DNA from: Isoptericola sp. AK164
GTDB taxonomy: Bacteria > Actinomycetota > Actinomycetes > Actinomycetales > Cellulomonadaceae
Reading direction: 5' to 3'
DNA length: 64,000 nt
NCBI RefSeq assembly: GCF_029643425.1
Contig: NZ_CP119106.1
Coordinates: 3,100,001-3,164,000 of the forward strand
A program made the translations under genes and the position numbers. Shown one piece after another: positions 1-64,000 of this stretch. How positions within the stretch are numbered: position 1 is the first letter of the stretch; every line of letters starts with the position of its first letter. The notes under the pieces are model-generated. The model was not told where the DNA came from. It saw nothing but the letters and a program-made list of their open reading frames with translations, and made no database searches.

Positions 1-49
1 CGGCGCGGCACCCCCACCCGCTGCTCCCCCACCGGCTGCTCCCCCACCT

Positions 50-111
50 GTTGTGGGCGTGAAATCTGCAGTGTCGACCCCGGTTCGGCCTGCAGATTTC
101 ATGCCCACAAC
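50..111. repeat. Long inverted repeat, copy 1 of a repeated intergenic hairpin
   Basis: Two 22-nt arms (50-71 and 90-111) are complementary except for one pair that would be a G-U wobble in RNA. The arm core reads GTGGGCGTGAAATCTGCAG. The same arms occur at 19178-19238, and in both places a CCCCCACC motif comes just before. The 49 bases to the left hold three C-rich direct repeats of about 15 bp. The right arm ends two bases before the GGAGG ribosome-binding site of the next gene, so here the hairpin sits in the leader or promoter of that gene and not after a visible gene. Confidence 0.8.
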
Positions 112-123
112 CGGAGGTGTGCG

Positions 124-1053
124 ATGAGCGCGGGACCCGTCGTCGTCGGCCTCGGCGACTCCATCACGGCCGGGGTCGGCGACGCCGTCACCGCCGACGC
201 CCCCTACGGTCCCGGCTGGGCGGCGCACCTGGCCACGCTCGCCGGGGCGGCCCGTTTCACCAACGTAGCCCGGAACGGGGCGCGAGCCCATCTCGTCGTG
301 GCCGAACAGCTCGACGCGGCGCTGGCCGTGCAGGCCGACGTCGCCACCCTCGTCGTGGGTGGCAACGACGCGCTGCGGACCGAGTTCTCACCGGTCGACG
401 TCGGCCGCCACCTGTCCACCTGCGTGCGGGCGCTGCGGGCCCGGGGCACCGCCGTCGTGCTGGCGACACTGCCGCCGATCGGCCTGTTCGAGCTGTTCCC
501 CGGCCGGGCCCGGAAGGTCATGCGCGCACGCATGGACGCCGTCAACGCCATGGTGCGCGCCACCGCGGCGCGCGACCATGGCACCCGCGGGCCGTCCGTG
601 GTGCTGTTCGACATCGCCGCGGCCGTCCGGCGCGCTGGGGTCGGGGCCTGGTACGTCGACCGGGTCCACCCCTCGCCGCTCGGGCACCGGCACATCGCCG
701 CGGCGGGCTGCGCTGCCCTGCGGACGGCGCTGCCGGAGCTCACCGGACCCGCTAGCGTCGGTGGCGCTCAGGGTGCGCCGGTTACCGAGCGGGAGACATG
801 CCGCGTGCTGCTCGACCGGCTCCCCGCACCTCCACCACCGCCGTCGGCCTGGCAACGGGCCGCCTGGCTGACGATCGCCGGCGTCCCCTGGGCGGTGCGG
901 CGCGGGCACGACTTCCTGCCCGGGCTGATCCGCGCCGTGCTCGACGACCTGCGCGGTACCGCCGTAGGCCCGGTCGACCTGGACCTCCCGGCGTTGTCCG
1001 ACGTCGGGGCTCCCGGGTCGGCGACGGCGGACTCGCTGCTGCCCGGGCGCTGA
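124..1053 (+). CDS. SGNH/GDSL-family hydrolase
   Basis: This is a 309-residue SGNH-fold esterase or lipase-like protein with no obvious signal peptide, so it is probably cytoplasmic. Block I is GDS at residues 11-13 (Ser13 nucleophile). The block II Gly lies in NGAR near residue 52, block III is GGND at 79-82, and block V is D-R-V-H at 179-182 (Asp179/His182). All four catalytic blocks are therefore present. The ATG start is supported by GGAGG six bases upstream. The C-terminal 100 residues are proline- and leucine-rich and lie outside the core fold; their role is unknown. The substrate cannot be inferred. Such proteins in actinobacteria are often annotated as lysophospholipase-like or acyl-esterases. 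Confidence 0.85.
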   Translation: MSAGPVVVGLGDSITAGVGDAVTADAPYGPGWAAHLATLAGAARFTNVARNGARAHLVVAEQLDAALAVQADVATLVVGGNDALRTEFSPVDVGRHLSTCVRALRARGTAVVLATLPPIGLFELFPGRARKVMRARMDAVNAMVRATAARDHGTRGPSVVLFDIAAAVRRAGVGAWYVDRVHPSPLGHRHIAAAGCAALRTALPELTGPASVGGAQGAPVTERETCRVLLDRLPAPPPPPSAWQRAAWLTIAGVPWAVRRGHDFLPGLIRAVLDDLRGTAVGPVDLDLPALSDVGAPGSATADSLLPGR

Positions 1054-1318
1054 ATCGTTGACCGGGCTCTTGCGGAGCCCTACGTTCGGAGCAATGGGCT
1101 CTGCGACCGATGACGACCGCCGCATCGCGGCGCGGGGCGCACCGCGTCCGGCACCGAACCCACCTGGGCGGCGCGGCCTCGCTGCACGGGTGGCCGTCGT
1201 CGCGGGGCTCCGTCACGGCGGGCTGAGTCCCGTGACCTACGCATTTGCGGGGGTACTGACGGTCTTGTCGCTGCTCCCGCCGGGTCGGCGGAACACGCCG
1301 TCGTGAGGGGAAGCACCC
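1054..1318. other. Intergenic region, no convincing gene
   Basis: The 265 bases between the SGNH hydrolase and the next gene contain a possible 70-codon frame from 1094 to 1306. It is rich in Arg and Pro, has no clear ribosome-binding site and no recognisable domain. I do not call it a gene. Confidence 0.5.
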
Positions 1319-1897
1319 ATGCCAGTAGGAGACTGTGAGAAGGCTTTCGCTGCGGCGGCCGCCGACGACGGAGTAGTGCTCAGCCGGGCACGAGTGCCTT
1401 GGCTCAATCAACGGGGCCATCTCGGACTCCCGGCGAGAGCAGACGCGGCGAGCCGCGTCATGACTGAGATCTTCGAGGCGCTCTCAGGAGACCCCACCGC
1501 CCAAGCGGAGAAGCGACTCACGGCACTGCCCGGCGACTTCGTGCACGCGCCGACAGGCACGTTCGTCGAGATCGACGAGTCACAGCACTTCACCTCGCAT
1601 CGCTTGACGACGCTCGACCTGTACCCCGCCGGTGCACCACTGGCGTTCGATCTCGAGCAGTACCGCGACCTTTGCGTCCGATGGGCGCCACGGTCGGACA
1701 GGTACTTCGCGTCGAAGGCAGCCGTCGCCTTCGGACCAGGCGGGCGCCAGCGACAGCGCGCGTATCACGACGCGCTCCGCGACCTCGCGACCCCACCGAT
1801 GGGTCACCCGCCGGTCGTGCGCGTTCCCGCTCCCGACCGGGACGGTGTCGCGGCCTATGCACGGGTCCGTCAGCAGCTGCGTTCGCTGATCCGCTGA
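1319..1897 (+). CDS. Hypothetical protein, unrecognised family
   Basis: This 192-residue soluble protein follows a GGGGAAG ribosome-binding site. I do not recognise the family with certainty. The central stretch FVEIDESQHFT (about residue 80) resembles the (I/V)E-(I/V)D-x-x-x-H strand seen in DUF559/Vsr-like nuclease folds, where an acidic residue and a His lie at the active site. This is a weak, motif-level resemblance only. The next gene is a GNAT/DUF1778 toxin-antitoxin pair beside a tRNA gene, a context typical of accessory DNA. Codon use is slightly less GC-extreme than in the flanking genes (more AT-ending codons near the start), which fits acquisition, but this was not measured. Confidence 0.6.
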   Translation: MPVGDCEKAFAAAAADDGVVLSRARVPWLNQRGHLGLPARADAASRVMTEIFEALSGDPTAQAEKRLTALPGDFVHAPTGTFVEIDESQHFTSHRLTTLDLYPAGAPLAFDLEQYRDLCVRWAPRSDRYFASKAAVAFGPGGRQRQRAYHDALRDLATPPMGHPPVVRVPAPDRDGVAAYARVRQQLRSLIR

Positions 1898-2040
1898 GGC
1901 GGCACCTCGGGCTGCGCCGCAGATCGCGCTTGCACGCGATCAGGCGCATCTCCACCTCTCGCCTGCACGCTTTCCTGTCACCGCCTCGCCGTAGGGTGGC
2001 GGCCGCTCGAGTCCTGGCGATCGGAAAGGCGCCAACGACG

Positions 2041-2553
2041 ATGCTCATCGCGCGGCCGTTCACCTCGGCAGCCATCAAGCTCCATCCGTTCGACTGCGGA
2101 GAACCGGAGCTCAACGAATGGCTCGCTCGCTACGCCGGCCAGAGCGAGAAGAAGGACAACGTCCGCACCACTCTGCTGCTCGACGAGGAAGCCCAGCGCG
2201 TCGCCGGCTACTTCTCCATGCGCACCTTCGAGCTGTCAGCGGCCGATGGCGAGTCAGCGATGGGACTCATGCGTCGCTACCCGGTGCCGGCGATGCTCCT
2301 TGCGCGGCTCGCTGTCGACAACGACTACAAGGGTCAGGGCGTCGGCAAGCTGCTGCTCGTCGACGCCCTCCAACGGCTGCTAGCAGCGGCGGACAACGTC
2401 GGCTTCGAGGTCGTCGTCGTGCACGCGCTCCACGAGGACGCTGCCTGCTTCTACCTCAAGCACGGCTTTCGCCGGTTTCTGGACCACGAGCTCAGTCTGT
2501 TCCTCACGACGAAGGACCTGCGAGCGACGTTCGCTGCAGCGCAATCCAGTTGA
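2041..2553 (+). CDS. GNAT acetyltransferase, TacT-type toxin
   Basis: This is a 170-residue GNAT-fold protein with the features of TacT-type toxins, which acetylate the amino group of charged tRNAs and block translation. It has an N-terminal F-D-C-G-E-P-E-L-N-E-W-L segment, a central acetyl-CoA-binding motif (ARLAVDNDYKGQGVGKLLL, about residues 95-115), and the family signature H-E-D-A-A-C-F-Y-L-K-H-G-F near residue 140. The start at 2041 is chosen because the homology begins there; the frame stays open further upstream. A DUF1778 antitoxin gene follows 57 bases downstream. In most such pairs the antitoxin comes first, so the order here is reversed. The toxin call is an inference from family and neighbour. 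Confidence 0.85.
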   Translation: MLIARPFTSAAIKLHPFDCGEPELNEWLARYAGQSEKKDNVRTTLLLDEEAQRVAGYFSMRTFELSAADGESAMGLMRRYPVPAMLLARLAVDNDYKGQGVGKLLLVDALQRLLAAADNVGFEVVVVHALHEDAACFYLKHGFRRFLDHELSLFLTTKDLRATFAAAQSS

Positions 2554-2556
2554 ACC

Positions 2557-2575
2557 GTACGCACCACGTGCGTAC
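2557..2575. promoter_or_regulatory. Palindromic operator before the DUF1778 antitoxin
   Basis: A perfect inverted repeat, GTACGCAC-CAC-GTGCGTAC, lies between the toxin stop and the antitoxin start. A further GTAC half follows at 2583-2586. Ribbon-helix-helix antitoxins of this class bind such palindromes, so this is a likely autoregulatory site giving the antitoxin its own promoter. Confidence 0.6.
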
Positions 2576-2610
2576 CGTGTAGGTACACTCCCCAGCCACG
2601 AGGAGGCACC

Positions 2611-2919
2611 ATGCCTACCGCCAACGCGCGGTCAGAGCGTCTGCACATGCGCCTGTCGCCCGATGCTCTCGCGACCATCCGTGAGGCCGCCGCGGCGCAG
2701 CAACAGGACGTGTCGGCATTTGTGCTCGGGGCGGCTATGGAGCACGCCCGTGAGGTCCTGCTACGTGACCGCGTCCTGCAGCTCACCCCTCGCGAGCTCG
2801 ACCAGGTCGACAGCGCGCTCGACGCCGAGCCTCACGTGGTCCCGGAACTTGCCGCGCTGATCGCTGCGGTCCGACGGGACACGCCGCAGCACGGCAAGCA
2901 GGAGCTGACGTCGCACTGA
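2611..2919 (+). CDS. DUF1778 (TacA-type) antitoxin
   Basis: This 102-residue protein has an N-terminal ribbon-helix-helix region (RLHMRLSPDALATIREAAA, residues 10-28), the DNA-binding part of DUF1778 antitoxins. The C-terminal tail would wrap and neutralise the GNAT toxin. The start follows a strong GAGGAGG site at 2600-2606. The gene lies downstream of its presumed toxin and has a palindromic operator just upstream, so it may be transcribed both from the toxin promoter and on its own. The assignment rests on the neighbour, the length and the RHH-like start. Confidence 0.8.
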   Translation: MPTANARSERLHMRLSPDALATIREAAAAQQQDVSAFVLGAAMEHAREVLLRDRVLQLTPRELDQVDSALDAEPHVVPELAALIAAVRRDTPQHGKQELTSH

Positions 2920-3086
2920 GCGATCAGGCGAAGCGCGCACAGAGGGCTGCCCCGGAACTGACCCCGGGCGCCCTTCGTCGCCTTGGGACGATGTCGGGCG
3001 GGGTGCGCGCAGCGAGCGAAGCGCGGGGCCCGCTCGACATACCAGCCAGCTCGGCGGAGCCGCGCCTTGAGTCAACCAGGGAACGA

Positions 3087-3130
3087 CGAAGGGCCCCGGA
3101 CCGGTGTCTCACCTGGTCAGGGGCCCTTCG
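3087..3130 (-). terminator. Hairpin terminator after tRNA-Ser
   Basis: An 11-bp perfect stem (3087-3097 with 3120-3130, arm CGAAGGGCCCC) begins six bases beyond the 3' end of the tRNA in its direction of transcription. The stem continues less perfectly inward. There is no clear U-tract, as is usual in actinobacteria. Confidence 0.7.
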
Positions 3131-3135
3131 GAGGG

Positions 3136-3221
3136 CGGTAGCGGTGGGATTTGAACCCACGGTGGCTATGAACCACACAGCATTTCGAGTGCTGCACCTT
3201 CGGCCGCTCGGACACGCTACC
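3136..3221 (-). tRNA. tRNA-Ser (anticodon CGA)
   Basis: On the minus strand the sequence folds as a class II tRNA. The acceptor stem GGTAGCG (3221-3215) pairs with CGCTACC (3143-3137), the anticodon loop CTCGAAA gives anticodon CGA, and there is a long variable arm and a T-loop GGTTCAAATCC. The length of 86 nt fits a tRNA-Ser that reads UCG. CCA is not encoded. The 3' end faces the toxin-antitoxin and hypothetical genes at 1.3-2.9 kb, a position often used for integration, but I found no repeated copy of the tRNA end. Confidence 0.93.
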
Positions 3222-3334
3222 TTCGCCGGTCGAACCGGCCATACGAGGATACCGAACGGGGCCGCATCCACGAAATCCGGCCGGGTGCGACGTCCGTCAC
3301 CGTGCACGCCCACACCGACAACGACCGACGTTGG

Positions 3335-4192
3335 TCAGAAGACCGGCTTGCCGCCCGTGACGCCCAGCACCGTGGCCGAGACGTAGCTCGCGTCGGTCGA
3401 GGAGGCCAGGAACACGAACGCGGGGGCGACCTCGGCCGGCTGCCCGGCGCGACCCAACGGGGTGTCTTGCCCGAACGCCTCCAGCTTGCCCTCCGGCTGC
3501 GTCGAGGGCTGCAGCGGCGTCCAGATCGGACCCGGCGCCACGGCGTTGACCCGCACCCCGCGCGGCCCCAGCTCGGCGGCCAGGTTCACGGTGAGATTGT
3601 TGATCGCCGCCTTGGTCGAGGCGTAGTCCACCAGGGACGTCGAGGGCTGGTACGCCTGGATCGAGGAGTTGTTGATGATGCTGGCGCCCTCGTTGAGGTG
3701 CTCCAGGGCTGCCTGCGTCACCCACATCAGCGCGTACAGGTTGGTCTTGAGGATCCGGTCGATCTCGTCGGTCGTGACGTCCTCGAAGGACTCGCGCCGC
3801 GCCATCTGGAAGCCGGCGTTGTTGACGAGCACGTCGAGACCGCCCAGCTCCGACGCGGCCTTGCCGGGCAGCGCCCGCGCCGTGGCCTCGTCGGTCAGGT
3901 CACCGGGCAGCAGCACCGCCGTCCGACCCGTCCCGCGCACCCAGCGCGCCGTCTCCTCGGCGTCCTCCTGCTCCTCGGGCAGGTAACCGATCGCGACGTC
4001 GGCGCCCTCGCGGGCGAACGCGATCGCCACGGCTCGGCCGATCCCCGAGTCGCCCCCGGTGATGAGCGCCGACTTGCCCGCGAGCTTGCCGCTGCCCCGG
4101 TAGGAGTCCTCGCCGTGGTCCGGGACCGGGTCCATCTGCGCGGTCCAGCCCGGCGGCTCCTGCTGCTGCGGCGGAAAGGCGTTCTCGGCCAT
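3335..4192 (-). CDS. SDR-family oxidoreductase, general-stress type
   Basis: This 285-residue short-chain dehydrogenase has the N-terminal extension rich in Pro and Gln (residues 1-38) found in the YhdF/YdaD-like general-stress SDR group. The NAD(P)-binding motif TGGDSGIG is at 45-52, NNAG at 124-127, the catalytic Ser near 176-177 and Y190-x3-K194. The protein is expected in the cytoplasm. The substrate is unknown; glucose or ribitol dehydrogenase labels are common for this group but are not proven. It is transcribed alone, towards tRNA-Ser. Confidence 0.88.
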   Translation of the reverse strand: MAENAFPPQQQEPPGWTAQMDPVPDHGEDSYRGSGKLAGKSALITGGDSGIGRAVAIAFAREGADVAIGYLPEEQEDAEETARWVRGTGRTAVLLPGDLTDEATARALPGKAASELGGLDVLVNNAGFQMARRESFEDVTTDEIDRILKTNLYALMWVTQAALEHLNEGASIINNSSIQAYQPSTSLVDYASTKAAINNLTVNLAAELGPRGVRVNAVAPGPIWTPLQPSTQPEGKLEAFGQDTPLGRAGQPAEVAPAFVFLASSTDASYVSATVLGVTGGKPVF

Positions 4193-4430
4193 GGGGTCCT
4201 CCCTGGTCGGTCGGGGCGGCCGGGCCCCGGGTCGGGGCGCGGCCTCTGGCCACGCTAGGTGCGACGTCGGAGTCCGGCGACCGCGGGCGCCGTGCGGGAC
4301 ACCGCCGTCCAGGAGATCCCCAGCACTCCCAGGAAGTCGGCAGGCAGGTCACAGGGCTACATCGGCTCGACAGGGTCGACTAGGTCACCTACCCACCCAC
4401 GGACCCAGCGGTCCCCGTCCCGGGAGCACC

Positions 4431-5048
4431 ATGACACCCGCCCTGCTCTACGCGATCGACGCCCTCGCCGTCACGATCCTCGTGTTCGCCCTCTACTTCC
4501 CCCGGCACCGCCGCCGCGACCTCGTCGTCGCCTACCTGGGGGTGAACGTCGGTGTGCTGGCCGTGGCGACGGTCCTCGCGCAGAGCAGCGTCGGCGCCGG
4601 CCTCGGCCTCGGCCTCTTCGGCGTGCTGTCGATCATCCGGCTGCGGTCCCGCGAGCTGTCCCAGCACGAGGTCGCCTACTACTTCGCGGCCCTCGCCCTC
4701 GGACTGCTCGGCGGACTCGGATCCTCGGTCGGCTGGCTGGCGGTCGCCGGCATGGGCCTGGTCGTCCTGGTCATGGCCGTCGCGGACCACCCTCGGCTCT
4801 TCGCCCGGCACCGCACCGCCCAGATCGTCGTCGACCGGGCCCTGCCGGAACACGACACCCTCGTGGAGCACCTCGAACAGCTCCTCGGCGCCCGGATCCT
4901 CGGAGCCTCGGTGGTCAAGCTCGACCTGGCCAACGACACGACCGTCGTCGACGTCCGCTACCGGGTCGCCCCGGGCACGACGGCGGCACGCCCGACGGCG
5001 GCACCGGCCGCTGCCGAGCGGCCCCGCGCCCTGGAGACGACCCGATGA
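4431..5048 (+). CDS. DUF4956 membrane protein
   Basis: This 205-residue protein has about four membrane helices in the first 125 residues and a small cytoplasmic C-terminal domain (about 125-180). The loop G-V-L-S-I-I-R-L-R-S after the second helix region is typical of DUF4956 proteins. Its stop overlaps the start of the VTC-domain gene by ATGA, so the two are translationally coupled. DUF4956, VTC and Cthe_2159-like or CotH proteins recur together in Gram-positive genomes, which suggests a shared surface or polymer-related process. The biochemical role is not known. Confidence 0.85.
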   Translation: MTPALLYAIDALAVTILVFALYFPRHRRRDLVVAYLGVNVGVLAVATVLAQSSVGAGLGLGLFGVLSIIRLRSRELSQHEVAYYFAALALGLLGGLGSSVGWLAVAGMGLVVLVMAVADHPRLFARHRTAQIVVDRALPEHDTLVEHLEQLLGARILGASVVKLDLANDTTVVDVRYRVAPGTTAARPTAAPAAAERPRALETTR

Positions 5049-5815
5049 GCACCGTGGAGCACCTGGCGCCGGTCACCCTCGACGAGCTGAACGCCGAGGC
5101 CGCGCTGCAGACCCGGGTCGACCGCAAGTACGTCCTCACCGCCGACGAGACCCGCGGCCTCCTGGCTGCGCTCGACCCGTCCACCCGGGCGCTGGAGATC
5201 GGCGACACCCGCACCTTCACCTACTCCTCGACCTACTTCGACACCCCCGACCTCGTGACGTTCCACCAGGCCGCGCGCCGTCGGCGGCGGCGGTTCAAGG
5301 TCCGCACGCGCACCTACGTCGACACCGGCGGGACGTTCCTCGAGGTCAAGACCCGCGCCGCGCGCGGCGTCACCGTCAAGGAGCGGTGCCCCGCCGACCC
5401 CGCGGCGTGCACCCTCGACGACGACGCCGTCGAGTTCGTCGACGACCGGCTGGCGGCCGCCCGGCTGGCCGCCCCGCCGTCGTCCGGGCTGGCACCGGTG
5501 CTGCGCTCGCGCTACCGGCGCACCACCCTGCTGACGCCGGACGCCCGCGTCACGCTCGACACCGCCCTGACGTGGCGGCACCTCGCGTCCGACGGCGGCG
5601 GGCACGACGGCGCCCGGGACCGCGCCGACATCGGCGACCTGGTGGTCGTCGAGACCAAGGCCGGCACCGCGCCGTCGTCCGTCGACCGTCTCCTGTGGCG
5701 ATCGGGCCACCGCCCCGACCGCATCTCCAAGTACGCGACGGGACTCGCCGTCCTGCGCCCCGACCTGCCCGACCATCCCTGGCGACGCCTGCGCCGCGAG
5801 CGCCTGGCCGCCTGA
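5045..5815 (+). CDS. VTC-domain polyphosphate polymerase-like protein
   Basis: This 256-residue protein belongs to the CYTH-like triphosphate tunnel metalloenzyme fold. Visible motifs are VDRKY (25-29), STYFDT (62-67), an Arg-rich strand with R-x-K-x-R (about 80-89), FLEVK (98-102) and KER (112-114). Further on are E-x-K (VVVETKAG) and a late ISKYATG segment. In eukaryotic Vtc4 this domain makes polyphosphate from ATP; the bacterial members beside DUF4956 genes are untested in most cases. There is no membrane segment. It probably acts with the DUF4956 membrane protein encoded just before it. Confidence 0.85.
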   Translation: MSTVEHLAPVTLDELNAEAALQTRVDRKYVLTADETRGLLAALDPSTRALEIGDTRTFTYSSTYFDTPDLVTFHQAARRRRRRFKVRTRTYVDTGGTFLEVKTRAARGVTVKERCPADPAACTLDDDAVEFVDDRLAAARLAAPPSSGLAPVLRSRYRRTTLLTPDARVTLDTALTWRHLASDGGGHDGARDRADIGDLVVVETKAGTAPSSVDRLLWRSGHRPDRISKYATGLAVLRPDLPDHPWRRLRRERLAA

Positions 5816-5839
5816 GACGCACCACCCGAGAGGACTCTC

Positions 5840-7480
5840 ATGAACCCCAAGACCCTGCCCCGCTGGACCCGTTCGACCTGGTCGAAGTCCCTGGGAGGAG
5901 CTGCCGCCGCGGCGCTGGCCGTCGGCGCGCTCGGCGCCTGCAGCACCACCTCCGAGGAGTCGGCCGCAGCGACGACCTCCGAGAGCTCGACCACCACCGA
6001 GGACTCGACATCCTCCGACGACGCCACGGTCCTCACCGCCTCCTCCGCCGGCCTGACGGCCGCGGAGGTGCTCGCCGAGAACCTCGACGCCTCGGAGACC
6101 GTGGCCCTGGCCGACAGCTCCTGGGACTCCGCCGACGAGATCGCGATCGACCTGTCCTCGCCGAGCGCCGCCGACGGGGTCGAGGTGGACGGTGACACGG
6201 TCACCATCACCCAGCCGGGGACCTACCGGCTGTCCGGTGAGCTCGCCGGCCAGGTCGTCGTCGAGTCCGAGGACGACGGCGTGGTGCGGCTCGTGCTCGA
6301 CGGCGCGGACATCACGTCCTCCACAGGCGCGGCGATCGACGTCCAGGACGCCGACCAGGTGTCGGTGGTGCTGGCCGACGGCTCGACGAACCGGCTCGAG
6401 GACGCCTCCGAGTACGCGGACACGGAGAGCGACAACGCGGCCAACGCCGCCCTGTACTCGACCGCCGACCTGGCGATCTCCGGCACCGGCTCCCTCGAGG
6501 TCGTCGGCAACAGCAACGACGGCATCACCGGCAAGGACGGGCTGGCGATCACCGCGGGCGACATCACGGTCGACGCGGTCGACGACGCGGTCCGAGGCAA
6601 GGACTACCTGGTCGTCACCGGGGGCACGATCGACGTCACCGCCGGCGGCGACGGCCTGAAGTCGGACGAGGACTCGGACGCCACCGCCGGGTACGTCGCG
6701 CTGCTGGGCGGCGAGGTGACCGTCGCGGCGGGCTCCGACGGCGTGCAGGGCTTCACCGACGTCGCGGTCGCCGGCGGGACGCTGAGCGTCACCGAGTCCG
6801 AGGAGGGCCTCGAGGCCGCGGTCATCGCGATCTCCGACGGGACCGTCGACATCACCTCGTCCGACGACGGGCTCAACGCGACGGTCAAGGAGGCCGACGA
6901 CGACACCGAGGACGCAGCTTCGACCGAGGAGTCGACCGAGATGGCCGGCCCCGGCGGGGGCGGGGGCGGCGAGGCCGTCCAGGCGGGCGCCTCCCTGACG
7001 GTCACCGGCGGGTCCGTGACGGTGGCGGCCGGCGGTGACGGCCTCGACTCGAACGGGGTCATCGACGTGACCGGTGGCGAGATCGTCATCGCCGCGGCGG
7101 CGAACGGCGGCGAGGGCCCGGTCGACGCCAACGGCACGGTGACGAGCGCGAACGGCTGGCTCACGCTGGACGGCTCGGCCGACGCCGGGTCGACGATCAC
7201 CGTGCTCGACGCCGACGGCCAGGAGGTCGCCTCGGTCGCGGCCGGGCAGTCGCTGTCCTCCCTCCACCTCACCGCGGACGGGATCGTCGCCGGACAGAGC
7301 TACACCGTGCAGGTCGACGGCACCGACGTCGGCACGGCGACCGCCGTGGAGTCGATCGCCACGACGATGGGCCCGGGCGGGGGCGGCGCGCCCGGTGACC
7401 GCGAGATGCCCGGGGGCGGGGGCCGACCCGGTGGGGGTCAGCCCCCGGCCGAGGGCTCCATGCCCGGCGACGGCGCCTGA
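5840..7480 (+). CDS. Carbohydrate-binding (Cthe_2159/DUF4353-like) lipoprotein
   Basis: This 546-residue lipoprotein has a lipobox ending in L-G-A-C, with Cys34 as the lipidated residue, followed by a Ser/Thr/Glu-rich linker (35-65). From about 80 to 430 it has repeats of G-x-I-x-(I/V)-x-A-x-D-D-(A/G) type, which form a parallel beta-helix with Asp-lined turns. This pattern matches the DUF4353 family, whose member Cthe_2159 of Clostridium thermocellum binds pectic polysaccharide and calcium. A Gly-rich spacer lies near residue 375 and a Gly/Pro-rich tail ends the protein. It is the third gene of the DUF4956-VTC operon (24 bases after VTC) and is convergent with a pectate lyase, which supports a pectin-linked surface role. 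Confidence 0.82.
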   Translation: MNPKTLPRWTRSTWSKSLGGAAAAALAVGALGACSTTSEESAAATTSESSTTTEDSTSSDDATVLTASSAGLTAAEVLAENLDASETVALADSSWDSADEIAIDLSSPSAADGVEVDGDTVTITQPGTYRLSGELAGQVVVESEDDGVVRLVLDGADITSSTGAAIDVQDADQVSVVLADGSTNRLEDASEYADTESDNAANAALYSTADLAISGTGSLEVVGNSNDGITGKDGLAITAGDITVDAVDDAVRGKDYLVVTGGTIDVTAGGDGLKSDEDSDATAGYVALLGGEVTVAAGSDGVQGFTDVAVAGGTLSVTESEEGLEAAVIAISDGTVDITSSDDGLNATVKEADDDTEDAASTEESTEMAGPGGGGGGEAVQAGASLTVTGGSVTVAAGGDGLDSNGVIDVTGGEIVIAAAANGGEGPVDANGTVTSANGWLTLDGSADAGSTITVLDADGQEVASVAAGQSLSSLHLTADGIVAGQSYTVQVDGTDVGTATAVESIATTMGPGGGGAPGDREMPGGGGRPGGGQPPAEGSMPGDGA

Positions 7481-7492
7481 GACGAGGCGCCC

Positions 7493-7550
7493 AGGCACGA
7501 TCCCTGCGAGGTAGCTCCGTTCACGGTGCTACCTCGCAGGGATCGTGCCT
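7493..7550. terminator. Bidirectional hairpin between lipoprotein and pectate lyase
   Basis: Perfect 23-bp arms (7493-7515 and 7528-7550) enclose a 12-nt loop between two convergent genes. The loop-proximal part of each arm contains GAGGTAG/CTACCTC, the core of the 20-bp repeat described at 7529-7586 and 56.6-57.1 kb. Confidence 0.8.
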
Positions 7551-7586
7551 ACCTCGGCCGGAGGTGGCCTACCTCGCGGTCAGGCG
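7529..7586. repeat. Short array of the 20-bp CTACCTC repeat
   Basis: CTACCTC begins at 7529, 7549 and 7569, an exact 20-bp period. A single GAGGTAG in the opposite orientation lies at 7508-7514. The last unit contains the stop codon of the pectate lyase gene. The same motif, period and face-to-face arrangement occur at 56641-57148. Confidence 0.75.
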
Positions 7587-10500
7587 CACTGCTCCACCGC
7601 GGTCCAGGGGCCCCAGACGCTGTCGCCGGGTTCCTGCCCGCGAGTCCACCACAGCGCCCGGTAGGTGACGCCGTCGGACGACACCAGGTCGCCGCCGACG
7701 TACACCGTCGAGGCGTCCCACGACTCGACGCACTCGGCGACCGCCGGAGCGGCCTCGGCGGAGCCGACCTCGGTCCAGGGGCCCCACGCGGAGGCACCGG
7801 GCTCCTGGTTGCGGGTCCACCACCGGGCCTCGTAGACCGTGCCCTCGTGCTGCACGACGTCGCCCGCCACGTAGACGGCGCTGGCGTACCAGAGGCTCGG
7901 ACCGGGCTCGCCGCCCGACACCTCGGGCAGCAGCTCGATGGTCGTCGGGTCCGGGTTCGGCGTGAACCGCGCCCCGGTGTCCGACGGCGCCACGTCGGTG
8001 AGCTCGTAGAGCCCGTGCATCTCGATCGAGCCGTCCGCCGCGATCTCCGGCGTCACGGCCGAGGCGTCGACGGAGACGAACCAGTCCGCGCCGACGGAGG
8101 CGGGCCGCCCGTCGGACGCGTCCGCCGTCGTGCCGTCGAAGTAGTTCGACGGGTCCGTCAGCAGCGACGTGTCGTCCTGCTTCAGCCCGAGGGCGTCGGA
8201 GTCCGGGTTCTGCCAGGAGATGACGCCGCTCGCCTCGTAGGCGGTGGTGCCGGCGTTGGTCTCCAGCCGCACGCCCCGCTCGTTGTCGACGGTGGTGACG
8301 CCGTCGAGCCGGACGTCCGGGCCCGAGTTCGACGTCGCGCCGGTGGCGAGGTTGCCGTAGCTGAGCGCGTTGCGCAGCAGGTGGTCGCCCGGCATGGACT
8401 CGCCGCCGAGCTTGAACCCGTTGCCCTCGCCGGTCCACGTCGGGTCGTCCTCGAGGAACCCGTTGGCGTAGGCCACGGAGTCCTCGACGACGACGGTGCC
8501 GATCGGGCCGGTGGTGGACTTGGCGTACAGGTCCCAGCCGTCGTCGATGTTGTGGTGGGCGATGTTGTACCGCAGCACGTTGCCCTCGCCGACGGTGAGC
8601 TTGACCCCGAACCCGTCGGCGTCGTTCCCGCCGGTGTCCGCGTTGTTGTGCGACACCGAGGACAGGATCGTGTTGTGCGACGGCCACATCGACGGCGGCT
8701 CGGCGGAGAGCCCCGAGATCTGGATTCCCGTGTCCTTGTTGTGGTGGGACTCCACCCGCTCGACGACGTTGTGGTGGCCCTGGACGAGCATCGGCTTGGC
8801 CTTGTCGGCCGACCCGGTGATCTCCAGGTCGTAGACGTGCCACCAGTCACCGCGGATCACCAGGCCGCCGTCGGGCGACTCGCCGAGGTCCAGCACGGCA
8901 CGGTCGCCGGGCTCGGACATCAGGGTGATCGGGGCGCCCTCGGTGCCGTCGCGGCCCCGCTCGGCCACGATGTTGTGCTGCGGCGTGTACGTGCCGCCCG
9001 TCAGCACGATCTGCTGACCGGCCTGCGCGAAGTCGACCGCGGTGTGGATGTCCAGCGGGTCGTCCTGCGTCCCCGCGCCGTCCGCGGTGCCGTCGGGCGC
9101 GACCCAGATCGACTCGCCCGGCTCGCCGTAGGAGTCCACGGTGATCGTGACGGGCACGTCGACCGGGTCGAACGACTCCAGCTCCTCGTACTCTCCGAGC
9201 TGCGGCTGGTCCCCCTCCGGCGTGGCCCGCGCGGTGAGCTCGTTGACGCCCGGCTCGAGATCGACCGTGCCGAGGGCCTGCTCGCCGGGGACGAGCTCCA
9301 GGCCGTCGACGACGACGTCACCGGCCGCGTCGAGGATCTGCCCGGTGCCGTGGAAGTCGGCCACGAGCGGGACGTCGAGCTGCTGCTCCGGCGTCGTCCG
9401 GGTGACGTCGACCGACAGGTTCGTCGGCACGTACTCCGTCGGCGGCTCCTGGGCGGGCTCGTCGTCGTCCGGGTGGATCGTGGTGAAGTCCCACGAGGTG
9501 ACGTCCACGACGATCTTGCGGGCCGTGGCCATGCCGACGTAGAAGGTGTCGGCGTTCTGCTGCAGCAGCATCTCGGGGTCGTACTGGATGACCTCGATGT
9601 CCTCGCCGCCGTCGCCGGCGCCGCGCCAGATCGCGTGGAAGCCGGTGTTGGACCGGCGCAGCGTGAACTCGTAGACGTCGCCCTCGGCGAACTTCGGTCC
9701 CGAGGTGATCTCGGGGCGGTAGTCGGGGTCGAACTCCTCCGAGTCGCTGTCGTCGCGCGAGCCGGCGGTGTTGTCGTCGGTGGCTCCCGTGTACCCCTGG
9801 ACGAACCGAGCGCCCGGGGTGCCGTTGACGACGTCGTCGGTGCCGCCGTTGTAGCGGGTGACCACCGCGCCCGCGGAGTTGAAGTAGCGGTGCGGGGAGG
9901 ACTCGGCGACCAGGTCGTCGATGGCGATGATGCCGAACCCGGACTGGTTGTCCTTCGTCGAGCCGTCGACCACCTCGAAGGTGGCGTTCAGCGTGAAGTT
10001 CTCCTCTTCCGGGTCGATCTCGGTGAAGTAGTACTGGAAGCCGTCCTCGGAGCTCGCGAACTTCGTGGAGCTGTCCTTGGCGTCGAAGGTGATCGTGCCG
10101 TCGCCGTGGTCGACGACCTGACCCCCGGAGCCGGCGTTGGAGCCGACGTCGGCGATCTGCCAGCGTTCCACGGAGGTGGCGACCTCGACGTCCGTCGCCG
10201 GACCGGCCGCCGCGTCCGCACCGCGGTGCGCCACGACGCGGACCTGGTACGTGGCGCCGGCCGTGAGGCCCGGCACGTCCACGGCCGTGCTGGTCACGCC
10301 GTCGACGGCCGTGGCGAAGTCCGCCCCGCCCTGGCTCGTCTCGACGGAGTAGGTCTCGGCCTCGTCGGTGGCGGTCCACTCGAGGCTCACCGTGGCGTCG
10401 GTGCCGTCGACGGCGGAGGTCAGGGCCCCGGTGATCTCCGGTCCGACCAGCGGCAGGGAGAAGCCGTCGAACCCGACGCGCGCGGAGGTCTTCGGCTCGC

Positions 10501-11314
10501 CCTCGCCGGCGCGGGTGAGCCGCACCTCGACCTCGTAGTCGCCGGAGGCCGGCGGGGTGAGCGTCAGGGTGCCGCCGGGTCCGTCCTCGCCCGTGATCGC
10601 CTGGTCGACCTTCGCGCCGGAGGCGTCGTAGAGGGTCGCGTAGGCGACGTCGCCGCCATCGTCGCCGAGGAGGCCGGTGTAGTCGACCTCCAGGTCCGCG
10701 GGGTCCGCGGGGTCGAGGGCGATGCCGTCGACCACCGGCGCCGCGACGTCGGCCCAGGGCGCCCGCTCGACCGGGTCGCTCGCGCCGAGCTGGGCGAAGA
10801 AGACGTTGACCCCCGAGCTCGGGGAGGTGAGGAAGTAGTCGCCGGCGGCCGGGATGTCGACGGTCTCGGTGACGATCGGCTCGCCGCTGTCGTCGGCGAG
10901 CGCCGGGATCTGGGCGATCTCGCCGGTGGCGTCGTGCAGCGCCAGGACCCGGTCGCTGCTGCCGGAGCTGCTGCGGGTCTGGACGACGAGCTCGGTCGGC
11001 TCGGTGGCGGTGAAGTGGATCGACCGGTACTCCGCGCTGCCCGAGCCGTTGAGCTTGAGCCGCTGGGTGTAGACCTCCCCCCGATCGGAGAGGCGGTCGG
11101 TGTCCCCGACGGTCACCTTCTTGGCCTCGGTGGCCCGGACGGTGAAGTCCTCGGTGGCCACGAAGTCGGCCGTGAAGTCGCCGGGCGTCAGGTCGTCGGC
11201 GTTCAGGGCGGTGGCGGGTCCGACCGCGGCTGCGGTCACCGCCCCCGTCGCGGTCAGGGCCGCGGCCGTCAGCACGGCCAGCGACGAGCGGATGCGCTTG
11301 CCTGTCGGTGTCAT
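7580..11314 (-). CDS. Secreted pectate lyase-like beta-helix protein (PL9-like) with two CBM5/12 modules
   Basis: This is a 1244-residue secreted protein. A Tat-free Sec signal peptide covers about residues 1-36 (TGKRIRSSLAVLTAAALTA...). Beta-sandwich domains come next, then an FN3-like domain (about 295-385) and a concanavalin-like domain (about 390-620). A right-handed beta-helix (about 735-1110) contains NADTGGNDADGFGVK and repeated H-N-N/N-x-D turns, matching the calcium-dependent polysaccharide lyase family 9 core. The two C-terminal modules (1140-1183 and 1196-1244, W-Y/D-x-S-x-V-Y-x-x-G-D, W-W-T-R, W-G-P-W) look like CBM5/12 domains. Expected activity is cleavage of pectate outside the cell. 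The gene is alone, with LacI-type palindromes upstream. Confidence 0.85.
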   Translation of the reverse strand: MTPTGKRIRSSLAVLTAAALTATGAVTAAAVGPATALNADDLTPGDFTADFVATEDFTVRATEAKKVTVGDTDRLSDRGEVYTQRLKLNGSGSAEYRSIHFTATEPTELVVQTRSSSGSSDRVLALHDATGEIAQIPALADDSGEPIVTETVDIPAAGDYFLTSPSSGVNVFFAQLGASDPVERAPWADVAAPVVDGIALDPADPADLEVDYTGLLGDDGGDVAYATLYDASGAKVDQAITGEDGPGGTLTLTPPASGDYEVEVRLTRAGEGEPKTSARVGFDGFSLPLVGPEITGALTSAVDGTDATVSLEWTATDEAETYSVETSQGGADFATAVDGVTSTAVDVPGLTAGATYQVRVVAHRGADAAAGPATDVEVATSVERWQIADVGSNAGSGGQVVDHGDGTITFDAKDSSTKFASSEDGFQYYFTEIDPEEENFTLNATFEVVDGSTKDNQSGFGIIAIDDLVAESSPHRYFNSAGAVVTRYNGGTDDVVNGTPGARFVQGYTGATDDNTAGSRDDSDSEEFDPDYRPEITSGPKFAEGDVYEFTLRRSNTGFHAIWRGAGDGGEDIEVIQYDPEMLLQQNADTFYVGMATARKIVVDVTSWDFTTIHPDDDEPAQEPPTEYVPTNLSVDVTRTTPEQQLDVPLVADFHGTGQILDAAGDVVVDGLELVPGEQALGTVDLEPGVNELTARATPEGDQPQLGEYEELESFDPVDVPVTITVDSYGEPGESIWVAPDGTADGAGTQDDPLDIHTAVDFAQAGQQIVLTGGTYTPQHNIVAERGRDGTEGAPITLMSEPGDRAVLDLGESPDGGLVIRGDWWHVYDLEITGSADKAKPMLVQGHHNVVERVESHHNKDTGIQISGLSAEPPSMWPSHNTILSSVSHNNADTGGNDADGFGVKLTVGEGNVLRYNIAHHNIDDGWDLYAKSTTGPIGTVVVEDSVAYANGFLEDDPTWTGEGNGFKLGGESMPGDHLLRNALSYGNLATGATSNSGPDVRLDGVTTVDNERGVRLETNAGTTAYEASGVISWQNPDSDALGLKQDDTSLLTDPSNYFDGTTADASDGRPASVGADWFVSVDASAVTPEIAADGSIEMHGLYELTDVAPSDTGARFTPNPDPTTIELLPEVSGGEPGPSLWYASAVYVAGDVVQHEGTVYEARWWTRNQEPGASAWGPWTEVGSAEAAPAVAECVESWDASTVYVGGDLVSSDGVTYRALWWTRGQEPGDSVWGPWTAVEQCA

Positions 11315-11359
11315 GGATCTCCTCGTCGAGATGCGCGTCGGACCTCGTCGACCGACGCC

Positions 11360-11388
11360 AGAAACCGGTTTCTAGTCACGGTAACCGT
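11360..11388 (-). promoter_or_regulatory. LacI-type operators upstream of the pectate lyase
   Basis: Two palindromes lie 46-74 bases upstream of the start: AGAAACCGGTTTCT (11360-11373, perfect 14-mer) and ACGGT-A-ACCGT (11378-11388). The central CCGG and the spacing fit LacI-family operators that give sugar-dependent repression. The site differs from the one at 55511-55530, so a different regulator is likely. Confidence 0.6.
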
Positions 11389-11429
11389 TCTCCGATGACG
11401 TCGTCAAGAGTCGTCAAGACACGTCACGC

Positions 11430-11492
11430 CGTCGAGCGTCTCTGTTTCTCAGGAATCCCGGGCTGACTCCTGAGAAACAGAGACGCTCGACG
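11430..11492. repeat. Long perfect inverted repeat between divergent genes
   Basis: Perfect 25-bp arms (11430-11454 and 11468-11492) with a 13-nt loop lie between the pectate lyase (minus) and the sirtuin gene (plus), which diverge. No gene ends here, so a terminator role for a neighbouring gene is not obvious; it could insulate the two promoters. Confidence 0.8.
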
Positions 11493-11602
11493 CGACCGGG
11501 TGACCAGGCAGCTGGGTGACGGGACAGCCGGGTGACCGGGGCAACAGGGCCACGGTGACGCGACCCACCGCGCCGCGGGACCCGCCGTCGTACTCTCGAG
11601 GG

Positions 11603-12511
11603 GTGGAACCCGCCGTCCGACTGCTCGCCCCGACGTACCAGGACCGTCGCTGGGAGCTCCCGCCGGACGCGGTGATCCACCACGGGACCGTCGACGACGC
11701 CGCGCGGCTTCTCGACGGCCGCACGGTCACCGCCCTGACCGGTGCCGGCATCTCCACCGACTCCGGCATCCCCGACTACCGCAGCCCCGACTCGCCGCCG
11801 CGCAACCCGATGACGTACCAGCAGTTCGTCGGCGACGCGGACTTCCGGCGCCACTACTGGGCCCGCAACCACGTCGGCTGGCAGCACGTGCACCGCACCC
11901 ACCCCAACGCCGGGCACCGCGCCCTCGCCGACCTCGAGGACCGGGGCATCGTGCGCGGCGTCATCACCCAGAACGTCGACCTGCTGCACGAGGACGCCGG
12001 CCAGCGCACCGTCATCGACCTGCACGGACGCTACGACTCCGTGATCTGCCTGCAGTGCGGCCGCACGATCAGCCGGTCCCACCTCGCCGAACGCCTCGAC
12101 GCGCTCAACCCGGGATTCGTCGAGTCCGTGCTCGACGGCGGCACCACCGTCGCCGACATCGAGGTCGCCCCCGACGCCGACGCCGTCATCGCCAAGACCT
12201 CCCACTTCCACCCGGCCGACTGCGAGTTCTGCGGCGGGGTCCTCAAGCCCGAGATCGTCTACTTCGGCGAGAACGTGCCGCGCGAACGGGTCGACCGGGC
12301 GTTCGCGCTCGTGGAGTCCGCCGACGCCCTGCTCGTGGCGGGCACGTCCCTGACCGTGATGAGCGGGCTGCGGTTCGTGCGTCGGGCGGCCAAGAACGGC
12401 CAGCCCGTGGTCATCGTCAACCGCGGCGAGACCCGCGGCGACCCGCTCGCCACCGTCAAGGTCGACGCCGGGGCGACCGAGACGCTGACAGCCCTCGCCG
12501 ATCTGCTCTGA
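11603..12511 (+). CDS. Sir2-family NAD-dependent protein deacylase (sirtuin)
   Basis: This 302-residue sirtuin has the NAD-binding GAGIS (47-51), TQNVD (122-126) and catalytic His141 in D-L-H-G. The zinc ligands are C-x2-C at 149-152 and a second C-x2-C (CEFCGG) after an unusually long insert of about 50 residues (N-P-G-F-V-E ... H-F-H-P-A-D). The late motifs YFGENVP and AGTSLTV are present. It removes acyl groups from lysines at the expense of NAD. The GTG at 11603 is preferred; an ATG at 11516 in the same frame would add 29 residues that lack similarity to the family and lie partly in GC-rich leader. Confidence 0.9.
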   Translation: MEPAVRLLAPTYQDRRWELPPDAVIHHGTVDDAARLLDGRTVTALTGAGISTDSGIPDYRSPDSPPRNPMTYQQFVGDADFRRHYWARNHVGWQHVHRTHPNAGHRALADLEDRGIVRGVITQNVDLLHEDAGQRTVIDLHGRYDSVICLQCGRTISRSHLAERLDALNPGFVESVLDGGTTVADIEVAPDADAVIAKTSHFHPADCEFCGGVLKPEIVYFGENVPRERVDRAFALVESADALLVAGTSLTVMSGLRFVRRAAKNGQPVVIVNRGETRGDPLATVKVDAGATETLTALADLL

Positions 12512-12555
12512 GGAGCACCGAGCCGCTCCCAGCAGCGGATGAGATGCTCTGACGC

Positions 12556-14637
12556 GTGTCCACACCCTCCTCCCCGCGGACCGACATCCAGGGTCTGCGG
12601 GCCGTCGCCGTCGCCGCGGTGCTCGGCTTCCACCTGTGGCCCGCCGCGGTCACCGGCGGGTACGTCGGCGTGGACGTGTTCTTCGTGGTCTCCGGCTTCC
12701 TCATCACCAGCCACCTGCTGCGCCGCCCCATCCGCAGCGGCCGCGACCTGCTCGACTTCTGGGGACGCCGGGTGCGCCGCCTCATCCCGGCGGCCAGCCT
12801 CGTGCTGCTGGCCACGCTGCTCGCCGCCGCCGTCTGGCTGCCCGTCACCACGCTGCCGTCCGTCGGCCGCGAGGTGCTCGCCTCGGCGCTGTACGTCGAG
12901 AACTGGGTGCTGGCCGCGACCGAGACGGACTACCTCGCGGCCGAGGAGCTCCACTCCCCCGTGCAGCACTACTGGTCGCTGTCCATCGAGGAGCAGTTCT
13001 ACCTGCTGTGGCCGATCCTGTTCGCCGCGGTCGCCTGGCTCGGTCTGCGTCGCAGCCGACGCGCCGGCCGCGACGGCGGACGCCCGACGGCGGTGCTCGC
13101 CGTCGGGCTGACCGCGACGGTGGTCGCGGCCTCTCTCGGCTGGTCCGTGTGGGCCACGAGCACCGAGCCGGCCGCGGCCTACTTCGTCTCCACGACCCGG
13201 TTCTGGGAGCTCGGGCTCGGTGGCCTGCTCGCGGCGGTGCTCGCGCTCCGCGCCGGGGCGTCCAGCGCGCTGCTGCGCCACGACGGGCTCCGGGCGGCGA
13301 CGGCGTGGCTCGGTCTGGCGATGATCGTCACGGCCGTCCTCACCTACGACGCCGCGACCGCGTTCCCGGGGTACACGGCGCTGCTGCCGACCGTCGGCGC
13401 CCTGCTCGTCATCGCCGCCGACGCCGACGAGACCCGCGCGGGACCGGGCGCCCTGCTGCGGTGGCGGCCCGCGCAGTGGCTCGGCGACAGCTCCTACTCG
13501 GCCTACCTGTGGCACTGGCCGCTGGTGGTCATCGTGCCGTTCGCGATCGGACGCGACCTGACCGCGCTCGACATGGTGGCCGTCCTCGCCGCCACGCTGG
13601 TGCTGGCGGGCCTGTCCCGGCGGCACGTCGAGGAGCGCCTGCGCTGGCAGCCGCTGCTCACCCGCCGCCTGGCCGCCACCTTCGTGCTGCTGGCCGGGTG
13701 CGTCGTCGTGGTCGGCGGAGGTGCCGTCGTCGTGCAGCAGCAGGCGGTCGCGGCGGAACGCCAGGCCGTGACCGAGGCCCGCGCCGCCGTCGCCGCGGCC
13801 GCGCCCTGCGTGGGTGCCGCCGTCGTGCGCGACGACACCTGCGACGACCCGGGCCTGGTGTGGCCGCCCGAGGCGGCGGCCGAGGACAAGCCGGCCGTGT
13901 ACGCCGACGGCTGCTGGAACAATGCCCCCTTCACCACGCGCAACACCTGCACCTACGGCGAGGAGGAGGACCCGACGGCGCGGATCGCCCTGGTCGGCAA
14001 CTCCCACGCCGGGCACTGGCTGCCGGCGCTCCAGGACGCGATCGACACCGAGGGCTGGCGGCTCGACACCTACCTGCAGTCCGTCTGCTACACCGTGGAC
14101 CGGCCGCTGGCCTTCCCCGACGCGTCGGAGTCGGCGGCCTGCCGGGACATCAACCGGTGGGCCGTGGACAGCGTCGTGGCCGGCGACTACGACCTCGTGG
14201 TCATGTCCGACCGCACGAACCAGCCGCTGGCCGGCGTGGCGCCGTCGGACCAGGAGGCGGTGGCCCAGGAGGCCTACGCCGAGACCTTGGCGGCCTTCAC
14301 GGACGCCGGGATCGGCGTCGTCGTGCTGCGGGACACGCCCGCGATGCCGGAGAACGTCCCCGAGTGCCTGCAGCTCCACCGGGACGCGGAGGCCTGCGGC
14401 GCGCCGCCGGCGACGGCGCTGGAGCCGGACCCGCTGGCCGCGGCGGCGAGCGCCGACACCACCGGCGCGGTGAGCGTCACGAGCGTCGAGGACCTGATGT
14501 GCGACGACGTCTGCCACCCGGTCGTCGGCGGGGTGACGGCGTACTTCGACCACGGGCACCTCACGGCGACGTTCGCCCGCACCCTCGCCCCGGAGGTGAC
14601 CGGGGCCGTGCGCGCGGGGCTCGACCGCTCGCCCTAG
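12556..14637 (+). CDS. Acyltransferase 3 - SGNH fusion, surface O-acyltransferase (OafA/YrhL type)
   Basis: This 693-residue membrane protein has an AT3 domain with about ten helices in residues 10-390, starting D-I-Q-G-L-R-A with the family His in L-G-F-H-L-W. The G-Y-V-G-V-D-V-F-F-V-V-S-G-F-L motif follows, and S-I-E-E-Q-F-Y-L-L-W-P near 150. A periplasmic-type SGNH domain (about 430-690) has G-N-S-H (Ser nucleophile) and a late D-x-x-H-x-x-x-x-G region. Such fusions move acetyl groups across the membrane and place them on cell-wall or capsular glycans. The start is GTG at 12556. It probably overlaps no operon partner except the oxidoreductase 9 bases downstream. Confidence 0.88.
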   Translation: MSTPSSPRTDIQGLRAVAVAAVLGFHLWPAAVTGGYVGVDVFFVVSGFLITSHLLRRPIRSGRDLLDFWGRRVRRLIPAASLVLLATLLAAAVWLPVTTLPSVGREVLASALYVENWVLAATETDYLAAEELHSPVQHYWSLSIEEQFYLLWPILFAAVAWLGLRRSRRAGRDGGRPTAVLAVGLTATVVAASLGWSVWATSTEPAAAYFVSTTRFWELGLGGLLAAVLALRAGASSALLRHDGLRAATAWLGLAMIVTAVLTYDAATAFPGYTALLPTVGALLVIAADADETRAGPGALLRWRPAQWLGDSSYSAYLWHWPLVVIVPFAIGRDLTALDMVAVLAATLVLAGLSRRHVEERLRWQPLLTRRLAATFVLLAGCVVVVGGGAVVVQQQAVAAERQAVTEARAAVAAAAPCVGAAVVRDDTCDDPGLVWPPEAAAEDKPAVYADGCWNNAPFTTRNTCTYGEEEDPTARIALVGNSHAGHWLPALQDAIDTEGWRLDTYLQSVCYTVDRPLAFPDASESAACRDINRWAVDSVVAGDYDLVVMSDRTNQPLAGVAPSDQEAVAQEAYAETLAAFTDAGIGVVVLRDTPAMPENVPECLQLHRDAEACGAPPATALEPDPLAAAASADTTGAVSVTSVEDLMCDDVCHPVVGGVTAYFDHGHLTATFARTLAPEVTGAVRAGLDRSP

Positions 14638-14646
14638 GCTGCCTGC

Positions 14647-16149
14647 ATGGAGGACGTGGTCGTCGTCGGGTCAGGACCCAACGGGCTGGCAGCCGCCGTG
14701 ACGCTGGCCCGGGTCGGGCTGTCCGTGACGGTGCTCGAGGCACGGTCGACCGCCGGCGGCGGCGCGCGCACGCTCGACCTGGACCTGTCGCCCGGGCTGC
14801 GGCACGACGTCTGCTCGGCCGTGCACCCGATGGCGTGGGCGTCACCGTTCTTCCGCGCGTTCGACCTGCCCGCCCACGGGGTCGAGCTGCTGACCCCCGA
14901 GGTCTCCTACGCCCAGCCGCTGCCCGACGGACGCGCGGGGATCGCCTACCGCGACCTGGAGCGCACGGCCGAGCGGCTGGGGTCCGACGGCGGGGCGTGG
15001 CGGTCGTTGCTCGGTCCGCTGGCCGCACGGTGGGAGGCGGTGGTCGCGGTGGGGATGAGCGACAAGCGGTCGATGCCGCGGGGCGTGTCCGACGTCGGCG
15101 GCCTGCTGGGGGCGGCCCGGTTCGGCGCCGCCATGCTCGAGCAGGGCACCGGGGCGTGGGGGGCGCGGTTCCGCACCGAGGAGGCGGCCGCGCTGCTGAC
15201 CGGCGTCGCGGCGCACACCATCGCCCCGATGCCGTCCCTCGGCGCCGCGGGGACGGCGCTGCTGCTCGGGGCGCTCGCGCACGCCACGCCCGACGGCACC
15301 CCCTCGGAGGCCACGGCCCCCGGCGGTTTCGACGGCGGCTGGCCGATCCCGCGCGGCGGCTCGGGGGCGATCGCGGCGGCGCTGCTGGCCGACCTCGAGG
15401 CGCACGGCGGCACGGTGGTCACCGACCATCCCGTGCGCGTCTGCACCGACCTGCCCTCGGCGCACGTCTACCTGTTCGACACCCCCGCCAGCACCCTGGT
15501 CGACGTCATCGGTGACGCCCTGTTCCCCACCTGCCACCGCGCGCTGTCGCGGTTCCCCACCGGCAACGCCGCCGCCAAGGTCGACCTGGTCACGGACGGA
15601 CCGATCCCCTGGGCGGACCCCGAGGTCGCCCGGGCCGGCACCGTGCACGTGGGCGGCACCCGGGCCGACATGGCGCGCGCCGAGTCCGCCGTCGCCGCCG
15701 GGGAGCACGCGGAGGCGCCCGTCTGCCTGGTCAGCGACCCGGTCGTCGTCGACCCGGACCGCGAGGTCGGGGGCCGGCGACCGGTGTGGGCGTACACGCA
15801 CGTGCCGTCCGGGTCGACGGTGGACGTCACCGAGACAGTGCTGGCCCAGCTCGAGCGGTTCGCCCCCGGGGTGCGGGACGCCGTCGTCGCGACGCGGTGC
15901 ACCCCCGCGGCCGAGTTGGCGGGCCACAACCTGAACCTCGTCGACGGCGACATCGCGGGCGGGCGCACGAGCCTGTGGCGGATGATCGCCCGCCCGACCG
16001 CCGCGGCGAACCCGTACCGGCAGGCCGGGCACGTGTACCTGTGCTCCGCGTCGACGCCGCCGGGCCCCGGCGTGCACGGGATGTCCGGCTGGCACGCGGC
16101 CCGCCGGGCGGCGTACGAGGTCTTCGGGATCCGCGTCCCCGCGCTCTGA
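14647..16149 (+). CDS. FAD-dependent oxidoreductase, phytoene desaturase-like
   Basis: This 500-residue flavoprotein has an N-terminal dinucleotide-binding motif V-V-V-G-S-G-P-N-G-L (residues 5-15) and E-A-R-x-x-A-G-G-G at about 32-40. The C-terminal A-S-T-P-P-G-P-G-V-H-G-M-S-G-W-H segment is typical of carotenoid desaturase/isomerase relatives (CrtI/RetSat group). No carotenoid genes are nearby, so the substrate is open; many actinobacterial members are unassigned. The gene starts 9 bases after the O-acyltransferase stop and may be cotranscribed with it. It is convergent with the DUF4097 gene. Confidence 0.82.
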   Translation: MEDVVVVGSGPNGLAAAVTLARVGLSVTVLEARSTAGGGARTLDLDLSPGLRHDVCSAVHPMAWASPFFRAFDLPAHGVELLTPEVSYAQPLPDGRAGIAYRDLERTAERLGSDGGAWRSLLGPLAARWEAVVAVGMSDKRSMPRGVSDVGGLLGAARFGAAMLEQGTGAWGARFRTEEAAALLTGVAAHTIAPMPSLGAAGTALLLGALAHATPDGTPSEATAPGGFDGGWPIPRGGSGAIAAALLADLEAHGGTVVTDHPVRVCTDLPSAHVYLFDTPASTLVDVIGDALFPTCHRALSRFPTGNAAAKVDLVTDGPIPWADPEVARAGTVHVGGTRADMARAESAVAAGEHAEAPVCLVSDPVVVDPDREVGGRRPVWAYTHVPSGSTVDVTETVLAQLERFAPGVRDAVVATRCTPAAELAGHNLNLVDGDIAGGRTSLWRMIARPTAAANPYRQAGHVYLCSASTPPGPGVHGMSGWHAARRAAYEVFGIRVPAL

Positions 16150-16175
16150 GCACGGGGAGGCGGGCCCTCGACGAC

Positions 16176-17069
16176 TCAGGGCGCCCGGTAGGCCACGTCC
16201 CCGTTCGAGCTGTGGATCTCCACGCTCCGCGAGGCCGCCGGGTCGGTGGGCCCCTCGATGATCTGCTGCCCGTTCGACGTCTCGATGGTCAGCGCCACCG
16301 GCTCGCCGTCGCCGACCACCGCGACGTCGCCGTTGCTCGTCCGGGCGAAGACGTCGCCCCCGGCACCCGCGACGTCGACCTCGCCGTTGGAGGTCCTCGC
16401 CTCGGCGTCCCCGCCGACGTCCCGCAGCTCGACGTCGCCGTTGGAGGACCGGGCGACGGCCCCGCCGGCCACGTCGGCGACGTCGATCCGGCCGTTCGAG
16501 GTCTGCGCGTCGACGTCCCCGCCGACCCGGGTCGCCTCGATCTCGCCGTTGGAGGTGCGCGCCTCCAACGACCCGCCGAGGTCCGTCGCGACCACGTCGC
16601 CGTTCGACGTCCGCAGGTCGACGGCGCCGGCTGGCCCCTCGGCCCGCACCTCGCCGTTCGCCGTGTCGACCCTCACCACCGTGTCGGCGGGGACGACGGC
16701 GTGCAGCTCGCCGGCGCACGTCCACGACCACCACACCCGGTCCGGGCAGGTGTTCTCCAGCACCAGCGACCCGTCGCCGGTCGAGACGGTGTACTCCGGT
16801 GTGGCCAGCCCTCCGCGGGAGACGACCTCGACGCTCACGTCGGTCGCGCCGTCGTCGGCCCGCACGGTCACGTCGCCGTCGGCGACCAGCTCCACCTGCT
16901 CGGCGGCGTCGTAGGACTCCTGGCTGGTGCGTGTCTCGGACAGCGCCCAGTCGATCACGTGCAGGGCGCCCCAGACGACCATCAGCACGCCGACGGCGAG
17001 GCCGAGGGCGAGGAGCACCCGGGCGGCGCCGCTGCGTCGCGGCTGCGTGGTCGAGAGGTCGTGGCTCAT
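16176..17069 (-). CDS. DUF4097 beta-strand repeat membrane protein
   Basis: This 297-residue protein has a short cytoplasmic N-terminus and one membrane helix (about 18-40). Its extracellular parallel beta-helix is built from about ten repeats of S-N-G-(D/E/Q/R)-(V/I) spaced 18-20 residues apart (about 130-290). This is the DUF4097 family, related to LiaG of Bacillus. It overlaps the upstream LuxR-type regulator by ATGA and follows a sensor kinase, so it belongs to a three-gene envelope-stress-like unit. Its molecular role is unknown; a surface-exposed scaffold or sensor accessory is plausible. Confidence 0.82.
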   Translation of the reverse strand: MSHDLSTTQPRRSGAARVLLALGLAVGVLMVVWGALHVIDWALSETRTSQESYDAAEQVELVADGDVTVRADDGATDVSVEVVSRGGLATPEYTVSTGDGSLVLENTCPDRVWWSWTCAGELHAVVPADTVVRVDTANGEVRAEGPAGAVDLRTSNGDVVATDLGGSLEARTSNGEIEATRVGGDVDAQTSNGRIDVADVAGGAVARSSNGDVELRDVGGDAEARTSNGEVDVAGAGGDVFARTSNGDVAVVGDGEPVALTIETSNGQQIIEGPTDPAASRSVEIHSSNGDVAYRAP

Positions 17070-17725
17070 CGTGCGTCTCCGTTCCGGTCCAGCCAGCGCA
17101 GCACCGCCAGGACGCGGCGGTGGGTGTCCGCGTCCACGGGCAGCCCCAGCTTGGTGAGGATGTTGGTCACGTGCTTCTCCACGGCCGCGGACCCGACCAC
17201 GAGCCGGTCCGCGATCGCGGTGTTGGACAGCCCTTCGGCCATGAGCCCGAGGACCTCGCGCTCCCGGGCGGTCAGCTCGTCGAGGTCGTGGCGGGAGCGG
17301 GCGAGCACCTGCGAGACGACCTCGGGGTCGAGGACGGTGCCGCCGCCCGCGACCCGCTCGACGCCGTCGAGGAACTCGTCGACGTCGGCCACGCGGTCCT
17401 TGAGCACGTAGCCCACGGATCGGGTGCCGTGCGTGAACAGCTCGGCGGCGTACCGCTGCTCGACGTACTGCGAGAGCACCAGCACCGGTAGCTCGGGGTG
17501 CAGGCTGCGCAGGTGCACCGCGGCGCGCAGCCCCTCGTCGGTGTGCGACGGCGGCATCCGCACGTCGGTGACGAGCAGGTCCGGCAGCGTGGCGCCCGGC
17601 TCGGTGAGGGCGGCGACCATCTCCTCGGCGGTGCGGTGGCCGACGACGTCGTGCCCCTCGGTCTGCAGCAGCCGGGTCAGTCCGTCCAGCAGCAGGACGG
17701 AGTCCTCGGCGATCACGATGCGCAC
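17066..17725 (-). CDS. LuxR-family response regulator
   Basis: This 219-residue NarL/LuxR-type regulator has a receiver domain (1-120) with phospho-acceptor Asp54 in LLVTDVRMP, acidic Glu7-Asp8 and Lys in YVLKD. A helix-turn-helix (about 150-212) contains LTAREREVLGLMAEGLSNTAIA and VEKHV. The GTG start at 17725 lies inside the end of the kinase gene, so the two overlap by 13 bases; the stop overlaps the DUF4097 gene by ATGA. It probably controls its own operon and envelope genes after phosphorylation by the adjacent kinase. Confidence 0.92.
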   Translation of the reverse strand: MRIVIAEDSVLLLDGLTRLLQTEGHDVVGHRTAEEMVAALTEPGATLPDLLVTDVRMPPSHTDEGLRAAVHLRSLHPELPVLVLSQYVEQRYAAELFTHGTRSVGYVLKDRVADVDEFLDGVERVAGGGTVLDPEVVSQVLARSRHDLDELTAREREVLGLMAEGLSNTAIADRLVVGSAAVEKHVTNILTKLGLPVDADTHRRVLAVLRWLDRNGDAR

Positions 17726-19068
17726 GGCAGCTCCACTCGCAGGCGGGTCCCCGCACCGGGCGGGCTGGTCAGGTCGAACGTGCCGTCCAGGGCGGCGACC
17801 CGGCCCCGCAGGCCGGCGAGCCCGGAACCGGACCGTGCCTCGGCACCGCCGCGGCCGTCGTCGGACACCTCGATCAGCAGGCGGTCCGGCCCCGGGGTCC
17901 CGGGCCCGGGGACGACGGTGGCACGCACGTGGGCGCGGGTCGCCCCGGCGTGCCGGGCGACGTTGGTCAGCGCCTCGGCGACGACGAAGTAGGCGGCGGC
18001 CTGCACCCCGGCCCCCGCGCTGTCGAGGTCGGGGCCGGCCTCCACCCGGACCGGCACGGGGCTGCGGGCCGCCAGGGCCGACAGGGCGTCGTCGAGGCCG
18101 CGGTCGGCCAGCACCGCGGGATGGATGCCGCGCACGAGGTCGCGCAGCTCGGCCAGCGTCTCCTTGACCTCCGTGTGCGCGTGCTCGACGGCCGCCACCG
18201 CGGCCGACGGGTCCCGGTCGGCGGACCGGCGGGCCGAGCCGAGCGCAACGCCGAGGGCGACGAGGCGCTGCTGGGCGCCGTCGTGCAGGTCCCGCTCGAT
18301 GCGGCGTCGTTCCGCGTCGGCGGCCTCCAGAGCGGCGGCTCGGGTGGCGGTGAGCTCGACGGCACGCCGGCGGGCCGTGTCGGCGTCGGTCTCCGCAGCG
18401 CGCGCCTCGGCCTCGGCGGCACGCTGGGCGGAGCGCGCCGCGGCCGCCGGGGAGACACCGAGCATCGCCTGGGCCAGCGCGGTGGTGGCCAGGTTGCCGA
18501 GCTGGGCCAGGACCGCGGCGAGCCAGGCGAGCACGACGGCGATCGGGAGCGCCCACAGCGCGGAGAGGTCGGTGTCGGCCACGCGGCGCACCCCGAGGAC
18601 GACGGCGGCGACGGCGCCGCTCGCCGCGGCCACGGCGAGCGTGAGGAACACCGTCGCCACGACCAGTCCGGCCAGGGTGTACGCGGTGGCGAGCCAGCCG
18701 CGCCGGTCGGTGAGCTCGGCCTTCGTCCACCCCCACCAGCCGGGCCGGGTCGGGCGTCGTCGTCCCGGGTCGCGCAGCGCGACGCCGGTCTGCGCGGCGA
18801 GGCGAGCGCGCTCGGCGGTGGCGAACCACCGGGCCACCCACAGGGTCGGCGGCAGCAGGAGGAGCCCGAGCCCGAGCGCGGGCACCAGGGAGACCGCCAC
18901 GAGCACGAGGTCGAAGACCACCAGCCCGACGGAGACGAGCCAGAGGTAACCCAGCGCGAGCTGGGCGAGGCCCCGCCACGTGGCCGCCGCCCAGGGTGCA
19001 CGCAGCAGTCCCGGCAGGCTCGTGACGGCCGGCGCGGTGTCGCGCGGTGCCGCAGTTGTGCTGGTCAT
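17713..19068 (-). CDS. Sensor histidine kinase (membrane sensor domain, HisKA_3)
   Basis: This 451-residue kinase has four to five membrane helices in residues 35-205, in the arrangement of the putative-sensor domain found in actinobacterial LiaS/NarX-type kinases. A coiled coil (215-250) follows. The dimerisation and phosphorylation helix has ERDLHDGAQQRL (phospho-His near 263), and a HATPase_c domain has A-L-T-N-V-A-R-H and D-D-G-R-G-G. It is the first gene of the kinase-regulator-DUF4097 unit. The signal is probably membrane or cell-wall stress, by analogy to Lia systems. Confidence 0.9.
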   Translation of the reverse strand: MTSTTAAPRDTAPAVTSLPGLLRAPWAAATWRGLAQLALGYLWLVSVGLVVFDLVLVAVSLVPALGLGLLLLPPTLWVARWFATAERARLAAQTGVALRDPGRRRPTRPGWWGWTKAELTDRRGWLATAYTLAGLVVATVFLTLAVAAASGAVAAVVLGVRRVADTDLSALWALPIAVVLAWLAAVLAQLGNLATTALAQAMLGVSPAAAARSAQRAAEAEARAAETDADTARRRAVELTATRAAALEAADAERRRIERDLHDGAQQRLVALGVALGSARRSADRDPSAAVAAVEHAHTEVKETLAELRDLVRGIHPAVLADRGLDDALSALAARSPVPVRVEAGPDLDSAGAGVQAAAYFVVAEALTNVARHAGATRAHVRATVVPGPGTPGPDRLLIEVSDDGRGGAEARSGSGLAGLRGRVAALDGTFDLTSPPGAGTRLRVELPCAS

Positions 19069-19177
19069 GTCCTCGACACTAGGCAGGCGCGCGGCGGCAG
19101 GGAATGCGGAGGACCCACGTCCCCACGGTAGGGCTGTCCCGACCTCCGCACCCCGCCGTCCCCGTCGTCCCCCACCC

Positions 19178-19238
19178 GCTGTGGGCGTGAAATCTGCAGC
19201 CCCGAGCGCTCCAGAGCTGCAGATTTCACGCCCACAGC
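19178..19238. repeat. Long inverted repeat, copy 2 of the repeated intergenic hairpin
   Basis: Perfect 22-bp arms (19178-19199 and 19217-19238) share all but a base or two with those at 50-111, including the preceding CCCCCACC. The loop is different (17 nt against 18 nt). This copy lies just after the end of tadA and upstream of the sensor kinase gene, so it may terminate tadA transcription. Confidence 0.85.
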
Positions 19239-19258
19239 GACCGGGGGGCGGGGGTCCT

Positions 19259-19780
19259 TCAGCGACGGGCCGCGAAGAACTCCTGCAGCACCGCGGCGCA
19301 CTCGTCGGCCCGCACGCCCGCGATCACCTCGACCTCGTGCAGGGCGCGCTGGTCACGCACCATGTCCCACACGGACCCGGTCGCCCCCGCCTTCGGGTCC
19401 CAGGCGCCGAGCACCAGCCGCCCGACACGGGCCGCGACGAGCGCGCCCGCGCACATCACGCACGGCTCCAGGGTGACCACGAGCGTGCAGTCCGTCAGCC
19501 GCCACTCCCGCCAGCTCACGGCGGCCTGCCGCAGCGCCAGCACCTCGGCGTGGGCGGTGGGGTCCCCGGTCTCCTCGCGGCGGTTGTGCCCCAGCCCGAG
19601 CAGCCTCCCGTCCGGGGAGACGACGACGGCGCCGACCGGGACGTCGTTGGTCGCCAGGGCGTGGGTCGCCTCGTGCAGCGCGACGCCCATGAGGTGCCCC
19701 CACACGGCGCGGCGCTCGTTCAGGGTGCGCGGCGGGAAGGCGTCCTCCGCCCACGGCAGGGCCAGGCCACGCTCGTCCAC
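19259..19780 (-). CDS. tadA: tRNA-adenosine deaminase
   Basis: This 173-residue cytidine-deaminase-fold protein has the zinc-binding H-A-E at 77-79 (catalytic Glu79) and P-C-V-M-C at 106-110, the TadA/Cdd signature. TadA converts A34 of tRNA-Arg(ACG) to inosine. The GTG at 19780 is chosen because a GAGGAG site precedes it and the homology begins soon after; longer frames upstream have no similarity. The tail HEVEVIAGVRADECAAVLQEFFAARR matches TadA. A guanine-deaminase relative cannot be fully excluded, but the C-terminal region and length favour TadA. Confidence 0.9.
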   Translation of the reverse strand: MDERGLALPWAEDAFPPRTLNERRAVWGHLMGVALHEATHALATNDVPVGAVVVSPDGRLLGLGHNRREETGDPTAHAEVLALRQAAVSWREWRLTDCTLVVTLEPCVMCAGALVAARVGRLVLGAWDPKAGATGSVWDMVRDQRALHEVEVIAGVRADECAAVLQEFFAARR

Positions 19781-19982
19781 GGCTCCTCCTCGTCGTCGTC
19801 CCCGGCCAGCGTAGAGCCGACCGGCCCCGCACGGCAGAGGGTGAAATGTCCGCGTCCGGTTCATGATTCCTGGTCCTTTTGTTCCTTTTTCTCCGCACTG
19901 GTGGTGTGATGTCCCTCGTCCCCCTCTTCCTTCCCGCGCACCGTGCGTGCGCGCCGTCCTGCCGAAGGGATCGATCACCATC

Positions 19983-21644
19983 GTGAAGAAGCTGCTCGCG
20001 AGCGTCGCGACCACGACGCTCGCGCTCGGAGGGCTCCTCGTCGCCACCGCGACACCCGCCTCCGCGCACACCCCCGACATCGACGCCACCTGCGACTCGC
20101 TCGCGGTCGACCTGCGCTACTACTCCGGCGCGCAGGTCACGGTCACCGTCGACGACGAGACCCGCGACGACTCGACCTTCACGTCGAGCTACGCCGCGAC
20201 GTTCACGCTCGACGACAGCGTCGCGCACACCTGGCACGTCGACGTGGACGCCCACGACGACGACCAGTGGGACCGGGAGTGGTCCGGGCTGACGGAGCCC
20301 TGCACCACCGACGTCGAGCCCGCCGACGAGCTCGTCACCGGCCTGTACCTGTACGAGAAGGTGCACCCGGACCAGCCGGCCGCGTGGCACAACTCGGGTC
20401 CGCAGGAGCTGATCGTCCAGCGGGACGGCCACAGCTTCTGGGACGCCGACGACTTCCCCGTCGAGGAGCTCCCGCAGGAGGTCTGCGGCACGGGCTGGGG
20501 CGTCCAGCAGGACGTCGCCGACGTCACGGACGGGTTCGAGATCCCCCTCGAGATCGTCTGGCCGGAGGGCGGCTTCGACGGCCACCTCGTGGACTGGCGC
20601 CACGACGACCTGACCGACCTCGTCGAGGTCCCCGCGTGCGACGCGCCGGAACCGGTGACGCTGCCCGCGCCCACCCCCGTCGAGGAGTGCGACGCCGAGG
20701 CCCGCGTGGACCTCCCCTCCTCCGAGCTCGCGGACTACTCCACCACCTGGAGCGACGACCGTTCCGAGGCCGTCGTCACGGCGACCCCGGCGGAGGGCGT
20801 GGTGCTCGCCGACGGTGCGCAGACCTCGTGGACCTTCGCGTTCACCGGGGCCGAGTGCGACGTCGAACCGGTCCTCGTCGTGCCCGAGCCGCCCACCGTC
20901 GTCGACGTCTGCGGCACCGACAACGACGATCTCGTCGTCCCGCAGGACAGCGAGCAGGTCACCTACTCCTCCACGCACGAGGGTGTCGTGGCCACGGCCG
21001 CCGAGGGCGCCGTCTTCGGCGACCTGCCGGACGGGTACACCGCGGTCGACGACACGACGGCCCGCTACCCCGTGGACGGGACCTTCACCGACACGTCGTG
21101 CGAGCTCGTGCCGGGCGACGTCGCCGCCGTCTGCGAGGGGGAGGTCCCGTTCCTCGCCTACGAGGTGAACCTGCCCGAGGGCGTCGAGGCCGACGGCGAG
21201 ACGCCGCTGACCGTGACGTTCCTCCACCCGGGCGACGGTGACGACGTCGTGCTCACCGACCAGCCGCTCGCCGGACGCGTGGTGTGGCCCGGAGCGTCGA
21301 CCACCGAGCCGCTGCAGTGGCCGGGCTGGGAGCTCCAGGAGGACGGCACCTACGTCGAGACCGAGGGCAACTACGCCTGGACCCGCGACGGCGTCCGGGT
21401 GCTGTTCGAGGTCAACCCGGACCACTCGACCGTCGTCGAGTACCCGGCGGCGTCGGACACCTGCGCGAACCCGCCGTCGGACGACGGCACCGAGGTCCCC
21501 GCGGAGACCGTCGCCGAGAGCACTCCCGAGGCCGAGCTGCCGCGCACCGGCGCCACGGTGGGCGTGGTCGCCGGCGTCGCCGCGCTGCTCGTGGCGGCGG
21601 GCGTGAGCCTGTTCGTCGCACGCCGCCGCCTGCACCGGGGCTGA
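19983..21644 (+). CDS. LPXTG-anchored surface protein
   Basis: This 553-residue exported protein has a signal peptide at residues 1-28 ([18 protein letters not shown]...ASA), then beta-rich acidic domains with paired cysteines spaced along the chain. The C-terminal sorting signal is LPRTG at 519-523, followed by a hydrophobic helix and an Arg-rich tail, so sortase would attach it to peptidoglycan. No sortase gene is in the window. The ectodomain is very acidic and Thr/Val-rich with no family I recognise; two segments (about 240-290 and 310-360) look like repeats of one fold. The GTG start is set by the Lys-Lys signal-peptide start; the ribosome-binding site is weak. Confidence 0.85.
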
Positions 21645-21661
21645 CCCCCGCACGACCGCCC

Positions 21662-21696
21662 GACGGGCCCGGCCGGCACGACCGGCCGGGCCCGTC
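21662..21696 (+). terminator. Hairpin terminator after the LPXTG gene
   Basis: Perfect 15-bp GC-rich arms (21662-21676, 21682-21696) with a 5-nt loop lie 17 bases after the stop codon and before upp. Confidence 0.85.
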
Positions 21697-21739
21697 GCAC
21701 GTGCCGCGCCAGGCCCGGCGCTCCCGGTACCGTGTGACC

Positions 21740-22375
21740 ATGCGCCTGCACATCGCCGACCACCCGCTCGTCGCCCACAAGCTGTCCGTGCTGCGCGACG
21801 AGTCGACGCCGTCCCCGATCTTCCGGCTGCTGGTCGACGAGCTCGTGACCCTGCTCGCCTACGAGGCGACCCGGCACGTGCGGACCGAGCCGAAGGAGAT
21901 CATCACCCCGGTCACCACGACCACCGGGGTCCGGATGAGCCATCCGAGCCCGATCGTCATCCCGATCCTGCGCGCCGGGCTCGGCATGCTCGACGGCCTG
22001 ACGCGGCTGCTGCCGACGGCCGAGGTCGGGTTCCTCGGGCTCCAGCGCGACGAGTCGACGTTCGAGGCCGTCACGTACGCCAACCGGCTGCCGGACGACC
22101 TCACCGACCGGCAGGTCTTCCTCCTGGACCCGATGCTCGCGACCGGCGGCACGCTGGTGGCGGCGATCGACTACGCCCTGGAGCGCGGCGCCCGCGACGT
22201 GACCGCGGTGTGCCTGCTGGCCGCGCCCGAGGGGCTGCAGGTCGTCCAGGAGGCGATCGGCGAACGCGCCGACGTCCAGGTCGTCGTGGCCGCCGTCGAC
22301 GAGCGGCTCAACGAGCACAAGTTCATCGTGCCGGGACTCGGCGACGCGGGCGACCGCCTCTACGGCGTGGTCTGA
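21740..22375 (+). CDS. upp: Uracil phosphoribosyltransferase
   Basis: This 211-residue enzyme joins uracil and PRPP to form UMP in pyrimidine salvage. The PRPP loop [14 protein letters not shown] is at 126-139. The uracil-binding C-terminus has G-D-A-G-D-R, and R-A-G-L-G-M is near 78-83. Length and motif order match bacterial Upp throughout. It is transcribed alone between two hairpins and is convergent with the large sigma-factor fusion gene. Confidence 0.97.
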
Positions 22376-22411
22376 GCCGGCCCCCGACCCGGGACGTCCG
22401 GGCGGGCCGGG

Positions 22412-25400
22412 TCAGCGGTACTCGCAGAGCCCGACCCGCTCCCACTGGCGCCACTGGCCCATCCAGACGCCCTCCCACTCGGCGGCGTCGTACCACGACT
22501 CGTCGGCGCCGCCCTGGCCGCGCCCCTTCTTCTCCGCAGCCCGGCTCCGGTCCGCCGCAGGCAGCCCCTCGTCGTCCCAGCCCTCGTAGCGGTAGTCGAA
22601 GCCGTTCCAGGAGCGCACGTCACCGGCCTCGTAGTGCTCGCCCCAGGCGATGCGCGGGCTGCACCAGCCGGCCTCGGCGGCGGTGAACGTGTCGGCCTCG
22701 AGAGCGGTCGACCAGCTCCCGGCGGACACGGTCCACCGTCCGCCCTGGCGGCCGTCGATCCGTCGCGGCTCGACGGTGCGGGTCGTCCCGGCCGGCACCG
22801 CCACGTCGGTGTCCAGCCCTCGGGGACCGTGGACGTGGAAGACGACGTCCACGGTCGACGCGGTGTTGTCGAGGACGACGCCGACCTCCCGCCAGGACTT
22901 CGCGTAGTCGCCGTAGCGGTCCATCTGGACAGCGCTCTCGTCGAGCGACGCCCCGGGGGCGACGACGATGCACGAGGTGCCCTCGTGCTCGACCGTCCGC
23001 TGCACGGAGTACGCGGTGCCCTCGATGGTCCGGGTCAGGCGCACCGTGACCGCTCCGGCATCGAGCCGCGCCCCGCCGGCGGCGTCGACGAACCGGACCG
23101 CGCCGTCGGCCGGCAGCTTCCGGGTCGTGACCGCGTCGCCGTCGCGCAGCAGCGTCGCACGCCACGTGCGCCCGCCGTCGGCGACCACGTCGACCACGAG
23201 CCGCGCGTCGCCACCCTCGCACTGCGGCGCCGCCTCGACCTCGGCGTCCGGCCAGTCCGGGGCGGTCGAGCAGCCCGCGAACTCCAGGTCGACCGTGGCC
23301 AGCGGCCGGCCGTCGGCCAGGACCTCCGCCTCGCCGGTGCCCCACGGCACGTCCACGTCCACCCGGGCGGACTCTCCGCCGGCGAGCCGGACCTCCTCGA
23401 CGTGGTCGCCGAGATCGATCGTGAACACCACCGGCAGCGTCGAGTCCCGGTTGTCGAGCGGGACGGTGAAGGTGCGCGTGGACGTCTCGGCGACCGGGTC
23501 GTAGCGGCAGGCACCGGCGGGCACGACCTTGCCCGCCGCCGGGGAGATCGTCGCCGCCGGGAACGTCGCGGTCGGCGTGGTGGCCGGCACGACGCCCGCA
23601 GCGGGCTGGTCCCCGTCGGCGTCGGTGACCCACCGGTACAGGTCGAAGGACACCTCGCCCGCGTCCGTGCTGGTGCTGCCGGTGGCGACGGAGAACGTGC
23701 TGCGCTCGCCGGCGTCGAGCCGGATGCGGTCGGCCTCGGACCCGAGCGCCGACATCCCGGCCTGCATCGGCTCGTCGCCATGGTTCACGATCGTGCCCTG
23801 GACCGTCACGCGGCCGCCGTCGTTGACCACCCGAGCGGAGGTCTCCACGTCCCAGCGCGGGTCGTAGCACTCGGCCGCGCCGTGCGTCCCGGAGCCCACC
23901 GTGCGGCTGTAGGTCACGCCCGCCACGGTCGTCGAGACCGTCCACGAGCCGCTGCCCGCCGGCACGCGCAGACCGTCGGGGACCGTGAGCGTGGCCCGCT
24001 CCCCCGGTGCCAGCTCCGGGTTCTTCGACGCCGTGGACCCGGCGGCACGCAGCACCGCGGTGACCGTCCGCCCCGTCGTGTTCGTGTAGCTGCCGATCAC
24101 CACCGCGTCGGCCTCGCCGACGCCACCCGTGGCGCGGCACTCGGCCCGGATCCCGCCGACCCCGGCGAGGACCCCGGCCCAGCCCCTCGGCACCTCGACC
24201 GAGGACGCCGAGGAGATGGTCGGGCCGTCGGTCGCCGTCGGCTCGACCGCGACGGCGTAGGCGCCCGCCGCGGTGCGGCCGTCGGCGACCACCGTCGCGG
24301 TCGCCTCGACGACCTCGCCGGGCTGCAGCGCACCGCCGGTGCAGAGCCACGCGCCGACGTCGGCCACCTCGCACCCCAGCCCCCCGGACACCGAGTGCGG
24401 GACGAGGCCGGCCGGGACGCGGACGCGGACGGCCCAGTCCTCGGCGGTCACCTGGTCCCCGGTGTTGCGGACCGAGAACGGCACAGCCGCCAGCCCGGGG
24501 TTGGCCGCCACCTCGACGTCGGCGGCCCGCGTCGTCAGCTCCGGGCCGAACATGTCGACGCGGGTGGGCGGCAGCGCCAGCCGGCGCGCCTCCAGACCCT
24601 CCGCCCAGACCTCGGCCACGACGTCGTAGGAGCCGCCGTCGCGCACGAACACGGGCACCCGCACCGTGGCGAGCTCGTCGGCCTCGATGGTGCCGAGCCG
24701 GCAGAGCACCTCCTGCGGCTGCGCGGTCGCGGTGCAGGGCAGAGTCTCGAGCGTCAGGGGGCGCGGCACCGGCGCGGCACCGCGGACGGTCGCGGCCCGG
24801 GCGTGCTGCATGCCGGCCGGCAGGGTGAGCCGCACGTGGGCGTCGACGGCAGGACGCCCGCCCGGGTTGGTCACCTGGAAGGTCAGGTACTCGGTCGCCC
24901 GCGGCTGGAGCTCCTCGGCGGCCTGCGGCACGAGCACGCTGACGACCGCCGGGTCCACCACACCGAGCTCGTCCTGCGCCGACGGGTCCACGAGCAGGTT
25001 CGCCGGGTCGGTGGGGTCCTCGCTGGGCTCCGGGCTCGGCGCGGGCGATGCCGCGGCCTCGTCACCGTCGGTGGTGGGCCAGGGCGTCGACTCGACGGCC
25101 AGGAGCGGGCCGTCCGGGATCTCCTGCGAGACGTCCGCGTCGCCGATCGCGCCCAGGACGGAGACGACGCCGACCGTAGCGGCGGCGACGGCCCCGGTGG
25201 ACGCGGCGACCGTCGCCCCGGAGACGCCGGCGGCGGTGGCCCCGGCAGCCGTGGCTCCGGCGGCCGTCGCCGCGGTCCCCGTCGCGGCCGTCGCGGTCCC
25301 GGCCGAGGTGAGCGTCACCGTGGTGGCCCCGGCCGCGGTGGTGCTCGCCGCCGTCGCCGCACCGGCCCCGGCAGCTCCCGCACCGGCCCCGGCAGCTCCC

Positions 25401-26497
25401 GCACCGGCCCCCGCGCTCGCCCCCGCGGCACCGGCACCGGCAGCTCCCGCACCTGCGCCGGCGGCACCGGCTCCGGTGGCCCCTGCGCCCGCAGCGCCGG
25501 TGGCGGCCGAGGTCCCGACCGCCGTCCCCGTGCCGGCGCCCGCAGCACCGGTCCCGGCTCCCGCAGCACCCGCAGCACCGGTCCCGGTGCCCGCGGCAGC
25601 GCCCGTGCCGGCCGCTCCGGAGGCCCCCGCCCCGGCGACCCCGGCACCCGCGCCCGCGCCCGCACCGGCACCGAACGTCGCCGCACCCAGCGGGAGCGCA
25701 CCGAGGATCGCCGTGCCGGCCAGGCCCACCACGAGCGGGGCCACGACGGCCCGCATGCCGTGGGCGACGTCCCCGAGCTCGAGCACCAGCGTGCGGCACT
25801 CGGCGCACACCTCGAGGTGGCGGTCGACCTTGGTGACCTCGCGGCGGGCCAGGCTGCCGCGCACGTACCCGCCGAGCAGCGGGTTGACGACCCGGCACGA
25901 GTCGGCAGGCTCGCTGCTCAGGTGCTGCTGCAGGTAGCCGACCCGCAGACCCTCTCGAGCCCGGTAGGCCAGCGCCGAGACGCCGTTCGGCGTCAGCCCG
26001 AGGATGGGCGCGACCTCGGCCGGGGAGAGCCCTTCGACCTCGGTGTACCAGAGCACGGCCTGCCATCGTTCGGGCAGCGACTCGTAGGCGCGGGCGACCA
26101 CCGAGTTCTCGAACCCGGCCAGTGCCGGGTCCTCCGGCGACGCCGACGGCCCGAGGGCGTGCTCGAAGGTGCCGTCGTCGGCCGTCGGGCGGGTCCGGCG
26201 TGCACCGTGCGCGACGTCGGCGGCCAGGCGTCGCACCACGGTGAAGAGGTAGGCGCGGAAGTGCGTGTCGGGGCCGTTGCCCTGCTGCAGCATGCCGAGG
26301 ACGCGCTGGAAGGCGTCGGAGACGACGTCGTCCGCGTCGCCGTCGCACCGGACGTACTGCCGGGCCAGGACCCGGGCGGCACCGCTGTGCCGCTCGTAGA
26401 GGGCGCCGTACGCGTCGAGGCTGCCTCCGCGCACCTCGAGGATCAGCTCCCCGTCGCTGGGGGCTGTTCCGCCTGATCCCACGTAGACGTCGGTCAC
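22412..26497 (-). CDS. ECF-type sigma factor fused to zinc-finger, membrane segment, Gly/Ala tract and large outer region
   Basis: This 1361-residue fusion has sigma-70 region 2 at about 25-95, region 4 at about 135-190 (LSPAEVAPILGLTPNGV helix-turn-helix) and an anti-sigma-type zinc finger at 201-234 (Cys201, His227-x3-Cys231-x2-Cys234). A membrane helix follows at about 248-272. A tract made almost only of Gly, Ala, Thr and Ser (about 272-427) leads to a second hydrophobic segment (about 428-452). A Pro/Glu-rich spacer and about 850 residues of Ig-like beta domains follow, ending in a CBM5/12-like module (A-W-G-x-x-Y-x-A-G-D-V near residue 1285). ECF groups with C-terminal zinc-finger, membrane and carbohydrate-binding extensions are known in actinobacteria (ECF52-like); the group fit here is my inference. 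Start GTG at 26497; an ATG 20 codons earlier is possible. Confidence 0.88.
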   Translation of the reverse strand: MTDVYVGSGGTAPSDGELILEVRGGSLDAYGALYERHSGAARVLARQYVRCDGDADDVVSDAFQRVLGMLQQGNGPDTHFRAYLFTVVRRLAADVAHGARRTRPTADDGTFEHALGPSASPEDPALAGFENSVVARAYESLPERWQAVLWYTEVEGLSPAEVAPILGLTPNGVSALAYRAREGLRVGYLQQHLSSEPADSCRVVNPLLGGYVRGSLARREVTKVDRHLEVCAECRTLVLELGDVAHGMRAVVAPLVVGLAGTAILGALPLGAATFGAGAGAGAGAGVAGAGASGAAGTGAAAGTGTGAAGAAGAGTGAAGAGTGTAVGTSAATGAAGAGATGAGAAGAGAGAAGAGAAGASAGAGAGAAGAGAGAAGAGAATAASTTAAGATTVTLTSAGTATAATGTAATAAGATAAGATAAGVSGATVAASTGAVAAATVGVVSVLGAIGDADVSQEIPDGPLLAVESTPWPTTDGDEAAASPAPSPEPSEDPTDPANLLVDPSAQDELGVVDPAVVSVLVPQAAEELQPRATEYLTFQVTNPGGRPAVDAHVRLTLPAGMQHARAATVRGAAPVPRPLTLETLPCTATAQPQEVLCRLGTIEADELATVRVPVFVRDGGSYDVVAEVWAEGLEARRLALPPTRVDMFGPELTTRAADVEVAANPGLAAVPFSVRNTGDQVTAEDWAVRVRVPAGLVPHSVSGGLGCEVADVGAWLCTGGALQPGEVVEATATVVADGRTAAGAYAVAVEPTATDGPTISSASSVEVPRGWAGVLAGVGGIRAECRATGGVGEADAVVIGSYTNTTGRTVTAVLRAAGSTASKNPELAPGERATLTVPDGLRVPAGSGSWTVSTTVAGVTYSRTVGSGTHGAAECYDPRWDVETSARVVNDGGRVTVQGTIVNHGDEPMQAGMSALGSEADRIRLDAGERSTFSVATGSTSTDAGEVSFDLYRWVTDADGDQPAAGVVPATTPTATFPAATISPAAGKVVPAGACRYDPVAETSTRTFTVPLDNRDSTLPVVFTIDLGDHVEEVRLAGGESARVDVDVPWGTGEAEVLADGRPLATVDLEFAGCSTAPDWPDAEVEAAPQCEGGDARLVVDVVADGGRTWRATLLRDGDAVTTRKLPADGAVRFVDAAGGARLDAGAVTVRLTRTIEGTAYSVQRTVEHEGTSCIVVAPGASLDESAVQMDRYGDYAKSWREVGVVLDNTASTVDVVFHVHGPRGLDTDVAVPAGTTRTVEPRRIDGRQGGRWTVSAGSWSTALEADTFTAAEAGWCSPRIAWGEHYEAGDVRSWNGFDYRYEGWDDEGLPAADRSRAAEKKGRGQGGADESWYDAAEWEGVWMGQWRQWERVGLCEYR

Positions 26498-26680
26498 GAT
26501 CGTCCGCTTCTCGCCCTGTTGTCGGCCACTGCACCCGCATCGACACGGGACAGACACACTCTAGCCGCACGACCCGCACGTCGCCGAGCCCTCACCGGGT
26601 GAATCATGGAGTAGCACGTTTCACCCACCCGCAGGTCGGGTTTCTGCGTCATAGTGGGAGCCCATGGGAGTCACATCAGC

Positions 26681-27442
26681 ATGAGCCTGCCCACCGGCGA
26701 CACCTTTGCCGTCGACACGCGCGAACGCTGGCGCACCATGAGCCTGACCGAGGTCTGGCTGCGCCCGGGCGACTGGTACCACCCTGCGGTGGACGCCGTG
26801 GTCGAGGCGATCATCGACGGCAGGTCGCCCGAGGCTCCCGCGCACCGCCTCGGCGGGGCACGCAGCGCCGCCGGCATCGGCCTCGACGAGACCCTCGAGG
26901 ACGTCGCCTGCCTGTACCGCACGGTGGGCGCCCCCGTGGACGTCGACGTGGTCCGCGGCGCGGCGCTGGGCTGGGTGCAGGGCCGTGACGGTCGCCCCAC
27001 CCTGAGCGGGGTGCGCGATCCGGCGACCGGCCTGCCGACCGCCGACTACCTCGGTGAACGGCTCCGCGAGACCTACGGCCGGGCGGCGCGGGACACCGCC
27101 GCGGTGACCGACTCGCACTGCCTCGTCGTCGTCGACGTCGCGGTCGAGGCTCTCGACCCGTGGCAGCGCATGGCGCGGGCCGCCTCGGTCGGCCGGACGC
27201 TGGACCAGGTCTTCGGCGACGGGCACCCCATGGCCTCGTTGAGCGACGGCGTCTTCACCGTGCTGTGCGAACGCACGCCCGACCTCCCCCGCCTGTCCCA
27301 GAGCGTGCGCCGCATCATCGAGCGCAACGCCCAGATCCTCGGGGTCGCCGAGACGATGCGGCGACCGGTCCGGGTGTGGATGGAGCGGCTGCCGCAGGAC
27401 CACGCGGCGGCGCTGAACCTGCTCGAGCACCTGCGGCGCTGA
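26681..27442 (+). CDS. Degenerate GGDEF-like protein
   Basis: This 253-residue cytoplasmic protein has an N-terminal helical region (1-105). The segment R-D-P-A-T-G-L-P-T-A-D-Y-L (about 117-129) is the usual opening of a GGDEF diguanylate cyclase domain. The catalytic GG(D/E)EF itself is absent: the corresponding place reads D-G-H-P-M-A-S-L-S-D-G-V-F, so cyclase activity is unlikely and a regulatory or binding role is more plausible. The ATG at 26681 has a GGGAG site ten bases upstream; an in-frame GTG at 26654 has none. The gene diverges from the sigma-factor fusion. Confidence 0.7.
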   Translation: MSLPTGDTFAVDTRERWRTMSLTEVWLRPGDWYHPAVDAVVEAIIDGRSPEAPAHRLGGARSAAGIGLDETLEDVACLYRTVGAPVDVDVVRGAALGWVQGRDGRPTLSGVRDPATGLPTADYLGERLRETYGRAARDTAAVTDSHCLVVVDVAVEALDPWQRMARAASVGRTLDQVFGDGHPMASLSDGVFTVLCERTPDLPRLSQSVRRIIERNAQILGVAETMRRPVRVWMERLPQDHAAALNLLEHLRR

Positions 27443-27490
27443 CGACGACGCCGGCCGGGGCGTCCGCCGCACGGATCGCCTACCTGACGA

Positions 27491-27526
27491 CGAGAGCCCG
27501 GACGGCTGGTGCCGTCCGGGCTCTCG
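27491..27526. terminator. Bidirectional hairpin terminator
   Basis: Perfect 15-bp arms (27491-27505 with 27512-27526) and a 6-nt loop lie between two convergent genes. Confidence 0.85.
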
Positions 27527-27541
27527 TGGTGCGGGCCGCCG

Positions 27542-27850
27542 TCAGGCCTGGCTGAACGTCAGGCAGTCGGCGTGGCGGTCGTCCTGCGGACCGGCGCCGA
27601 CGCGGATCGACGAGGCCGAGCACTCGAGATCCTTGTTGTGCACGCAGTCGAGGCGCTGGCACGCGCCGACGTGGGCGACGACCTTGTCGAGGCCACCCTT
27701 GGTGCCCAGCGGGATGAACGTCGCGCAGGCGGCGTCGCCGGGGACCCCGGCGATGGTGACGGCACCCGCGTGGCAGTCGTGGTCGTGGTTGTAGCTGCAG
27801 CCGTCCACCGAACACTCGGTGACCTCGGGCATCTCCATCAGCGTGGTCAT
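27542..27850 (-). CDS. DUF1540 cysteine-rich small protein
   Basis: This 102-residue protein has two DUF1540 repeats, each with a C-x(4)-C-x(7-8)-C-type cluster and C-x(n)-C partner. The first starts V-T-E-C-S-V-D-G-C-S-Y-N (about 10-45) and the second D-C-V-H-N-K-D-L-E-C-S-A (about 67-97). The Cys and His content suggests metal or Fe-S binding, but the function of the family is unknown. There is no signal peptide. A DtxR/IdeR-like palindrome lies about 95 bases upstream, which would tie it to iron status. Confidence 0.85.
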   Translation of the reverse strand: MTTLMEMPEVTECSVDGCSYNHDHDCHAGAVTIAGVPGDAACATFIPLGTKGGLDKVVAHVGACQRLDCVHNKDLECSASSIRVGAGPQDDRHADCLTFSQA

Positions 27851-27942
27851 GGCCGCTCCTCATGTCGCTGGATCTTCGCCGAACCATTTCGATGATAGAA
27901 GCAATTCCCCCTTCTCGCCTAGGAAGGGAATGCTTACTTCAG

Positions 27943-27961
27943 AAAGGTGAGGAGAGCCTTA
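27943..27961 (-). promoter_or_regulatory. Possible iron box (DtxR/IdeR-like)
   Basis: The 19-mer AAAGGTGAGGAGAGCCTTA, read on the minus strand, matches about 14 of 19 positions of the DtxR/IdeR consensus (TTAGGTTAGSCTAACCTAA). It lies upstream of the DUF1540 gene in an unusually AT-rich 150-base stretch (27870-28010). Confidence 0.4.
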
Positions 27962-28013
27962 CCGCACTATTGATGAATTCCGAAAGTCCGGTGTTTCGTC
28001 ATTCGTCGGGACG

Positions 28014-28481
28014 TCACGCGGACCGACCGCGCCCGCCGGAGGGTCGCCACAGCACCAGAGCGCCGCCGCGCTCACGGCGGGTGTCGACGTCGAGGCGCAG
28101 CTCGGAGCGCCGCACCCGCCGGCCCAGCGGGACGGCCACGACGTCGCCGCCGGACCCGGCGGCGAAGACGCGCCCCTCCGCCTCCTCGCGGGCGGCGATC
28201 AGCCCCGCGAGCTCGGAGAGCCGCCGCTCGAGCTGGAGGACCTGGTGCTCCAGGTCGAGGATCCGCTTGATCCCGGCGAGGTTGATGCCCTCCTCCTGGG
28301 CGAGGCGCTGCACCTCGAGCAGCCGCGCGACGTCGCGCCGCGAGTAGCGCCGACCCCTCCCCCGGGCACGCCGGGGGACCACCAGTCCGAGCCGGTCGTA
28401 CTGCCGCAGGGTCTGGGGGTGCATGCCGGAGAGCTGCGCGGCCTGCGAGACCGTGAGCACGGGTGCGTCGTCGGTGACCAT
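28014..28481 (-). CDS. hspR: Heat-shock repressor HspR (MerR family)
   Basis: This 155-residue MerR-type regulator has a helix-turn-helix in LTVSQAAQLSGMHPQTLRQYDRLGLVVP (about 9-36), R-Y-S-R-R-D-V wing and a coiled-coil region (about 60-100). The H-P-Q-T-L-R-Q-Y-D motif is diagnostic of HspR. It represses the dnaK operon by binding HAIR sites with DnaK as co-repressor, and two such sites are present upstream of dnaK here. It is the last gene of the operon, 34 bases after dnaJ. The C-terminal tail is longer and more basic than in the Streptomyces protein. Confidence 0.95.
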   Translation of the reverse strand: MVTDDAPVLTVSQAAQLSGMHPQTLRQYDRLGLVVPRRARGRGRRYSRRDVARLLEVQRLAQEEGINLAGIKRILDLEHQVLQLERRLSELAGLIAAREEAEGRVFAAGSGGDVVAVPLGRRVRRSELRLDVDTRRERGGALVLWRPSGGRGRSA

Positions 28482-28515
28482 CTCGACCTCCTTCGCGCCC
28501 TGAGGCTACCGGTGT

Positions 28516-29520
28516 CTACTGCGCGGCCTTGGCGGCGAGCTCGGCGCGCACGTCGCCCGTGTCGACCTCCGCGGCGAACTCCTCCAGCGCCTTCTTTGCC
28601 GAGCGGCTGAGCTTCTGCGGCACCACGACCTGGATCGTGGCGAGCAGGTCGCCGGTGCGCTTCTTGGTCGCGACGCCCCGGCCCTTGACCCGCAGCACCC
28701 GGCCCGACGGCGTCCCGGCCGCGACCTTGAGCCGCACCGTCTCGCCCGAGAGCGTCGGGACCTCGACGGTCGTGCCCAGCGCCGCCTCGGCGAACGTGAC
28801 CGGCAGGGTCATGCGCAGGTTGACGCCGTCCATCGTGTACACGGGATGGGTCTCGACGTGCACGGCGATCAGGAGGTCGCCGTCGGGCCCGCCGTTCATG
28901 CCCGGACGGCCCTTGCCGCGCAGACGGATCTTCTGCCCGTCGTGGACCCCCGCCGGGATGCGCGCGGTCATCGTCCGGCCGTCGACGGTCAGCTCGACCG
29001 TCGTGCCCTCGACCGCGGCGCGGAAGGGCAGCGTCGCGCGGGTCTCGACGTCGGCGCCCTTCTGGCGCTGCGGGCCGCCGAAACCGGCCGAGCGTCCGCC
29101 CATCCCGCCGCCGAACATCGAGCCGAGGATGTCCTCGAACCCGCCGGTCTGCTGGTACTGGACACGCGGCCCGCCCGGGCCGCCGGCCCGCCCGGCGCCG
29201 CCGCCGAACATCGAGCTGAAGACGTCCTCGAACCCGGCCTGGCCGGCGCCGCCTCCGGGGGCCCCGGCGAACCGGGCGCCGCCGCCGGCCATGGAGCGCA
29301 GCGCGTCGTACTGCTGCCGCTGCTCGGGGTCGGAGAGCACGGCGTAGGCCTCGCCGATCTCCTTGAACTTCGCCTCGGCGGCGGCGTCACCCGGGTTCTG
29401 GTCCGGGTGGTACTGGCGCGCCAGCTTGCGGTACGCCTTCTTCAGGGCCGCCTCGTCGGCGTCCTTGGGAACGCCGAGCGCGGCGTAGAAGTCCTTCTCG
29501 ATCCAGTCCTGGCCGGTCAC
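28516..29520 (-). CDS. dnaJ: DnaJ-type co-chaperone without zinc finger
   Basis: This 334-residue J-protein has a J domain at 10-75 with HPD at 38-40, a Gly/Phe-rich region (about 78-130, two F-E-D-(V/I)-x-x-S-M-F-G-G-G repeats) and two C-terminal substrate-binding beta domains (about 135-310). The four CxxCxGxG zinc-finger repeats of classical DnaJ are absent, and the protein has no cysteine at all in this region, so it is a class B (CbpA-like) J-protein. It would stimulate the DnaK ATPase. It starts with GTG at 29520, 118 bases after grpE, with a long hairpin between them. Confidence 0.93.
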
Positions 29521-29543
29521 GACGTTCCTTTCTCTGCGGTGCC

Positions 29544-29615
29544 CGCGAGATCGACGTACCCGGTCCCGGATCGACCCATGGTGGGTCGATCTCGGGCGGG
29601 TACGTCGATCTCGCG
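29544..29615. repeat. Compound inverted repeat inside the dnaK operon
   Basis: Outer perfect 19-bp arms (29544-29562 and 29597-29615, CGCGAGATCGACGTACCCG) surround an inner hairpin (about 29569-29591, GATCGACCC/GGGTCGATC). It lies between grpE and dnaJ and could attenuate transcription or mark an mRNA processing site. Confidence 0.75.
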
Positions 29616-29638
29616 AGCGGCTGCTCCGGGGTGAGCGG

Positions 29639-30291
29639 TCACTCGGGGCCGACGACGCCCACGCGGGCGGCGCGGACCACCTTGTCACCGATGCGGTAGC
29701 CGGGCTCGACCACCAGGTTGACCGTGGTGGTCTGCGCGTCGGCGTCCGTGTTGTGCATGAGTGCCTCGTGCACGGTCGGGTCGAACTCCTCGCCCACGGC
29801 ACCGAACCGCTCGATGCCGAACTTGCCGAGCGTCGCGTCGAGCTTCTCCGCGATCGCCGCCATCGGGCCCGACAGCTCGGCGTGCGCCTTGGCACGCTCG
29901 ATGTCGTCGAGCACCGGCAGCAGGGCCGCCAGGACGTCCTGGGTGCCCTGGGTGCGCGCGGCCTCCTGGTCGCGCAGCGCCCGGTTGCGGTAGTTCGTGA
30001 AGCTCGCCCGCTCGCGCTGGAGCGCGTCGAGGTTCTCGGCCGCCTCGGCCTTGGCCGCCAGCAGCTCGGAGTCCTCGGCGGCCTCGCCGGCGGGCTCGAA
30101 GTCGAGCGCCTCCAGCGGGTCGCCCTCGCCGGACGACGTCGCGGCGTCGTCGGCAGGCGTCCCGCCCTCGGTCGTCTCGCGCTTGTGGCCCGTGGCGGGG
30201 TCGACCTTGCGCTTGTCGCTGAAGTGGAAGGGGGTGTCCCCCGAGCCGGCGTTCTCCTCCGGCTCGGGGGTGCCCTGCGTCTCGTCGGACG

Positions 30292-30295
<4 letters not shown>
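29639..30295 (-). CDS. grpE: Nucleotide exchange factor GrpE
   Basis: This 218-residue protein has a long acidic, disordered N-terminus (1-75), a paired coiled coil (about 78-135, with F-T-N-Y-R-N-R) and a C-terminal beta domain ending [18 protein letters not shown]. The signature F-D-P-T-V-H-E-A-L is present. GrpE releases ADP from DnaK. It starts with GTG overlapping the dnaK stop (GTGA), so the two are translationally coupled. Confidence 0.96.
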
Positions 30296-32181
<1,886 letters not shown>

Positions 32182-32206
32182 GTTGGCTCCTTCGTTCGTG
32201 CGGGGG

Positions 32207-32227
32207 GTTGAGTCGTCTGCACTCAAC
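32207..32227. promoter_or_regulatory. HAIR operator 1 (HspR binding site)
   Basis: GTTGAGT-N7-ACTCAAC is a perfect inverted repeat with the 7-base spacer of the HspR-associated inverted repeat (consensus CTTGAGT-N7-ACTCAAG). It lies 26 bases upstream of the dnaK start. Confidence 0.93.
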
Positions 32228-32268
32228 GTAAGTCGCCGCCCGGCGCGTGTCCAGTCGAGAGGCGCGAA

Positions 32269-32289
32269 GTTGAGTCTGTCTGGCTCAAC
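32269..32289. promoter_or_regulatory. HAIR operator 2 (HspR binding site)
   Basis: GTTGAGT-N7-GCTCAAC has one mismatched pair, with the same 7-base spacer. It lies 62 bases from the first HAIR site, about six helical turns. Confidence 0.88.
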
Positions 32290-32349
32290 CTTGTCGAGGT
32301 CGTCGATATTCCCGCAGGTGGAAGGCGTGTTCGCCAGTGGTGAAGCGGG

Positions 32350-32514
32350 TCACACACCGGCAGCCGACCGGCCAGCAGAGCCAGGGCGAGCAGCAGGATC
32401 CGCCGCAGGCCGCACTCCGGGGGCGGCGTACGTCCAGGAGAACGCGCTCGACACCCCGACGAGGAGCGCCACGAGGTAGCTCGCGTAGCTGCCGCCCGCG
32501 ACGAGGCCGAGCAT
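32350..32514 (-). CDS. Possible small membrane ORF or gene remnant
   Basis: A 54-codon frame begins M-L-G-L-V-A-G-G-S-Y-A-S-Y-L-V-A-L-L-V-G, a good membrane helix, then turns into Pro/Ala/Arg-rich sequence. A second hydrophobic stretch (R-I-L-L-L-A-L-A-L-L-A-G) continues in another frame at about 32360-32400, which is what a frameshifted, decaying membrane-protein gene would look like. There is no clear ribosome-binding site. This is reported as a possibility only. Confidence 0.25.
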   Translation of the reverse strand: MLGLVAGGSYASYLVALLVGVSSAFSWTYAAPGVRPAADPAARPGSAGRSAAGV

Positions 32515-32552
32515 CCTGCCCCGGGCACCTGCGGCGGCCGACTACCCCGGGG

Positions 32553-33482
32553 TCAGAGCAGCTCGACCTTGTCGGCCTGCGGCCCCCGGTCGCTCTGGCG
32601 CACCGTGTACCGGACCCGGTCGCCCTCCTCCAGGTAGTCCTCGCCCCGCACGACCGACACGTGCACAAACAGGTCGTCACCGCCGGCGTCGGGCGTGATG
32701 AATCCGAAGCCACGGTCCGCGTCGTAGCGCGCGACGGTGCCCTCGCCCCCGCGCACCGGCCCACCGGACCGGGCGGGACGGTTCGAGCGACCACGGTCGG
32801 CGCCAGCGCGCGCTCCCCCGGAGCCGCGCACGAGCCGCACGTCGCGGGCGTTCGGCCCCCGGTCGCCGTCGACGACGTCGTAGGTCACCCGCGAGCCCTC
32901 GGCCAGCGAGGTCATGCCCGGGCCGAGCGCCCTGGCGTGGACGAAGAGGTCCTCGCCGCCCGCGTCGGGGACGATGAACCCGAAGCCCTTGGACTCGTCG
33001 AAGAAGGACACCGTGCCGTCCGCGCCGTCCGAGGCCGACCGTGCGGCCTCCGCGGCGAGCGGGAGCAGGTGGTCCGCCTGCGGCCCCTTCTCGCCGTCGA
33101 CGACGAGGAACGCCACACGCTGCCCTTCCGCGATCACGCCGCCGGTGACGATGGCCGAGCTGTGGACGAAGATCTCGCCGCGACCGTCGTCGGGCGTGAC
33201 GAACCCGTAGCCCTTGGTGGGCTCGTACCAGTTGACGCTGCCGAGCACGCCCAGGGCCGCGTCGGCAGGCTGGTCGCCCGTGACCCGGACGCGGCGGGCC
33301 TGCGGACCCCGGTCGCTGTCCTTCACCTCGAACTCGACGGCCTGCCCCTCGCGCAGCTGCTTCGGACCGTCGTCGCCGACGATCTCGGACGCGTGCACGA
33401 ACAGGTCCTCGGCGTCGTTCCCGCGGTCGATGAAACCGAACCCTCGGTCGGCGTCGAACCATCGGACAGTTCCCTGGTGCAC
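32553..33482 (-). CDS. Protein with four tandem cold-shock domains
   Basis: This 309-residue protein consists of four cold-shock domains at about 1-67, 79-140, 155-218 and 247-309. Each keeps RNP1-like (K/R)-G-(F/Y)-G-F-(I/V) and RNP2-like (D/E)-(L/I)-F-V-H motifs. The linkers are short except for a basic Arg/Gly/Ser linker of about 25 residues before the fourth. Bacterial Csp proteins are normally single 65-70-residue domains, so a four-fold protein could bind long RNA stretches or several sites. The GTG start at 33482 has GAGGAG six bases upstream; the frame upstream lacks homology. It lies upstream of the dnaK control region and is divergent from a fatty-acid desaturase. Confidence 0.93.
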   Translation of the reverse strand: MHQGTVRWFDADRGFGFIDRGNDAEDLFVHASEIVGDDGPKQLREGQAVEFEVKDSDRGPQARRVRVTGDQPADAALGVLGSVNWYEPTKGYGFVTPDDGRGEIFVHSSAIVTGGVIAEGQRVAFLVVDGEKGPQADHLLPLAAEAARSASDGADGTVSFFDESKGFGFIVPDAGGEDLFVHARALGPGMTSLAEGSRVTYDVVDGDRGPNARDVRLVRGSGGARAGADRGRSNRPARSGGPVRGGEGTVARYDADRGFGFITPDAGGDDLFVHVSVVRGEDYLEEGDRVRYTVRQSDRGPQADKVELL

Positions 33483-33748
33483 GGAGTGCTCCTCAATGTG
33501 GCGGATGCTGCTGTCTCCCAGTGTCCCCCGGGGAGGTAGCCGGGACAGCACGGAGTGGCCGATCGCACTCCCGCCGCCCGCGGCCGGAGCGTCACGTCCA
33601 GGTCGAGGAACGGGGACACGTGCACACGACGTTCACGAGACGCATGCTCCTCCGGTGCCCCGACCCCGTACGGTGGGGCCATCTGTTACACGAGCATCAC
33701 CCCACGACCGCGGCTGAGAAGTCGACACCCCCGACGACGAGGACGTCC

Positions 33749-34819
33749 ATGACTTCCGCCGCGCTGCGCGCCGACAACCCTGTCACCAGCACCTACGCCG
33801 CCCTGTCCCGCACCGTCCGGGACGCCGGGCTGCTGCGCAAGACCCCCCGCTACTACCTGTGGACGCTCGGCGTGCTCACCGCGGCGCTCGGCGGGATCGT
33901 CACGGGCTTCGTCCTGCTGGGCGACTCCTGGCTCCAGCTCCTCATGGCCGGCGCCCTGGGTCTCGTCCTGACCCAGTTCTCGTTCGTGGCGCACGAGGCG
34001 GCGCACAAGCAGGTGTTCGCCTCCGGCCCGGTGAACGACCGCGTCGGGCGGATCCTCGCCAACGGCGTGGCCGGCATCAGCTACTCGTGGTGGATGACCA
34101 AGCACACGCGCCACCACGCCAACCCGAACAAGGTCGGCAAGGACCCGGACATCGCGATGGACACCATCGCGTTCACCGAGGACCAGGCCCGGGAGCAGAA
34201 GGGCTTCCTGGCGCTGATCCACCGCTACCAGGGCTGGCTGTTCTTCCCCCTCCTGACCCTGGAGGGCCTGAACCTGCACGTCACGTCGATCCGTTCGCTC
34301 TTCACCGGCAAGCCGGACACGCTGCGCGCCCGGATCAACGAGCTCGTCGTCATCGGCCTGCGCCTGAGCCTGTACCTCGCGGTGCTGTTCGTCTTCCTGC
34401 CGGTCGGGCTGGCCTTCGCCTTCCTCGGCGTCCAGATGGCCGTCTTCGGTGTGTACATGGGCGCCTCCTTCGCCCCGAACCACAAGGGCATGAAGCTCAT
34501 CCCCGCGGACAGCAAGCTGGACTTCCTGTCCAAGCAGGTGCTGACCTCGCGCAACATCCGCGGTGGGTGGTGGATGAACATCCTCATGGGCGGCCTGAAC
34601 TTCCAGATCGAGCACCACCTGTTCCCCTCGATGCCGCGCCCGCACCTGGCCCGCGCCCGGGAGATCGTGCGCGAGCACTGCGCGCACCTGGGGATCCCCT
34701 ACACCGAGACGAGCCTGATCGCCTCGTACGGCATCGTCGTGCGCTACCTGAACCGGGTCGGCCTGCAGGCCCGCGACCCGTTCGACTGCCCGATGTTCCA
34801 CCAGCTGCGCAAGCTCTGA
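33749..34819 (+). CDS. Membrane fatty-acid desaturase
   Basis: This 356-residue integral membrane di-iron desaturase has the three His boxes: H-E-A-A-H at 82-86, H-T-R-H-H at 119-123 and I-E-H-H-L-F-P near 288. There are four predicted membrane helices (about 37-57, 62-82 and two at 205-245). It introduces a double bond into acyl chains of lipids, probably front-end or delta-9/omega type (linoleoyl-CoA/DesA3 relatives). It is divergent from the four-cold-shock-domain gene, and both fit an adaptation to low temperature, though joint control is only inferred. The start is set by homology and a GACGAGGAC site. Confidence 0.92.
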   Translation: MTSAALRADNPVTSTYAALSRTVRDAGLLRKTPRYYLWTLGVLTAALGGIVTGFVLLGDSWLQLLMAGALGLVLTQFSFVAHEAAHKQVFASGPVNDRVGRILANGVAGISYSWWMTKHTRHHANPNKVGKDPDIAMDTIAFTEDQAREQKGFLALIHRYQGWLFFPLLTLEGLNLHVTSIRSLFTGKPDTLRARINELVVIGLRLSLYLAVLFVFLPVGLAFAFLGVQMAVFGVYMGASFAPNHKGMKLIPADSKLDFLSKQVLTSRNIRGGWWMNILMGGLNFQIEHHLFPSMPRPHLARAREIVREHCAHLGIPYTETSLIASYGIVVRYLNRVGLQARDPFDCPMFHQLRKL

Positions 34820-34872
34820 CGCGCCGCTCCGCTGCGGACGCAGTCCGCCACCTGCTCGGATAGGTTCGGCGC

Positions 34873-35973
34873 ATGAGCCACCCTGCGGACCCCGTCGCGA
34901 CCGGACGCGGCTCGACGCTGCTGCGCTGGGGGCGCAAGGCGTGGGCGCTCGTCGGCATCGCCCTCGCCGCGGTCGCGGTCTACCTGCTGACGGGCGCGGT
35001 CTCCGGACTGTTCGTCCCGTTGCTCGTGGCGCTCGTGGTCGGCGCGCTCTTCGCCCCGCTGTGCGCGGTCCTCGCCCGTTGGGTGCCGCGCTGGTTGGCC
35101 GCGCTGGTCGTGCTGGCCGGACTGCTCGCCGTCGCCGTCGGGACGATCGGCCTCGCGGTCCGCGGCGTCGTCCAGCAGGCCAGCGAGATCGGCGCCCAGC
35201 TCACCGACGGGTTCGAGGCCCTCCAGGCGTGGGCCCAGGAGCTGGGTCTGACGCTGCCGAGCCTCACCGACACCACCGACGGGCTCCCCGAGTGGGGCAC
35301 CGCGCTGCTGTCGGGCTTCACCGCCCAGCTCGGGACGGTGTTCTCGGGCACGGCCGCGCTGGTCATGGGCACCTTCGTCGGCGTGTTCCTGCTCTACTTC
35401 ATCCTCGCCGACTGGGACCTGCTGATGCGGTGGACCTCCCGCAACATCGGCGTGGACCCGCAGGTGGGGGCGGGCATCATCGACGACGGCACCTGGGCGA
35501 TGCGCCGGTACTTCCTCGCGCTGACGGCCTCCAGCATCGTGGTGTCGATCATCGTGGGGCTCGCCGCCTGGCTGCTGGGCCTGCCGCTCGCGTTCACCAT
35601 CGCCGTGATCACCTTCATCACGTCCTACGTGCCGTTCCTGGGCGCGATCGTCTCGGGGGCGTTCGCGGTCCTCATCGCCCTGGGATCCGGCGGGCTGTTC
35701 GACGCCGTGGTCATGCTGGCGGTCATCCTCATCGCCCAGAACGCGGTGCAGACGATCATCCAGACGTTCATGACCCAGGGGGCCCTCAAGCTGCACCCGA
35801 TCGTCATCCTCGGCTCCACGATCGCCGGCGGCGCCCTGTTCGGCCTGCTCGGCGCGGCCCTGTCGACACCGGTCGTCGCGATCGTCATCAAGATCGTCGA
35901 GCGGTTCCGCAGCCTGGGCACGGAAGCGGGCCCGCCGACGTCGGCCCCGGGCACCGGGCCCGCGCCCGGCTGA
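34873..35973 (+). CDS. AI-2E family (PerM-like) permease
   Basis: This 366-residue membrane protein has a helix pair near 25-75, a helix at about 85-103, a long amphipathic cytoplasmic segment (105-165) and about four further helices. The family motif is I-T-F-I-T-S-Y-V-P-F-L-G-A-I-V-S-G (about 236-252). Late P-I-V-I-L-G-S-T-I-A-G-G-A-L-F-G-L-L-G is also typical. Family members are named after AI-2 exporter TqsA, but most are uncharacterised and some act as Na+/H+ antiporters. It starts 53 bases after the desaturase gene and may share its transcript. Confidence 0.88.
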   Translation: MSHPADPVATGRGSTLLRWGRKAWALVGIALAAVAVYLLTGAVSGLFVPLLVALVVGALFAPLCAVLARWVPRWLAALVVLAGLLAVAVGTIGLAVRGVVQQASEIGAQLTDGFEALQAWAQELGLTLPSLTDTTDGLPEWGTALLSGFTAQLGTVFSGTAALVMGTFVGVFLLYFILADWDLLMRWTSRNIGVDPQVGAGIIDDGTWAMRRYFLALTASSIVVSIIVGLAAWLLGLPLAFTIAVITFITSYVPFLGAIVSGAFAVLIALGSGGLFDAVVMLAVILIAQNAVQTIIQTFMTQGALKLHPIVILGSTIAGGALFGLLGAALSTPVVAIVIKIVERFRSLGTEAGPPTSAPGTGPAPG

Positions 35974-35982
35974 CCGCCGCGC

Positions 35983-36654
35983 TCAGCGCACGCGGGCGAT
36001 CGCGAACCCGTCCCAGCCCTTCGACCCGACCGTCTGCAGCACGGTCGCCTCCAGGCGCGGGTCCGTCCCCAGCTCGTGCAGGAACGCCCGCACGCCGGCG
36101 ACGTCCGGGCTCTGGTCCGACGGGTCGACGACCGCGCCGCGACGGACCACGTTGTCTCCGACGATCACGCTGCCGGACCGCGTCAGCCGCAGCGCCAGCT
36201 CCAGGTAGGCGGGCATGTTCGCCTTGTCGGCGTCGACGAACACCAGGTCGTACGGCTCGGTCCCGGCGTCGGCGAGCCCGGCCAGGACATCCAGCGCCGC
36301 ACCGACCTCGATGCGCACCCGCTCCCCCACGCCCGCCTCGTCGAGGTTCTCCCGCGCCACCTCGGCGTGCCGGGGATCGCGCTCGACCGTCGTCACGTGG
36401 CCCGCGGTCCCCACGGCCCGGGCGAGCCAGATCGTGGAGTAGCCGGCGAGCGTGCCGAGCTCGAGCACGCGCCGCGCGCCGGCGAGCTGCGCGACCAGCG
36501 CGAGGAACGCCCCCTGGTTCGGCGCGACGTCGATCGGCGGCAGGCCCCGCTCCCGTCCGCGCGCACGCGCCGCGGCGAGGACGTCGTCCTCGCCCACGAC
36601 CTCGTCGACCAGGTAGGCGTCGACCCCGGACCAGGCCTGCTCCGCGCTCGTCAT
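35983..36654 (-). CDS. Class I SAM-dependent O-methyltransferase
   Basis: This 223-residue enzyme of the CCoAOMT/catechol-OMT-like group has motif I L-E-L-G-T-L-A-G-Y-S-T-I-W (about 65-77), acidic V-E-R-D (about 91), metal-binding F-V-D-A-D-K (about 135-140) and a D-N-V-V-R-R-G segment. It methylates a hydroxyl of a small, probably phenolic, substrate in the cytoplasm; the substrate is unknown. The ATG at 36654 is preferred; an ATG four codons earlier at 36666 is possible. It is convergent with the permease gene, with ten bases between. Confidence 0.9.
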   Translation of the reverse strand: MTSAEQAWSGVDAYLVDEVVGEDDVLAAARARGRERGLPPIDVAPNQGAFLALVAQLAGARRVLELGTLAGYSTIWLARAVGTAGHVTTVERDPRHAEVARENLDEAGVGERVRIEVGAALDVLAGLADAGTEPYDLVFVDADKANMPAYLELALRLTRSGSVIVGDNVVRRGAVVDPSDQSPDVAGVRAFLHELGTDPRLEATVLQTVGSKGWDGFAIARVR

Positions 36655-36722
36655 GCTCTCGATCATGACACCGGACGGCCGCGGACGGTCCGTCGTGACG
36701 CCGCCGCACGTACGATCAGCAG

Positions 36723-37298
36723 ATGCTCACCTCGCTCCGTCGCGGCATCGCGCGCCTGTACTGGCTGATCAGCCGCTGGCGGCTGCGGACCACTCCGGCC
36801 CCCGACCGCGCCGGCATCCTCATCGGTGCCCCGCACACCTCGAACTGGGACTTCGTGCTGATGCTCGCCATCGCCTGGCGGCTGGGGATCGACGTGCGCT
36901 GGCTGGGCAAGCACACCCTGTTCACCGGCTGGAAGGGCCCGGTGATGCGGGCGCTGGGGGGCATCCCGGTGGACCGCCGCGACCCCTCGCGCGTCGTGGC
37001 CGACATCCTCGCCCGTGTGGCCGCCGGAGAGACGTTCCACCTGGTCATCACCCCGGAGGGCACGCGCTCCGGCGACGGCTGGAAGTCCGGCTTCTACCGG
37101 ATCTCGCGCGAGGCCGACCTGCCCGTCACCCTGGGCTACGTCGACCGCACCACGATGACCACCGGGCTGGGGCCGACGATCGAGCTGACGGGCGACGTCA
37201 CCGCTGACATGGACCGCATCCGCGCCTTCTACGCCGACAAGGCCGGTGTGAACCCCGAGCTGCGCACGGAACCCCGGCTGCGGTCCGAAGAAGGCTGA
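36723..37298 (+). CDS. PlsC-like acyltransferase
   Basis: This 191-residue 1-acylglycerol-3-phosphate acyltransferase-like protein has the catalytic H-T-S-N-W-D (variant of H-x4-D) near residues 38-43 and P-E-G-T-R-S near 120-125. A G-G-I-P-V-D-R-R motif lies near 79-86. It is short compared with classical PlsC (about 240) and lacks a clear N-terminal membrane helix. Relatives are often found in phospholipid synthesis or lipid-modifying clusters. It is followed by an ECF sigma gene 36 bases downstream. Confidence 0.88.
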   Translation: MLTSLRRGIARLYWLISRWRLRTTPAPDRAGILIGAPHTSNWDFVLMLAIAWRLGIDVRWLGKHTLFTGWKGPVMRALGGIPVDRRDPSRVVADILARVAAGETFHLVITPEGTRSGDGWKSGFYRISREADLPVTLGYVDRTTMTTGLGPTIELTGDVTADMDRIRAFYADKAGVNPELRTEPRLRSEEG

Positions 37299-37334
37299 CA
37301 TGTCAGTCCCGGCCGGGCCAGGACACTACGTGGT

Positions 37335-37925
37335 GTGAACGCTTCCTCCGACGACGCCGCCCGGGTCCCGCCGGACGACGCCGCAGCCGCTCGGCTGGCC
37401 GCCGTGTGGGACGACCACGCCGTGCGCGTGCAGGCCTACCTGCTGCGGCACACCGACCCGGACACCGCCCAGGACCTGCTGTCCGAGACGTTCCTGGTGG
37501 CGTGGCGCCGGCTGGAGGACGTCCCCGACGACGCCCTGCCCTGGCTGCTCGTCGTGGCCCGCAACCTGCGACGCAACGCCCTGCGCGCCCAGGTCCGCCG
37601 ACGTGAGCTCGACGCCGAGCTGACCCGGCTGGAGGCCGCGGCGCCGGCGGTCGACAGCGCCCCGGAGACGCTGACCGCCGAACGGGACGCGCTGCTGCGC
37701 GGCCTGGCCTCACTGACCGAGCGGGAGCGCGAGGCGATCCTGCTCGTGGCCTGGGACGGGCTCTCGGCCGCGCAGGCCGCCGACGTCGCGGAGTGCAGCA
37801 CCGCCGCCCTGCACGTCCGGCTGCACCGGGCACGACGGCGGCTGGCGGCCGCCGTCGACGACCCCGGCACCGCACCCACCGCGCGCCGCACGAGCGACGC
37901 CCCGTCCTCGAGGAGGTCGGCATGA
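37335..37925 (+). CDS. ECF RNA polymerase sigma factor
   Basis: This 196-residue sigma-70 family protein has region 2 (about 22-90, with D-L-L-S-E-T-F-L-V-A-W-R-R) and region 4 (about 118-172, L-T-E-R-E-R-E-A-I-L-L-V-A-W-D-G-L-S-A-A-Q-A-A-D-V). It has a GTG start. Its stop overlaps the next gene by ATGA. The downstream membrane protein likely holds or senses for it, as in ECF/anti-sigma pairs. The signal and target promoters are not evident from sequence. Confidence 0.92.
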   Translation: MNASSDDAARVPPDDAAAARLAAVWDDHAVRVQAYLLRHTDPDTAQDLLSETFLVAWRRLEDVPDDALPWLLVVARNLRRNALRAQVRRRELDAELTRLEAAAPAVDSAPETLTAERDALLRGLASLTEREREAILLVAWDGLSAAQAADVAECSTAALHVRLHRARRRLAAAVDDPGTAPTARRTSDAPSSRRSA

Positions 37926-39271
37926 GCAAGCACCCTGTCGACGAGCGCCTCGCCCGTCTCGCGCCGACCGGGTCGCCGGACCCGGAGCGGTTCGCGGCGG
38001 CCCGCGCCGAGCTGGAGGTCGCGGTCACCGACCCGCACGGTCCCACCGCGGCCCGGTCCGCTCCCACCACGCCCGGTACGAGTGGCGCGTCGCACCGCCT
38101 GGACCTCGACGAGGACCAGATCGACGTGGTCACCCCCCTCGACACCGTCCAGCAGGCCCGCCGGCGACGCGGACGACGCTGGACCCTCGCCGCAGCCGTC
38201 GCAGGCGTCGTCGCCGTGACCGGCACGGCCGTCGTCCTCTCCCCGGTCGGACCCGACGTGGCCCCGGCGTGGCTGTCGTCCCCCGAGCAGTCGTGCGCGG
38301 ATCAGGTCCCGGAGATCGCCGACCTGGAGGAGCTGACCGGTGACATCGTGTGGCGGACCATCGCGCGGTCGTCCGCAGGCGCCGACGTCGAGATCGTGAC
38401 CGATCCCGAGAGCCGGGTTGCCGGCGTCTGCCTCACGTCCCACGACGACGGCACGGTCACCACGGGGTACTGGACGCTGCCGGGCGACACCCCGGACGCC
38501 GACGAGGTCCGACCGCAGGGGCAGGTCACCGAACGGGGGATCTTCGTCTGGGGGTTCGCCGGGCAGGACGTGACGTCGGTCGATGTGGAGGCCCGCTGGC
38601 GCGACCGCGATCGCGGTGCCGTCATCGAGGCTTTCCTCGACGACGGCACCTGGTGGGCCCACGACGTCGAGGCGGAGGAGATTCCGGAGGACGCGGAGAT
38701 CCAGGTGCACGCAACCCTCGACGACGGCACCACGACAACCGTCTCGCTCGACGACGCCTGGCCGGGCGCGGACTCGTGGAACCCGCTCGCCGAGGCACGC
38801 CGTGCAGAGTGCCGCTCGGTGCGGGACTGGGAGACCGGAGAGCGGGTCTCCCCCGTCCTGGAGGACCGGCGCGGCGATCTCGGCCTGGCCCTGTACGCCG
38901 ATGTGGACAGCCGCACGATGAGCGCATGCATCCAGGAGGCGGACCCGCCGTACGAGAAACTCTCGTTCACCAGCGCGTCCGAAGCATCGCTGAATCCCGC
39001 CGACAACGAAGCCTGGGCAGTGTCCGCTGGTGGATCCGGCCCGCACCAGATCGCGGTCGGCGTCGCCGGCGACGACGTCGAGAGCGTCGAGGTCACCACC
39101 GGTACCGGGGACGTGCTGGAAGCGAACGTCTCGAACGGCTACTGGGCGGTCTGGGCCCCCGACAGCTCGAGCAGCGGGAGTGTCGACCCGGCGGACCTCT
39201 GGCAGGACGCCACGATCCAGTGGCAACTCACGGACGGGTCACGCAGCCTGACCGGACCGCTGTTCCCCTAG
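37922..39271 (+). CDS. Single-pass membrane protein paired with the ECF sigma factor
   Basis: This 449-residue protein has a cytoplasmic N-terminus of about 95 residues starting V-D-E-R-L-A-R-L-A-P. A basic segment R-R-R-R-G-R-R-W and one membrane helix (about 98-118) follow, then an outer domain of about 330 residues with four to six cysteines and beta-rich D-D-G-T repeats. There is no zinc-finger motif, so it is not a standard zinc anti-sigma factor. The ATGA overlap with the sigma gene and its topology make it the likely anti-sigma or regulatory partner. The outer region is not recognised. Confidence 0.72.
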   Translation: MSKHPVDERLARLAPTGSPDPERFAAARAELEVAVTDPHGPTAARSAPTTPGTSGASHRLDLDEDQIDVVTPLDTVQQARRRRGRRWTLAAAVAGVVAVTGTAVVLSPVGPDVAPAWLSSPEQSCADQVPEIADLEELTGDIVWRTIARSSAGADVEIVTDPESRVAGVCLTSHDDGTVTTGYWTLPGDTPDADEVRPQGQVTERGIFVWGFAGQDVTSVDVEARWRDRDRGAVIEAFLDDGTWWAHDVEAEEIPEDAEIQVHATLDDGTTTTVSLDDAWPGADSWNPLAEARRAECRSVRDWETGERVSPVLEDRRGDLGLALYADVDSRTMSACIQEADPPYEKLSFTSASEASLNPADNEAWAVSAGGSGPHQIAVGVAGDDVESVEVTTGTGDVLEANVSNGYWAVWAPDSSSSGSVDPADLWQDATIQWQLTDGSRSLTGPLFP

Positions 39272-39276
39272 CAGCA

Positions 39277-39313
39277 TCCCGCCCGGCCGCCGGTGGACGT
39301 CGGCCGGGCGGGA
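39277..39313. terminator. Bidirectional hairpin terminator
   Basis: A 13-bp perfect stem (39277-39289 with 39301-39313, TCCCGCCCGGCCG) with an 11-nt loop lies between the sigma-partner gene and the USP gene, which converge. Confidence 0.8.
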
Positions 39314-39328
39314 CGTGTCCCACGAGTC

Positions 39329-40246
39329 CTACGCCGGCTCGTGGGCGATGAGGACCGGGCAGGGTGCGTGGTGCACCAGCCGGTCCGGCATGGAACCGAG
39401 CACGCGACCCACCATCGGCGAGTGCTTGCGCCCGCCGACGACGGCGAGGTCGTGCCGGTTGAGGCGCTGCTGCAGGACGTCGATCGGCACGCCGGTCACG
39501 ACCTCCGTGGTGACCTCGACGTCCGGGAACTTCTCGGTCCAGCGCGCCATGATGTCGTGCATGGCCACCCGTGCCTCGTCGCGGTACTCCTGCGACAGCG
39601 CGTTGGCCATCGCGTACGGGCCGGCGATGAAGTCCGGGTGGACGGCGTGCACCACGTGCAACGGCGAGGCGGCGAAGTCGGCCTCGGCGAACGCCTGCTC
39701 CAGGACCCGGTCGGCCTGCTCGTCGGTGTCCACCGCCGCCACGACCCGCCAGATCGGTCCCACCCGGTCGTTGGCGCCGACGGAGTGCTGCGCGACGGGG
39801 TCGGTCGGGACCACGACGACGGACCCGTGGGCCATCGCGGCCACGGCCGAGGAGACCGAGCCCAGGACGACCCGGTCGATGCCGCCCAGACCACGCTGCC
39901 CCACGACCACGAGGCTGTCGACACCGGTGTGTCCCACGAGCACGCCGGCCGGCGTGCCGGACACGACCTCCCACGAGACGTCGTCGACGGCGGGTGCCGC
40001 CGTCGGCCGCAGCTCACGCAGCGCCACGAGACGTTCGGCCGCGCTCGCCACGCCCTCCTCCGCCCGCTCACGGACCGCCTGCTCGCCGAGCCCGAAGCCG
40101 GCGTCGGCCGGCGTCGTCGCGACCGTGTAGGCGCTCACCACCGTCAGGGTTCCCTGTCGGCGCACGGCCTCGGCAGCCGCCCAGTCCAGGGCCTGCTCCC
40201 CGGCGATCGAGCCGTCCACGCCGACGATCACTCGTGTGCTGTTCAT
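39329..40246 (-). CDS. Universal stress protein, two USP domains
   Basis: This 305-residue protein has two tandem Usp domains (about 5-145 and 160-300). The first keeps the ATP-binding pattern G-x2-G-x9-G-S (G-Q-R-G-L-G-G-I-D-R-V-V-L-G-S-V). The second has G-G-R-K-H-S-P-M-V-G-R-V-L-G-S and may bind nucleotide less well. In mycobacteria such tandem USPs are classical members of the DevR/DosR hypoxia regulon. A DosR-like box lies 77 bases upstream, and the DevS/DevR-like pair is adjacent. The ATG at 40246 follows a GGAGG site. Confidence 0.93.
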   Translation of the reverse strand: MNSTRVIVGVDGSIAGEQALDWAAAEAVRRQGTLTVVSAYTVATTPADAGFGLGEQAVRERAEEGVASAAERLVALRELRPTAAPAVDDVSWEVVSGTPAGVLVGHTGVDSLVVVGQRGLGGIDRVVLGSVSSAVAAMAHGSVVVVPTDPVAQHSVGANDRVGPIWRVVAAVDTDEQADRVLEQAFAEADFAASPLHVVHAVHPDFIAGPYAMANALSQEYRDEARVAMHDIMARWTEKFPDVEVTTEVVTGVPIDVLQQRLNRHDLAVVGGRKHSPMVGRVLGSMPDRLVHHAPCPVLIAHEPA

Positions 40247-40322
40247 GGCGACCTCCTTCGTCATGCCTCCAGTACGCCACGGGGACGGCACCGCCCGGCA
40301 GTGCCGCACGCCCTGATCAGGC

Positions 40323-40336
40323 GGGTCGAAGGTCCC
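40323..40336. promoter_or_regulatory. DosR/DevR-like box between USP and GAF kinase genes
   Basis: GGGTC-GAAG-GTCCC differs by one base from the GGGAC-N4-GTCCC core of the DosR consensus. It lies 77 bases upstream of the USP start (minus) and 36 bases upstream of the GAF kinase start (plus). A half-site GGGAC lies at 40282-40286, about four helical turns away. Confidence 0.65.
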
Positions 40337-40371
40337 GGGCCGGACAGCACCCGGCCCGCTACGGTGGGAGG

Positions 40372-41997
40372 GTGCGCGACGACGACGTGGACCTGCTGCT
40401 CGCGGCGGTGGTCTCGGTCGGGCGCGGCCTCGACCTCGAGAGCACGCTGCAGCGCCTGGTGCAGGCCGCGACCGACGTCGTCGACGCGCGCTACGGGGCC
40501 CTGGGGGTGCTCGGCGACGACCGGCAGATCTCCCGGTTCCTCACGGTCGGGCTGACTCCCGAGGAGATCGAGGCCATCGGCCCCTACCCCCGCGGGAAGG
40601 GGCTGCTCGGCGAGCTGATCCGCCACCCCGACCCCCTGCGACTGGCGGACATGTCGAGCGACGCGCGCTCGGTCGGCTTCCCTGCCCACCACCCGCCGAT
40701 GCGTTCCTTCCTCGGGGTGCCCCTGCGCGTCCGCGGCCGCCCGTTCGGCAACCTCTACCTGACGGAGAAGCGCGGCGGCGGGGAGTTCACCGCCCGTGAC
40801 GAGCACCTCGCCGAGGCACTGGCCTCCGCCGCGAGCGTCGCCGTCGAGAACGCCCGCCTGTACTCGGCGGCCCGGCTGCGCGAACGCTGGGCGCGCGGCA
40901 ACCACGCGATCTCCCGGGAGATCGCCGCGGGCTCCTCCCCCCAGTCGGTGATGGACGTCGTCGCCCAGGAGGCGATGAGCGTCGCCGAGGCCGACACGGC
41001 CGTCCTCGCCACCCGGGCCGACGACGCCGACCAGCTCGTGATCCGCTCCGTCTCCGGCGCCGGCGTCGACGGCCTCGTCGGGACGACGCTGCCGACCCAG
41101 GGGACGTTCGCCGCCGACGCCTACATCTCCGGCCAGCCGGTGATGACCGCCGACGCCGCCACGGACGACCGCACCACCCTCGCCTTCCGGCCGGTCGACA
41201 TCGTCGGGCCGCTCGCAGCGGTCCCCCTGGGCGGGCCGGGACAGACGATCGGGGTGCTGTCGGTCGGCCGCCGCCGCCACACCCCGCCCTTCTCCAGCGT
41301 GGTCATCGACTCGCTGCAGGCCTTCGCGGCCCAGACGGCGGTGGCCCTGGAGCTGGCGCAGCGCCGTCTGGACGGCGAGCGCCTGGCGGTGGTCCGCGAG
41401 CGCAACCGCATCGCGCGGGACCTGCACGATCTGGCGATCCAGCGCCTGTACGCCACCGGGCTCAGCCTGCAGGGCGTCGGACGGCGGCTGGACGAGAACG
41501 GCCCGCCCGCCGACGCCGACCGGGTGGGCCGCGCCGTGGACGACCTGGACGAGACCATCAGCCTCATCCGCACCACGATCCGCGGTCTGCGCGATGCCGA
41601 CGAGCCCGACCGCCGCACCGGGGTGCGGGCCCGGCTGATCGCCGAGTCGGACGCCGCACGCCGGTCGTTGGGGTTCCCGCCGGCGCTGCACCTGTCCGGC
41701 CCGATCGACGCCGTCGTGCCCGGCGCGACCGCCGACCAGCTCGTGGCGGTGCTGCGCGAGGCGCTGTCCAACGTGGCCCGGCACGCGGCGGCGCGGCACG
41801 TGACCATCGACGTCACGGCGACGGACGGCCATCTCGTGCTCTCGGTGCGCGACGACGGCCACGGCATCCCGGACGGGGTGACGCCGAGCGGGCTGCGCAA
41901 CCTGGAGCAGCGGGCCGTCGACCTGGGCGGGTCGTTCGACGTCGAGACCGCGAGCAGCGGGACGGCGCTGCGCTGGCAGGTCCCGCTCGGCGCGTGA
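40372..41997 (+). CDS. GAF-domain histidine kinase, DevS/DosT-like
   Basis: This 541-residue soluble kinase has two GAF domains (about 15-155 and 175-320), a HisKA_3 helix with R-D-L-H-D (phospho-His352) and a HATPase_c domain with N-V-A-R-H and D-D-G-H-G-I. The order and the first GAF (R-Y-G-A-L-G-V-L ... F-L-G-V-P-L-R-V-R) match DevS/DosT, haem-based sensors of O2, NO and CO that phosphorylate DevR. In mycobacterial DevS a His in GAF-A binds haem; a His-rich segment (P-A-H-H-P-P near 105) is at a similar place, but haem binding is inferred. The GTG start at 40372 is adjoined by GGGAGG and may be leaderless. Confidence 0.9.
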   Translation: MRDDDVDLLLAAVVSVGRGLDLESTLQRLVQAATDVVDARYGALGVLGDDRQISRFLTVGLTPEEIEAIGPYPRGKGLLGELIRHPDPLRLADMSSDARSVGFPAHHPPMRSFLGVPLRVRGRPFGNLYLTEKRGGGEFTARDEHLAEALASAASVAVENARLYSAARLRERWARGNHAISREIAAGSSPQSVMDVVAQEAMSVAEADTAVLATRADDADQLVIRSVSGAGVDGLVGTTLPTQGTFAADAYISGQPVMTADAATDDRTTLAFRPVDIVGPLAAVPLGGPGQTIGVLSVGRRRHTPPFSSVVIDSLQAFAAQTAVALELAQRRLDGERLAVVRERNRIARDLHDLAIQRLYATGLSLQGVGRRLDENGPPADADRVGRAVDDLDETISLIRTTIRGLRDADEPDRRTGVRARLIAESDAARRSLGFPPALHLSGPIDAVVPGATADQLVAVLREALSNVARHAAARHVTIDVTATDGHLVLSVRDDGHGIPDGVTPSGLRNLEQRAVDLGGSFDVETASSGTALRWQVPLGA

Positions 41998-42023
41998 TCA
42001 GCCCCGTGACGGGCGCCGCGTGG

Positions 42024-42668
42024 TCAGTGGCGGTCCTCGAGGCGGGTCGCGAGCACCGCGGCCTGCACCCGACGCTCCAGCCCGAGCTTGGCCAGCACGC
42101 TGGAGACGTAGTTCTTCACCGTCTTCTCGGCCAGGAACAGCTCGGCACCGATCTGCCGGTTGGTCATCCCCCGGCCGATGAGGGCGAGCACGCGCTGCTC
42201 CTGCTCGGTCAGCACGTCGAGCGGGTCGTCCTCGTGGCGCTGCTGGGCCCGCATCCGCTCCATCACGGCGGCGGTGGTGCGCGGGTCGAGCGTGGACCCG
42301 CCGGCGGCGACGGTGCGGATGGCGGCCACGATGTCGGTGCCGCGGACCTGCTTGAGGACGTACCCGGCGGCCCCGGCCATGATGGCGTCGAACAGGGCCT
42401 CGTCGTCGTCGAACGACGTCAGCATCAGACAGGCGACGTCCGTGCGGGAGTGCAGCTCCCGGCACACGGTCACCCCGTCGCCGTCGGGCAGGCGCACGTC
42501 CAGCACGACGACGTCCGGGGTGAGAGCGGGGATGCGGGCGAGGGCCTGGGCCGCGGTGCCGGCCTCGCCGACCACCTCGAGGTCCGGTTCGGCCTCGACG
42601 AGGTCGGCGACGCCGCGACGGACGATCTCGTGATCGTCCACGAGGAACACGCGCACGGTATCGCCCAT
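42024..42668 (-). CDS. DevR/DosR-like response regulator
   Basis: This 214-residue NarL-type regulator has acidic D11-D12, phospho-acceptor Asp57 in VVVLDVRLP and Lys in YVLKQ. Its C-terminal helix-turn-helix (about 150-205) carries T-N-R-Q-I-G and F-L-A-E-K-T-V-K-N-Y-V-S, nearly the DevR recognition helix. The DoxX gene ends 17 bases upstream on the same strand, so the two are probably cotranscribed from the promoter with DosR-like boxes at 43344-43378, giving positive feedback. Its partner kinase is encoded convergently next to it, not in the same operon as in mycobacteria. Confidence 0.93.
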   Translation of the reverse strand: MGDTVRVFLVDDHEIVRRGVADLVEAEPDLEVVGEAGTAAQALARIPALTPDVVVLDVRLPDGDGVTVCRELHSRTDVACLMLTSFDDDEALFDAIMAGAAGYVLKQVRGTDIVAAIRTVAAGGSTLDPRTTAAVMERMRAQQRHEDDPLDVLTEQEQRVLALIGRGMTNRQIGAELFLAEKTVKNYVSSVLAKLGLERRVQAAVLATRLEDRH

Positions 42669-42685
42669 GCGCCCACGTTACGCAG

Positions 42686-43225
42686 TCAGCGCAGCCAGGG
42701 GAAGCGCTGCACCAGGTCGGTCGAGGCCCAGCGCTTGCCGAGACCCAGCGTGTCGCCGGCGAGGATCGCCGCCAGGCCGATCAGCAGCACGGCGTCGACC
42801 AGGTGGTAGTCCACGAACGGGTTGTTCGCCAGGGGCAGCGAGGCGAGCCACATGAGCATCATGAGGACGGCGCCGGAGACCGCGGCGATGCGCATGCCGA
42901 TGCCGAGCAGCAGCGCGAGGCCGATGCCGAGCAGGCCGAGCATGAACAGCCAGTCGATGAACACGTTGTCGGCGAGCGAGCTGAAGAAGCCGCCGAACGT
43001 CCCCTCGGAGTTGGCCAGGTAGCCGGTGGTGGGCGAGCCACCCTCGATCCAGGCGCGCTCGGCCGGTGTGGCGATGCCCAGGCCGAACGTCTTGTCGAAG
43101 AACGCCCAGAGGAACTCGACGGCCAGCAGAAGCCGCACGATCGCGAACGTGAACGCCGCGACCGGGGACAACGAGGTCTCGCGCACGGTGGGGGCCGAGG
43201 CCTGGTGCGCGGAGGCGGTGGTCAT
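42686..43225 (-). CDS. DoxX-family membrane protein
   Basis: This 179-residue protein has four membrane helices (about 27-47, 83-108, 112-132 and 138-158). The F-F-D-K-T-F-G-L-G motif after the first helix is typical of the DoxX group. DoxX relatives are linked to thiol/redox homeostasis (for example with SseA and SodA in mycobacteria), and to thiosulfate:quinone oxidoreductase in archaea. The promoter region (43226-43380) carries tandem DosR-like boxes, so expression is probably oxygen-dependent. The DevR-like regulator follows directly. Confidence 0.88.
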   Translation of the reverse strand: MTTASAHQASAPTVRETSLSPVAAFTFAIVRLLLAVEFLWAFFDKTFGLGIATPAERAWIEGGSPTTGYLANSEGTFGGFFSSLADNVFIDWLFMLGLLGIGLALLLGIGMRIAAVSGAVLMMLMWLASLPLANNPFVDYHLVDAVLLIGLAAILAGDTLGLGKRWASTDLVQRFPWLR

Positions 43226-43343
43226 GAGGATCTCCTCCTTCGACCGGGGGTGTCCGGTCCTCGACGCCGGGACGTTCCCGGCGTCGAGTCCAGAATTCCT
43301 GTCGGAGGCCCCCGCCAGGCAGGGTGCAACGTCCCTGACCTGC

Positions 43344-43378
43344 GGGTCCATGGTCCCTTCACACGGGACGAAGGTCCC
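43344..43378 (-). promoter_or_regulatory. Tandem DosR/DevR-like boxes upstream of DoxX-DevR
   Basis: GGGTC-CATG-GTCCC (43344-43357) and GGGAC-GAAG-GTCCC (43365-43378) lie with centres 21 bases apart, two helical turns, on one face of the DNA. The second matches the GGGAC-N4-GTCCC core perfectly. DevR binds such paired sites cooperatively in mycobacteria. Confidence 0.75.
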
Positions 43379-43380
43379 GA

Positions 43381-45486
43381 TCAGGACATCGCGTCCTCGG
43401 TGTCGGCGTCCCCCTCGCGGTCGGCGACGGGCTCCGCGCCGGTCTCCGGCGCCGCCACGACGGCGACGACCCGTGACGCGGTGAGCACGGCCCGGCGGCG
43501 CCGACGACGGCGCACCCCCCGGACGACCAGCCACGGCACGAGCACGAGGAGCCCGAGGAGGAGGAGCGCACCGCCGACGACGGCGAGACCGACCCGCTGC
43601 GCGCGGTCGGCCTGCTCGGTGGTGGCGACGACCAGGTCGCGGGCCTGCTCCAGCTCGCCGTCGGCGAGGGCGGCGCGGGCGTCGGCGGCGGAGGCGTCGA
43701 CCTCCAGCAGGTACCGGCCGAGCTCGGTGACGGGGTCCTGCTCGACCGCGACCTGCGCCGTCACCGAGGCGACCCGGTCCATGGTCGTCGCGGTCTCGGT
43801 CAGCATCGGCGCCAGCGCCGTGTAGGCGTCCTCGTTCCTCGCCGTCTCGTAGGCCTCCCGGACGCCGTCGGGCACTGGCAGCCCGGTGTCCCCGGCGACC
43901 TGCTGGACCTCGGCGGCCTGGCGCGGCGCGTCCCCCAGCGCCTCGACCGCCTGCTCGGCGGCGCCGAAGCTCCACCACGTCATCGTCGACCGGAGTCCCT
44001 GGGGCGGCAACCAGTCGCCGTCGGTCGCGTCGAGCGCCGTGTAGGCCTCCCGCGCCTCGGCACGGTCCCCGAGGACCTCCTTGCCACGGCGGTCCAGCAC
44101 CCAGCGCCGCAGCGTCTTCTCGGCTCCTTCGCCGACGTCGTGCGCCTCGAGGAGGTCGAGGAACCTCCTCCAGTCGGTGATGCCGCGGAACTGCCCCGGA
44201 CGGTCCGGTGCGGCGTACCGGCTGGCACCGTCGTGGACGTCGGACATCAGCGCGCGGAACGCGTCGTCGTCGAGGTCGGCCGTCAGCCGCTGCACGACGG
44301 TGTAGGCCGCGTCGTAGCCGTAGGCCTCGGCGTCGTCGTCGAGCGTGAAGGCGGGCTCCCAGGTGGCGAGCGGGAAGGCGACGTCGGACTTCCGGCGCGG
44401 GGCCTCGCGCGCCGGGGACTCCGCGCCGGTGCGCTCCACGGCGCGCTGCGAGACGACCTCGGTGACCCCCTCGATGAGCCAACGGTCGTCGAGCGTGGCG
44501 TGGTTGAACCAGGCGTGGGTCAGCTCGTGCAGCAGGAGGCCGACGTCGAGGCTCTCGTCGACGACGATCTCGCGCTCGTACCGGCTGAACCAGCCGCCGT
44601 AGCCCAGCACGTTCGGCGACGAGTCCTGGCGCACCCGGTGGACGTTCGCCGGCCAGTCGGCGCCCACGAGGTCCTCCAGCACGGGGATGCCGACCTCGAC
44701 CTGCTCGGCGGCGAACCGCGACCACTCCGTGTCCCCGCGGAAACCGTGCACCGTCATGACGTGGTCGCCGACGCGCACGTCGCGGGTGTCGGCCCGGTCC
44801 GGGTCGCGCAACGACACCGGCGCCCAGGCGACGCCGTCCTCGTCCGCGGCCAGCGTGTACACCACCCGCTTGCCGTCCCGGTCGCGCCGGACGTCGGCCG
44901 GGGTGTCGAGCTGCATCGACCGCGGCGCGACGATCTCCAGGGTCGCCCGTCCCTCGTCGCCGGGCGCCACGGCGGCGAAGGTCGCGTAGCCGGGGCCGAC
45001 CCGGGTCCAGGACTCGGAGCGGACCGGGTCCCCGGCGATGTCGTAGCGCCACTCGATGGTCCGCGTCCGGCCGTAGCGCAGCGGAGCGAAGGAGGCGACG
45101 GCGACGTGCGTCGTCGCGTCCGCGCCGTCCTCGAACCGGACGGTCAGCGGGTAGCCGCCGCTGGTCGCCGTGACGTCCCGTGCGCTGGTCGGCAGCACGA
45201 TGCCGTAGGAGTCCCAGTAGTAGGAGCGGCCGCCCCGGTCGGGCAGGACGTTCGTGATCGTCGACGTGACCTCGGCCGTCACCGCCCCCTTCGCGCGGAC
45301 GGTGTAGCGGGCGTGCCCCTCCTCGGTGAGGCCGGCCGTGTCGGCGGCGGCGGTCGGCAGGGCCGTCGGCACGGCGGCGGGCACGACCAGCCCGGCGAGG
45401 GCCAGCGCCGTGGCGAGCAGGGCGGAGGCGGCGCGACGGGCCGGCCGCCCCCGGTCGATCCGTGCGGTCCGGTCCTTCGGTGTCAC
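43381..45486 (-). CDS. Membrane-anchored M1-like metallopeptidase (gluzincin)
   Basis: This 701-residue exported protein has a signal peptide at about 1-47, a beta-rich N-terminal domain (55-250) and the zinc site H-E-L-T-H at 320-324. W-L-I-E-G follows with Glu339 as probable third ligand, 14 residues after the second His where M1 enzymes usually have 18 (Glu343 would fit the usual spacing). A helical C-terminal domain leads to one membrane helix (about 630-652) with an Arg-rich cytoplasmic tail. It is expected to be an outward-facing aminopeptidase or collagenase-like enzyme. No canonical GxMEN motif is seen. The specificity is unknown. Confidence 0.8.
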   Translation of the reverse strand: MTPKDRTARIDRGRPARRAASALLATALALAGLVVPAAVPTALPTAAADTAGLTEEGHARYTVRAKGAVTAEVTSTITNVLPDRGGRSYYWDSYGIVLPTSARDVTATSGGYPLTVRFEDGADATTHVAVASFAPLRYGRTRTIEWRYDIAGDPVRSESWTRVGPGYATFAAVAPGDEGRATLEIVAPRSMQLDTPADVRRDRDGKRVVYTLAADEDGVAWAPVSLRDPDRADTRDVRVGDHVMTVHGFRGDTEWSRFAAEQVEVGIPVLEDLVGADWPANVHRVRQDSSPNVLGYGGWFSRYEREIVVDESLDVGLLLHELTHAWFNHATLDDRWLIEGVTEVVSQRAVERTGAESPAREAPRRKSDVAFPLATWEPAFTLDDDAEAYGYDAAYTVVQRLTADLDDDAFRALMSDVHDGASRYAAPDRPGQFRGITDWRRFLDLLEAHDVGEGAEKTLRRWVLDRRGKEVLGDRAEAREAYTALDATDGDWLPPQGLRSTMTWWSFGAAEQAVEALGDAPRQAAEVQQVAGDTGLPVPDGVREAYETARNEDAYTALAPMLTETATTMDRVASVTAQVAVEQDPVTELGRYLLEVDASAADARAALADGELEQARDLVVATTEQADRAQRVGLAVVGGALLLLGLLVLVPWLVVRGVRRRRRRRAVLTASRVVAVVAAPETGAEPVADREGDADTEDAMS

Positions 45487-45628
45487 TGGCGCTCCGTCGT
45501 CGTCCCGGCGGTCCCGGGTGGCCGCCGCGCGCCGATCGTAGCGGGTCGCCGCGCAGCGCCCCGGTCGCGTGCTGACACCGCGTGCTGTAGACCGGAGTCA
45601 TCAGGGGGTTGACAACCGGGGGGACGTC

Positions 45629-45889
45629 ATGCAAACCGATGCCGGAGCCACGACGATCGCACTGCTGACGGCCTGCGCGGAGCCCGACCTCGGGATCCGT
45701 TCGGCGATCGTCCAGGAGCTGCTCGACGAGGCGAGCCAGGACCCGCGCCTCGCCCGCCAGGTGATGACCACGATGCTCACGGCCTCGGTGATGTCCCTGC
45801 AGGCCTACTCCGAGGCCGCCCACCGGGACCCCCACGACGTGCTGCAGGCGCTCGGGGTCTCCTGGTCGCAGCGGTCCCTCGGCGTCTGA
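45629..45889 (+). CDS. Small hypothetical helical protein
   Basis: This 86-residue protein starts M-Q-T-D-A-G and is mostly helical, with no Cys, signal peptide or known domain. The ATG at 45629 has a strong GGGGGGA site seven bases upstream; an earlier in-frame start at 45569 has none. It lies alone between a divergent peptidase gene and a convergent dipeptidase gene. I do not recognise the family. Confidence 0.65.
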   Translation: MQTDAGATTIALLTACAEPDLGIRSAIVQELLDEASQDPRLARQVMTTMLTASVMSLQAYSEAAHRDPHDVLQALGVSWSQRSLGV

Positions 45890-45922
45890 GCCCGGGCGGG
45901 TGCACCGCCGGGGAGCCGCCGG

Positions 45923-47041
45923 TCAGCGCTCGGCGTCGCGCAGCACCCGCAGCACGTTGCCGCTCGTGAGCCGACCGAGGTCGGCGTCGGACCAGCCGCG
46001 GTCCGCGAGCGCCGCCAGCAGCGCCGGGTACCCCGAGACGTCCGCGAGCTCGGGGGCGAACCCCGTGGCGCCGTCGTAGTCGCCGCCGAGGCCGACGTGC
46101 TCGATCCCGGCGACCTCGCGCACGTGCTCGACGTGCGCGACGACGTCGGACAGCCGCGTGGGCGGGGCCGGGTGCGTCTCGCGCCAGTCGGCGAGGAACC
46201 CGCTGAACGCCAGGTAGTCGGTGGCGCGGATCCCCTGCGCGGCGGCGGCCTCGGCGGCCTCCTCCTTCCACTCGGCCACGGCGGGCGTGACGAACTGCGG
46301 CACGAAGGTGACCATGCAGACGCCGCCGTTCGTGGCCAGGCGTCCCAGGACGTCGTCGGGCACGTTGCGCGGCACGTCGCAGACGGCGCGGGCGCTGGAG
46401 TGCGAGAACACGACCGGTGCGTCCGTCACGTCGAGCGCGGCGTGCATCGTGCCCGTGGCGACGTGGGACAGGTCGACGAGCATCCCCAGGCGGTTCATCT
46501 CGAGCACGACCTCGCGGCCGAACGCGTTCAGGCCGCCGTGCTCGCTCGGGGCGTCCGTGGCCGAGTCGGCCCACGGGGTGCTGTCGTTGTGCGTCAGCGT
46601 CATGTACCGCACGCCGAGGGCGTGGAACATGCGCAGCACGCCGAGGGACCCGTCGATGGAGTGCCCGCCCTCGGCGCCCATCAGGGAGGCGATGCGCCCG
46701 GCGGCCCAGGCGTCCTCGACCTCGGCGGCCGTGGTGGCGAGCCGGAGCTGGTCCGGGTACCGCTCGACCATGCGGTGCACGCCGTCGATCTGCTCGAGCG
46801 TCGCGACGACGGCGTCGGCCCCCGCGATCGTGGTCGGCACGTAGACCGACCAGAACTGCGCCCCGACTCCCCCGGCCCGCAGCCGGGGGATGTCGGTGTG
46901 GGTGCGGTCCGCCGTCGGCCCGGCGATGTCGAGCACGTCCCAGTCGTAGCCGGCCTGCTCGCGGGCCTCCCACGGCAGGTCGTTGTGGCCGTCCCAGACG
47001 GGATGCTCGGCCAGCAGGGCCTGGATCCGCTCGCTCACCAT
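45923..47041 (-). CDS. Membrane dipeptidase (renal dipeptidase, M19 family)
   Basis: This 372-residue TIM-barrel metallopeptidase has H-x-D (His19, Asp21) in W-D-G-H-N-D-L-P-W, a bridging Glu in M-G-A-E-G-G-H, and [10 protein letters not shown]. Later His residues lie in V-D-L-S-H-V and F-S-H-S-S-A-R, and the D-F/Y-D-G segment is G-G-D-Y-D-G. All the zinc ligands of M19 are present. It hydrolyses dipeptides, including D-amino acid and cell-wall-derived ones. There is no signal peptide, so it is cytoplasmic here. It is transcribed alone, convergent with the small hypothetical gene. Confidence 0.94.
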
Positions 47042-47085
47042 GCGGCGACCCTAGCGCCGCCGCTCCCTGCCGGCCGGGCGTGGGG

Positions 47086-48657
47086 TCAGTGCTCGGCGCC
47101 GAGCTTCCCGGCGAGCCGGTCCAGGCGCTCGCGGCTGTCCTCGTTGAGCCCCCGGAACTCGACCGTCTTGCCGTGCGCGGCGTACTTGTGCTCGACGGCG
47201 TCCAGCGCGGCGACCGTCGAGGCGTCCCAGATGTGGGCGTTGGACATGTCGATGACGACCCGGCGCGGGTCGCCCGCGTAGTCGAACTGGTACACCAGGT
47301 CGTTCGACGAGGCGAAGAACAGCTCGCCGTCGACCGCGTAGACGCGCTCGTCGTCCTCGTCGGACGCGTCGAGGCGGGTGACGGTCGTCAGGTGCGCCAC
47401 GCGCTGGGCGAACAGCACCGCGGCGACCACGACGCCGGCGACGACGCCGTAGGCCAGGTTGTGGGTCCACACGGTCACGACCACCGTGGCGAGCATGACG
47501 GCCGTCTCCGGGACGGGCATGTTGCGCAGGGTGGAGGGCTGGATCGAGTGCCAGTCGAACGTGGCCACGGAGACCATGATCATCACGGCGACCAGGGCCG
47601 CCATCGGGATGATGGAGACGACGTCGCCGAGGGTGACCACGAGGATCAGCAGGAAGACGCCCGCCAGGAACGTCGACAGCCGTGTGCGGGCGCCGGAGAC
47701 CTTCACGTTGATCATGGTCTGGCCGATCATGGCGCAGCCGCCCATGCCGCCGAAGAACCCGGTGACCAGGTTGGCCACGCCCTGGCCCCAGGTCTCGCGG
47801 GTCTTGTTCGAGTGGGTGTCGGTGACGTCGTCGACGAGCTTGGCCGTCAGCAGCGACTCGATGATGCCGACCAGCGCCATGGCGAACGCGTAGGGCGCGA
47901 TGATCTGCAGCGTCTCGAGGGTCAGGGGCACGTCCGGGAAGAACAGGGCCGGCAGCGAGTCGGGCAGGTCGCCCTGGTCGCCGACGGTGGGCACGGCGAT
48001 CGCGGCCACGACGGTGACGACGGTCAGCAGCACGATGGCCACCAGGGGCGCCGGGACGACCTTGGTCAGCCGGGGGAAGAACACCATGATCGCCAGGCCG
48101 GCGGCCACCAGCACGAAGACCGTCCACCGCTGCTCGGAGGGCACCGCGTCGCCGAACAGGTGCGGGATCTGCGAGGTGAAGATGAGGATCGCCAGCGCGT
48201 TGACGAACCCGACCATCACCGAGCGCGGGATGAACCGCATGAGCCGCGCGACGCCGACCAGGCCGAGCACCACCTGGATCAGCCCGCCGAGGATCACGGT
48301 GGCGATGAGGTAGTCGAGCCCGTGGTCGCGCACGACGGGGGCGATGACCAGGGCGATCGCGCCGGTGGCGGCGGAGATCATCGCCGGGCGGCCGCCGACG
48401 AAGGCGATGGTGACCGCCATCGTGAACGAGGCGAACAGGCCGATCTTCGGGTCGACGCCCGCGATGATCGAGAAGGCGATGGCCTCGGGGATGAGGGCGA
48501 GCGCGACGACGAGGCCGGCGAGGACCTCGGTGCGCAGCCGCGTCATCGAGCTGAAGGCGGCCCGGAAGGAGCCCGTGGAGGTGGCCTCGGGGGCGCCGGT
48601 GACGGGCTGGGGCTCGGGGGCCGGATCGGGCAGGGAGGCACGCAGGTCGTTCGACAC
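47086..48657 (-). CDS. SulP-family anion transporter with STAS domain
   Basis: This 523-residue membrane protein has about 12 helices (38-420). The SulP opening [17 protein letters not shown] lies near 48-64, with [13 protein letters not shown] near 88-100. A C-terminal STAS domain (about 430-520) follows. It imports sulfate, bicarbonate or another anion; the substrate cannot be told. The P-E-A-I-A-F variant is common in bicarbonate/BicA-like and uncharacterised groups. The GTG start at 48657 has AGAGGAAG upstream. It is divergent from a MerR gene with a shared operator, which probably controls it. Confidence 0.92.
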
Positions 48658-48826
48658 GCGGAGGCTTCCTCTCGGTTCGGTGGGCGCCGTGGGCGCACGG
48701 CGGACCGAGAGGGACCGCGCACGACGGGCTCCCGGCCGGGGACAGGGCACTGGAGGCGCGGCGTCGCGCGGAGGTCAGGGTGTCGCGGTCCCCGGCGCCG
48801 GGCGCACGACGGCCCGCGACGGGCGC

Positions 48827-48854
48827 AACTCTACCCTTACGTGAGGGTAGAGTT
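48827..48854. promoter_or_regulatory. MerR-type operator between SulP and MerR genes
   Basis: Perfect 11-bp arms AACTCTACCCT / AGGGTAGAGTT with a 6-base spacer lie 7 bases upstream of the merR start. Each arm contains TAGAGT (a -10-like hexamer) in outward orientation, so the site probably spans both promoters and the MerR mRNA may be leaderless. Confidence 0.75.
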
Positions 48855-48861
48855 CACCCTC

Positions 48862-49266
48862 GTGTCTCACGACCCGACCATGCACCACATCGGAGCCGTC
48901 GCCGAGCGGACCGGGCTGTCGCTGCGCACGCTGCGCCACTACGACGAGGTCGGCCTGCTGCGCCCGTCGGCGCGGTCCGAGGGCGGGTTCCGCCTGTACA
49001 CCGAGTCCGACGTGGAGCGGCTGCTCCTCATCCGTCGGATGAAGCCGCTCGGCTTCTCCCTGGAGGAGATGGCCGACCTGCTGCGGGTCGCCGACGAGCT
49101 CGGCGCCGAGGGCGCAGGGCGGGACGGCGTCGGCGCGGACGACGGGCACCCCGGCGCCCGGGGCCGGCTCGCCGCGTACGTGGCGGCCGCCGAGGAGCGC
49201 CGGGCCGACCTGGCCCGCAAGCTGGAGATGGCCGACGAGCTGATCGCCCTGCTGCACCGCCTCTGA
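48862..49266 (+). CDS. MerR-family transcriptional regulator
   Basis: This 134-residue regulator has a helix-turn-helix in I-G-A-V-A-E-R-T-G-L-S-L-R-T-L-R-H-Y-D (about 11-29), wing F-R-L-Y and C-terminal coiled coil (about 95-132). It contains no cysteine, so it is not a thiol-metal or Cys-redox sensor. The GTG start is 7 bases from a perfect palindrome; an ATG six codons later is also possible. The divergent SulP transporter is the likely target together with its own gene. Confidence 0.9.
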   Translation: MSHDPTMHHIGAVAERTGLSLRTLRHYDEVGLLRPSARSEGGFRLYTESDVERLLLIRRMKPLGFSLEEMADLLRVADELGAEGAGRDGVGADDGHPGARGRLAAYVAAAEERRADLARKLEMADELIALLHRL

Positions 49267-49291
49267 GCCGGTCGGCCCCGCGCGAGCCCGC

Positions 49292-49651
49292 CTACCGCCG
49301 TCGGCCCCGGAGCTTGTCGATCTCGCGGCGTTCCTTCTTGGTGGGCCGTCCGGCGCCCCGCTCGCGCAGACCGACGGCGGCGCGTTCCTCGCGGGTCGGC
49401 ACCGGCGGGCTCTGGTCGGTGTAGGCCTTGACCGCCAGCGGCGCCCCGACGCGCTTGGGCAGCAGCTCGCGCACCACGACGACGCGTTGCCGCAACGGGT
49501 CCTGCCAGGTCACGCGGTCGCCGACCTGGACCTGCGTCGCCGGCTTGGCGACGGTGCCGTTGACGCGCACCTTGCCCGAGCGCAACGTCGAGGCCGCGAC
49601 CGACCGGCTCTTGAACAGCCGGACGGCCCACAACCAGATGTCGATCCGCAT
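49292..49651 (-). CDS. S4-domain RNA-binding protein (Hsp15-like)
   Basis: This 119-residue protein has an S4 domain at 1-60 (R-I-D-I-W-L-W-A-V-R-L-F-K-S-R-S ... G-K-V-R-V-N-G). A basic tail follows (R-P-T-K-K-E-R-R-E-I-D-K-L-R). Hsp15 of E. coli rescues stalled 50S-nascent-chain complexes; actinobacterial relatives are of similar size and assumed role. The ATG at 49651 matches the family start. It lies downstream of and convergent with the MerR gene. Confidence 0.92.
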   Translation of the reverse strand: MRIDIWLWAVRLFKSRSVAASTLRSGKVRVNGTVAKPATQVQVGDRVTWQDPLRQRVVVVRELLPKRVGAPLAVKAYTDQSPPVPTREERAAVGLRERGAGRPTKKERREIDKLRGRRR

Positions 49652-49702
49652 CCGTCCACTCTGCCACGCCCCGCGCCGCGGCATCAGGGCCCCCGGCCCG
49701 GG

Positions 49703-52168
49703 TCACGGCTCCCGGAGGACGACGGCCGTCGCGACCCGGGCGTCGTCGCCGGTCACCACGTGCACCGGACCCGTGAGGTCCACCCGCGCGCGGGGCGTCG
49801 CCGTGCCCGGCAGCGCGCGCTTCGCCGCCGCCCGCTCGTTCCGGATCGCACCCCGGGTCGCCGCCCGCAGGTCCCGCGCCTCCTCGGCCACGGCCGCCAC
49901 GTGGGAACCGACCCACACGTCGACCTCGCCCGGCTCGACGACCCGGGCGAGGCGCCGGTCGCTGAACGCGAACCGGGTCGCCGGCACCGAGAACACGACC
50001 TGGGCCGACTCTCCCGGGGCGAGGGCGACCCGCTGGTACGCGAGCAGCTGGGCCACGGGCCGGGCGACCGACCCGACGAGGTCGTGCCCGTACAGCTGCA
50101 CGACCTCGGACCCCGCCACGTCCCCGGTGTTCGTGACCCGCACGGTGGCCGACAGCGTGCCGTCGGTCGCCACGGCGTCGTCCACCCGCAGGTCGGCGTG
50201 CTCGAACGTCGTGTACGACAGACCGAAGCCGAACGGCCGCAGGGGCGTGGAGTCGGTCGAGGTGACGTCGCTGGGACCGCCGAGCACCGGGTGCAGGTAG
50301 GAGTACGGCTGCGCACCGGCCGACCGGGGCAGGGACACCGGGAGCCGCCCCGACGGGGCGACCGCACCCGTCAGCACGCGGGCGACGGCCGGTCCACCCT
50401 CCTCGCCGGGGAAGAAGGCCTGGAGGACGGCGCCGGGCCGCCGGTCGCCGTCGAGCGCCCAGTCGATCGCGTACGGCCGCCCGGACAGCACCACCATGAC
50501 CACCGGCGTCCCGGTCGCGACGACCGCCTCGACCAGTTCGCGCTGCACGCCCGGCAGGTCCAGCGACTCGACGTCGTTGCCCTCCCCCACCGTGCCCCGG
50601 CCGAACAGGCCCGCCTGGTCGCCCACGACGACGACGGCGACGTCCGCCGACGACGCCGCGGCCACCGCCTCGGCGAACCCGGAGGTGTCCTCCCCCTCGA
50701 CGTCGCAGCCGCGGGCGTGCAGCAGGTCGGGCCCGTCGAGGCCGGCGTCGGCGAACGCCGTGCCGACGGACTCCAGCACGCTCGGGATCTCGAAGCCGAG
50801 CGGGTGCTCGGGATGGTGGGCGAGCACGTGGTTGGCGAACGAGTAGCAGCCCATCAGCGCGTCGGCCCGGTGGGCGTTCGGCCCGACGACGGCGACGCGG
50901 GCCGGTGCCTTCGTCCACCGTCCCAGGGGCAGGGTCCCGTCGTTCGACAGCAGGACGACCGACTCCTCGGCGAGCCGCCGGGCGACGGCCCGGTGCCGGG
51001 GCGAGTCGAGGTCGACGGCCGACGGCGGCTCGTCGGCGAACGCGTCGTCCTCCAGCAGGCCCAGCCGTTCCTTCTGCGCCAGCACCCGCAGGACCGCCCG
51101 GTCGACGAGGGCCTCGTCGACCCGTCCGTCGCGCACCGCGGTCGCCAGCGGGTCGAGGTAGGCGTCGCCGGTGGGCAGCTCGACGTCCAGCCCGGCCGCG
51201 AGCGCCTGGGCGGCGGCGTCCGACCGGTCCGCCGCGACCTGCTGCATCACCTCGAGGAACGCGACGCCGAAGTAGTCCGCGACCACCACGCCGTCGAAGC
51301 CCCACTGCTCGCGCAGCACGCCGGTGAGCAGCTCGTCGGAGGCGTGCACCGGCACGCCGTCGACGTCGTTGTAGGACGCCATGACGGACTGCACGCCCCC
51401 GTCGCGCACGGCCATCTCGAACGGCGGCAGGAAGACGTCGGCGAGCTCCCGCGGTCCGGCGGCGAGCGGGGCGTGGTTGCGTCCGGCACGGGATCCCGAG
51501 TAGCCGACGAAGTGCTTGAGGGTGGCGTGCACCCCGGCACCCTGCAGGCCGCGGACGTAGGCGGTGCCGACGGTGCCCACGAGGTAGGGGTCCTCGCCGA
51601 TGCACTCGTCGACACGGCCCCACCGGGGGTCGCGCACGACGTCGAGCACCGGGGCCAGGCCCTGGTGGATCCCCAGGGCACGCATGGACCGGCCGATCAC
51701 GTCGCCCATCTCGGCGACGAGGTCCGGGTCGAACGAGGCGCCCCAGGCCAGCGGCGTCGGGAACGTCGCGGCCTGCCACGCGGCCAGCCCCGTCAGGCAC
51801 TCCTCGTGCACGAGGGCGGGGACGCCGAGCCGCGTGGTCGCACGCAGGCGCCGCTGCTCGTGCCACAGCCAGCGGGCACGCTCGACGGGGTCGACGGGCC
51901 GCGTGCCGTACACCCGGGTGTAGTGGCCGATCCCGTGCCGGGTGATCTCGCCGAGCCGCTCGGGACCCGCCTGGCCGGCGGCCATCTCGTCCTGCATCGG
52001 CGCGACGACCTCGCCGCCCTGGTCGAGCCAGTAGCCGACGAGCTGGGCCGTCTTCTCCGGCAGGGTCATCTCGGCGTGCAGCGCGGCGACGCGGTCGGAG
52101 ACCGTCGGCATCGCGGGCACGGGGGTGCGCACGGCACCGGACATGGGAACCTCGTTCTGCGCGGTCAT
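49703..52168 (-). CDS. Beta-glucosidase, glycoside hydrolase family 3
   Basis: This 821-residue GH3 enzyme has an N-terminal TIM-like domain with L-A-P-V-L-D-V-V-R-D-P-R-W-G-R, T-L-K-H-F-V-G-Y and the nucleophile Asp298 in G-F-D-G-V-V-V-A-D-Y-F-G. A second domain (about 400-600) has V-G-D-Q-A-G and G-E-G-N-D; the C-terminal fibronectin-like domain is at about 680-770. There is no signal peptide, so it would hydrolyse imported oligosaccharides in the cytoplasm. It overlaps the upstream permease gene (ATGA) as fourth gene of the ABC operon. Activity may be beta-glucosidase, xylosidase or related. Confidence 0.93.
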   Translation of the reverse strand: MTAQNEVPMSGAVRTPVPAMPTVSDRVAALHAEMTLPEKTAQLVGYWLDQGGEVVAPMQDEMAAGQAGPERLGEITRHGIGHYTRVYGTRPVDPVERARWLWHEQRRLRATTRLGVPALVHEECLTGLAAWQAATFPTPLAWGASFDPDLVAEMGDVIGRSMRALGIHQGLAPVLDVVRDPRWGRVDECIGEDPYLVGTVGTAYVRGLQGAGVHATLKHFVGYSGSRAGRNHAPLAAGPRELADVFLPPFEMAVRDGGVQSVMASYNDVDGVPVHASDELLTGVLREQWGFDGVVVADYFGVAFLEVMQQVAADRSDAAAQALAAGLDVELPTGDAYLDPLATAVRDGRVDEALVDRAVLRVLAQKERLGLLEDDAFADEPPSAVDLDSPRHRAVARRLAEESVVLLSNDGTLPLGRWTKAPARVAVVGPNAHRADALMGCYSFANHVLAHHPEHPLGFEIPSVLESVGTAFADAGLDGPDLLHARGCDVEGEDTSGFAEAVAAASSADVAVVVVGDQAGLFGRGTVGEGNDVESLDLPGVQRELVEAVVATGTPVVMVVLSGRPYAIDWALDGDRRPGAVLQAFFPGEEGGPAVARVLTGAVAPSGRLPVSLPRSAGAQPYSYLHPVLGGPSDVTSTDSTPLRPFGFGLSYTTFEHADLRVDDAVATDGTLSATVRVTNTGDVAGSEVVQLYGHDLVGSVARPVAQLLAYQRVALAPGESAQVVFSVPATRFAFSDRRLARVVEPGEVDVWVGSHVAAVAEEARDLRAATRGAIRNERAAAKRALPGTATPRARVDLTGPVHVVTGDDARVATAVVLREP

Positions 52169-53055
52169 CCCTTCACCGCGCCCTGCAGACCGTTGACGAT
52201 GCGCTTCTGCATCGCCAGGAAGAACACCAGCGCCGGGATCATGGCGAGGGTGGTGAAGGCGAAGACGCCGGCCGTGTCGGACGAGTGCTCGGACGAGAAG
52301 TCCGCGACGCCGAGCGGGAGCGTCTTCATGTCGCCCTGCAGCAGGAGCAGCGGGAGCAGGTAGGCGTTCCACGACCCGACGAAGGCGAGCACGCCGACGG
52401 TGACCATGCCCGGGCCGGACAGCGGCAGGAGGATCCGCCAGAAGAAGCCGATCCGGCTGGTGCCGTCGAGCTGGGCGGCCTCCTCGAGCTCCTTCGGCAG
52501 CGCCTGGAGGAACGGGCGCAGGATGACGACCGTCATCGGCAGGGCGAACGCCGCCTGGGGCAGCGCGACGCCCCACCAGGTGTTGCCCAGCCCGAAGTTC
52601 TGGGTGAGCAGGATGAACAGGGGCACCACGGCCACGGTCGCGGGGAAGAGCAGCCCCGCGACGAACACCATGAACAGCACCTCGCGGCCCTTGAACGCGT
52701 ACCGCGCCAGGGGGTAGGCCGCCATGACGCCGAAGACGACGACCAGCGCCGTCGTGACGACGGCGACGACGACCGAGTTGAGCGTGTACTGCCAGAAGTC
52801 CGGGTTGGTGACGACGCCGGTGTAGTTGCTGACGACCCACGGGTCGGGCAGCGATGCCGGGGACTCGGCGAGCTGGGCGTTGCTGCGGAACCCGCCGAGC
52901 ACGCCGTAGACGACCGGCCCGAGGGTCGCGCAGACCACCACGAACGCGACCGCGTACACGACCGGGTTGCCGCCCTGGAACCTGCCCGCGCTCCCGCGGC
53001 GACGGCGTCGGACCGCCGTCGTCGGCGCGGCGGGTGTCTGAGTCGACGTGGTCAT
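52165..53055 (-). CDS. Carbohydrate ABC transporter permease (MalG type)
   Basis: This 296-residue permease has six membrane helices and the EAA loop E-L-E-E-A-A-Q-L-D-G-T-S-R-I-G-F-F (about 194-210), which contacts the ATPase. It overlaps its neighbours by ATGA at both ends (53055 and 52165). With the MalF-type permease and lipoprotein it forms a CUT1 importer; no ATPase is encoded here, as is usual in actinobacteria, where one shared MsiK-type ATPase serves many importers. Confidence 0.94.
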   Translation of the reverse strand: MTTSTQTPAAPTTAVRRRRRGSAGRFQGGNPVVYAVAFVVVCATLGPVVYGVLGGFRSNAQLAESPASLPDPWVVSNYTGVVTNPDFWQYTLNSVVVAVVTTALVVVFGVMAAYPLARYAFKGREVLFMVFVAGLLFPATVAVVPLFILLTQNFGLGNTWWGVALPQAAFALPMTVVILRPFLQALPKELEEAAQLDGTSRIGFFWRILLPLSGPGMVTVGVLAFVGSWNAYLLPLLLLQGDMKTLPLGVADFSSEHSSDTAGVFAFTTLAMIPALVFFLAMQKRIVNGLQGAVKG

Positions 53056-54077
53056 CACGCCACCCCCTTGGCGTCTCGGCTGAGGAAGAGTCGCTGGTAG
53101 AGCACCGCCATCACGAGCGCGATCACGAAGAGGACCACGGAGGCGGCGCCGGCGATCCCGAAGTTGTTGCTCCGGGTGCCCTCGTTCACGAGGAAGATCG
53201 CCATGGTGCTCGTGGCGTTGGCCGGACCGCCCTTGGTGAGGATCCAGACCATGTCGAAGAGCTGCAGCGACCCGATCATGGACAGGAAGGCCCAGGTCCG
53301 GATCGTCGGGCCGAGCAGCGGGATCGTGATCTTGCGCTGCACCTGCCACCACGAGGCACCGTCGAGCTGGGCGGCCTCGTACAGCTCCTCGGGCACGCCC
53401 TGGAGACCGGCGAGGAAGAGGATCACGGCGAGGCCGATGAACTTCCACGTCAGGATGCCCATGACGGTCCACAGCGCCAGGTCGACGTCCCCGAGCCAGC
53501 CCTGGGCCGGCGGTTCGAGGCCGACGGCGCTGATCAGCGTGTCGAGCAGGCCGTACTGCGGCTGCAGGAGCTGGAACCAGATGACGCCGGCGACGACCTC
53601 GGCGAGGACGTACGGCACGAAGATGATCGTGCGCAGCGCACCCTGGCCCCACATCTTGCGGTTGAGCAGGAGCGCGATCGCGAGGCCGAGCGGCAGCTGG
53701 ATGGCGATCGACGCGGCCACGATGAACAGGTTGTTGAGCAGGGAGTCGAGGAACACGTCGTCGGTGAGCACCGAGACGTAGTTGCCGATCCCGACGAAGT
53801 CCTCCATCGGCCCGCGGCCGTTCCACCGGTACGCCGACATCTGGACGGCGGTGAGGATCGGCCACACCACGAAGACGGCGAGCATCGCCAGGGCCGGCGT
53901 CACGAAGAACGCGATCTCCAGACGCTTGCGAAGTGTCGAGTCAGCCGCCCGCCGACCCCCCGCCGGACGTCCGGCTGCCGGACGACCCTGGGGGGTCGTC
54001 CCGGCAGCCGGACCGGAGGAGGGGGCAGGCGACGCGGTGGCCGTCGGGACGGCTGCGTCGTCCGCCATCGTGCTCAC
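53055..54077 (-). CDS. Carbohydrate ABC transporter permease (MalF type)
   Basis: This 340-residue permease has a long Pro/Ala/Gly-rich cytoplasmic N-terminus (1-50), six helices and the EAA loop E-E-L-Y-E-A-A-Q-L-D-G-A-S-W (about 237-250). The GTG at 54077 gives a GTGA overlap with the binding-protein gene, matching the style of this operon; an ATG three codons later (54068) is the alternative. It forms the other half of the import channel. Confidence 0.93.
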   Translation of the reverse strand: MSTMADDAAVPTATASPAPSSGPAAGTTPQGRPAAGRPAGGRRAADSTLRKRLEIAFFVTPALAMLAVFVVWPILTAVQMSAYRWNGRGPMEDFVGIGNYVSVLTDDVFLDSLLNNLFIVAASIAIQLPLGLAIALLLNRKMWGQGALRTIIFVPYVLAEVVAGVIWFQLLQPQYGLLDTLISAVGLEPPAQGWLGDVDLALWTVMGILTWKFIGLAVILFLAGLQGVPEELYEAAQLDGASWWQVQRKITIPLLGPTIRTWAFLSMIGSLQLFDMVWILTKGGPANATSTMAIFLVNEGTRSNNFGIAGAASVVLFVIALVMAVLYQRLFLSRDAKGVA

Positions 54078-55408
54078 CCCTGCGACGCCGCGGCTTCTTC
54101 GATGGCGTCGACGACGTCCTGCGGGCCGGCCTCGCCGGCGAACAGCAGGGCGATCTCGTCGTTCATCGCGCCACCCACGGACTGGCCGAGGCGGGTGTCC
54201 AGGTAGAGCTGGGTCTCGCCGCCGCCGTCGCGGACGGGGATGAGCTGCGCCAGCGTCTCGTTGGACAGGGAGTCCGTCGCGGCCGGGTTCGTCGGCAGGC
54301 CCATGTCGAGCTCGGCGAAGCCCTGCTGGACCTCGTCCGAGAGCAGGTACGCGGCGAAGTCGACCGCCTCGTCCGGAGCGTCGGCGGACACCGCCCAGGC
54401 GTCGCCACCGCCCATCTGGTCGGCCGGGTCGCCGGCCTGGCCCTCGAAGGTCGGGAAGGCGAACCAGCCCATCCAGTCGGGCACCTGCTCGTCCTCGCGC
54501 AGGCCGCCGACGACACCGGGCTCCCAGTGACCGGCGAGCTCCATGCCCACCTTCTCGGCGGCGAGCAGGCCGGACGCGGACGTCGGGCCGTCCTGCGCCC
54601 CGGTGGCCAGGAAGCCCGGGTTGAAGGGCTCCTGGTCGAGGATCGCCTGGACGTTCTCGCCGGCGGCGAGGAAGCACTCGTCGGAGTAGTCGCCGCTCTC
54701 GATGGCGGCCTCGACGGTGTCGAACTCGCACTCGCGGACGACGCCGTAGTACCAGTAGTGCGCGGCGGGCCACTTGTCCCCGGCCCCGACGGAGATCGGG
54801 TCGATCCCCGCCGCCTGGAGCTGCTCGACGTAGCCGGAGAACTCCTCGAACGTGGGGTCCGGGGAGACGTCGTCGATGCCGGCCTCGGCGAAGAGGTCCT
54901 TGTTGTACCAGAACCCGACGATGCCCATGGAGAAGGGCAGGGCGTAGACGCCGTCGTCGATCGTGTACTGGCCGGTGAAGCCCGAGATGGTGTCGATGGT
55001 CTCGGCGGCGTCGTCGCTGAGGTCGCGCAGCAGCCCGGCGTCGACGTCGTTCTGCAGCTCACCGCCGCCACGGCTCATGAAGACGTCCGGGACGTCGGTC
55101 CCGGCCTGCATGGCGGCCTGGAGCTTGGTGACCATGTCCTCGTGCTGCATGGCCTCGACCTGGACGGTGACCCCGGGGTTCGCCTCGGAGAAGTCGGCAG
55201 CGACCTGGTCGTAGTACTCCTTGCCCTCACCGGTGTTGGAGTTGTGCCACCACTCGAGGGTGACCTCCCCTCCCTCGGAGGCGGCGGCAGAGCCGCCGTC
55301 GTCGGTCGACTCCTGGTCGGCCGTGCCCTGGCCGGCGCAGGCACCGGCCAGCAGCGCGACGCTCGCACCCAGAGCGACGGCAGATGCACCTCGCGTTGTC
55401 CTCGTCAT
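54074..55408 (-). CDS. Sugar ABC transporter substrate-binding lipoprotein
   Basis: This 444-residue lipoprotein of the CUT1 family has a signal peptide with lipobox L-A-G-A-C (Cys24), then a Gly/Ser/Glu linker and W-W-H-N-S-N-T-G-E. The solute-binding fold continues to the end (F-P-T-F-E-G, G-G-G-D-A-W-A-V-S). It captures an oligosaccharide outside the membrane. It is the first gene of a four-gene operon (binding protein, two permeases, GH3), so the ligand is probably a beta-glucoside or xyloside cleaved by the GH3 enzyme. A LacI-type operator lies 100 bases upstream. Confidence 0.94.
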   Translation of the reverse strand: MTRTTRGASAVALGASVALLAGACAGQGTADQESTDDGGSAAASEGGEVTLEWWHNSNTGEGKEYYDQVAADFSEANPGVTVQVEAMQHEDMVTKLQAAMQAGTDVPDVFMSRGGGELQNDVDAGLLRDLSDDAAETIDTISGFTGQYTIDDGVYALPFSMGIVGFWYNKDLFAEAGIDDVSPDPTFEEFSGYVEQLQAAGIDPISVGAGDKWPAAHYWYYGVVRECEFDTVEAAIESGDYSDECFLAAGENVQAILDQEPFNPGFLATGAQDGPTSASGLLAAEKVGMELAGHWEPGVVGGLREDEQVPDWMGWFAFPTFEGQAGDPADQMGGGDAWAVSADAPDEAVDFAAYLLSDEVQQGFAELDMGLPTNPAATDSLSNETLAQLIPVRDGGGETQLYLDTRLGQSVGGAMNDEIALLFAGEAGPQDVVDAIEEAAASQG

Positions 55409-55510
55409 CGTGAACCCCTCGGTCGTCTTCGACGGTGGATCGACTGCTCGGGCGACGCCTCGTGCCCGCCCGGCCGAGCACCACTCTGGCAAAGCGGCGT
55501 CACGTTCGTC

Positions 55511-55530
55511 AATCGTTTTCGATAACGATT
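55511..55530. promoter_or_regulatory. LacI-family operator of the sugar operon
   Basis: The 7-bp arms AATCGTT and AACGATT with the spacer TTCGAT form a 20-base palindrome of the LacI-family type. It lies between the divergent binding-protein gene (103 bases from its start) and the LacI regulator gene (57 bases). Confidence 0.75.
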
Positions 55531-55586
55531 TCGTGATGACGTCCCGCCGATGTCTCCCCGGCGGCGGTGACGGATACTGTCTGACT

Positions 55587-56651
55587 GTGAGCACCGCCGC
55601 CGAGCCTCCGACACCGAGCACCCGTCCCGCTGCCCCCGCAGGACGCGTGACGATCTCCGACGTCGCGCGCGCCGCCGGCGTCTCCGTCGCGACCGTGTCC
55701 AAGGTCGTGAACAACCGCTACGGGGTCTCCCCCGCCACCGCGGAGCGGGTCCTCGGCGTCGTCGCCGAGCTGGGGTACGAGTCCTCCCTGGTCGCCCGCA
55801 GCCTGCGGCAGCAGTCGACGAACGTCGTCGGGGTGCTGGTCGCCGGCTTCGAGCCGTACTCCACCGAGCTGCTCAAGGGGATCTCCAGCGCCGTGGAGGG
55901 CACCGGCTACGAGCTCCTCGCCTACTCCGGCGGGTCCGACGGCGGGTCCATGGTGGGCTGGGAGCGCCGGTCGCTGTCCCGGCTGGCCGGGACGCTCATC
56001 GACGCCGCGATCGTGGTCACCCCGACCCTGGTGCTGACCGAGGCGCAGGGCATCCCCGTCGTCGCCATCGACCCGCACACGGGCCCGGAGGGCACCCCGA
56101 CCGTCGACAGCGACAACACCTCCGGTGCGCGGGAGGCCGTCGAGCACCTGATCGGGCTCGGCCACCGTCGCATCGCCCACCTCGGGGGCCGCACGGACCT
56201 GGAGTCCGCCCGGCTGCGCGAGCTCGGCTACCGGCAGGCCCTCGCGGCGGCCGGGATCGAGGTCGACCCGGACTGGGTCCGGGTGGGCGGCTACTGGCCG
56301 GAGACCGCCGACGCCCCGGCCCGCGAGCTGCTGGACCCGCCGTCCGGCGAGCGCCCCACCGCGGTCTTCGCGGCCAACGACCAGTCCGCGATCCACGTGC
56401 TGGAGGTGGCGGCCGAGAAGGGTCTGCGCGTCCCGGAGGACCTGTCCGTGGTCGGGTTCGACGACATCCCCGAGTCCGCCTCGTGCACCCCGCCGCTGAC
56501 GACCGTCGCCCAGCCGCTGCACCGCATGGGCGCCGAGGCGCTGCGCATGGTGCTCGACCTGCTGCAGGGGACGCCGCGCGAGCAGCACCTGCGGCTGCCG
56601 ACGTCGCTCGTCGTCCGGTCCAGCACGGGTCCCGCCCCCTCGCCGAGGTAG
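55587..56651 (+). CDS. LacI-family transcriptional regulator
   Basis: This 354-residue repressor has a helix-turn-helix at 21-46 (V-T-I-S-D-V-A-R-A-A-G-V-S-V-A-T-V-S-K-V-V-N) and hinge Y-G-V-S-P. The periplasmic-binding-like sugar domain contains F-A-A-N-D-Q-S-A-I and G-F-D-D-I-P-E-S. The GTG start is 18 bases after GATACTGT, so the transcript may be nearly leaderless. It is divergent from the sugar importer/GH3 operon with a palindrome between, so it most likely represses that operon until sugar binds. Its TAG stop is formed by the first unit of a 20-bp repeat array. Confidence 0.95.
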   Translation: MSTAAEPPTPSTRPAAPAGRVTISDVARAAGVSVATVSKVVNNRYGVSPATAERVLGVVAELGYESSLVARSLRQQSTNVVGVLVAGFEPYSTELLKGISSAVEGTGYELLAYSGGSDGGSMVGWERRSLSRLAGTLIDAAIVVTPTLVLTEAQGIPVVAIDPHTGPEGTPTVDSDNTSGAREAVEHLIGLGHRRIAHLGGRTDLESARLRELGYRQALAAAGIEVDPDWVRVGGYWPETADAPARELLDPPSGERPTAVFAANDQSAIHVLEVAAEKGLRVPEDLSVVGFDDIPESASCTPPLTTVAQPLHRMGAEALRMVLDLLQGTPREQHLRLPTSLVVRSSTGPAPSPR

Positions 56652-56933
56652 GCAGCTCCCGGCCGAGGTAGGCAACCTCCGGCCGAAGTAGGCAACCTCC
56701 GGCCCAGGTAGGCAACCTCGGGCCCAGGTAGGCAGCTCCCGGCCGAGGTAGGCAACCTCGGACCCAGGTAGGCAACCTCGGACCCAGGTAGGCAACCTCG
56801 GGCCCAGGTAGGCAGCTCCCGGCCGAGGTAGGCAACCTCGGACCCAGGTAGGCAACCTCGGGCCCAGGTAGGCAACCTCGGACCCAGGTAGGCAGCTCCC
56901 GGCCGAGGTAGGCAACCTCCGGCCGACGTAGGC
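56641..56933 (+). repeat. 20-bp tandem repeat array A (GAGGTAGGC units)
   Basis: Fourteen full units of exactly 20 bp begin at 56641, 56661 and so on to 56901. The consensus is (G/A)(G/C)CC(G/C)AGGTAGGCA(A/G)CTC, and a fifteenth truncated unit ends near 56933. Units differ at a few positions in a mosaic order. The first unit supplies the stop codon (TAG) of the LacI gene. Because 20 is not a multiple of 3, all frames read through as low-complexity 20-residue repeats; none has a start signal. Confidence 0.92.
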
Positions 56934-57028
56934 CGATCCACGTCGGTCCAGGTAGCCGGGGTGGCGAGTCCGCGTCGGCCGAGAGGGACCGCCCTCCGGG
57001 AGATCCGACGTCGGACGAACCGTTGCTC

Positions 57029-57148
57029 GCCTACCTCACGGTCGGCTTGCCTACCTCGCCGCAAGGTTGCCTACGTCGGCGAAGAGTTGCCTACCTCGGC
57101 GCGAAAACGCCTACCTCGCGGAGGAGTTGCCTACCTGGCGAGTCAGAC
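57029..57148 (-). repeat. 20-bp tandem repeat array B (GCCTACCTC units, opposite orientation)
   Basis: Six units begin at 57029, 57049, 57069, 57089, 57109 and 57129. Each starts GCCTAC(C/G)T(C/G), the reverse complement of the core in array A, and 11 variable bases follow. The period is again exactly 20 bp. The final unit contains the stop codon of the response-regulator gene. About 95 bases (56934-57028) without clear repeats separate the two arrays. Confidence 0.9.
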
Positions 57149-57799
57149 GAGCCGGTAGCCCATCCCCCGCACCGTCTCGATGCGCTCCGTCCCGATCTTG
57201 CGGCGCAGGTAGCGCACGTACACGTCGACGACGTTCGAGCCCGGGTCGAAGTCGTAGCCCCACACCCGGGACAGCAACTGCTCGCGCGAGAGCACCCGGC
57301 CCGGGTTGCGCAGGAACACCTCGGCCAGCGCGAATTCCCGCGCGGACAGGTCGACGGCGCGCCCGTCGACCGTGATGCGCCGCGCGCCGAGATCGAGGCC
57401 GACCCCGCCGTGCTCCAGCACCTCCCGCTCGGCACGCCCCGGGTCCCGCAGCCGCAGCCGGATCCGCGCCAGCAGCTCCTCGAAGCCGAACGGCTTGGCC
57501 ATGTAGTCGTCGGCACCCCCCTCCAGCCCGGTGACCCGGTCCGTGATGGAGTCCCGGGCGGTGAGGATGATGACCGGCATCGACGACCCCGCGCCCCGCA
57601 GCCGGGACAGCACCTCGAACCCGTCGATCTCCGGCAGCCCGATGTCGAGCACCATGAGGTCGTACTCGCCGCCGAGGGCGTGCTGCACCGCCGACAGCCC
57701 GTCCGACACCACCGTCGGGGCGAACCCGTGGGCCCGGAGCCCCTTGCGCACGAACTGCGCGATGCGGTCCTCGTCCTCGGCCACCAGGATCCTGCTCAC
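57143..57799 (-). CDS. OmpR-family response regulator
   Basis: This 218-residue regulator has a receiver domain (1-115) with E8-D9-E10, phospho-acceptor Asp52 in L-M-V-L-D-I-G-L-P and Lys in M-A-K-P-F-G-F. A winged-helix DNA-binding domain (about 125-216) contains L-S-A-R-E-F-A-L and Y-V-R-Y-L-R-R-K-I-G. It overlaps the kinase gene by GTGA. It is the last gene of a set that includes two tripeptide-repeat proteins, and its likely binding sites are the repeated operators upstream of those genes (inference). Confidence 0.95.
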   Translation of the reverse strand: MSRILVAEDEDRIAQFVRKGLRAHGFAPTVVSDGLSAVQHALGGEYDLMVLDIGLPEIDGFEVLSRLRGAGSSMPVIILTARDSITDRVTGLEGGADDYMAKPFGFEELLARIRLRLRDPGRAEREVLEHGGVGLDLGARRITVDGRAVDLSAREFALAEVFLRNPGRVLSREQLLSRVWGYDFDPGSNVVDVYVRYLRRKIGTERIETVRGMGYRLV

Positions 57800-59280
57800 C
57801 CGTCCGCCCTCTCGTCCGTCCCGCCGTCCGTCGCGCCGTCCACCGGCCAGGCCAGGGTGACCTGCAGGCCGTGCTCGGCCGCGCCGTCGTGCGCCGCGAC
57901 CCCGGGCCCGGCGGCCACGGTCCCGCCGTGCCCGGTGGCGACGGCCGCCACGATCGCCAGGCCCAGCCCCGAGCCTCGCACGTCCGGCTCGCCGACCCGC
58001 ACGAACCGCTCGAAGATGCGTTCCCGGTCGGCCGGCGCCACCCCCGGCCCCTCGTCGCGGACCCACAGCCGCGCGGTGGAGCCGACGACGGCGCTGCCGA
58101 CCGCGATCCGGGTCCCGGGCCGGGAGAACTTCACGGCGTTGTCGGCGAGCTGGAGCACGGCCTGGGTGAGTCGCTGCTCGTCGCCGGGCACCTGCCCCTC
58201 CGCCCGGGCGTCCACCAACCAGGTCCGGTCGCCCAGCGCCCGGGCCTTGTCCAGCACGTCGTCGGTCAGCGGTCCCAGGTCCACCTCGCCGGGCACGACG
58301 AAGTCCGGTCGCTCGGACTTGGCCAGCAGCACCAGGTCCTCGACGATCCGGCTCATCCGACGTGTCTCGTCCAGCAGCAGGGCGCGCGTCTCGGCTACGT
58401 CGGCCGGGTCGTCGGGCTCCAGCAGCTCCAGGTGGCCGCGCAGCACCGTCAGGGGCGTGCGCAGCTCGTGACCGGCGTCGTCCAGGAACTGCCGCTGGGC
58501 CTCGAAGGCGGCGGCGAGCCGGTCCAGCATCGTGTTGAACGCCCGCCCCAGCGTGGCGACGTCGTCCTCGCCGTGCACCGGTGCCCGCCGGGTCAGGTCG
58601 TCCCCTCCGACCTGCTGCGCCGTCGCCGACAGCAGCTCGAGCGGATGCAGCAGCCGCCCGACGACCCACCACGCGACGGCGCCCACCAGCACCAGGGTGC
58701 CGAGCGAGACGAGCACGAAGGTCTGCCGCAGCTCGCGCTGCGCGGCCAGCGCACGGTCCGTGCCCACCCCGACCACGTACGCGCCGTACTCGGCGCTGCC
58801 CTCGACGTGCACCGGCACGACGATGACGTGCATCTGCCCGACATCGGTCTCGATCCAGTCCTCGAGCACCCGTTGGGTCCGCGGCCCGACGCGGTCCACG
58901 AGCTCCTGCAGCTCCGCGTCCTCGAGGACGGCACCCGCCCACGACGGCGAGTAGAGCTCCGCCTCGCCCTCGACGAAGGTCACGAGCATCTCGTCGGCGC
59001 CGGGCACGTTGCGCTCGATCGCGATCCGCAACAGCTGTTCGACGCTGGTGAAAGCCTCGCCGGTGTCGGGGTCGATGCCCCGCTCGGCGAGCACCCGGAA
59101 CTCCTGCACCTCCTGCTCGAGCTCGCTGTCGATCCGGTCGAGCACGGCGCGCGTCTGGATCGCGTCCGTCACCACCCACGCCACCGCCATCCCCAGGGCG
59201 GACATCACCAGCACCGACAGCACGACCTTGCTGCGCACCGACAACGCCGACGGCCGCCACCAGCGACGGCGGGAGCTCAC
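57796..59280 (-). CDS. Sensor histidine kinase (HAMP, HisKA)
   Basis: This 494-residue kinase has two membrane helices (about 18-38 and 160-185) around an acidic outer domain of about 120 residues. A HAMP region (about 186-240), HisKA with phospho-His271 in D-D-A-G-H-E-L-R-T-P-L, and HATPase_c (N-A-V-K-F-S, D-E-G-P-G-V, G-S-G-L-G-L-A-I) follow. The GTG at 59280 overlaps the phosphotransferase gene (GTGA). It phosphorylates the adjacent OmpR-type regulator. The stimulus is unknown; the secreted repeat proteins encoded upstream might be sensed or produced in response. Confidence 0.95.
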   Translation of the reverse strand: MSSRRRWWRPSALSVRSKVVLSVLVMSALGMAVAWVVTDAIQTRAVLDRIDSELEQEVQEFRVLAERGIDPDTGEAFTSVEQLLRIAIERNVPGADEMLVTFVEGEAELYSPSWAGAVLEDAELQELVDRVGPRTQRVLEDWIETDVGQMHVIVVPVHVEGSAEYGAYVVGVGTDRALAAQRELRQTFVLVSLGTLVLVGAVAWWVVGRLLHPLELLSATAQQVGGDDLTRRAPVHGEDDVATLGRAFNTMLDRLAAAFEAQRQFLDDAGHELRTPLTVLRGHLELLEPDDPADVAETRALLLDETRRMSRIVEDLVLLAKSERPDFVVPGEVDLGPLTDDVLDKARALGDRTWLVDARAEGQVPGDEQRLTQAVLQLADNAVKFSRPGTRIAVGSAVVGSTARLWVRDEGPGVAPADRERIFERFVRVGEPDVRGSGLGLAIVAAVATGHGGTVAAGPGVAAHDGAAEHGLQVTLAWPVDGATDGGTDERADG

Positions 59281-60488
59281 CCCGGCACCCCGCCCAGCCA
59301 GCGTTCGACGGCGTCCAGACGGCGAGAGGTCTGGTGCGGCCAGTCGGCCTCCTGGACCCGGTGCGGACCCGTGGCCAGGGACAGCAGGACACCGCCGACC
59401 CGCGCCGACAGCTCGACCGGGTCCACGACGCCGGCGAACCCGGCCGCGTACTCGATCGCCAGGGCGTGCAGGCGCTCGCTGTCCCATCCCCGCAGCAGCG
59501 ACAGCGTCTCGACGTGAGCGACCAGGCACGCGAGATCGTCGGCCCGCCGTCCCGGACCGGCCGAGTCGACGTCCAGCAACCCCGTGATGCGACCGCCGGC
59601 CAGCATGATCTGCGCCTCGTACAGGTCACCGTGCGTCGGGTCCTCGGCCCGCTGGTCGGCGATCCGGGTCACGATCGTCTCCGCCAGGTGCAGGGCGCGC
59701 TCCGCCTCCGCGGGCATCGCGGCGGCGATGACCGAGGCGTAGTGCCCCGCGTTCTCGCTCCAGGACGTGCGCAGCGGCAGCTCGGCGACGCTGTCCGGCA
59801 GCCGGTCGAGCATCGCGACCACCTCGGCGGCGGTCGGCACCGGGCCCCCGTCGCGCACGGCGTGCCGCATCGACTCACCCGTCAGCGGGGCGATGACCAG
59901 CAGGCCGTCGGCGTTGCGACCCAACGGCTTGGGCACGGGCAGTCCCGCGCCGGCCAGGAGCGCGTGCCGGGCGTGCAGGTCGTCGACCTTCTCGGGACGC
60001 ACCACCTTGAGGAAGACGCGCGCACCCGGTGTGCTGGCCTCGATCACCGCCCGGCGGGTCGGACGGTACGCCCGCACCTTCAGCGTCACCGGGCCCCGCG
60101 CCACCTCGGGGACGCCCAGGTCCCCCAGCAGGGTCGCCACCGCCTCGGCGTCGTAGGCGGTCGCCAGCGCCGGCAGCGCCGGGTCGCCCGGGAACCGCCA
60201 CACCGCGACCGCGTGCTCGCCGTCGTCCAGCGTGAGCACGCCGGGGACCTGCTGGTCCCCCGGGCGCCCGAGGGAGGCCCCGAGCGTCTCCGTGCGCACC
60301 CGTCCCGGGTCGGTGCCGTCCGCCCAGCGCACCCGCGCGCGGTAGGCGACCGTCGTCGAACGGCCCGGGCGGTGGTCCACCTGCCGGACCGACCAGTCGA
60401 CGAGCTCTCCGCCCGCGGTGGAGACCGCGGTCGCGAGCAGCTCGGTCGCCTCCTCGCCCGTCAGCAGGTCCAGGTCGTTCTGTGCCAT
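59277..60488 (-). CDS. Aminoglycoside phosphotransferase-fold protein
   Basis: This 403-residue protein has a kinase-like fold. The catalytic-loop motif T-H-G-D-L-Y-E-A-Q-I (His286, Asp288, with Gln293 in the place of the usual Asn) and the metal-binding motif L-L-D-V-D-S (Asp306/308) are clear. The N-lobe has V-F-L-K-V-V with a candidate Lys. It is larger than drug-resistance APH proteins. In this operon it sits between the tripeptide-repeat genes and the kinase, with GTGA overlap to the latter. The substrate is unknown: a sugar, lipid or protein side chain (for example Ser of the repeat proteins) is possible but untested. Confidence 0.85.
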   Translation of the reverse strand: MAQNDLDLLTGEEATELLATAVSTAGGELVDWSVRQVDHRPGRSTTVAYRARVRWADGTDPGRVRTETLGASLGRPGDQQVPGVLTLDDGEHAVAVWRFPGDPALPALATAYDAEAVATLLGDLGVPEVARGPVTLKVRAYRPTRRAVIEASTPGARVFLKVVRPEKVDDLHARHALLAGAGLPVPKPLGRNADGLLVIAPLTGESMRHAVRDGGPVPTAAEVVAMLDRLPDSVAELPLRTSWSENAGHYASVIAAAMPAEAERALHLAETIVTRIADQRAEDPTHGDLYEAQIMLAGGRITGLLDVDSAGPGRRADDLACLVAHVETLSLLRGWDSERLHALAIEYAAGFAGVVDPVELSARVGGVLLSLATGPHRVQEADWPHQTSRRLDAVERWLGGVPG

Positions 60489-60567
60489 CGGACCATCCTC
60501 GCCAGAACCGGCGTTCAGCGCGCGCGCAGCACGCCGGTCCAGGAGACGGGACGAGGAGGACACGGGT

Positions 60568-60966
60568 TCAGCGGCCGGAGTCCGCGGACTGCGCGGACTG
60601 CGCGGACTGCGCGGACTGCGCGGACTCGGCGCTCTGAGCGGACTCGGCGCTCTCGGCGCTCTGGGAGGACTGAGCGCTCTGGGCGCTCTGCGCCTGCTGC
60701 GGGGCGGGCGAGGCACTCTGCGCGGTCGCCGAGTCGGCGGACGCCGGCGAGGGGTCCGTGACGTCCGTCGACGCCGGCCCCGACGGGTCGGAGGAGCCGT
60801 CCGCCGGGTCGTCGCCGCCGCGATCGTCGGCCAGCGTGACCGCGGCGACGCTGTCGGCGGTGTCGACCTGCTCGTCCAGGCCGGCGGCAGCAGCACTGAC
60901 GGCGCCGACGCCCAGGGCGGCGGCGGTCCCGACGACGATCCAACGCTTCTTCACGGACGGCTTCAT
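60568..60966 (-). CDS. Secreted Ser-Ala-Gln tripeptide-repeat protein, copy 1
   Basis: This 132-residue protein has a Lys-rich start and hydrophobic signal segment (K-K-R-W-I-V-V-G-T-A-A-A-L-G-V-G-A-V, 6-23). An Asp/Ser/Pro-rich middle (30-80) follows, then about 17 tripeptides of S-A-Q, S-A-E or S-S-Q type (about 80-128), ending S-A-D-S-G-R. There is no Cys and no sorting motif. At DNA level the tail is a 9-bp (GCGCAGTCC-like) tandem repeat, prone to copy-number change. It is paralogous to the next gene upstream, with which it shares start, tail and operator. No family is recognised; a release or wall-spacer role is conceivable. Confidence 0.8.
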   Translation of the reverse strand: MKPSVKKRWIVVGTAAALGVGAVSAAAAGLDEQVDTADSVAAVTLADDRGGDDPADGSSDPSGPASTDVTDPSPASADSATAQSASPAPQQAQSAQSAQSSQSAESAESAQSAESAQSAQSAQSAQSADSGR

Positions 60967-61029
60967 GACTTCTCCTCAGAGGTTCGGACGGCCCGCTTCC
61001 TGCGGACGATCCCATCCTGCAACCCCGGT

Positions 61030-61068
61030 ATGAGACGTTGCGGAGACGGCGATGAGAGCTCTCTCATC
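61030..61068 (-). promoter_or_regulatory. Three-half-site operator upstream of repeat protein 1
   Basis: ATGAGAC (61030-61036) is followed 22 bases on by the palindrome GATGAGAG-CT-CTCTCATC (61051-61068). The same arrangement, with the same 22-base step, stands upstream of the paralogous gene at 61877-61915. Confidence 0.75.
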
Positions 61069-61169
61069 TCACTCCGGCCGCAGGCCTCCCGGCGTTCCTG
61101 CCCGGACGACGGCGGCCCGCGACCGCCGTGTCGGCAGGCCGCGGGCCGCGGTGGCGATCTGGTCGCCGG

Positions 61170-61820
61170 TCAGTCGCCGGAGTCGGCCGACTCGCCGCTG
61201 TCGGCGGACTCCGCACTCTCGGCCGATTCCGCGCTCTGCGCGGACTGGACCGGCGACGCCGCCGCCGACACCGGGGACTCCGCCGACGCGGCCGACGGCA
61301 CCGCCTGCGCGGACTGCGCGGACTGCGCGGACTGCGCGGACTGCGCGGAGCGCTCCTCTGGCGCCGGCGCCGCGGACTCCGCCGACGGTGCCGACTGCGC
61401 GGACTGCTTCGGCGCGGTGGCCGGGGAGTCGGCGCTGCGCGCCGACCGGGCGCTCTGGGCGCTCTGGGCGTCGGGCCCGGAGCGGGCGCTCTGAGCCGAC
61501 CCCGTCCCGGCGCGCTGGGTCGCGGCCCCTGCTGACTGAGCGGACCGCGCCGACTGAGCGGACCGCGCCGACGTCGTGCTCGTCACCGATCCGGCCACGT
61601 CCGTGGCAGCGGGCGACGGCGGCGCCCCGGCACTGCTGGTCCCGCCGTCACCGTCGTCGCCGAGGGCCGCGGCCCTGTCGGCCGCCGAGATCGTCACCGC
61701 TGCGGCGCTCTCACCGAGCGGCAACGTGCCGAACAGTCCGGTCCCTGCGGCACCCACGGCGCCGACTCCCAGCACGGCGGCGGTTCCCACGGCCCATCGC
61801 TTCGTCACGGTCGGATTCAT
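61170..61820 (-). CDS. Secreted Ser-Ala-Gln tripeptide-repeat protein, copy 2
   Basis: This 216-residue protein is paralogous to copy 1. It has the same start pattern (K-R-W-x-V-G-T-A-A-x-L-G-V-G-A-V, 7-22), an Asp/Gly/Ser/Pro linker (45-85) and about 130 residues of S-A-(Q/R/E/P/D) tripeptides broken by A-T-A-P-K and A-P-A-P-E-E segments. It ends S-A-D-S-G-E-S-A-D-S-G-D. Copy 1 lacks the Arg-type repeats, so charge differs: this one alternates basic (S-A-R) and acidic (S-A-E) blocks. It is transcribed first in the presumed operon; 203 bases separate it from copy 1, which has its own operator. Confidence 0.8.
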   Translation of the reverse strand: MNPTVTKRWAVGTAAVLGVGAVGAAGTGLFGTLPLGESAAAVTISAADRAAALGDDGDGGTSSAGAPPSPAATDVAGSVTSTTSARSAQSARSAQSAGAATQRAGTGSAQSARSGPDAQSAQSARSARSADSPATAPKQSAQSAPSAESAAPAPEERSAQSAQSAQSAQSAQAVPSAASAESPVSAAASPVQSAQSAESAESAESADSGESADSGD

Positions 61821-61876
61821 GTCGTCTCCTCACCTCGCTCCGAGTCCTGCGGTCGACACCACCGTGCGGGCTGGGC

Positions 61877-61915
61877 ATGAGAGGAGCAGGAACGTTCGAT
61901 GAGAGAGTTCTCATC
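61877..61915 (-). promoter_or_regulatory. Three-half-site operator upstream of repeat protein 2
   Basis: ATGAGAG (61877-61883) is followed 22 bases on by GATGAGAG-AG-TTCTCATC (61898-61915), matching the site at 61030-61068 in sequence and spacing. It lies about 57-95 bases upstream of the start. Confidence 0.75.
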
Positions 61916-61940
61916 CACGACGACGTCCTGTCAGGACGAC

Positions 61941-61976
61941 GGACGCCCCCGCACCCTGAGGGGTGCGGGGGCGTCC
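61941..61976 (-). terminator. Hairpin terminator of the DUF1269 gene
   Basis: Perfect 16-bp GC-rich arms (61941-61956, 61961-61976) with a TGAG loop lie 17 bases after the DUF1269 stop and just before the operator of repeat protein 2. Confidence 0.9.
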
Positions 61977-61992
61977 GGTCGCGCCGGGCCGA

Positions 61993-62478
61993 TCAGGAAC
62001 CGAACATCTCCTTGAGCTCGCGGGTCTCGGCGTCCGACATGTTGGAGCTGATCAGGGTCGCCTTGAGACCGTGCAGGCGCTCGCGGAAACGGTCCGGGTC
62101 GCCCTGCTCGGAGATGAGGAACAGGCCGGAGGTCCCGGGCACGATCTCGGCCCGGATCCGCTCGAGGTCGTCCTTCTTGATGCCGGTGCTCGACAGCGCG
62201 CGGCTGAGCCCGCCGATCGCGGCCCCCGCGACGGCACCGACGACGGGGATGAAGAACAGGGCGCCGATCAGGAGGCCCCACAGCGCGCCCCAGCCCCCGG
62301 ACCTCGCGGCGTCGTCGTTCACCCCGTGGGTCTTCGGTTGGCTCTCGCCCTCGGGCCACTCGACGACCGCGTGGTCGACCAGCGTGATCAGGCCCTCCGA
62401 GGCGGCATCCTTGACGATGCGGGCGGCCTTGCCGGCGCCCTCCGGATCGTCGAACTTCCAGACGGTGAACATGGCCAT
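61993..62478 (-). CDS. DUF1269 membrane protein
   Basis: This 161-residue protein has an N-terminal alpha/beta part, a Gly/Ala-rich hydrophobic hairpin ([29 protein letters not shown], about 61-90, written here residue by residue) and a C-terminal helical region (95-160). The pattern is that of DUF1269, often linked to stress in actinobacteria but functionally undefined. It diverges from pgi and ends in a strong terminator. Confidence 0.85.
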
Positions 62479-62640
62479 GCGGGGTCCTTCCTCCGTGCGT
62501 CACGACCGGGCCCTTTCCCGGCCGGTTCCGATCCTGGCACCAGCGCAGGGCGGGCGCCACAGGGGACGAACCGGACGGGTAAGCGCTCACCGTGCGGACC
62601 GCACGAGCACGCGGCCCCCGCGGTCACTACGGTAGGCGTC

Positions 62641-64000
<1,360 letters not shown>

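Follow-up and report, generated by a model that had tools for sequence, protein, structure and literature searches.

The fusion of a sigma factor to a large outer region is a single gene

How can one polypeptide join a transcription factor in the cytoplasm to a large region outside the cell, and where would such a chain cross the membrane? This question is raised by a gene of Isoptericola sp. AK164 that lies in a 64,000-nucleotide stretch of contig NZ_CP119106.1 (positions 3,100,001 to 3,164,000), which we call the window. The gene is an open reading frame without interruption that runs from a GTG codon at 26497 to a stop codon at 22412-22414, and the position of its start is kept across the alignment of orthologues. 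In the encoded chain, ECF sigma domains are followed by a zf-HC2 (ZAS-type) domain and a Gly/Ala/Thr tract of 156 residues; beyond the tract come about seven Ig-like sandwiches and, last, a module that resembles CBM5/12:

22412..26497, minus strand: whole gene, a sigma / anti-sigma / membrane / Ig-like / CBM5/12-like fusion of 1361 aa (open reading frame, orthologue alignment)
25952..26401, minus strand: ECF sigma domains, region 2 (residues 33-96) and region 4 (residues 136-182) (Pfam, NCBIfam)
25793..25897, minus strand: zf-HC2 / ZAS-type anti-sigma domain, residues 201-235 (Pfam, invariant residues)
25685..25753, minus strand: hydrophobic segment A, residues 249-271 (hydropathy, low-confidence AF2 helices)
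25217..25684, minus strand: Gly/Ala/Thr/Ser tract, residues 272-427 (composition, family charge pattern)
25142..25216, minus strand: hydrophobic segment B, residues 428-452 (hydropathy, charge flanks)
24944..25141, minus strand: acidic, Pro-rich stalk, residues 453-518 (sequence; mostly low pLDDT)
22682..24943, minus strand: about seven Ig-like beta-sandwich modules, residues 519-1272 (AF2, Foldseek, VIA, internal repeats)
22415..22681, minus strand: C-terminal CBM5/12-like module, residues 1273-1361 (profile comparisons)

A preliminary description of this DNA proposed a single chain that links a sigma factor in the cytoplasm to a large outer region, and named a frameshift joining two genes, or the lack of any relative with the fused layout, as evidence that would speak against it. 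We found the fusion in an open frame in all 25 complete orthologues that were fetched (920-1561 aa), which rules out a frameshift or chance fusion at the level of the family. These 25 were drawn from 30 strong matches outside the genome of the window; the remaining five were fragmentary or cut by a contig end. The fusion is real and encoded by a single gene; its outer region is probably exported. Among named loci with at least 56% identity, 13 of 17 encode long chains (989-2149 aa). Three of the four short chains (L074, L075, and L081) stop at a contig end or no more than 133 nt from it. The fourth, L083 (455 aa, inside a long contig), has an odd stretch ahead of the stop and a 798-codon open stretch beyond it, and may be an assembly fault. 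Three weaker named relatives (L103, L146, and L149) have short chains of 241-309 aa with stops far from the end of the locus, so some members of the family have no outer part.

The N-terminal part of the protein contains sigma regions 2 (Sigma70_r2, 3e-10) and 4 (Sigma70_r4_2, 1.8e-6), both of which pass the Pfam cut-offs, and region 3 is absent among its Pfam matches. This is the make-up of an ECF sigma factor, and the NCBIfam model sigma70-ECF also passes its cut-off (8.4e-19). As first described, the sigma factor carries its own zinc finger: the zf-HC2 domain in the same chain passes the Pfam cut-off (7e-7) and has four residues, C201, H227, C231, and C234, that are invariant in 39 sequences and are the probable zinc ligands. 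Known sigma/anti-sigma structures, 1or7 and 5wuq among them, match the sigma fold of the protein. Canonical ECF sigma factors share this fold but have a separate membrane anti-sigma factor, whereas here both are in one polypeptide. In a search of plasmids, matches were short and confined to the sigma part, the best covering 17-18% of the query.

The protein belongs to a known kind of fused ECF sigma factor

ECF groups with zinc-finger, membrane, and sugar-binding extensions were already noted in the preliminary description, and ECF52/53-type fusions with carbohydrate-binding ends have indeed been published. ECF48, ECF52, and ECF53 have C-terminal extensions with a zinc finger and membrane segment and are expected to be activated by proteolysis (PMC8999054); glycosyl hydrolase or carbohydrate-binding domains have been predicted in some of the ECF52/53 proteins (PMC8999054, PMC10766802). 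SCO4117 from Streptomyces coelicolor, the type member of the ECF52 group, has a sigma factor, zinc finger, membrane segment, and carbohydrate-binding-type end in one chain (PMC5826349). On its own, the sigma domain of SCO4117 modulates development, and release by proteolysis has been proposed (PMC5826349, PMC8999054). It has been called the first characterized (2018) and the best understood (2022) among these groups, with no ligand given in the available text. A literature search on Isoptericola ECF sigma factors found nothing.

Compared with SCO4117 by description, the window protein likewise has a sigma factor, zinc finger, and membrane segment in one chain, with an end that weakly resembles a carbohydrate-binding module. 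Its C-terminal zinc finger in the same chain is as in the ECF52 type, and hydropathy predicts at least one membrane helix after the zinc finger, as in that type. Where SCO4117 has a Pro-rich region and NPCBM, the window protein instead has a stalk of some 65 residues, acidic and rich in Pro, followed by the Ig-like modules and the CBM5/12-like end, and NPCBM had no match in the protein or across its whole genome. The extension after the sigma domains is about 1165 residues, in contrast to extensions of up to 400 residues described for ECF53/ECF48 (PMC8999054). Another sigma/anti-sigma fusion in one chain is IutY (ECF243), which is released by Prc and RseP; it differs in acting in cell-surface signaling under iron starvation, and the available account mentions no Ig-like arm (PMC8999054).

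Over 256 positions, the sigma/zinc part shares 40% identity with that of L180, a sigma-zinc finger-NPCBM protein of the ECF52/SCO4117 type. L180 also has a Gly/Ala-rich linker, but is 670 aa long and has a shorter tract. In a tree of sigma parts, which included 12 of the 14 sigma rows from the same genome and several outgroup rows that were long or poorly matched, the window protein is in one clan with five NPCBM-bearing proteins (97/99), apart from 10 of the 12 other own-genome rows. Inside this clan an open fork gave no sister grouping of the window protein with the NPCBM proteins, and L187 and L192, rows with less than 30% of columns filled, also fell within the clan. The ECF52 type is confined to Actinobacteria. 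Among the best 80 of 311 named relatives, 79 bear actinobacterial names; L125 is named Planococcus, a name taken as given. The fused-ECF kind is already known, and what is new here is the tract between two hydrophobic segments, the fast outer region, and a composite promoter element.

The Gly/Ala tract is probably a cytoplasmic linker

The preliminary description had one membrane segment and an 850-residue outer region. A membrane-type segment is present, but hydropathy identified two hydrophobic segments that flank the tract, and about 909 residues come after the second. In the window protein, segment A slightly exceeds segment B in hydrophobicity (KD 2.21 vs 1.80); the best 21-residue stretch past the zinc domain had KD 1.53-2.74 across 38 fetched relatives. 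Over 155 scored codons the tract is 0.46 Ala, 0.31 Gly, 0.15 Thr, 0.04 Ser, and 0.03 Val, with zero charged residues. Since linkers in the protein's own group are nearly charge-free, the evidence on topology comes from relatives. Across 105 family proteins the residues before segment B contain 77 K+R and 28 D+E (29 proteins positive, 4 negative, 72 neither), and those after it contain 57 K+R and 312 D+E (none positive, 88 negative, 17 neither). This bias favors a span after the tract, suggesting that segment B (about 428-452) is the likelier single membrane span and that the tract is probably a cytoplasmic linker rather than a wall-spanning one.

A rather unlikely alternative is that segment A is the only span, in which case the tract would lie outside the cell as a wall-spanning or protease-sensitive linker, as initially suggested, and segment B would be buried or associated with the wall. 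Besides its hydropathy, segment A is well conserved (dN/dS 0.06-0.37, with 0.13-0.38 for segment B), the tract has no deciding charges, and whole-linker charges are even across the family (K+R 102, D+E 105). In proteins of at least 900 aa (n=39) the linker is slightly acidic (K+R 9, D+E 19), and linkers of no more than 60 residues (n=57) have a modest lead of K+R (80 vs 58; 22 proteins positive, 15 negative). Against this placement, several short-linker relatives have K/R-rich stretches immediately ahead of segment B, and in the family the sequence leading into B is positive while that following it is acidic. Segment A also has a proline, P254, that is conserved in at least 90% of sequences; AF2 predicted two short helices there (248-257 and 259-265) at low confidence; and the segment is placed where, we presume, helix 4 would follow in a zinc anti-sigma domain. 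We read segment A as helix 4 of the anti-sigma domain or a membrane-associated helix, rather than a span.

The tract is less unusual than it first seemed, as many members of the family, the five NPCBM proteins among them, have a Gly/Ala-rich linker in this position. It is conserved in composition, not in sequence. Synonymous codons in the tract differ from those in the rest of the gene, with lower GC3 in 25 of 26 genes and commoner GGT/GGA in all 26. These shifts disfavor the tract being a pure by-product of GC drift; selection against extreme-GC DNA could shift codons likewise. A nucleotide tandem array was also considered, and just short imperfect arrays were found.

The outer region is predicted to be a fast-evolving chain of Ig-like modules

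Structure prediction of residues 455-1361 gave an all-beta region (AF2, mean pLDDT 83.9, pTM 0.44) of about seven sandwich modules, in line with the many Ig-like domains first described; the boundaries of the modules are our own reading of the strand pattern. Foldseek and VIA matched this region to Ig-like, adhesin, and cohesin folds. These are generic sandwich matches, and those from VIA are mostly on residues 57-356 of the outer-region model, with later modules barely covered. Internal repeats were also seen. The Ig-like modules and the end module contain 12 cysteines that plausibly form six disulfide pairs.

The final module was initially said to resemble the CBM5/12 units of a pectate lyase in the window. 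With HMMER filters on, a Pfam search up to E 10 gave no match for the window's own module; as no CBM_5_12 score passed the cut-off, we treat the module as resembling this family rather than as a member. CBM_5_12 matched 2 of 14 family end modules (best E 0.0032). A profile of the 14 modules found the chitinase C domain 2d49 (E 2.1e-4) and matched the second CBM5/12-type unit of the pectate-lyase-like protein (hhalign E 5.6e-5, probability 66). The resemblance is real but weak, and polysaccharide sensing by the outer region is possible.

The outer region has a dN/dS of about 0.6 vs about 0.15 in most sigma-domain pairs (0.13-0.28 in six pairs). These rates indicate that the outer region evolves fast and that the protein is a quickly diverging variant within a known family.

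The gene shares its neighborhood and a promoter element

Two further features lie upstream of the gene:

26558..26626, minus strand: composite promoter element, GGGTGAA-N16-TTCACCC (26597-26626) and TAGAGT (26558-26563) (sequence comparison)
26681..27442, plus strand: divergent neighbor of about 253 aa, weakly GGDEF-like

The divergent neighbor adjoins the gene at all 25 orthologous loci and upp is near it in 22 of 25; none of seven tested neighbors was present at the loci of 13 fetched weaker relatives. A profile of the neighbor has a weak likeness to GGDEF (7e6g, E 0.0016), and the window copy matched no Pfam or NCBIfam family above noise.

The composite element has the form GGGTGAA/TTCACCC followed 40-41 bp on by TAG[A/C]GT. 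It also precedes a gene for a probable sortase-anchored protein in 13 of 18 genomes of the same genus and a Flp pilin gene in two genomes. A sigma-70 promoter scan of 26400-26800 found none, so the TAGAGT hexamer has no recognizable -35 partner. The TTCACCC site resembles the PHO box (GTTCACC repeats), which is a lead only. The promoter of the sigma gene looks shared with that of a cell-surface protein gene, and because this regulator site is common to both, we place the gene in a putative cell-surface regulon.

A model for signaling by a one-chain sigma/anti-sigma factor

We consider it probable that the protein is a surface sensor with sigma and anti-sigma factor in one chain, a cytoplasmic linker, one span, and proteolytic release. 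In this model the ECF sigma factor and a zinc-type anti-sigma domain lie in cis on the same chain, followed by a flexible linker rich in Gly and Ala, a span at about 428-452, and an exported arm of Ig-like modules, rich in disulfides and tipped by the CBM5/12-like module. At rest, the zinc domain would keep the sigma domains inactive at the membrane. An event at the cell surface (a glycan or wall ligand being bound, adhesion, or lost wall contact) would cause first the arm and then the membrane span to be cut. Transcription of target genes would then be driven by the released cytoplasmic part or, following more trimming, by the sigma domains; the gene itself would belong to a cell-surface regulon. 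Of this model, sequence comparison directly supports the fusion and its conservation, the kinship with the family, the fast outer region, and the common promoter element, and the topology, the inhibitory role of the zinc domain, the disulfides, release by proteolysis, the ligand, and the targets are inferred. The genome encodes an M50 (site-2-type) protease (3.2e-44), and its main M50 gene lies at genome positions 1384935-1386038; M50 proteases matched in 14 of 14 control genomes, so their presence discriminates little.

A more speculative role for the tract, which we think doubtful, is that it serves, in the cytoplasm, as a stop to proteolysis or a leash within the chain itself, which would allow sigma and anti-sigma factor to work in one polypeptide. 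A cut in segment B would create a new C-terminus that invites AAA+ proteases, which would stall at a Gly/Ala tract beside the folded anti-sigma domain and so leave the sigma factor intact. Gly/Ala repeats are reported to hinder ClpXP on highly stable domains (PMC9531181), but in another study a short Gly/Ala tail supported degradation of GFP (PMC6677533). The kept composition and shifted synonymous codons of the tract fit this role, as if protein composition were maintained. A point against it is that a stop at the tract would leave the inhibitor along with the sigma factor.

It is also improbable that the sigma factor stays tethered, with the zinc domain changing conformation to switch it and the long tract serving as a leash that lets it reach RNA polymerase. 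A cytoplasmic tract with composition kept rather than sequence would be rightly placed for this, but ECF48, ECF52, and ECF53 are expected to be activated by proteolysis (PMC8999054, in the available text) and the SCO4117 sigma domain is described as acting without the membrane part (PMC5826349). That both segments span the membrane, leaving the large C-terminal region in the cytoplasm, is very improbable even though both are hydrophobic: the acidic Pro-rich stalk, six plausible cysteine pairs, adhesin-like sandwiches, and CBM-like tip fit export, and the charges flanking segment B oppose it. Least credible is an outer region that is mainly an adhesin or wall anchor with the sigma part a minor or vestigial passenger, a notion that the adhesin/cohesin-like sandwiches and fast outer region would suit but that is opposed by the conservation of the sigma and zinc parts (dN/dS 0.13-0.47 vs 0.57-0.68 for the Ig region), the opposite of vestigial.

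Fused ECF sigma factors are proposed to be one-component surface sensors. This branch offers a conserved gene, one genomic neighborhood, an adhesin-like arm that evolves fast, and a promoter element common to the gene of a probable sortase-anchored protein. The likely cytoplasmic location of the Gly/Ala linker shifts which part should be examined for release, and the combination of these features would make the topology, release, and regulon of such a sensor directly testable in soil bacteria.

The fused chain and its conservation

The gene is open for 1361 codons on the minus strand, from a GTG at 26497 to a stop at 22412. Sigma region 2, sigma region 4 and a zf-HC2 domain pass their Pfam cut-offs and NCBIfam assigns the N-terminal part to sigma70-ECF. 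The rest of the chain comprises these parts:

Residues 249-271, hydrophobic segment A by hydropathy, C-terminal of the zinc domain
Residues 272-427, uncharged Gly/Ala/Thr/Ser tract
Residues 428-452, hydrophobic segment B, directly after the tract
After segment B, acidic Pro-rich stalk
After the stalk, outer part of about 840 residues, predicted to be nearly all beta

We used the first 250 residues as a query against 58 genomes. Some match at E 0.001 was obtained in 56 of these, ordinary sigma factors among them, and strong matches (E 1e-70 or better) in 30 genomes other than the window's own. Our orthologue set consists of the 25 strong matches uncut by contig ends, leaving out genomes G002, G015, G020 and G022 (contig ends) and G016 (a fragment); 13 weaker relatives were also fetched. 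The preliminary description had the sigma factor and the outer region joined in one chain, and this arrangement is borne out by all 25 complete orthologues, each a single unbroken open chain of 920-1561 aa. The divergent gene adjoins the sigma gene in 25/25 orthologous loci and upp is near it in 22/25, while none of seven tested neighbour genes was found beside the sigma gene in the 13 weaker relatives.

Among the best 80 of 311 named relatives from a search of genome contigs, 17 had at least 56% identity, and 13 of these have chains of 989-2149 aa. Three others (loci L074, L075 and L081) end at a contig end or within 133 nt of one, and in the last, L083, the chain stops at 455 aa inside its contig. 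This Cellulomonas timonensis copy (L083:5986-7353) has an odd stretch before the stop and a 798-codon open stretch immediately behind it; the short chain may result from misassembly or gene disruption. In seven draft genomes (L004, L012, L019, L030, L074, L075, L081) the contig ends in or just past the tract-encoding part, as would be expected if assembly tended to fail in this GC-rich, low-complexity sequence. The divergent gene (26681-27442, plus strand) encodes a protein of about 253 aa whose profile weakly resembles the start of a GGDEF domain; no clear GGDEF motif was found in it by eye. It is a possible functional partner of the sigma fusion.

Kinship with ECF52-type fusions

We screened 198 genomes from the phylum for the NPCBM domain as a marker of SCO4117-type proteins, found a match in 17 and fetched six loci. 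Five, all from one genus, encode a sigma domain, zinc finger, Gly/Ala linker, hydrophobic segment and NPCBM match, one of them having been scanned over its full length; the sixth encodes a protein of a different kind. With one of these fusions, which have the architecture of SCO4117, the window protein shares 40% identity over 256 positions. In a 66-row tree, the window protein, the five NPCBM fusions and other relatives form one clan (97/99) that excludes 10 of the 12 other own-genome sigma rows in the tree (12 of 14 given). Two own-genome rows, L187 and L192 (less than 30% of columns filled), fall within this clan, and among the outgroup rows several were long or poorly matched, so the split is supportive, not final. 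There is no firm branching order inside the clan, so the tree is compatible with ECF52, ECF53 or a new group. Kinship of the window protein with ECF52-type fusions is well supported by these sequence comparisons.

Published work describes ECF52 proteins as having a zinc finger, a membrane region, a Pro-rich extension and a carbohydrate-binding domain, and reports that the sigma domain of SCO4117 can by itself modulate development (PMC5826349). Other publications expect proteolytic activation for ECF48, 52 and 53 (PMC8999054) and mention predicted glycosyl hydrolase and carbohydrate-binding domains in some such proteins (PMC10766802).

Membrane topology and the tract

The best hydrophobic window past the linker has a KD of 1.53-2.74 in the 38 fetched relatives. 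Of 110 family proteins, 105 distinct ones entered our charge count, the others being without the motif or too short. The 25 or fewer residues before segment B contain 77 K+R and 28 D+E (29 proteins positive, 4 negative, 72 neither), and the 25 residues after it contain 57 K+R and 312 D+E (0 positive, 88 negative, 17 neither). By the established positive-inside rule, these flanks suggest an inside-to-outside orientation of segment B, which would make the tract cytoplasmic and segment A not spanning. This topology is moderately supported, and its signal stems mainly from relatives whose charges sit near segment B. Counting against a cytoplasmic tract, charges over the entire linker are even family-wide (K+R 102, D+E 105), and linkers of the 39 proteins of at least 900 aa have 9 K+R versus 19 D+E; those of 60 residues or fewer have 80 versus 58. 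Segment A of the window protein is at least as hydrophobic as segment B, which also counts against this topology. AlphaFold2 predicted, at low confidence, short helices spanning 248-257 and 259-265; these are compatible with, and no proof of, a fourth anti-sigma helix.

Among relatives the tract varies in length and keeps its composition, not its sequence, and in the five NPCBM proteins the equivalent position is occupied by a shorter Gly/Ala-rich linker. GC3 of the tract is below that of the remainder of the gene in 25/26 genes, and the GGT/GGA share of Gly codons is higher there than elsewhere in the gene in 26/26.

The outer region

Export of the outer arm is well supported by its sequence. 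An AlphaFold2 model from 20 sequences (mean pLDDT 83.9, pTM 0.44) is confident for modules and uncertain for their relative arrangement. From its strand pattern we read seven Ig-like modules and an end module. Module pairs 3/6, 4/6 and 5/7 are alike (z 4.9-5.0 against 200 shuffles; every other pair at most 3), and we infer that all 12 cysteines can pair inside modules. The leading structural matches were all of a generic kind: 9ifr, a domain of a fibrillar adhesin (Z 14.0, rmsd 2.1, 117 aligned), integrin legs and cohesins; they mostly cover model residues 57-356. The end module matches a chitin-binding profile only when taken as a family. The window's clear CBM5/12 comparator is:

7580-11314, minus strand, pectate-lyase-like beta-helix protein that carries fn3 and a pair of CBM5/12 units (6.9e-17)

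Simple Nei-Gojobori estimates from MAFFT pair alignments with six relatives gave dN/dS of 0.13-0.28 for the sigma domain (0.13-0.17 in 5/6), 0.57-0.68 for the Ig region and 0.50-1.40 for the end module, a short segment; tract values are unreliable because alignment of low-complexity sequence is arbitrary.

A composite promoter element at sigma, surface-protein and pilin genes

In 17/26 upstream regions, and additionally in L004, a TANAGT hexamer is found 29-31 or 39-41 bp downstream of TTCACCC. The two spacing classes differ by one helical turn and argue against TTCACCC as a -35 box of the sigma factor. Background in the fetched loci (1.06 Mb of strand) was 3 other spaced pairs versus 16 at sigma promoters. 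GGGTGAA is additionally present upstream of TTCACCC in the window, L004 and L033-L038. The inverted GGGTGAA/TTCACCC pair (gap 8-30) has three sites genome-wide: at the sigma gene, before a Flp-pilin-like gene and before the gene of a probable sortase-anchored protein (TIGR01167 16.0 bits, cut-off 15.9; LAVTG model slightly below cut-off). TAG[A/C]GT begins exactly 40 bp past the TTCACCC start at all three:

26558-26626, minus strand, composite element of the sigma gene
Genome 109489-109522, composite element
Genome 3013086-3013118, composite element

The surface protein had 31 matches in 19 genomes, of which we inspected 22. All of the nine best, each from a different genome, carry the element with a spacing of 40-41 bp; none of the 13 weaker ones does. 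A stricter pattern gave 18 sites in 14/18 same-genus genomes and none in 10 other genomes; its reversed control gave 0 sites within the genus and 2 in the other genomes. We read ten of the 18 loci. The element precedes such a surface protein in five (L244, L246, L248, L249, L257, all but L249 judged by eye), a gene resembling GDP-mannose dehydratase by eye in L254, and other genes or no clear gene in L247, L252, L259 and L261. All evidence combined, it stands before such a surface gene in 13/18 same-genus genomes. The pilin site with 40-bp spacing occurs in 2/6 same-genus pilin loci (genomes G000 and G002). We read the composite element as a candidate regulator site common to the sigma gene and surface genes; sharing it does not demonstrate that the sigma factor itself drives surface promoters.

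Upstream of the pilin gene in L203 (genome G007), GGGTGAA / AAATGTCC / TTCACCC boxes are repeated with neither of the two spacings (29-31 and 39-41 bp); this may be a different layout used by the same regulator. Comparable AAATGTCC...TTCA(C/T)CC boxes occur in L202 and L205. Beyond upp is another surface gene, of a type found near the sigma gene in 6/25 orthologous loci (L033-L038):

19863-21641, plus strand, sortase-anchor-like surface protein (Gram_pos_anchor 19.4 bits, cut-off 20); over 145 aa it shares 40.7% identity with the co-regulated surface protein encoded at another site in the genome

A proposed one-chain surface sensor

Our searches of the open-access literature, outside which most subscription journals lie, yielded no Ig-like arm with a CBM5/12-like tip, long Gly/Ala linker or regulon link. 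The evidence best supports reading the protein as a surface sensor of the ECF52 kind that combines sigma and anti-sigma factor in one chain, with putative release by proteolysis; proteolytic release and a ligand are suggested by analogy. Fused sigma factors of the ECF52 kind are already known, and what is new here are the features of the arm, the linker and the putative regulon.
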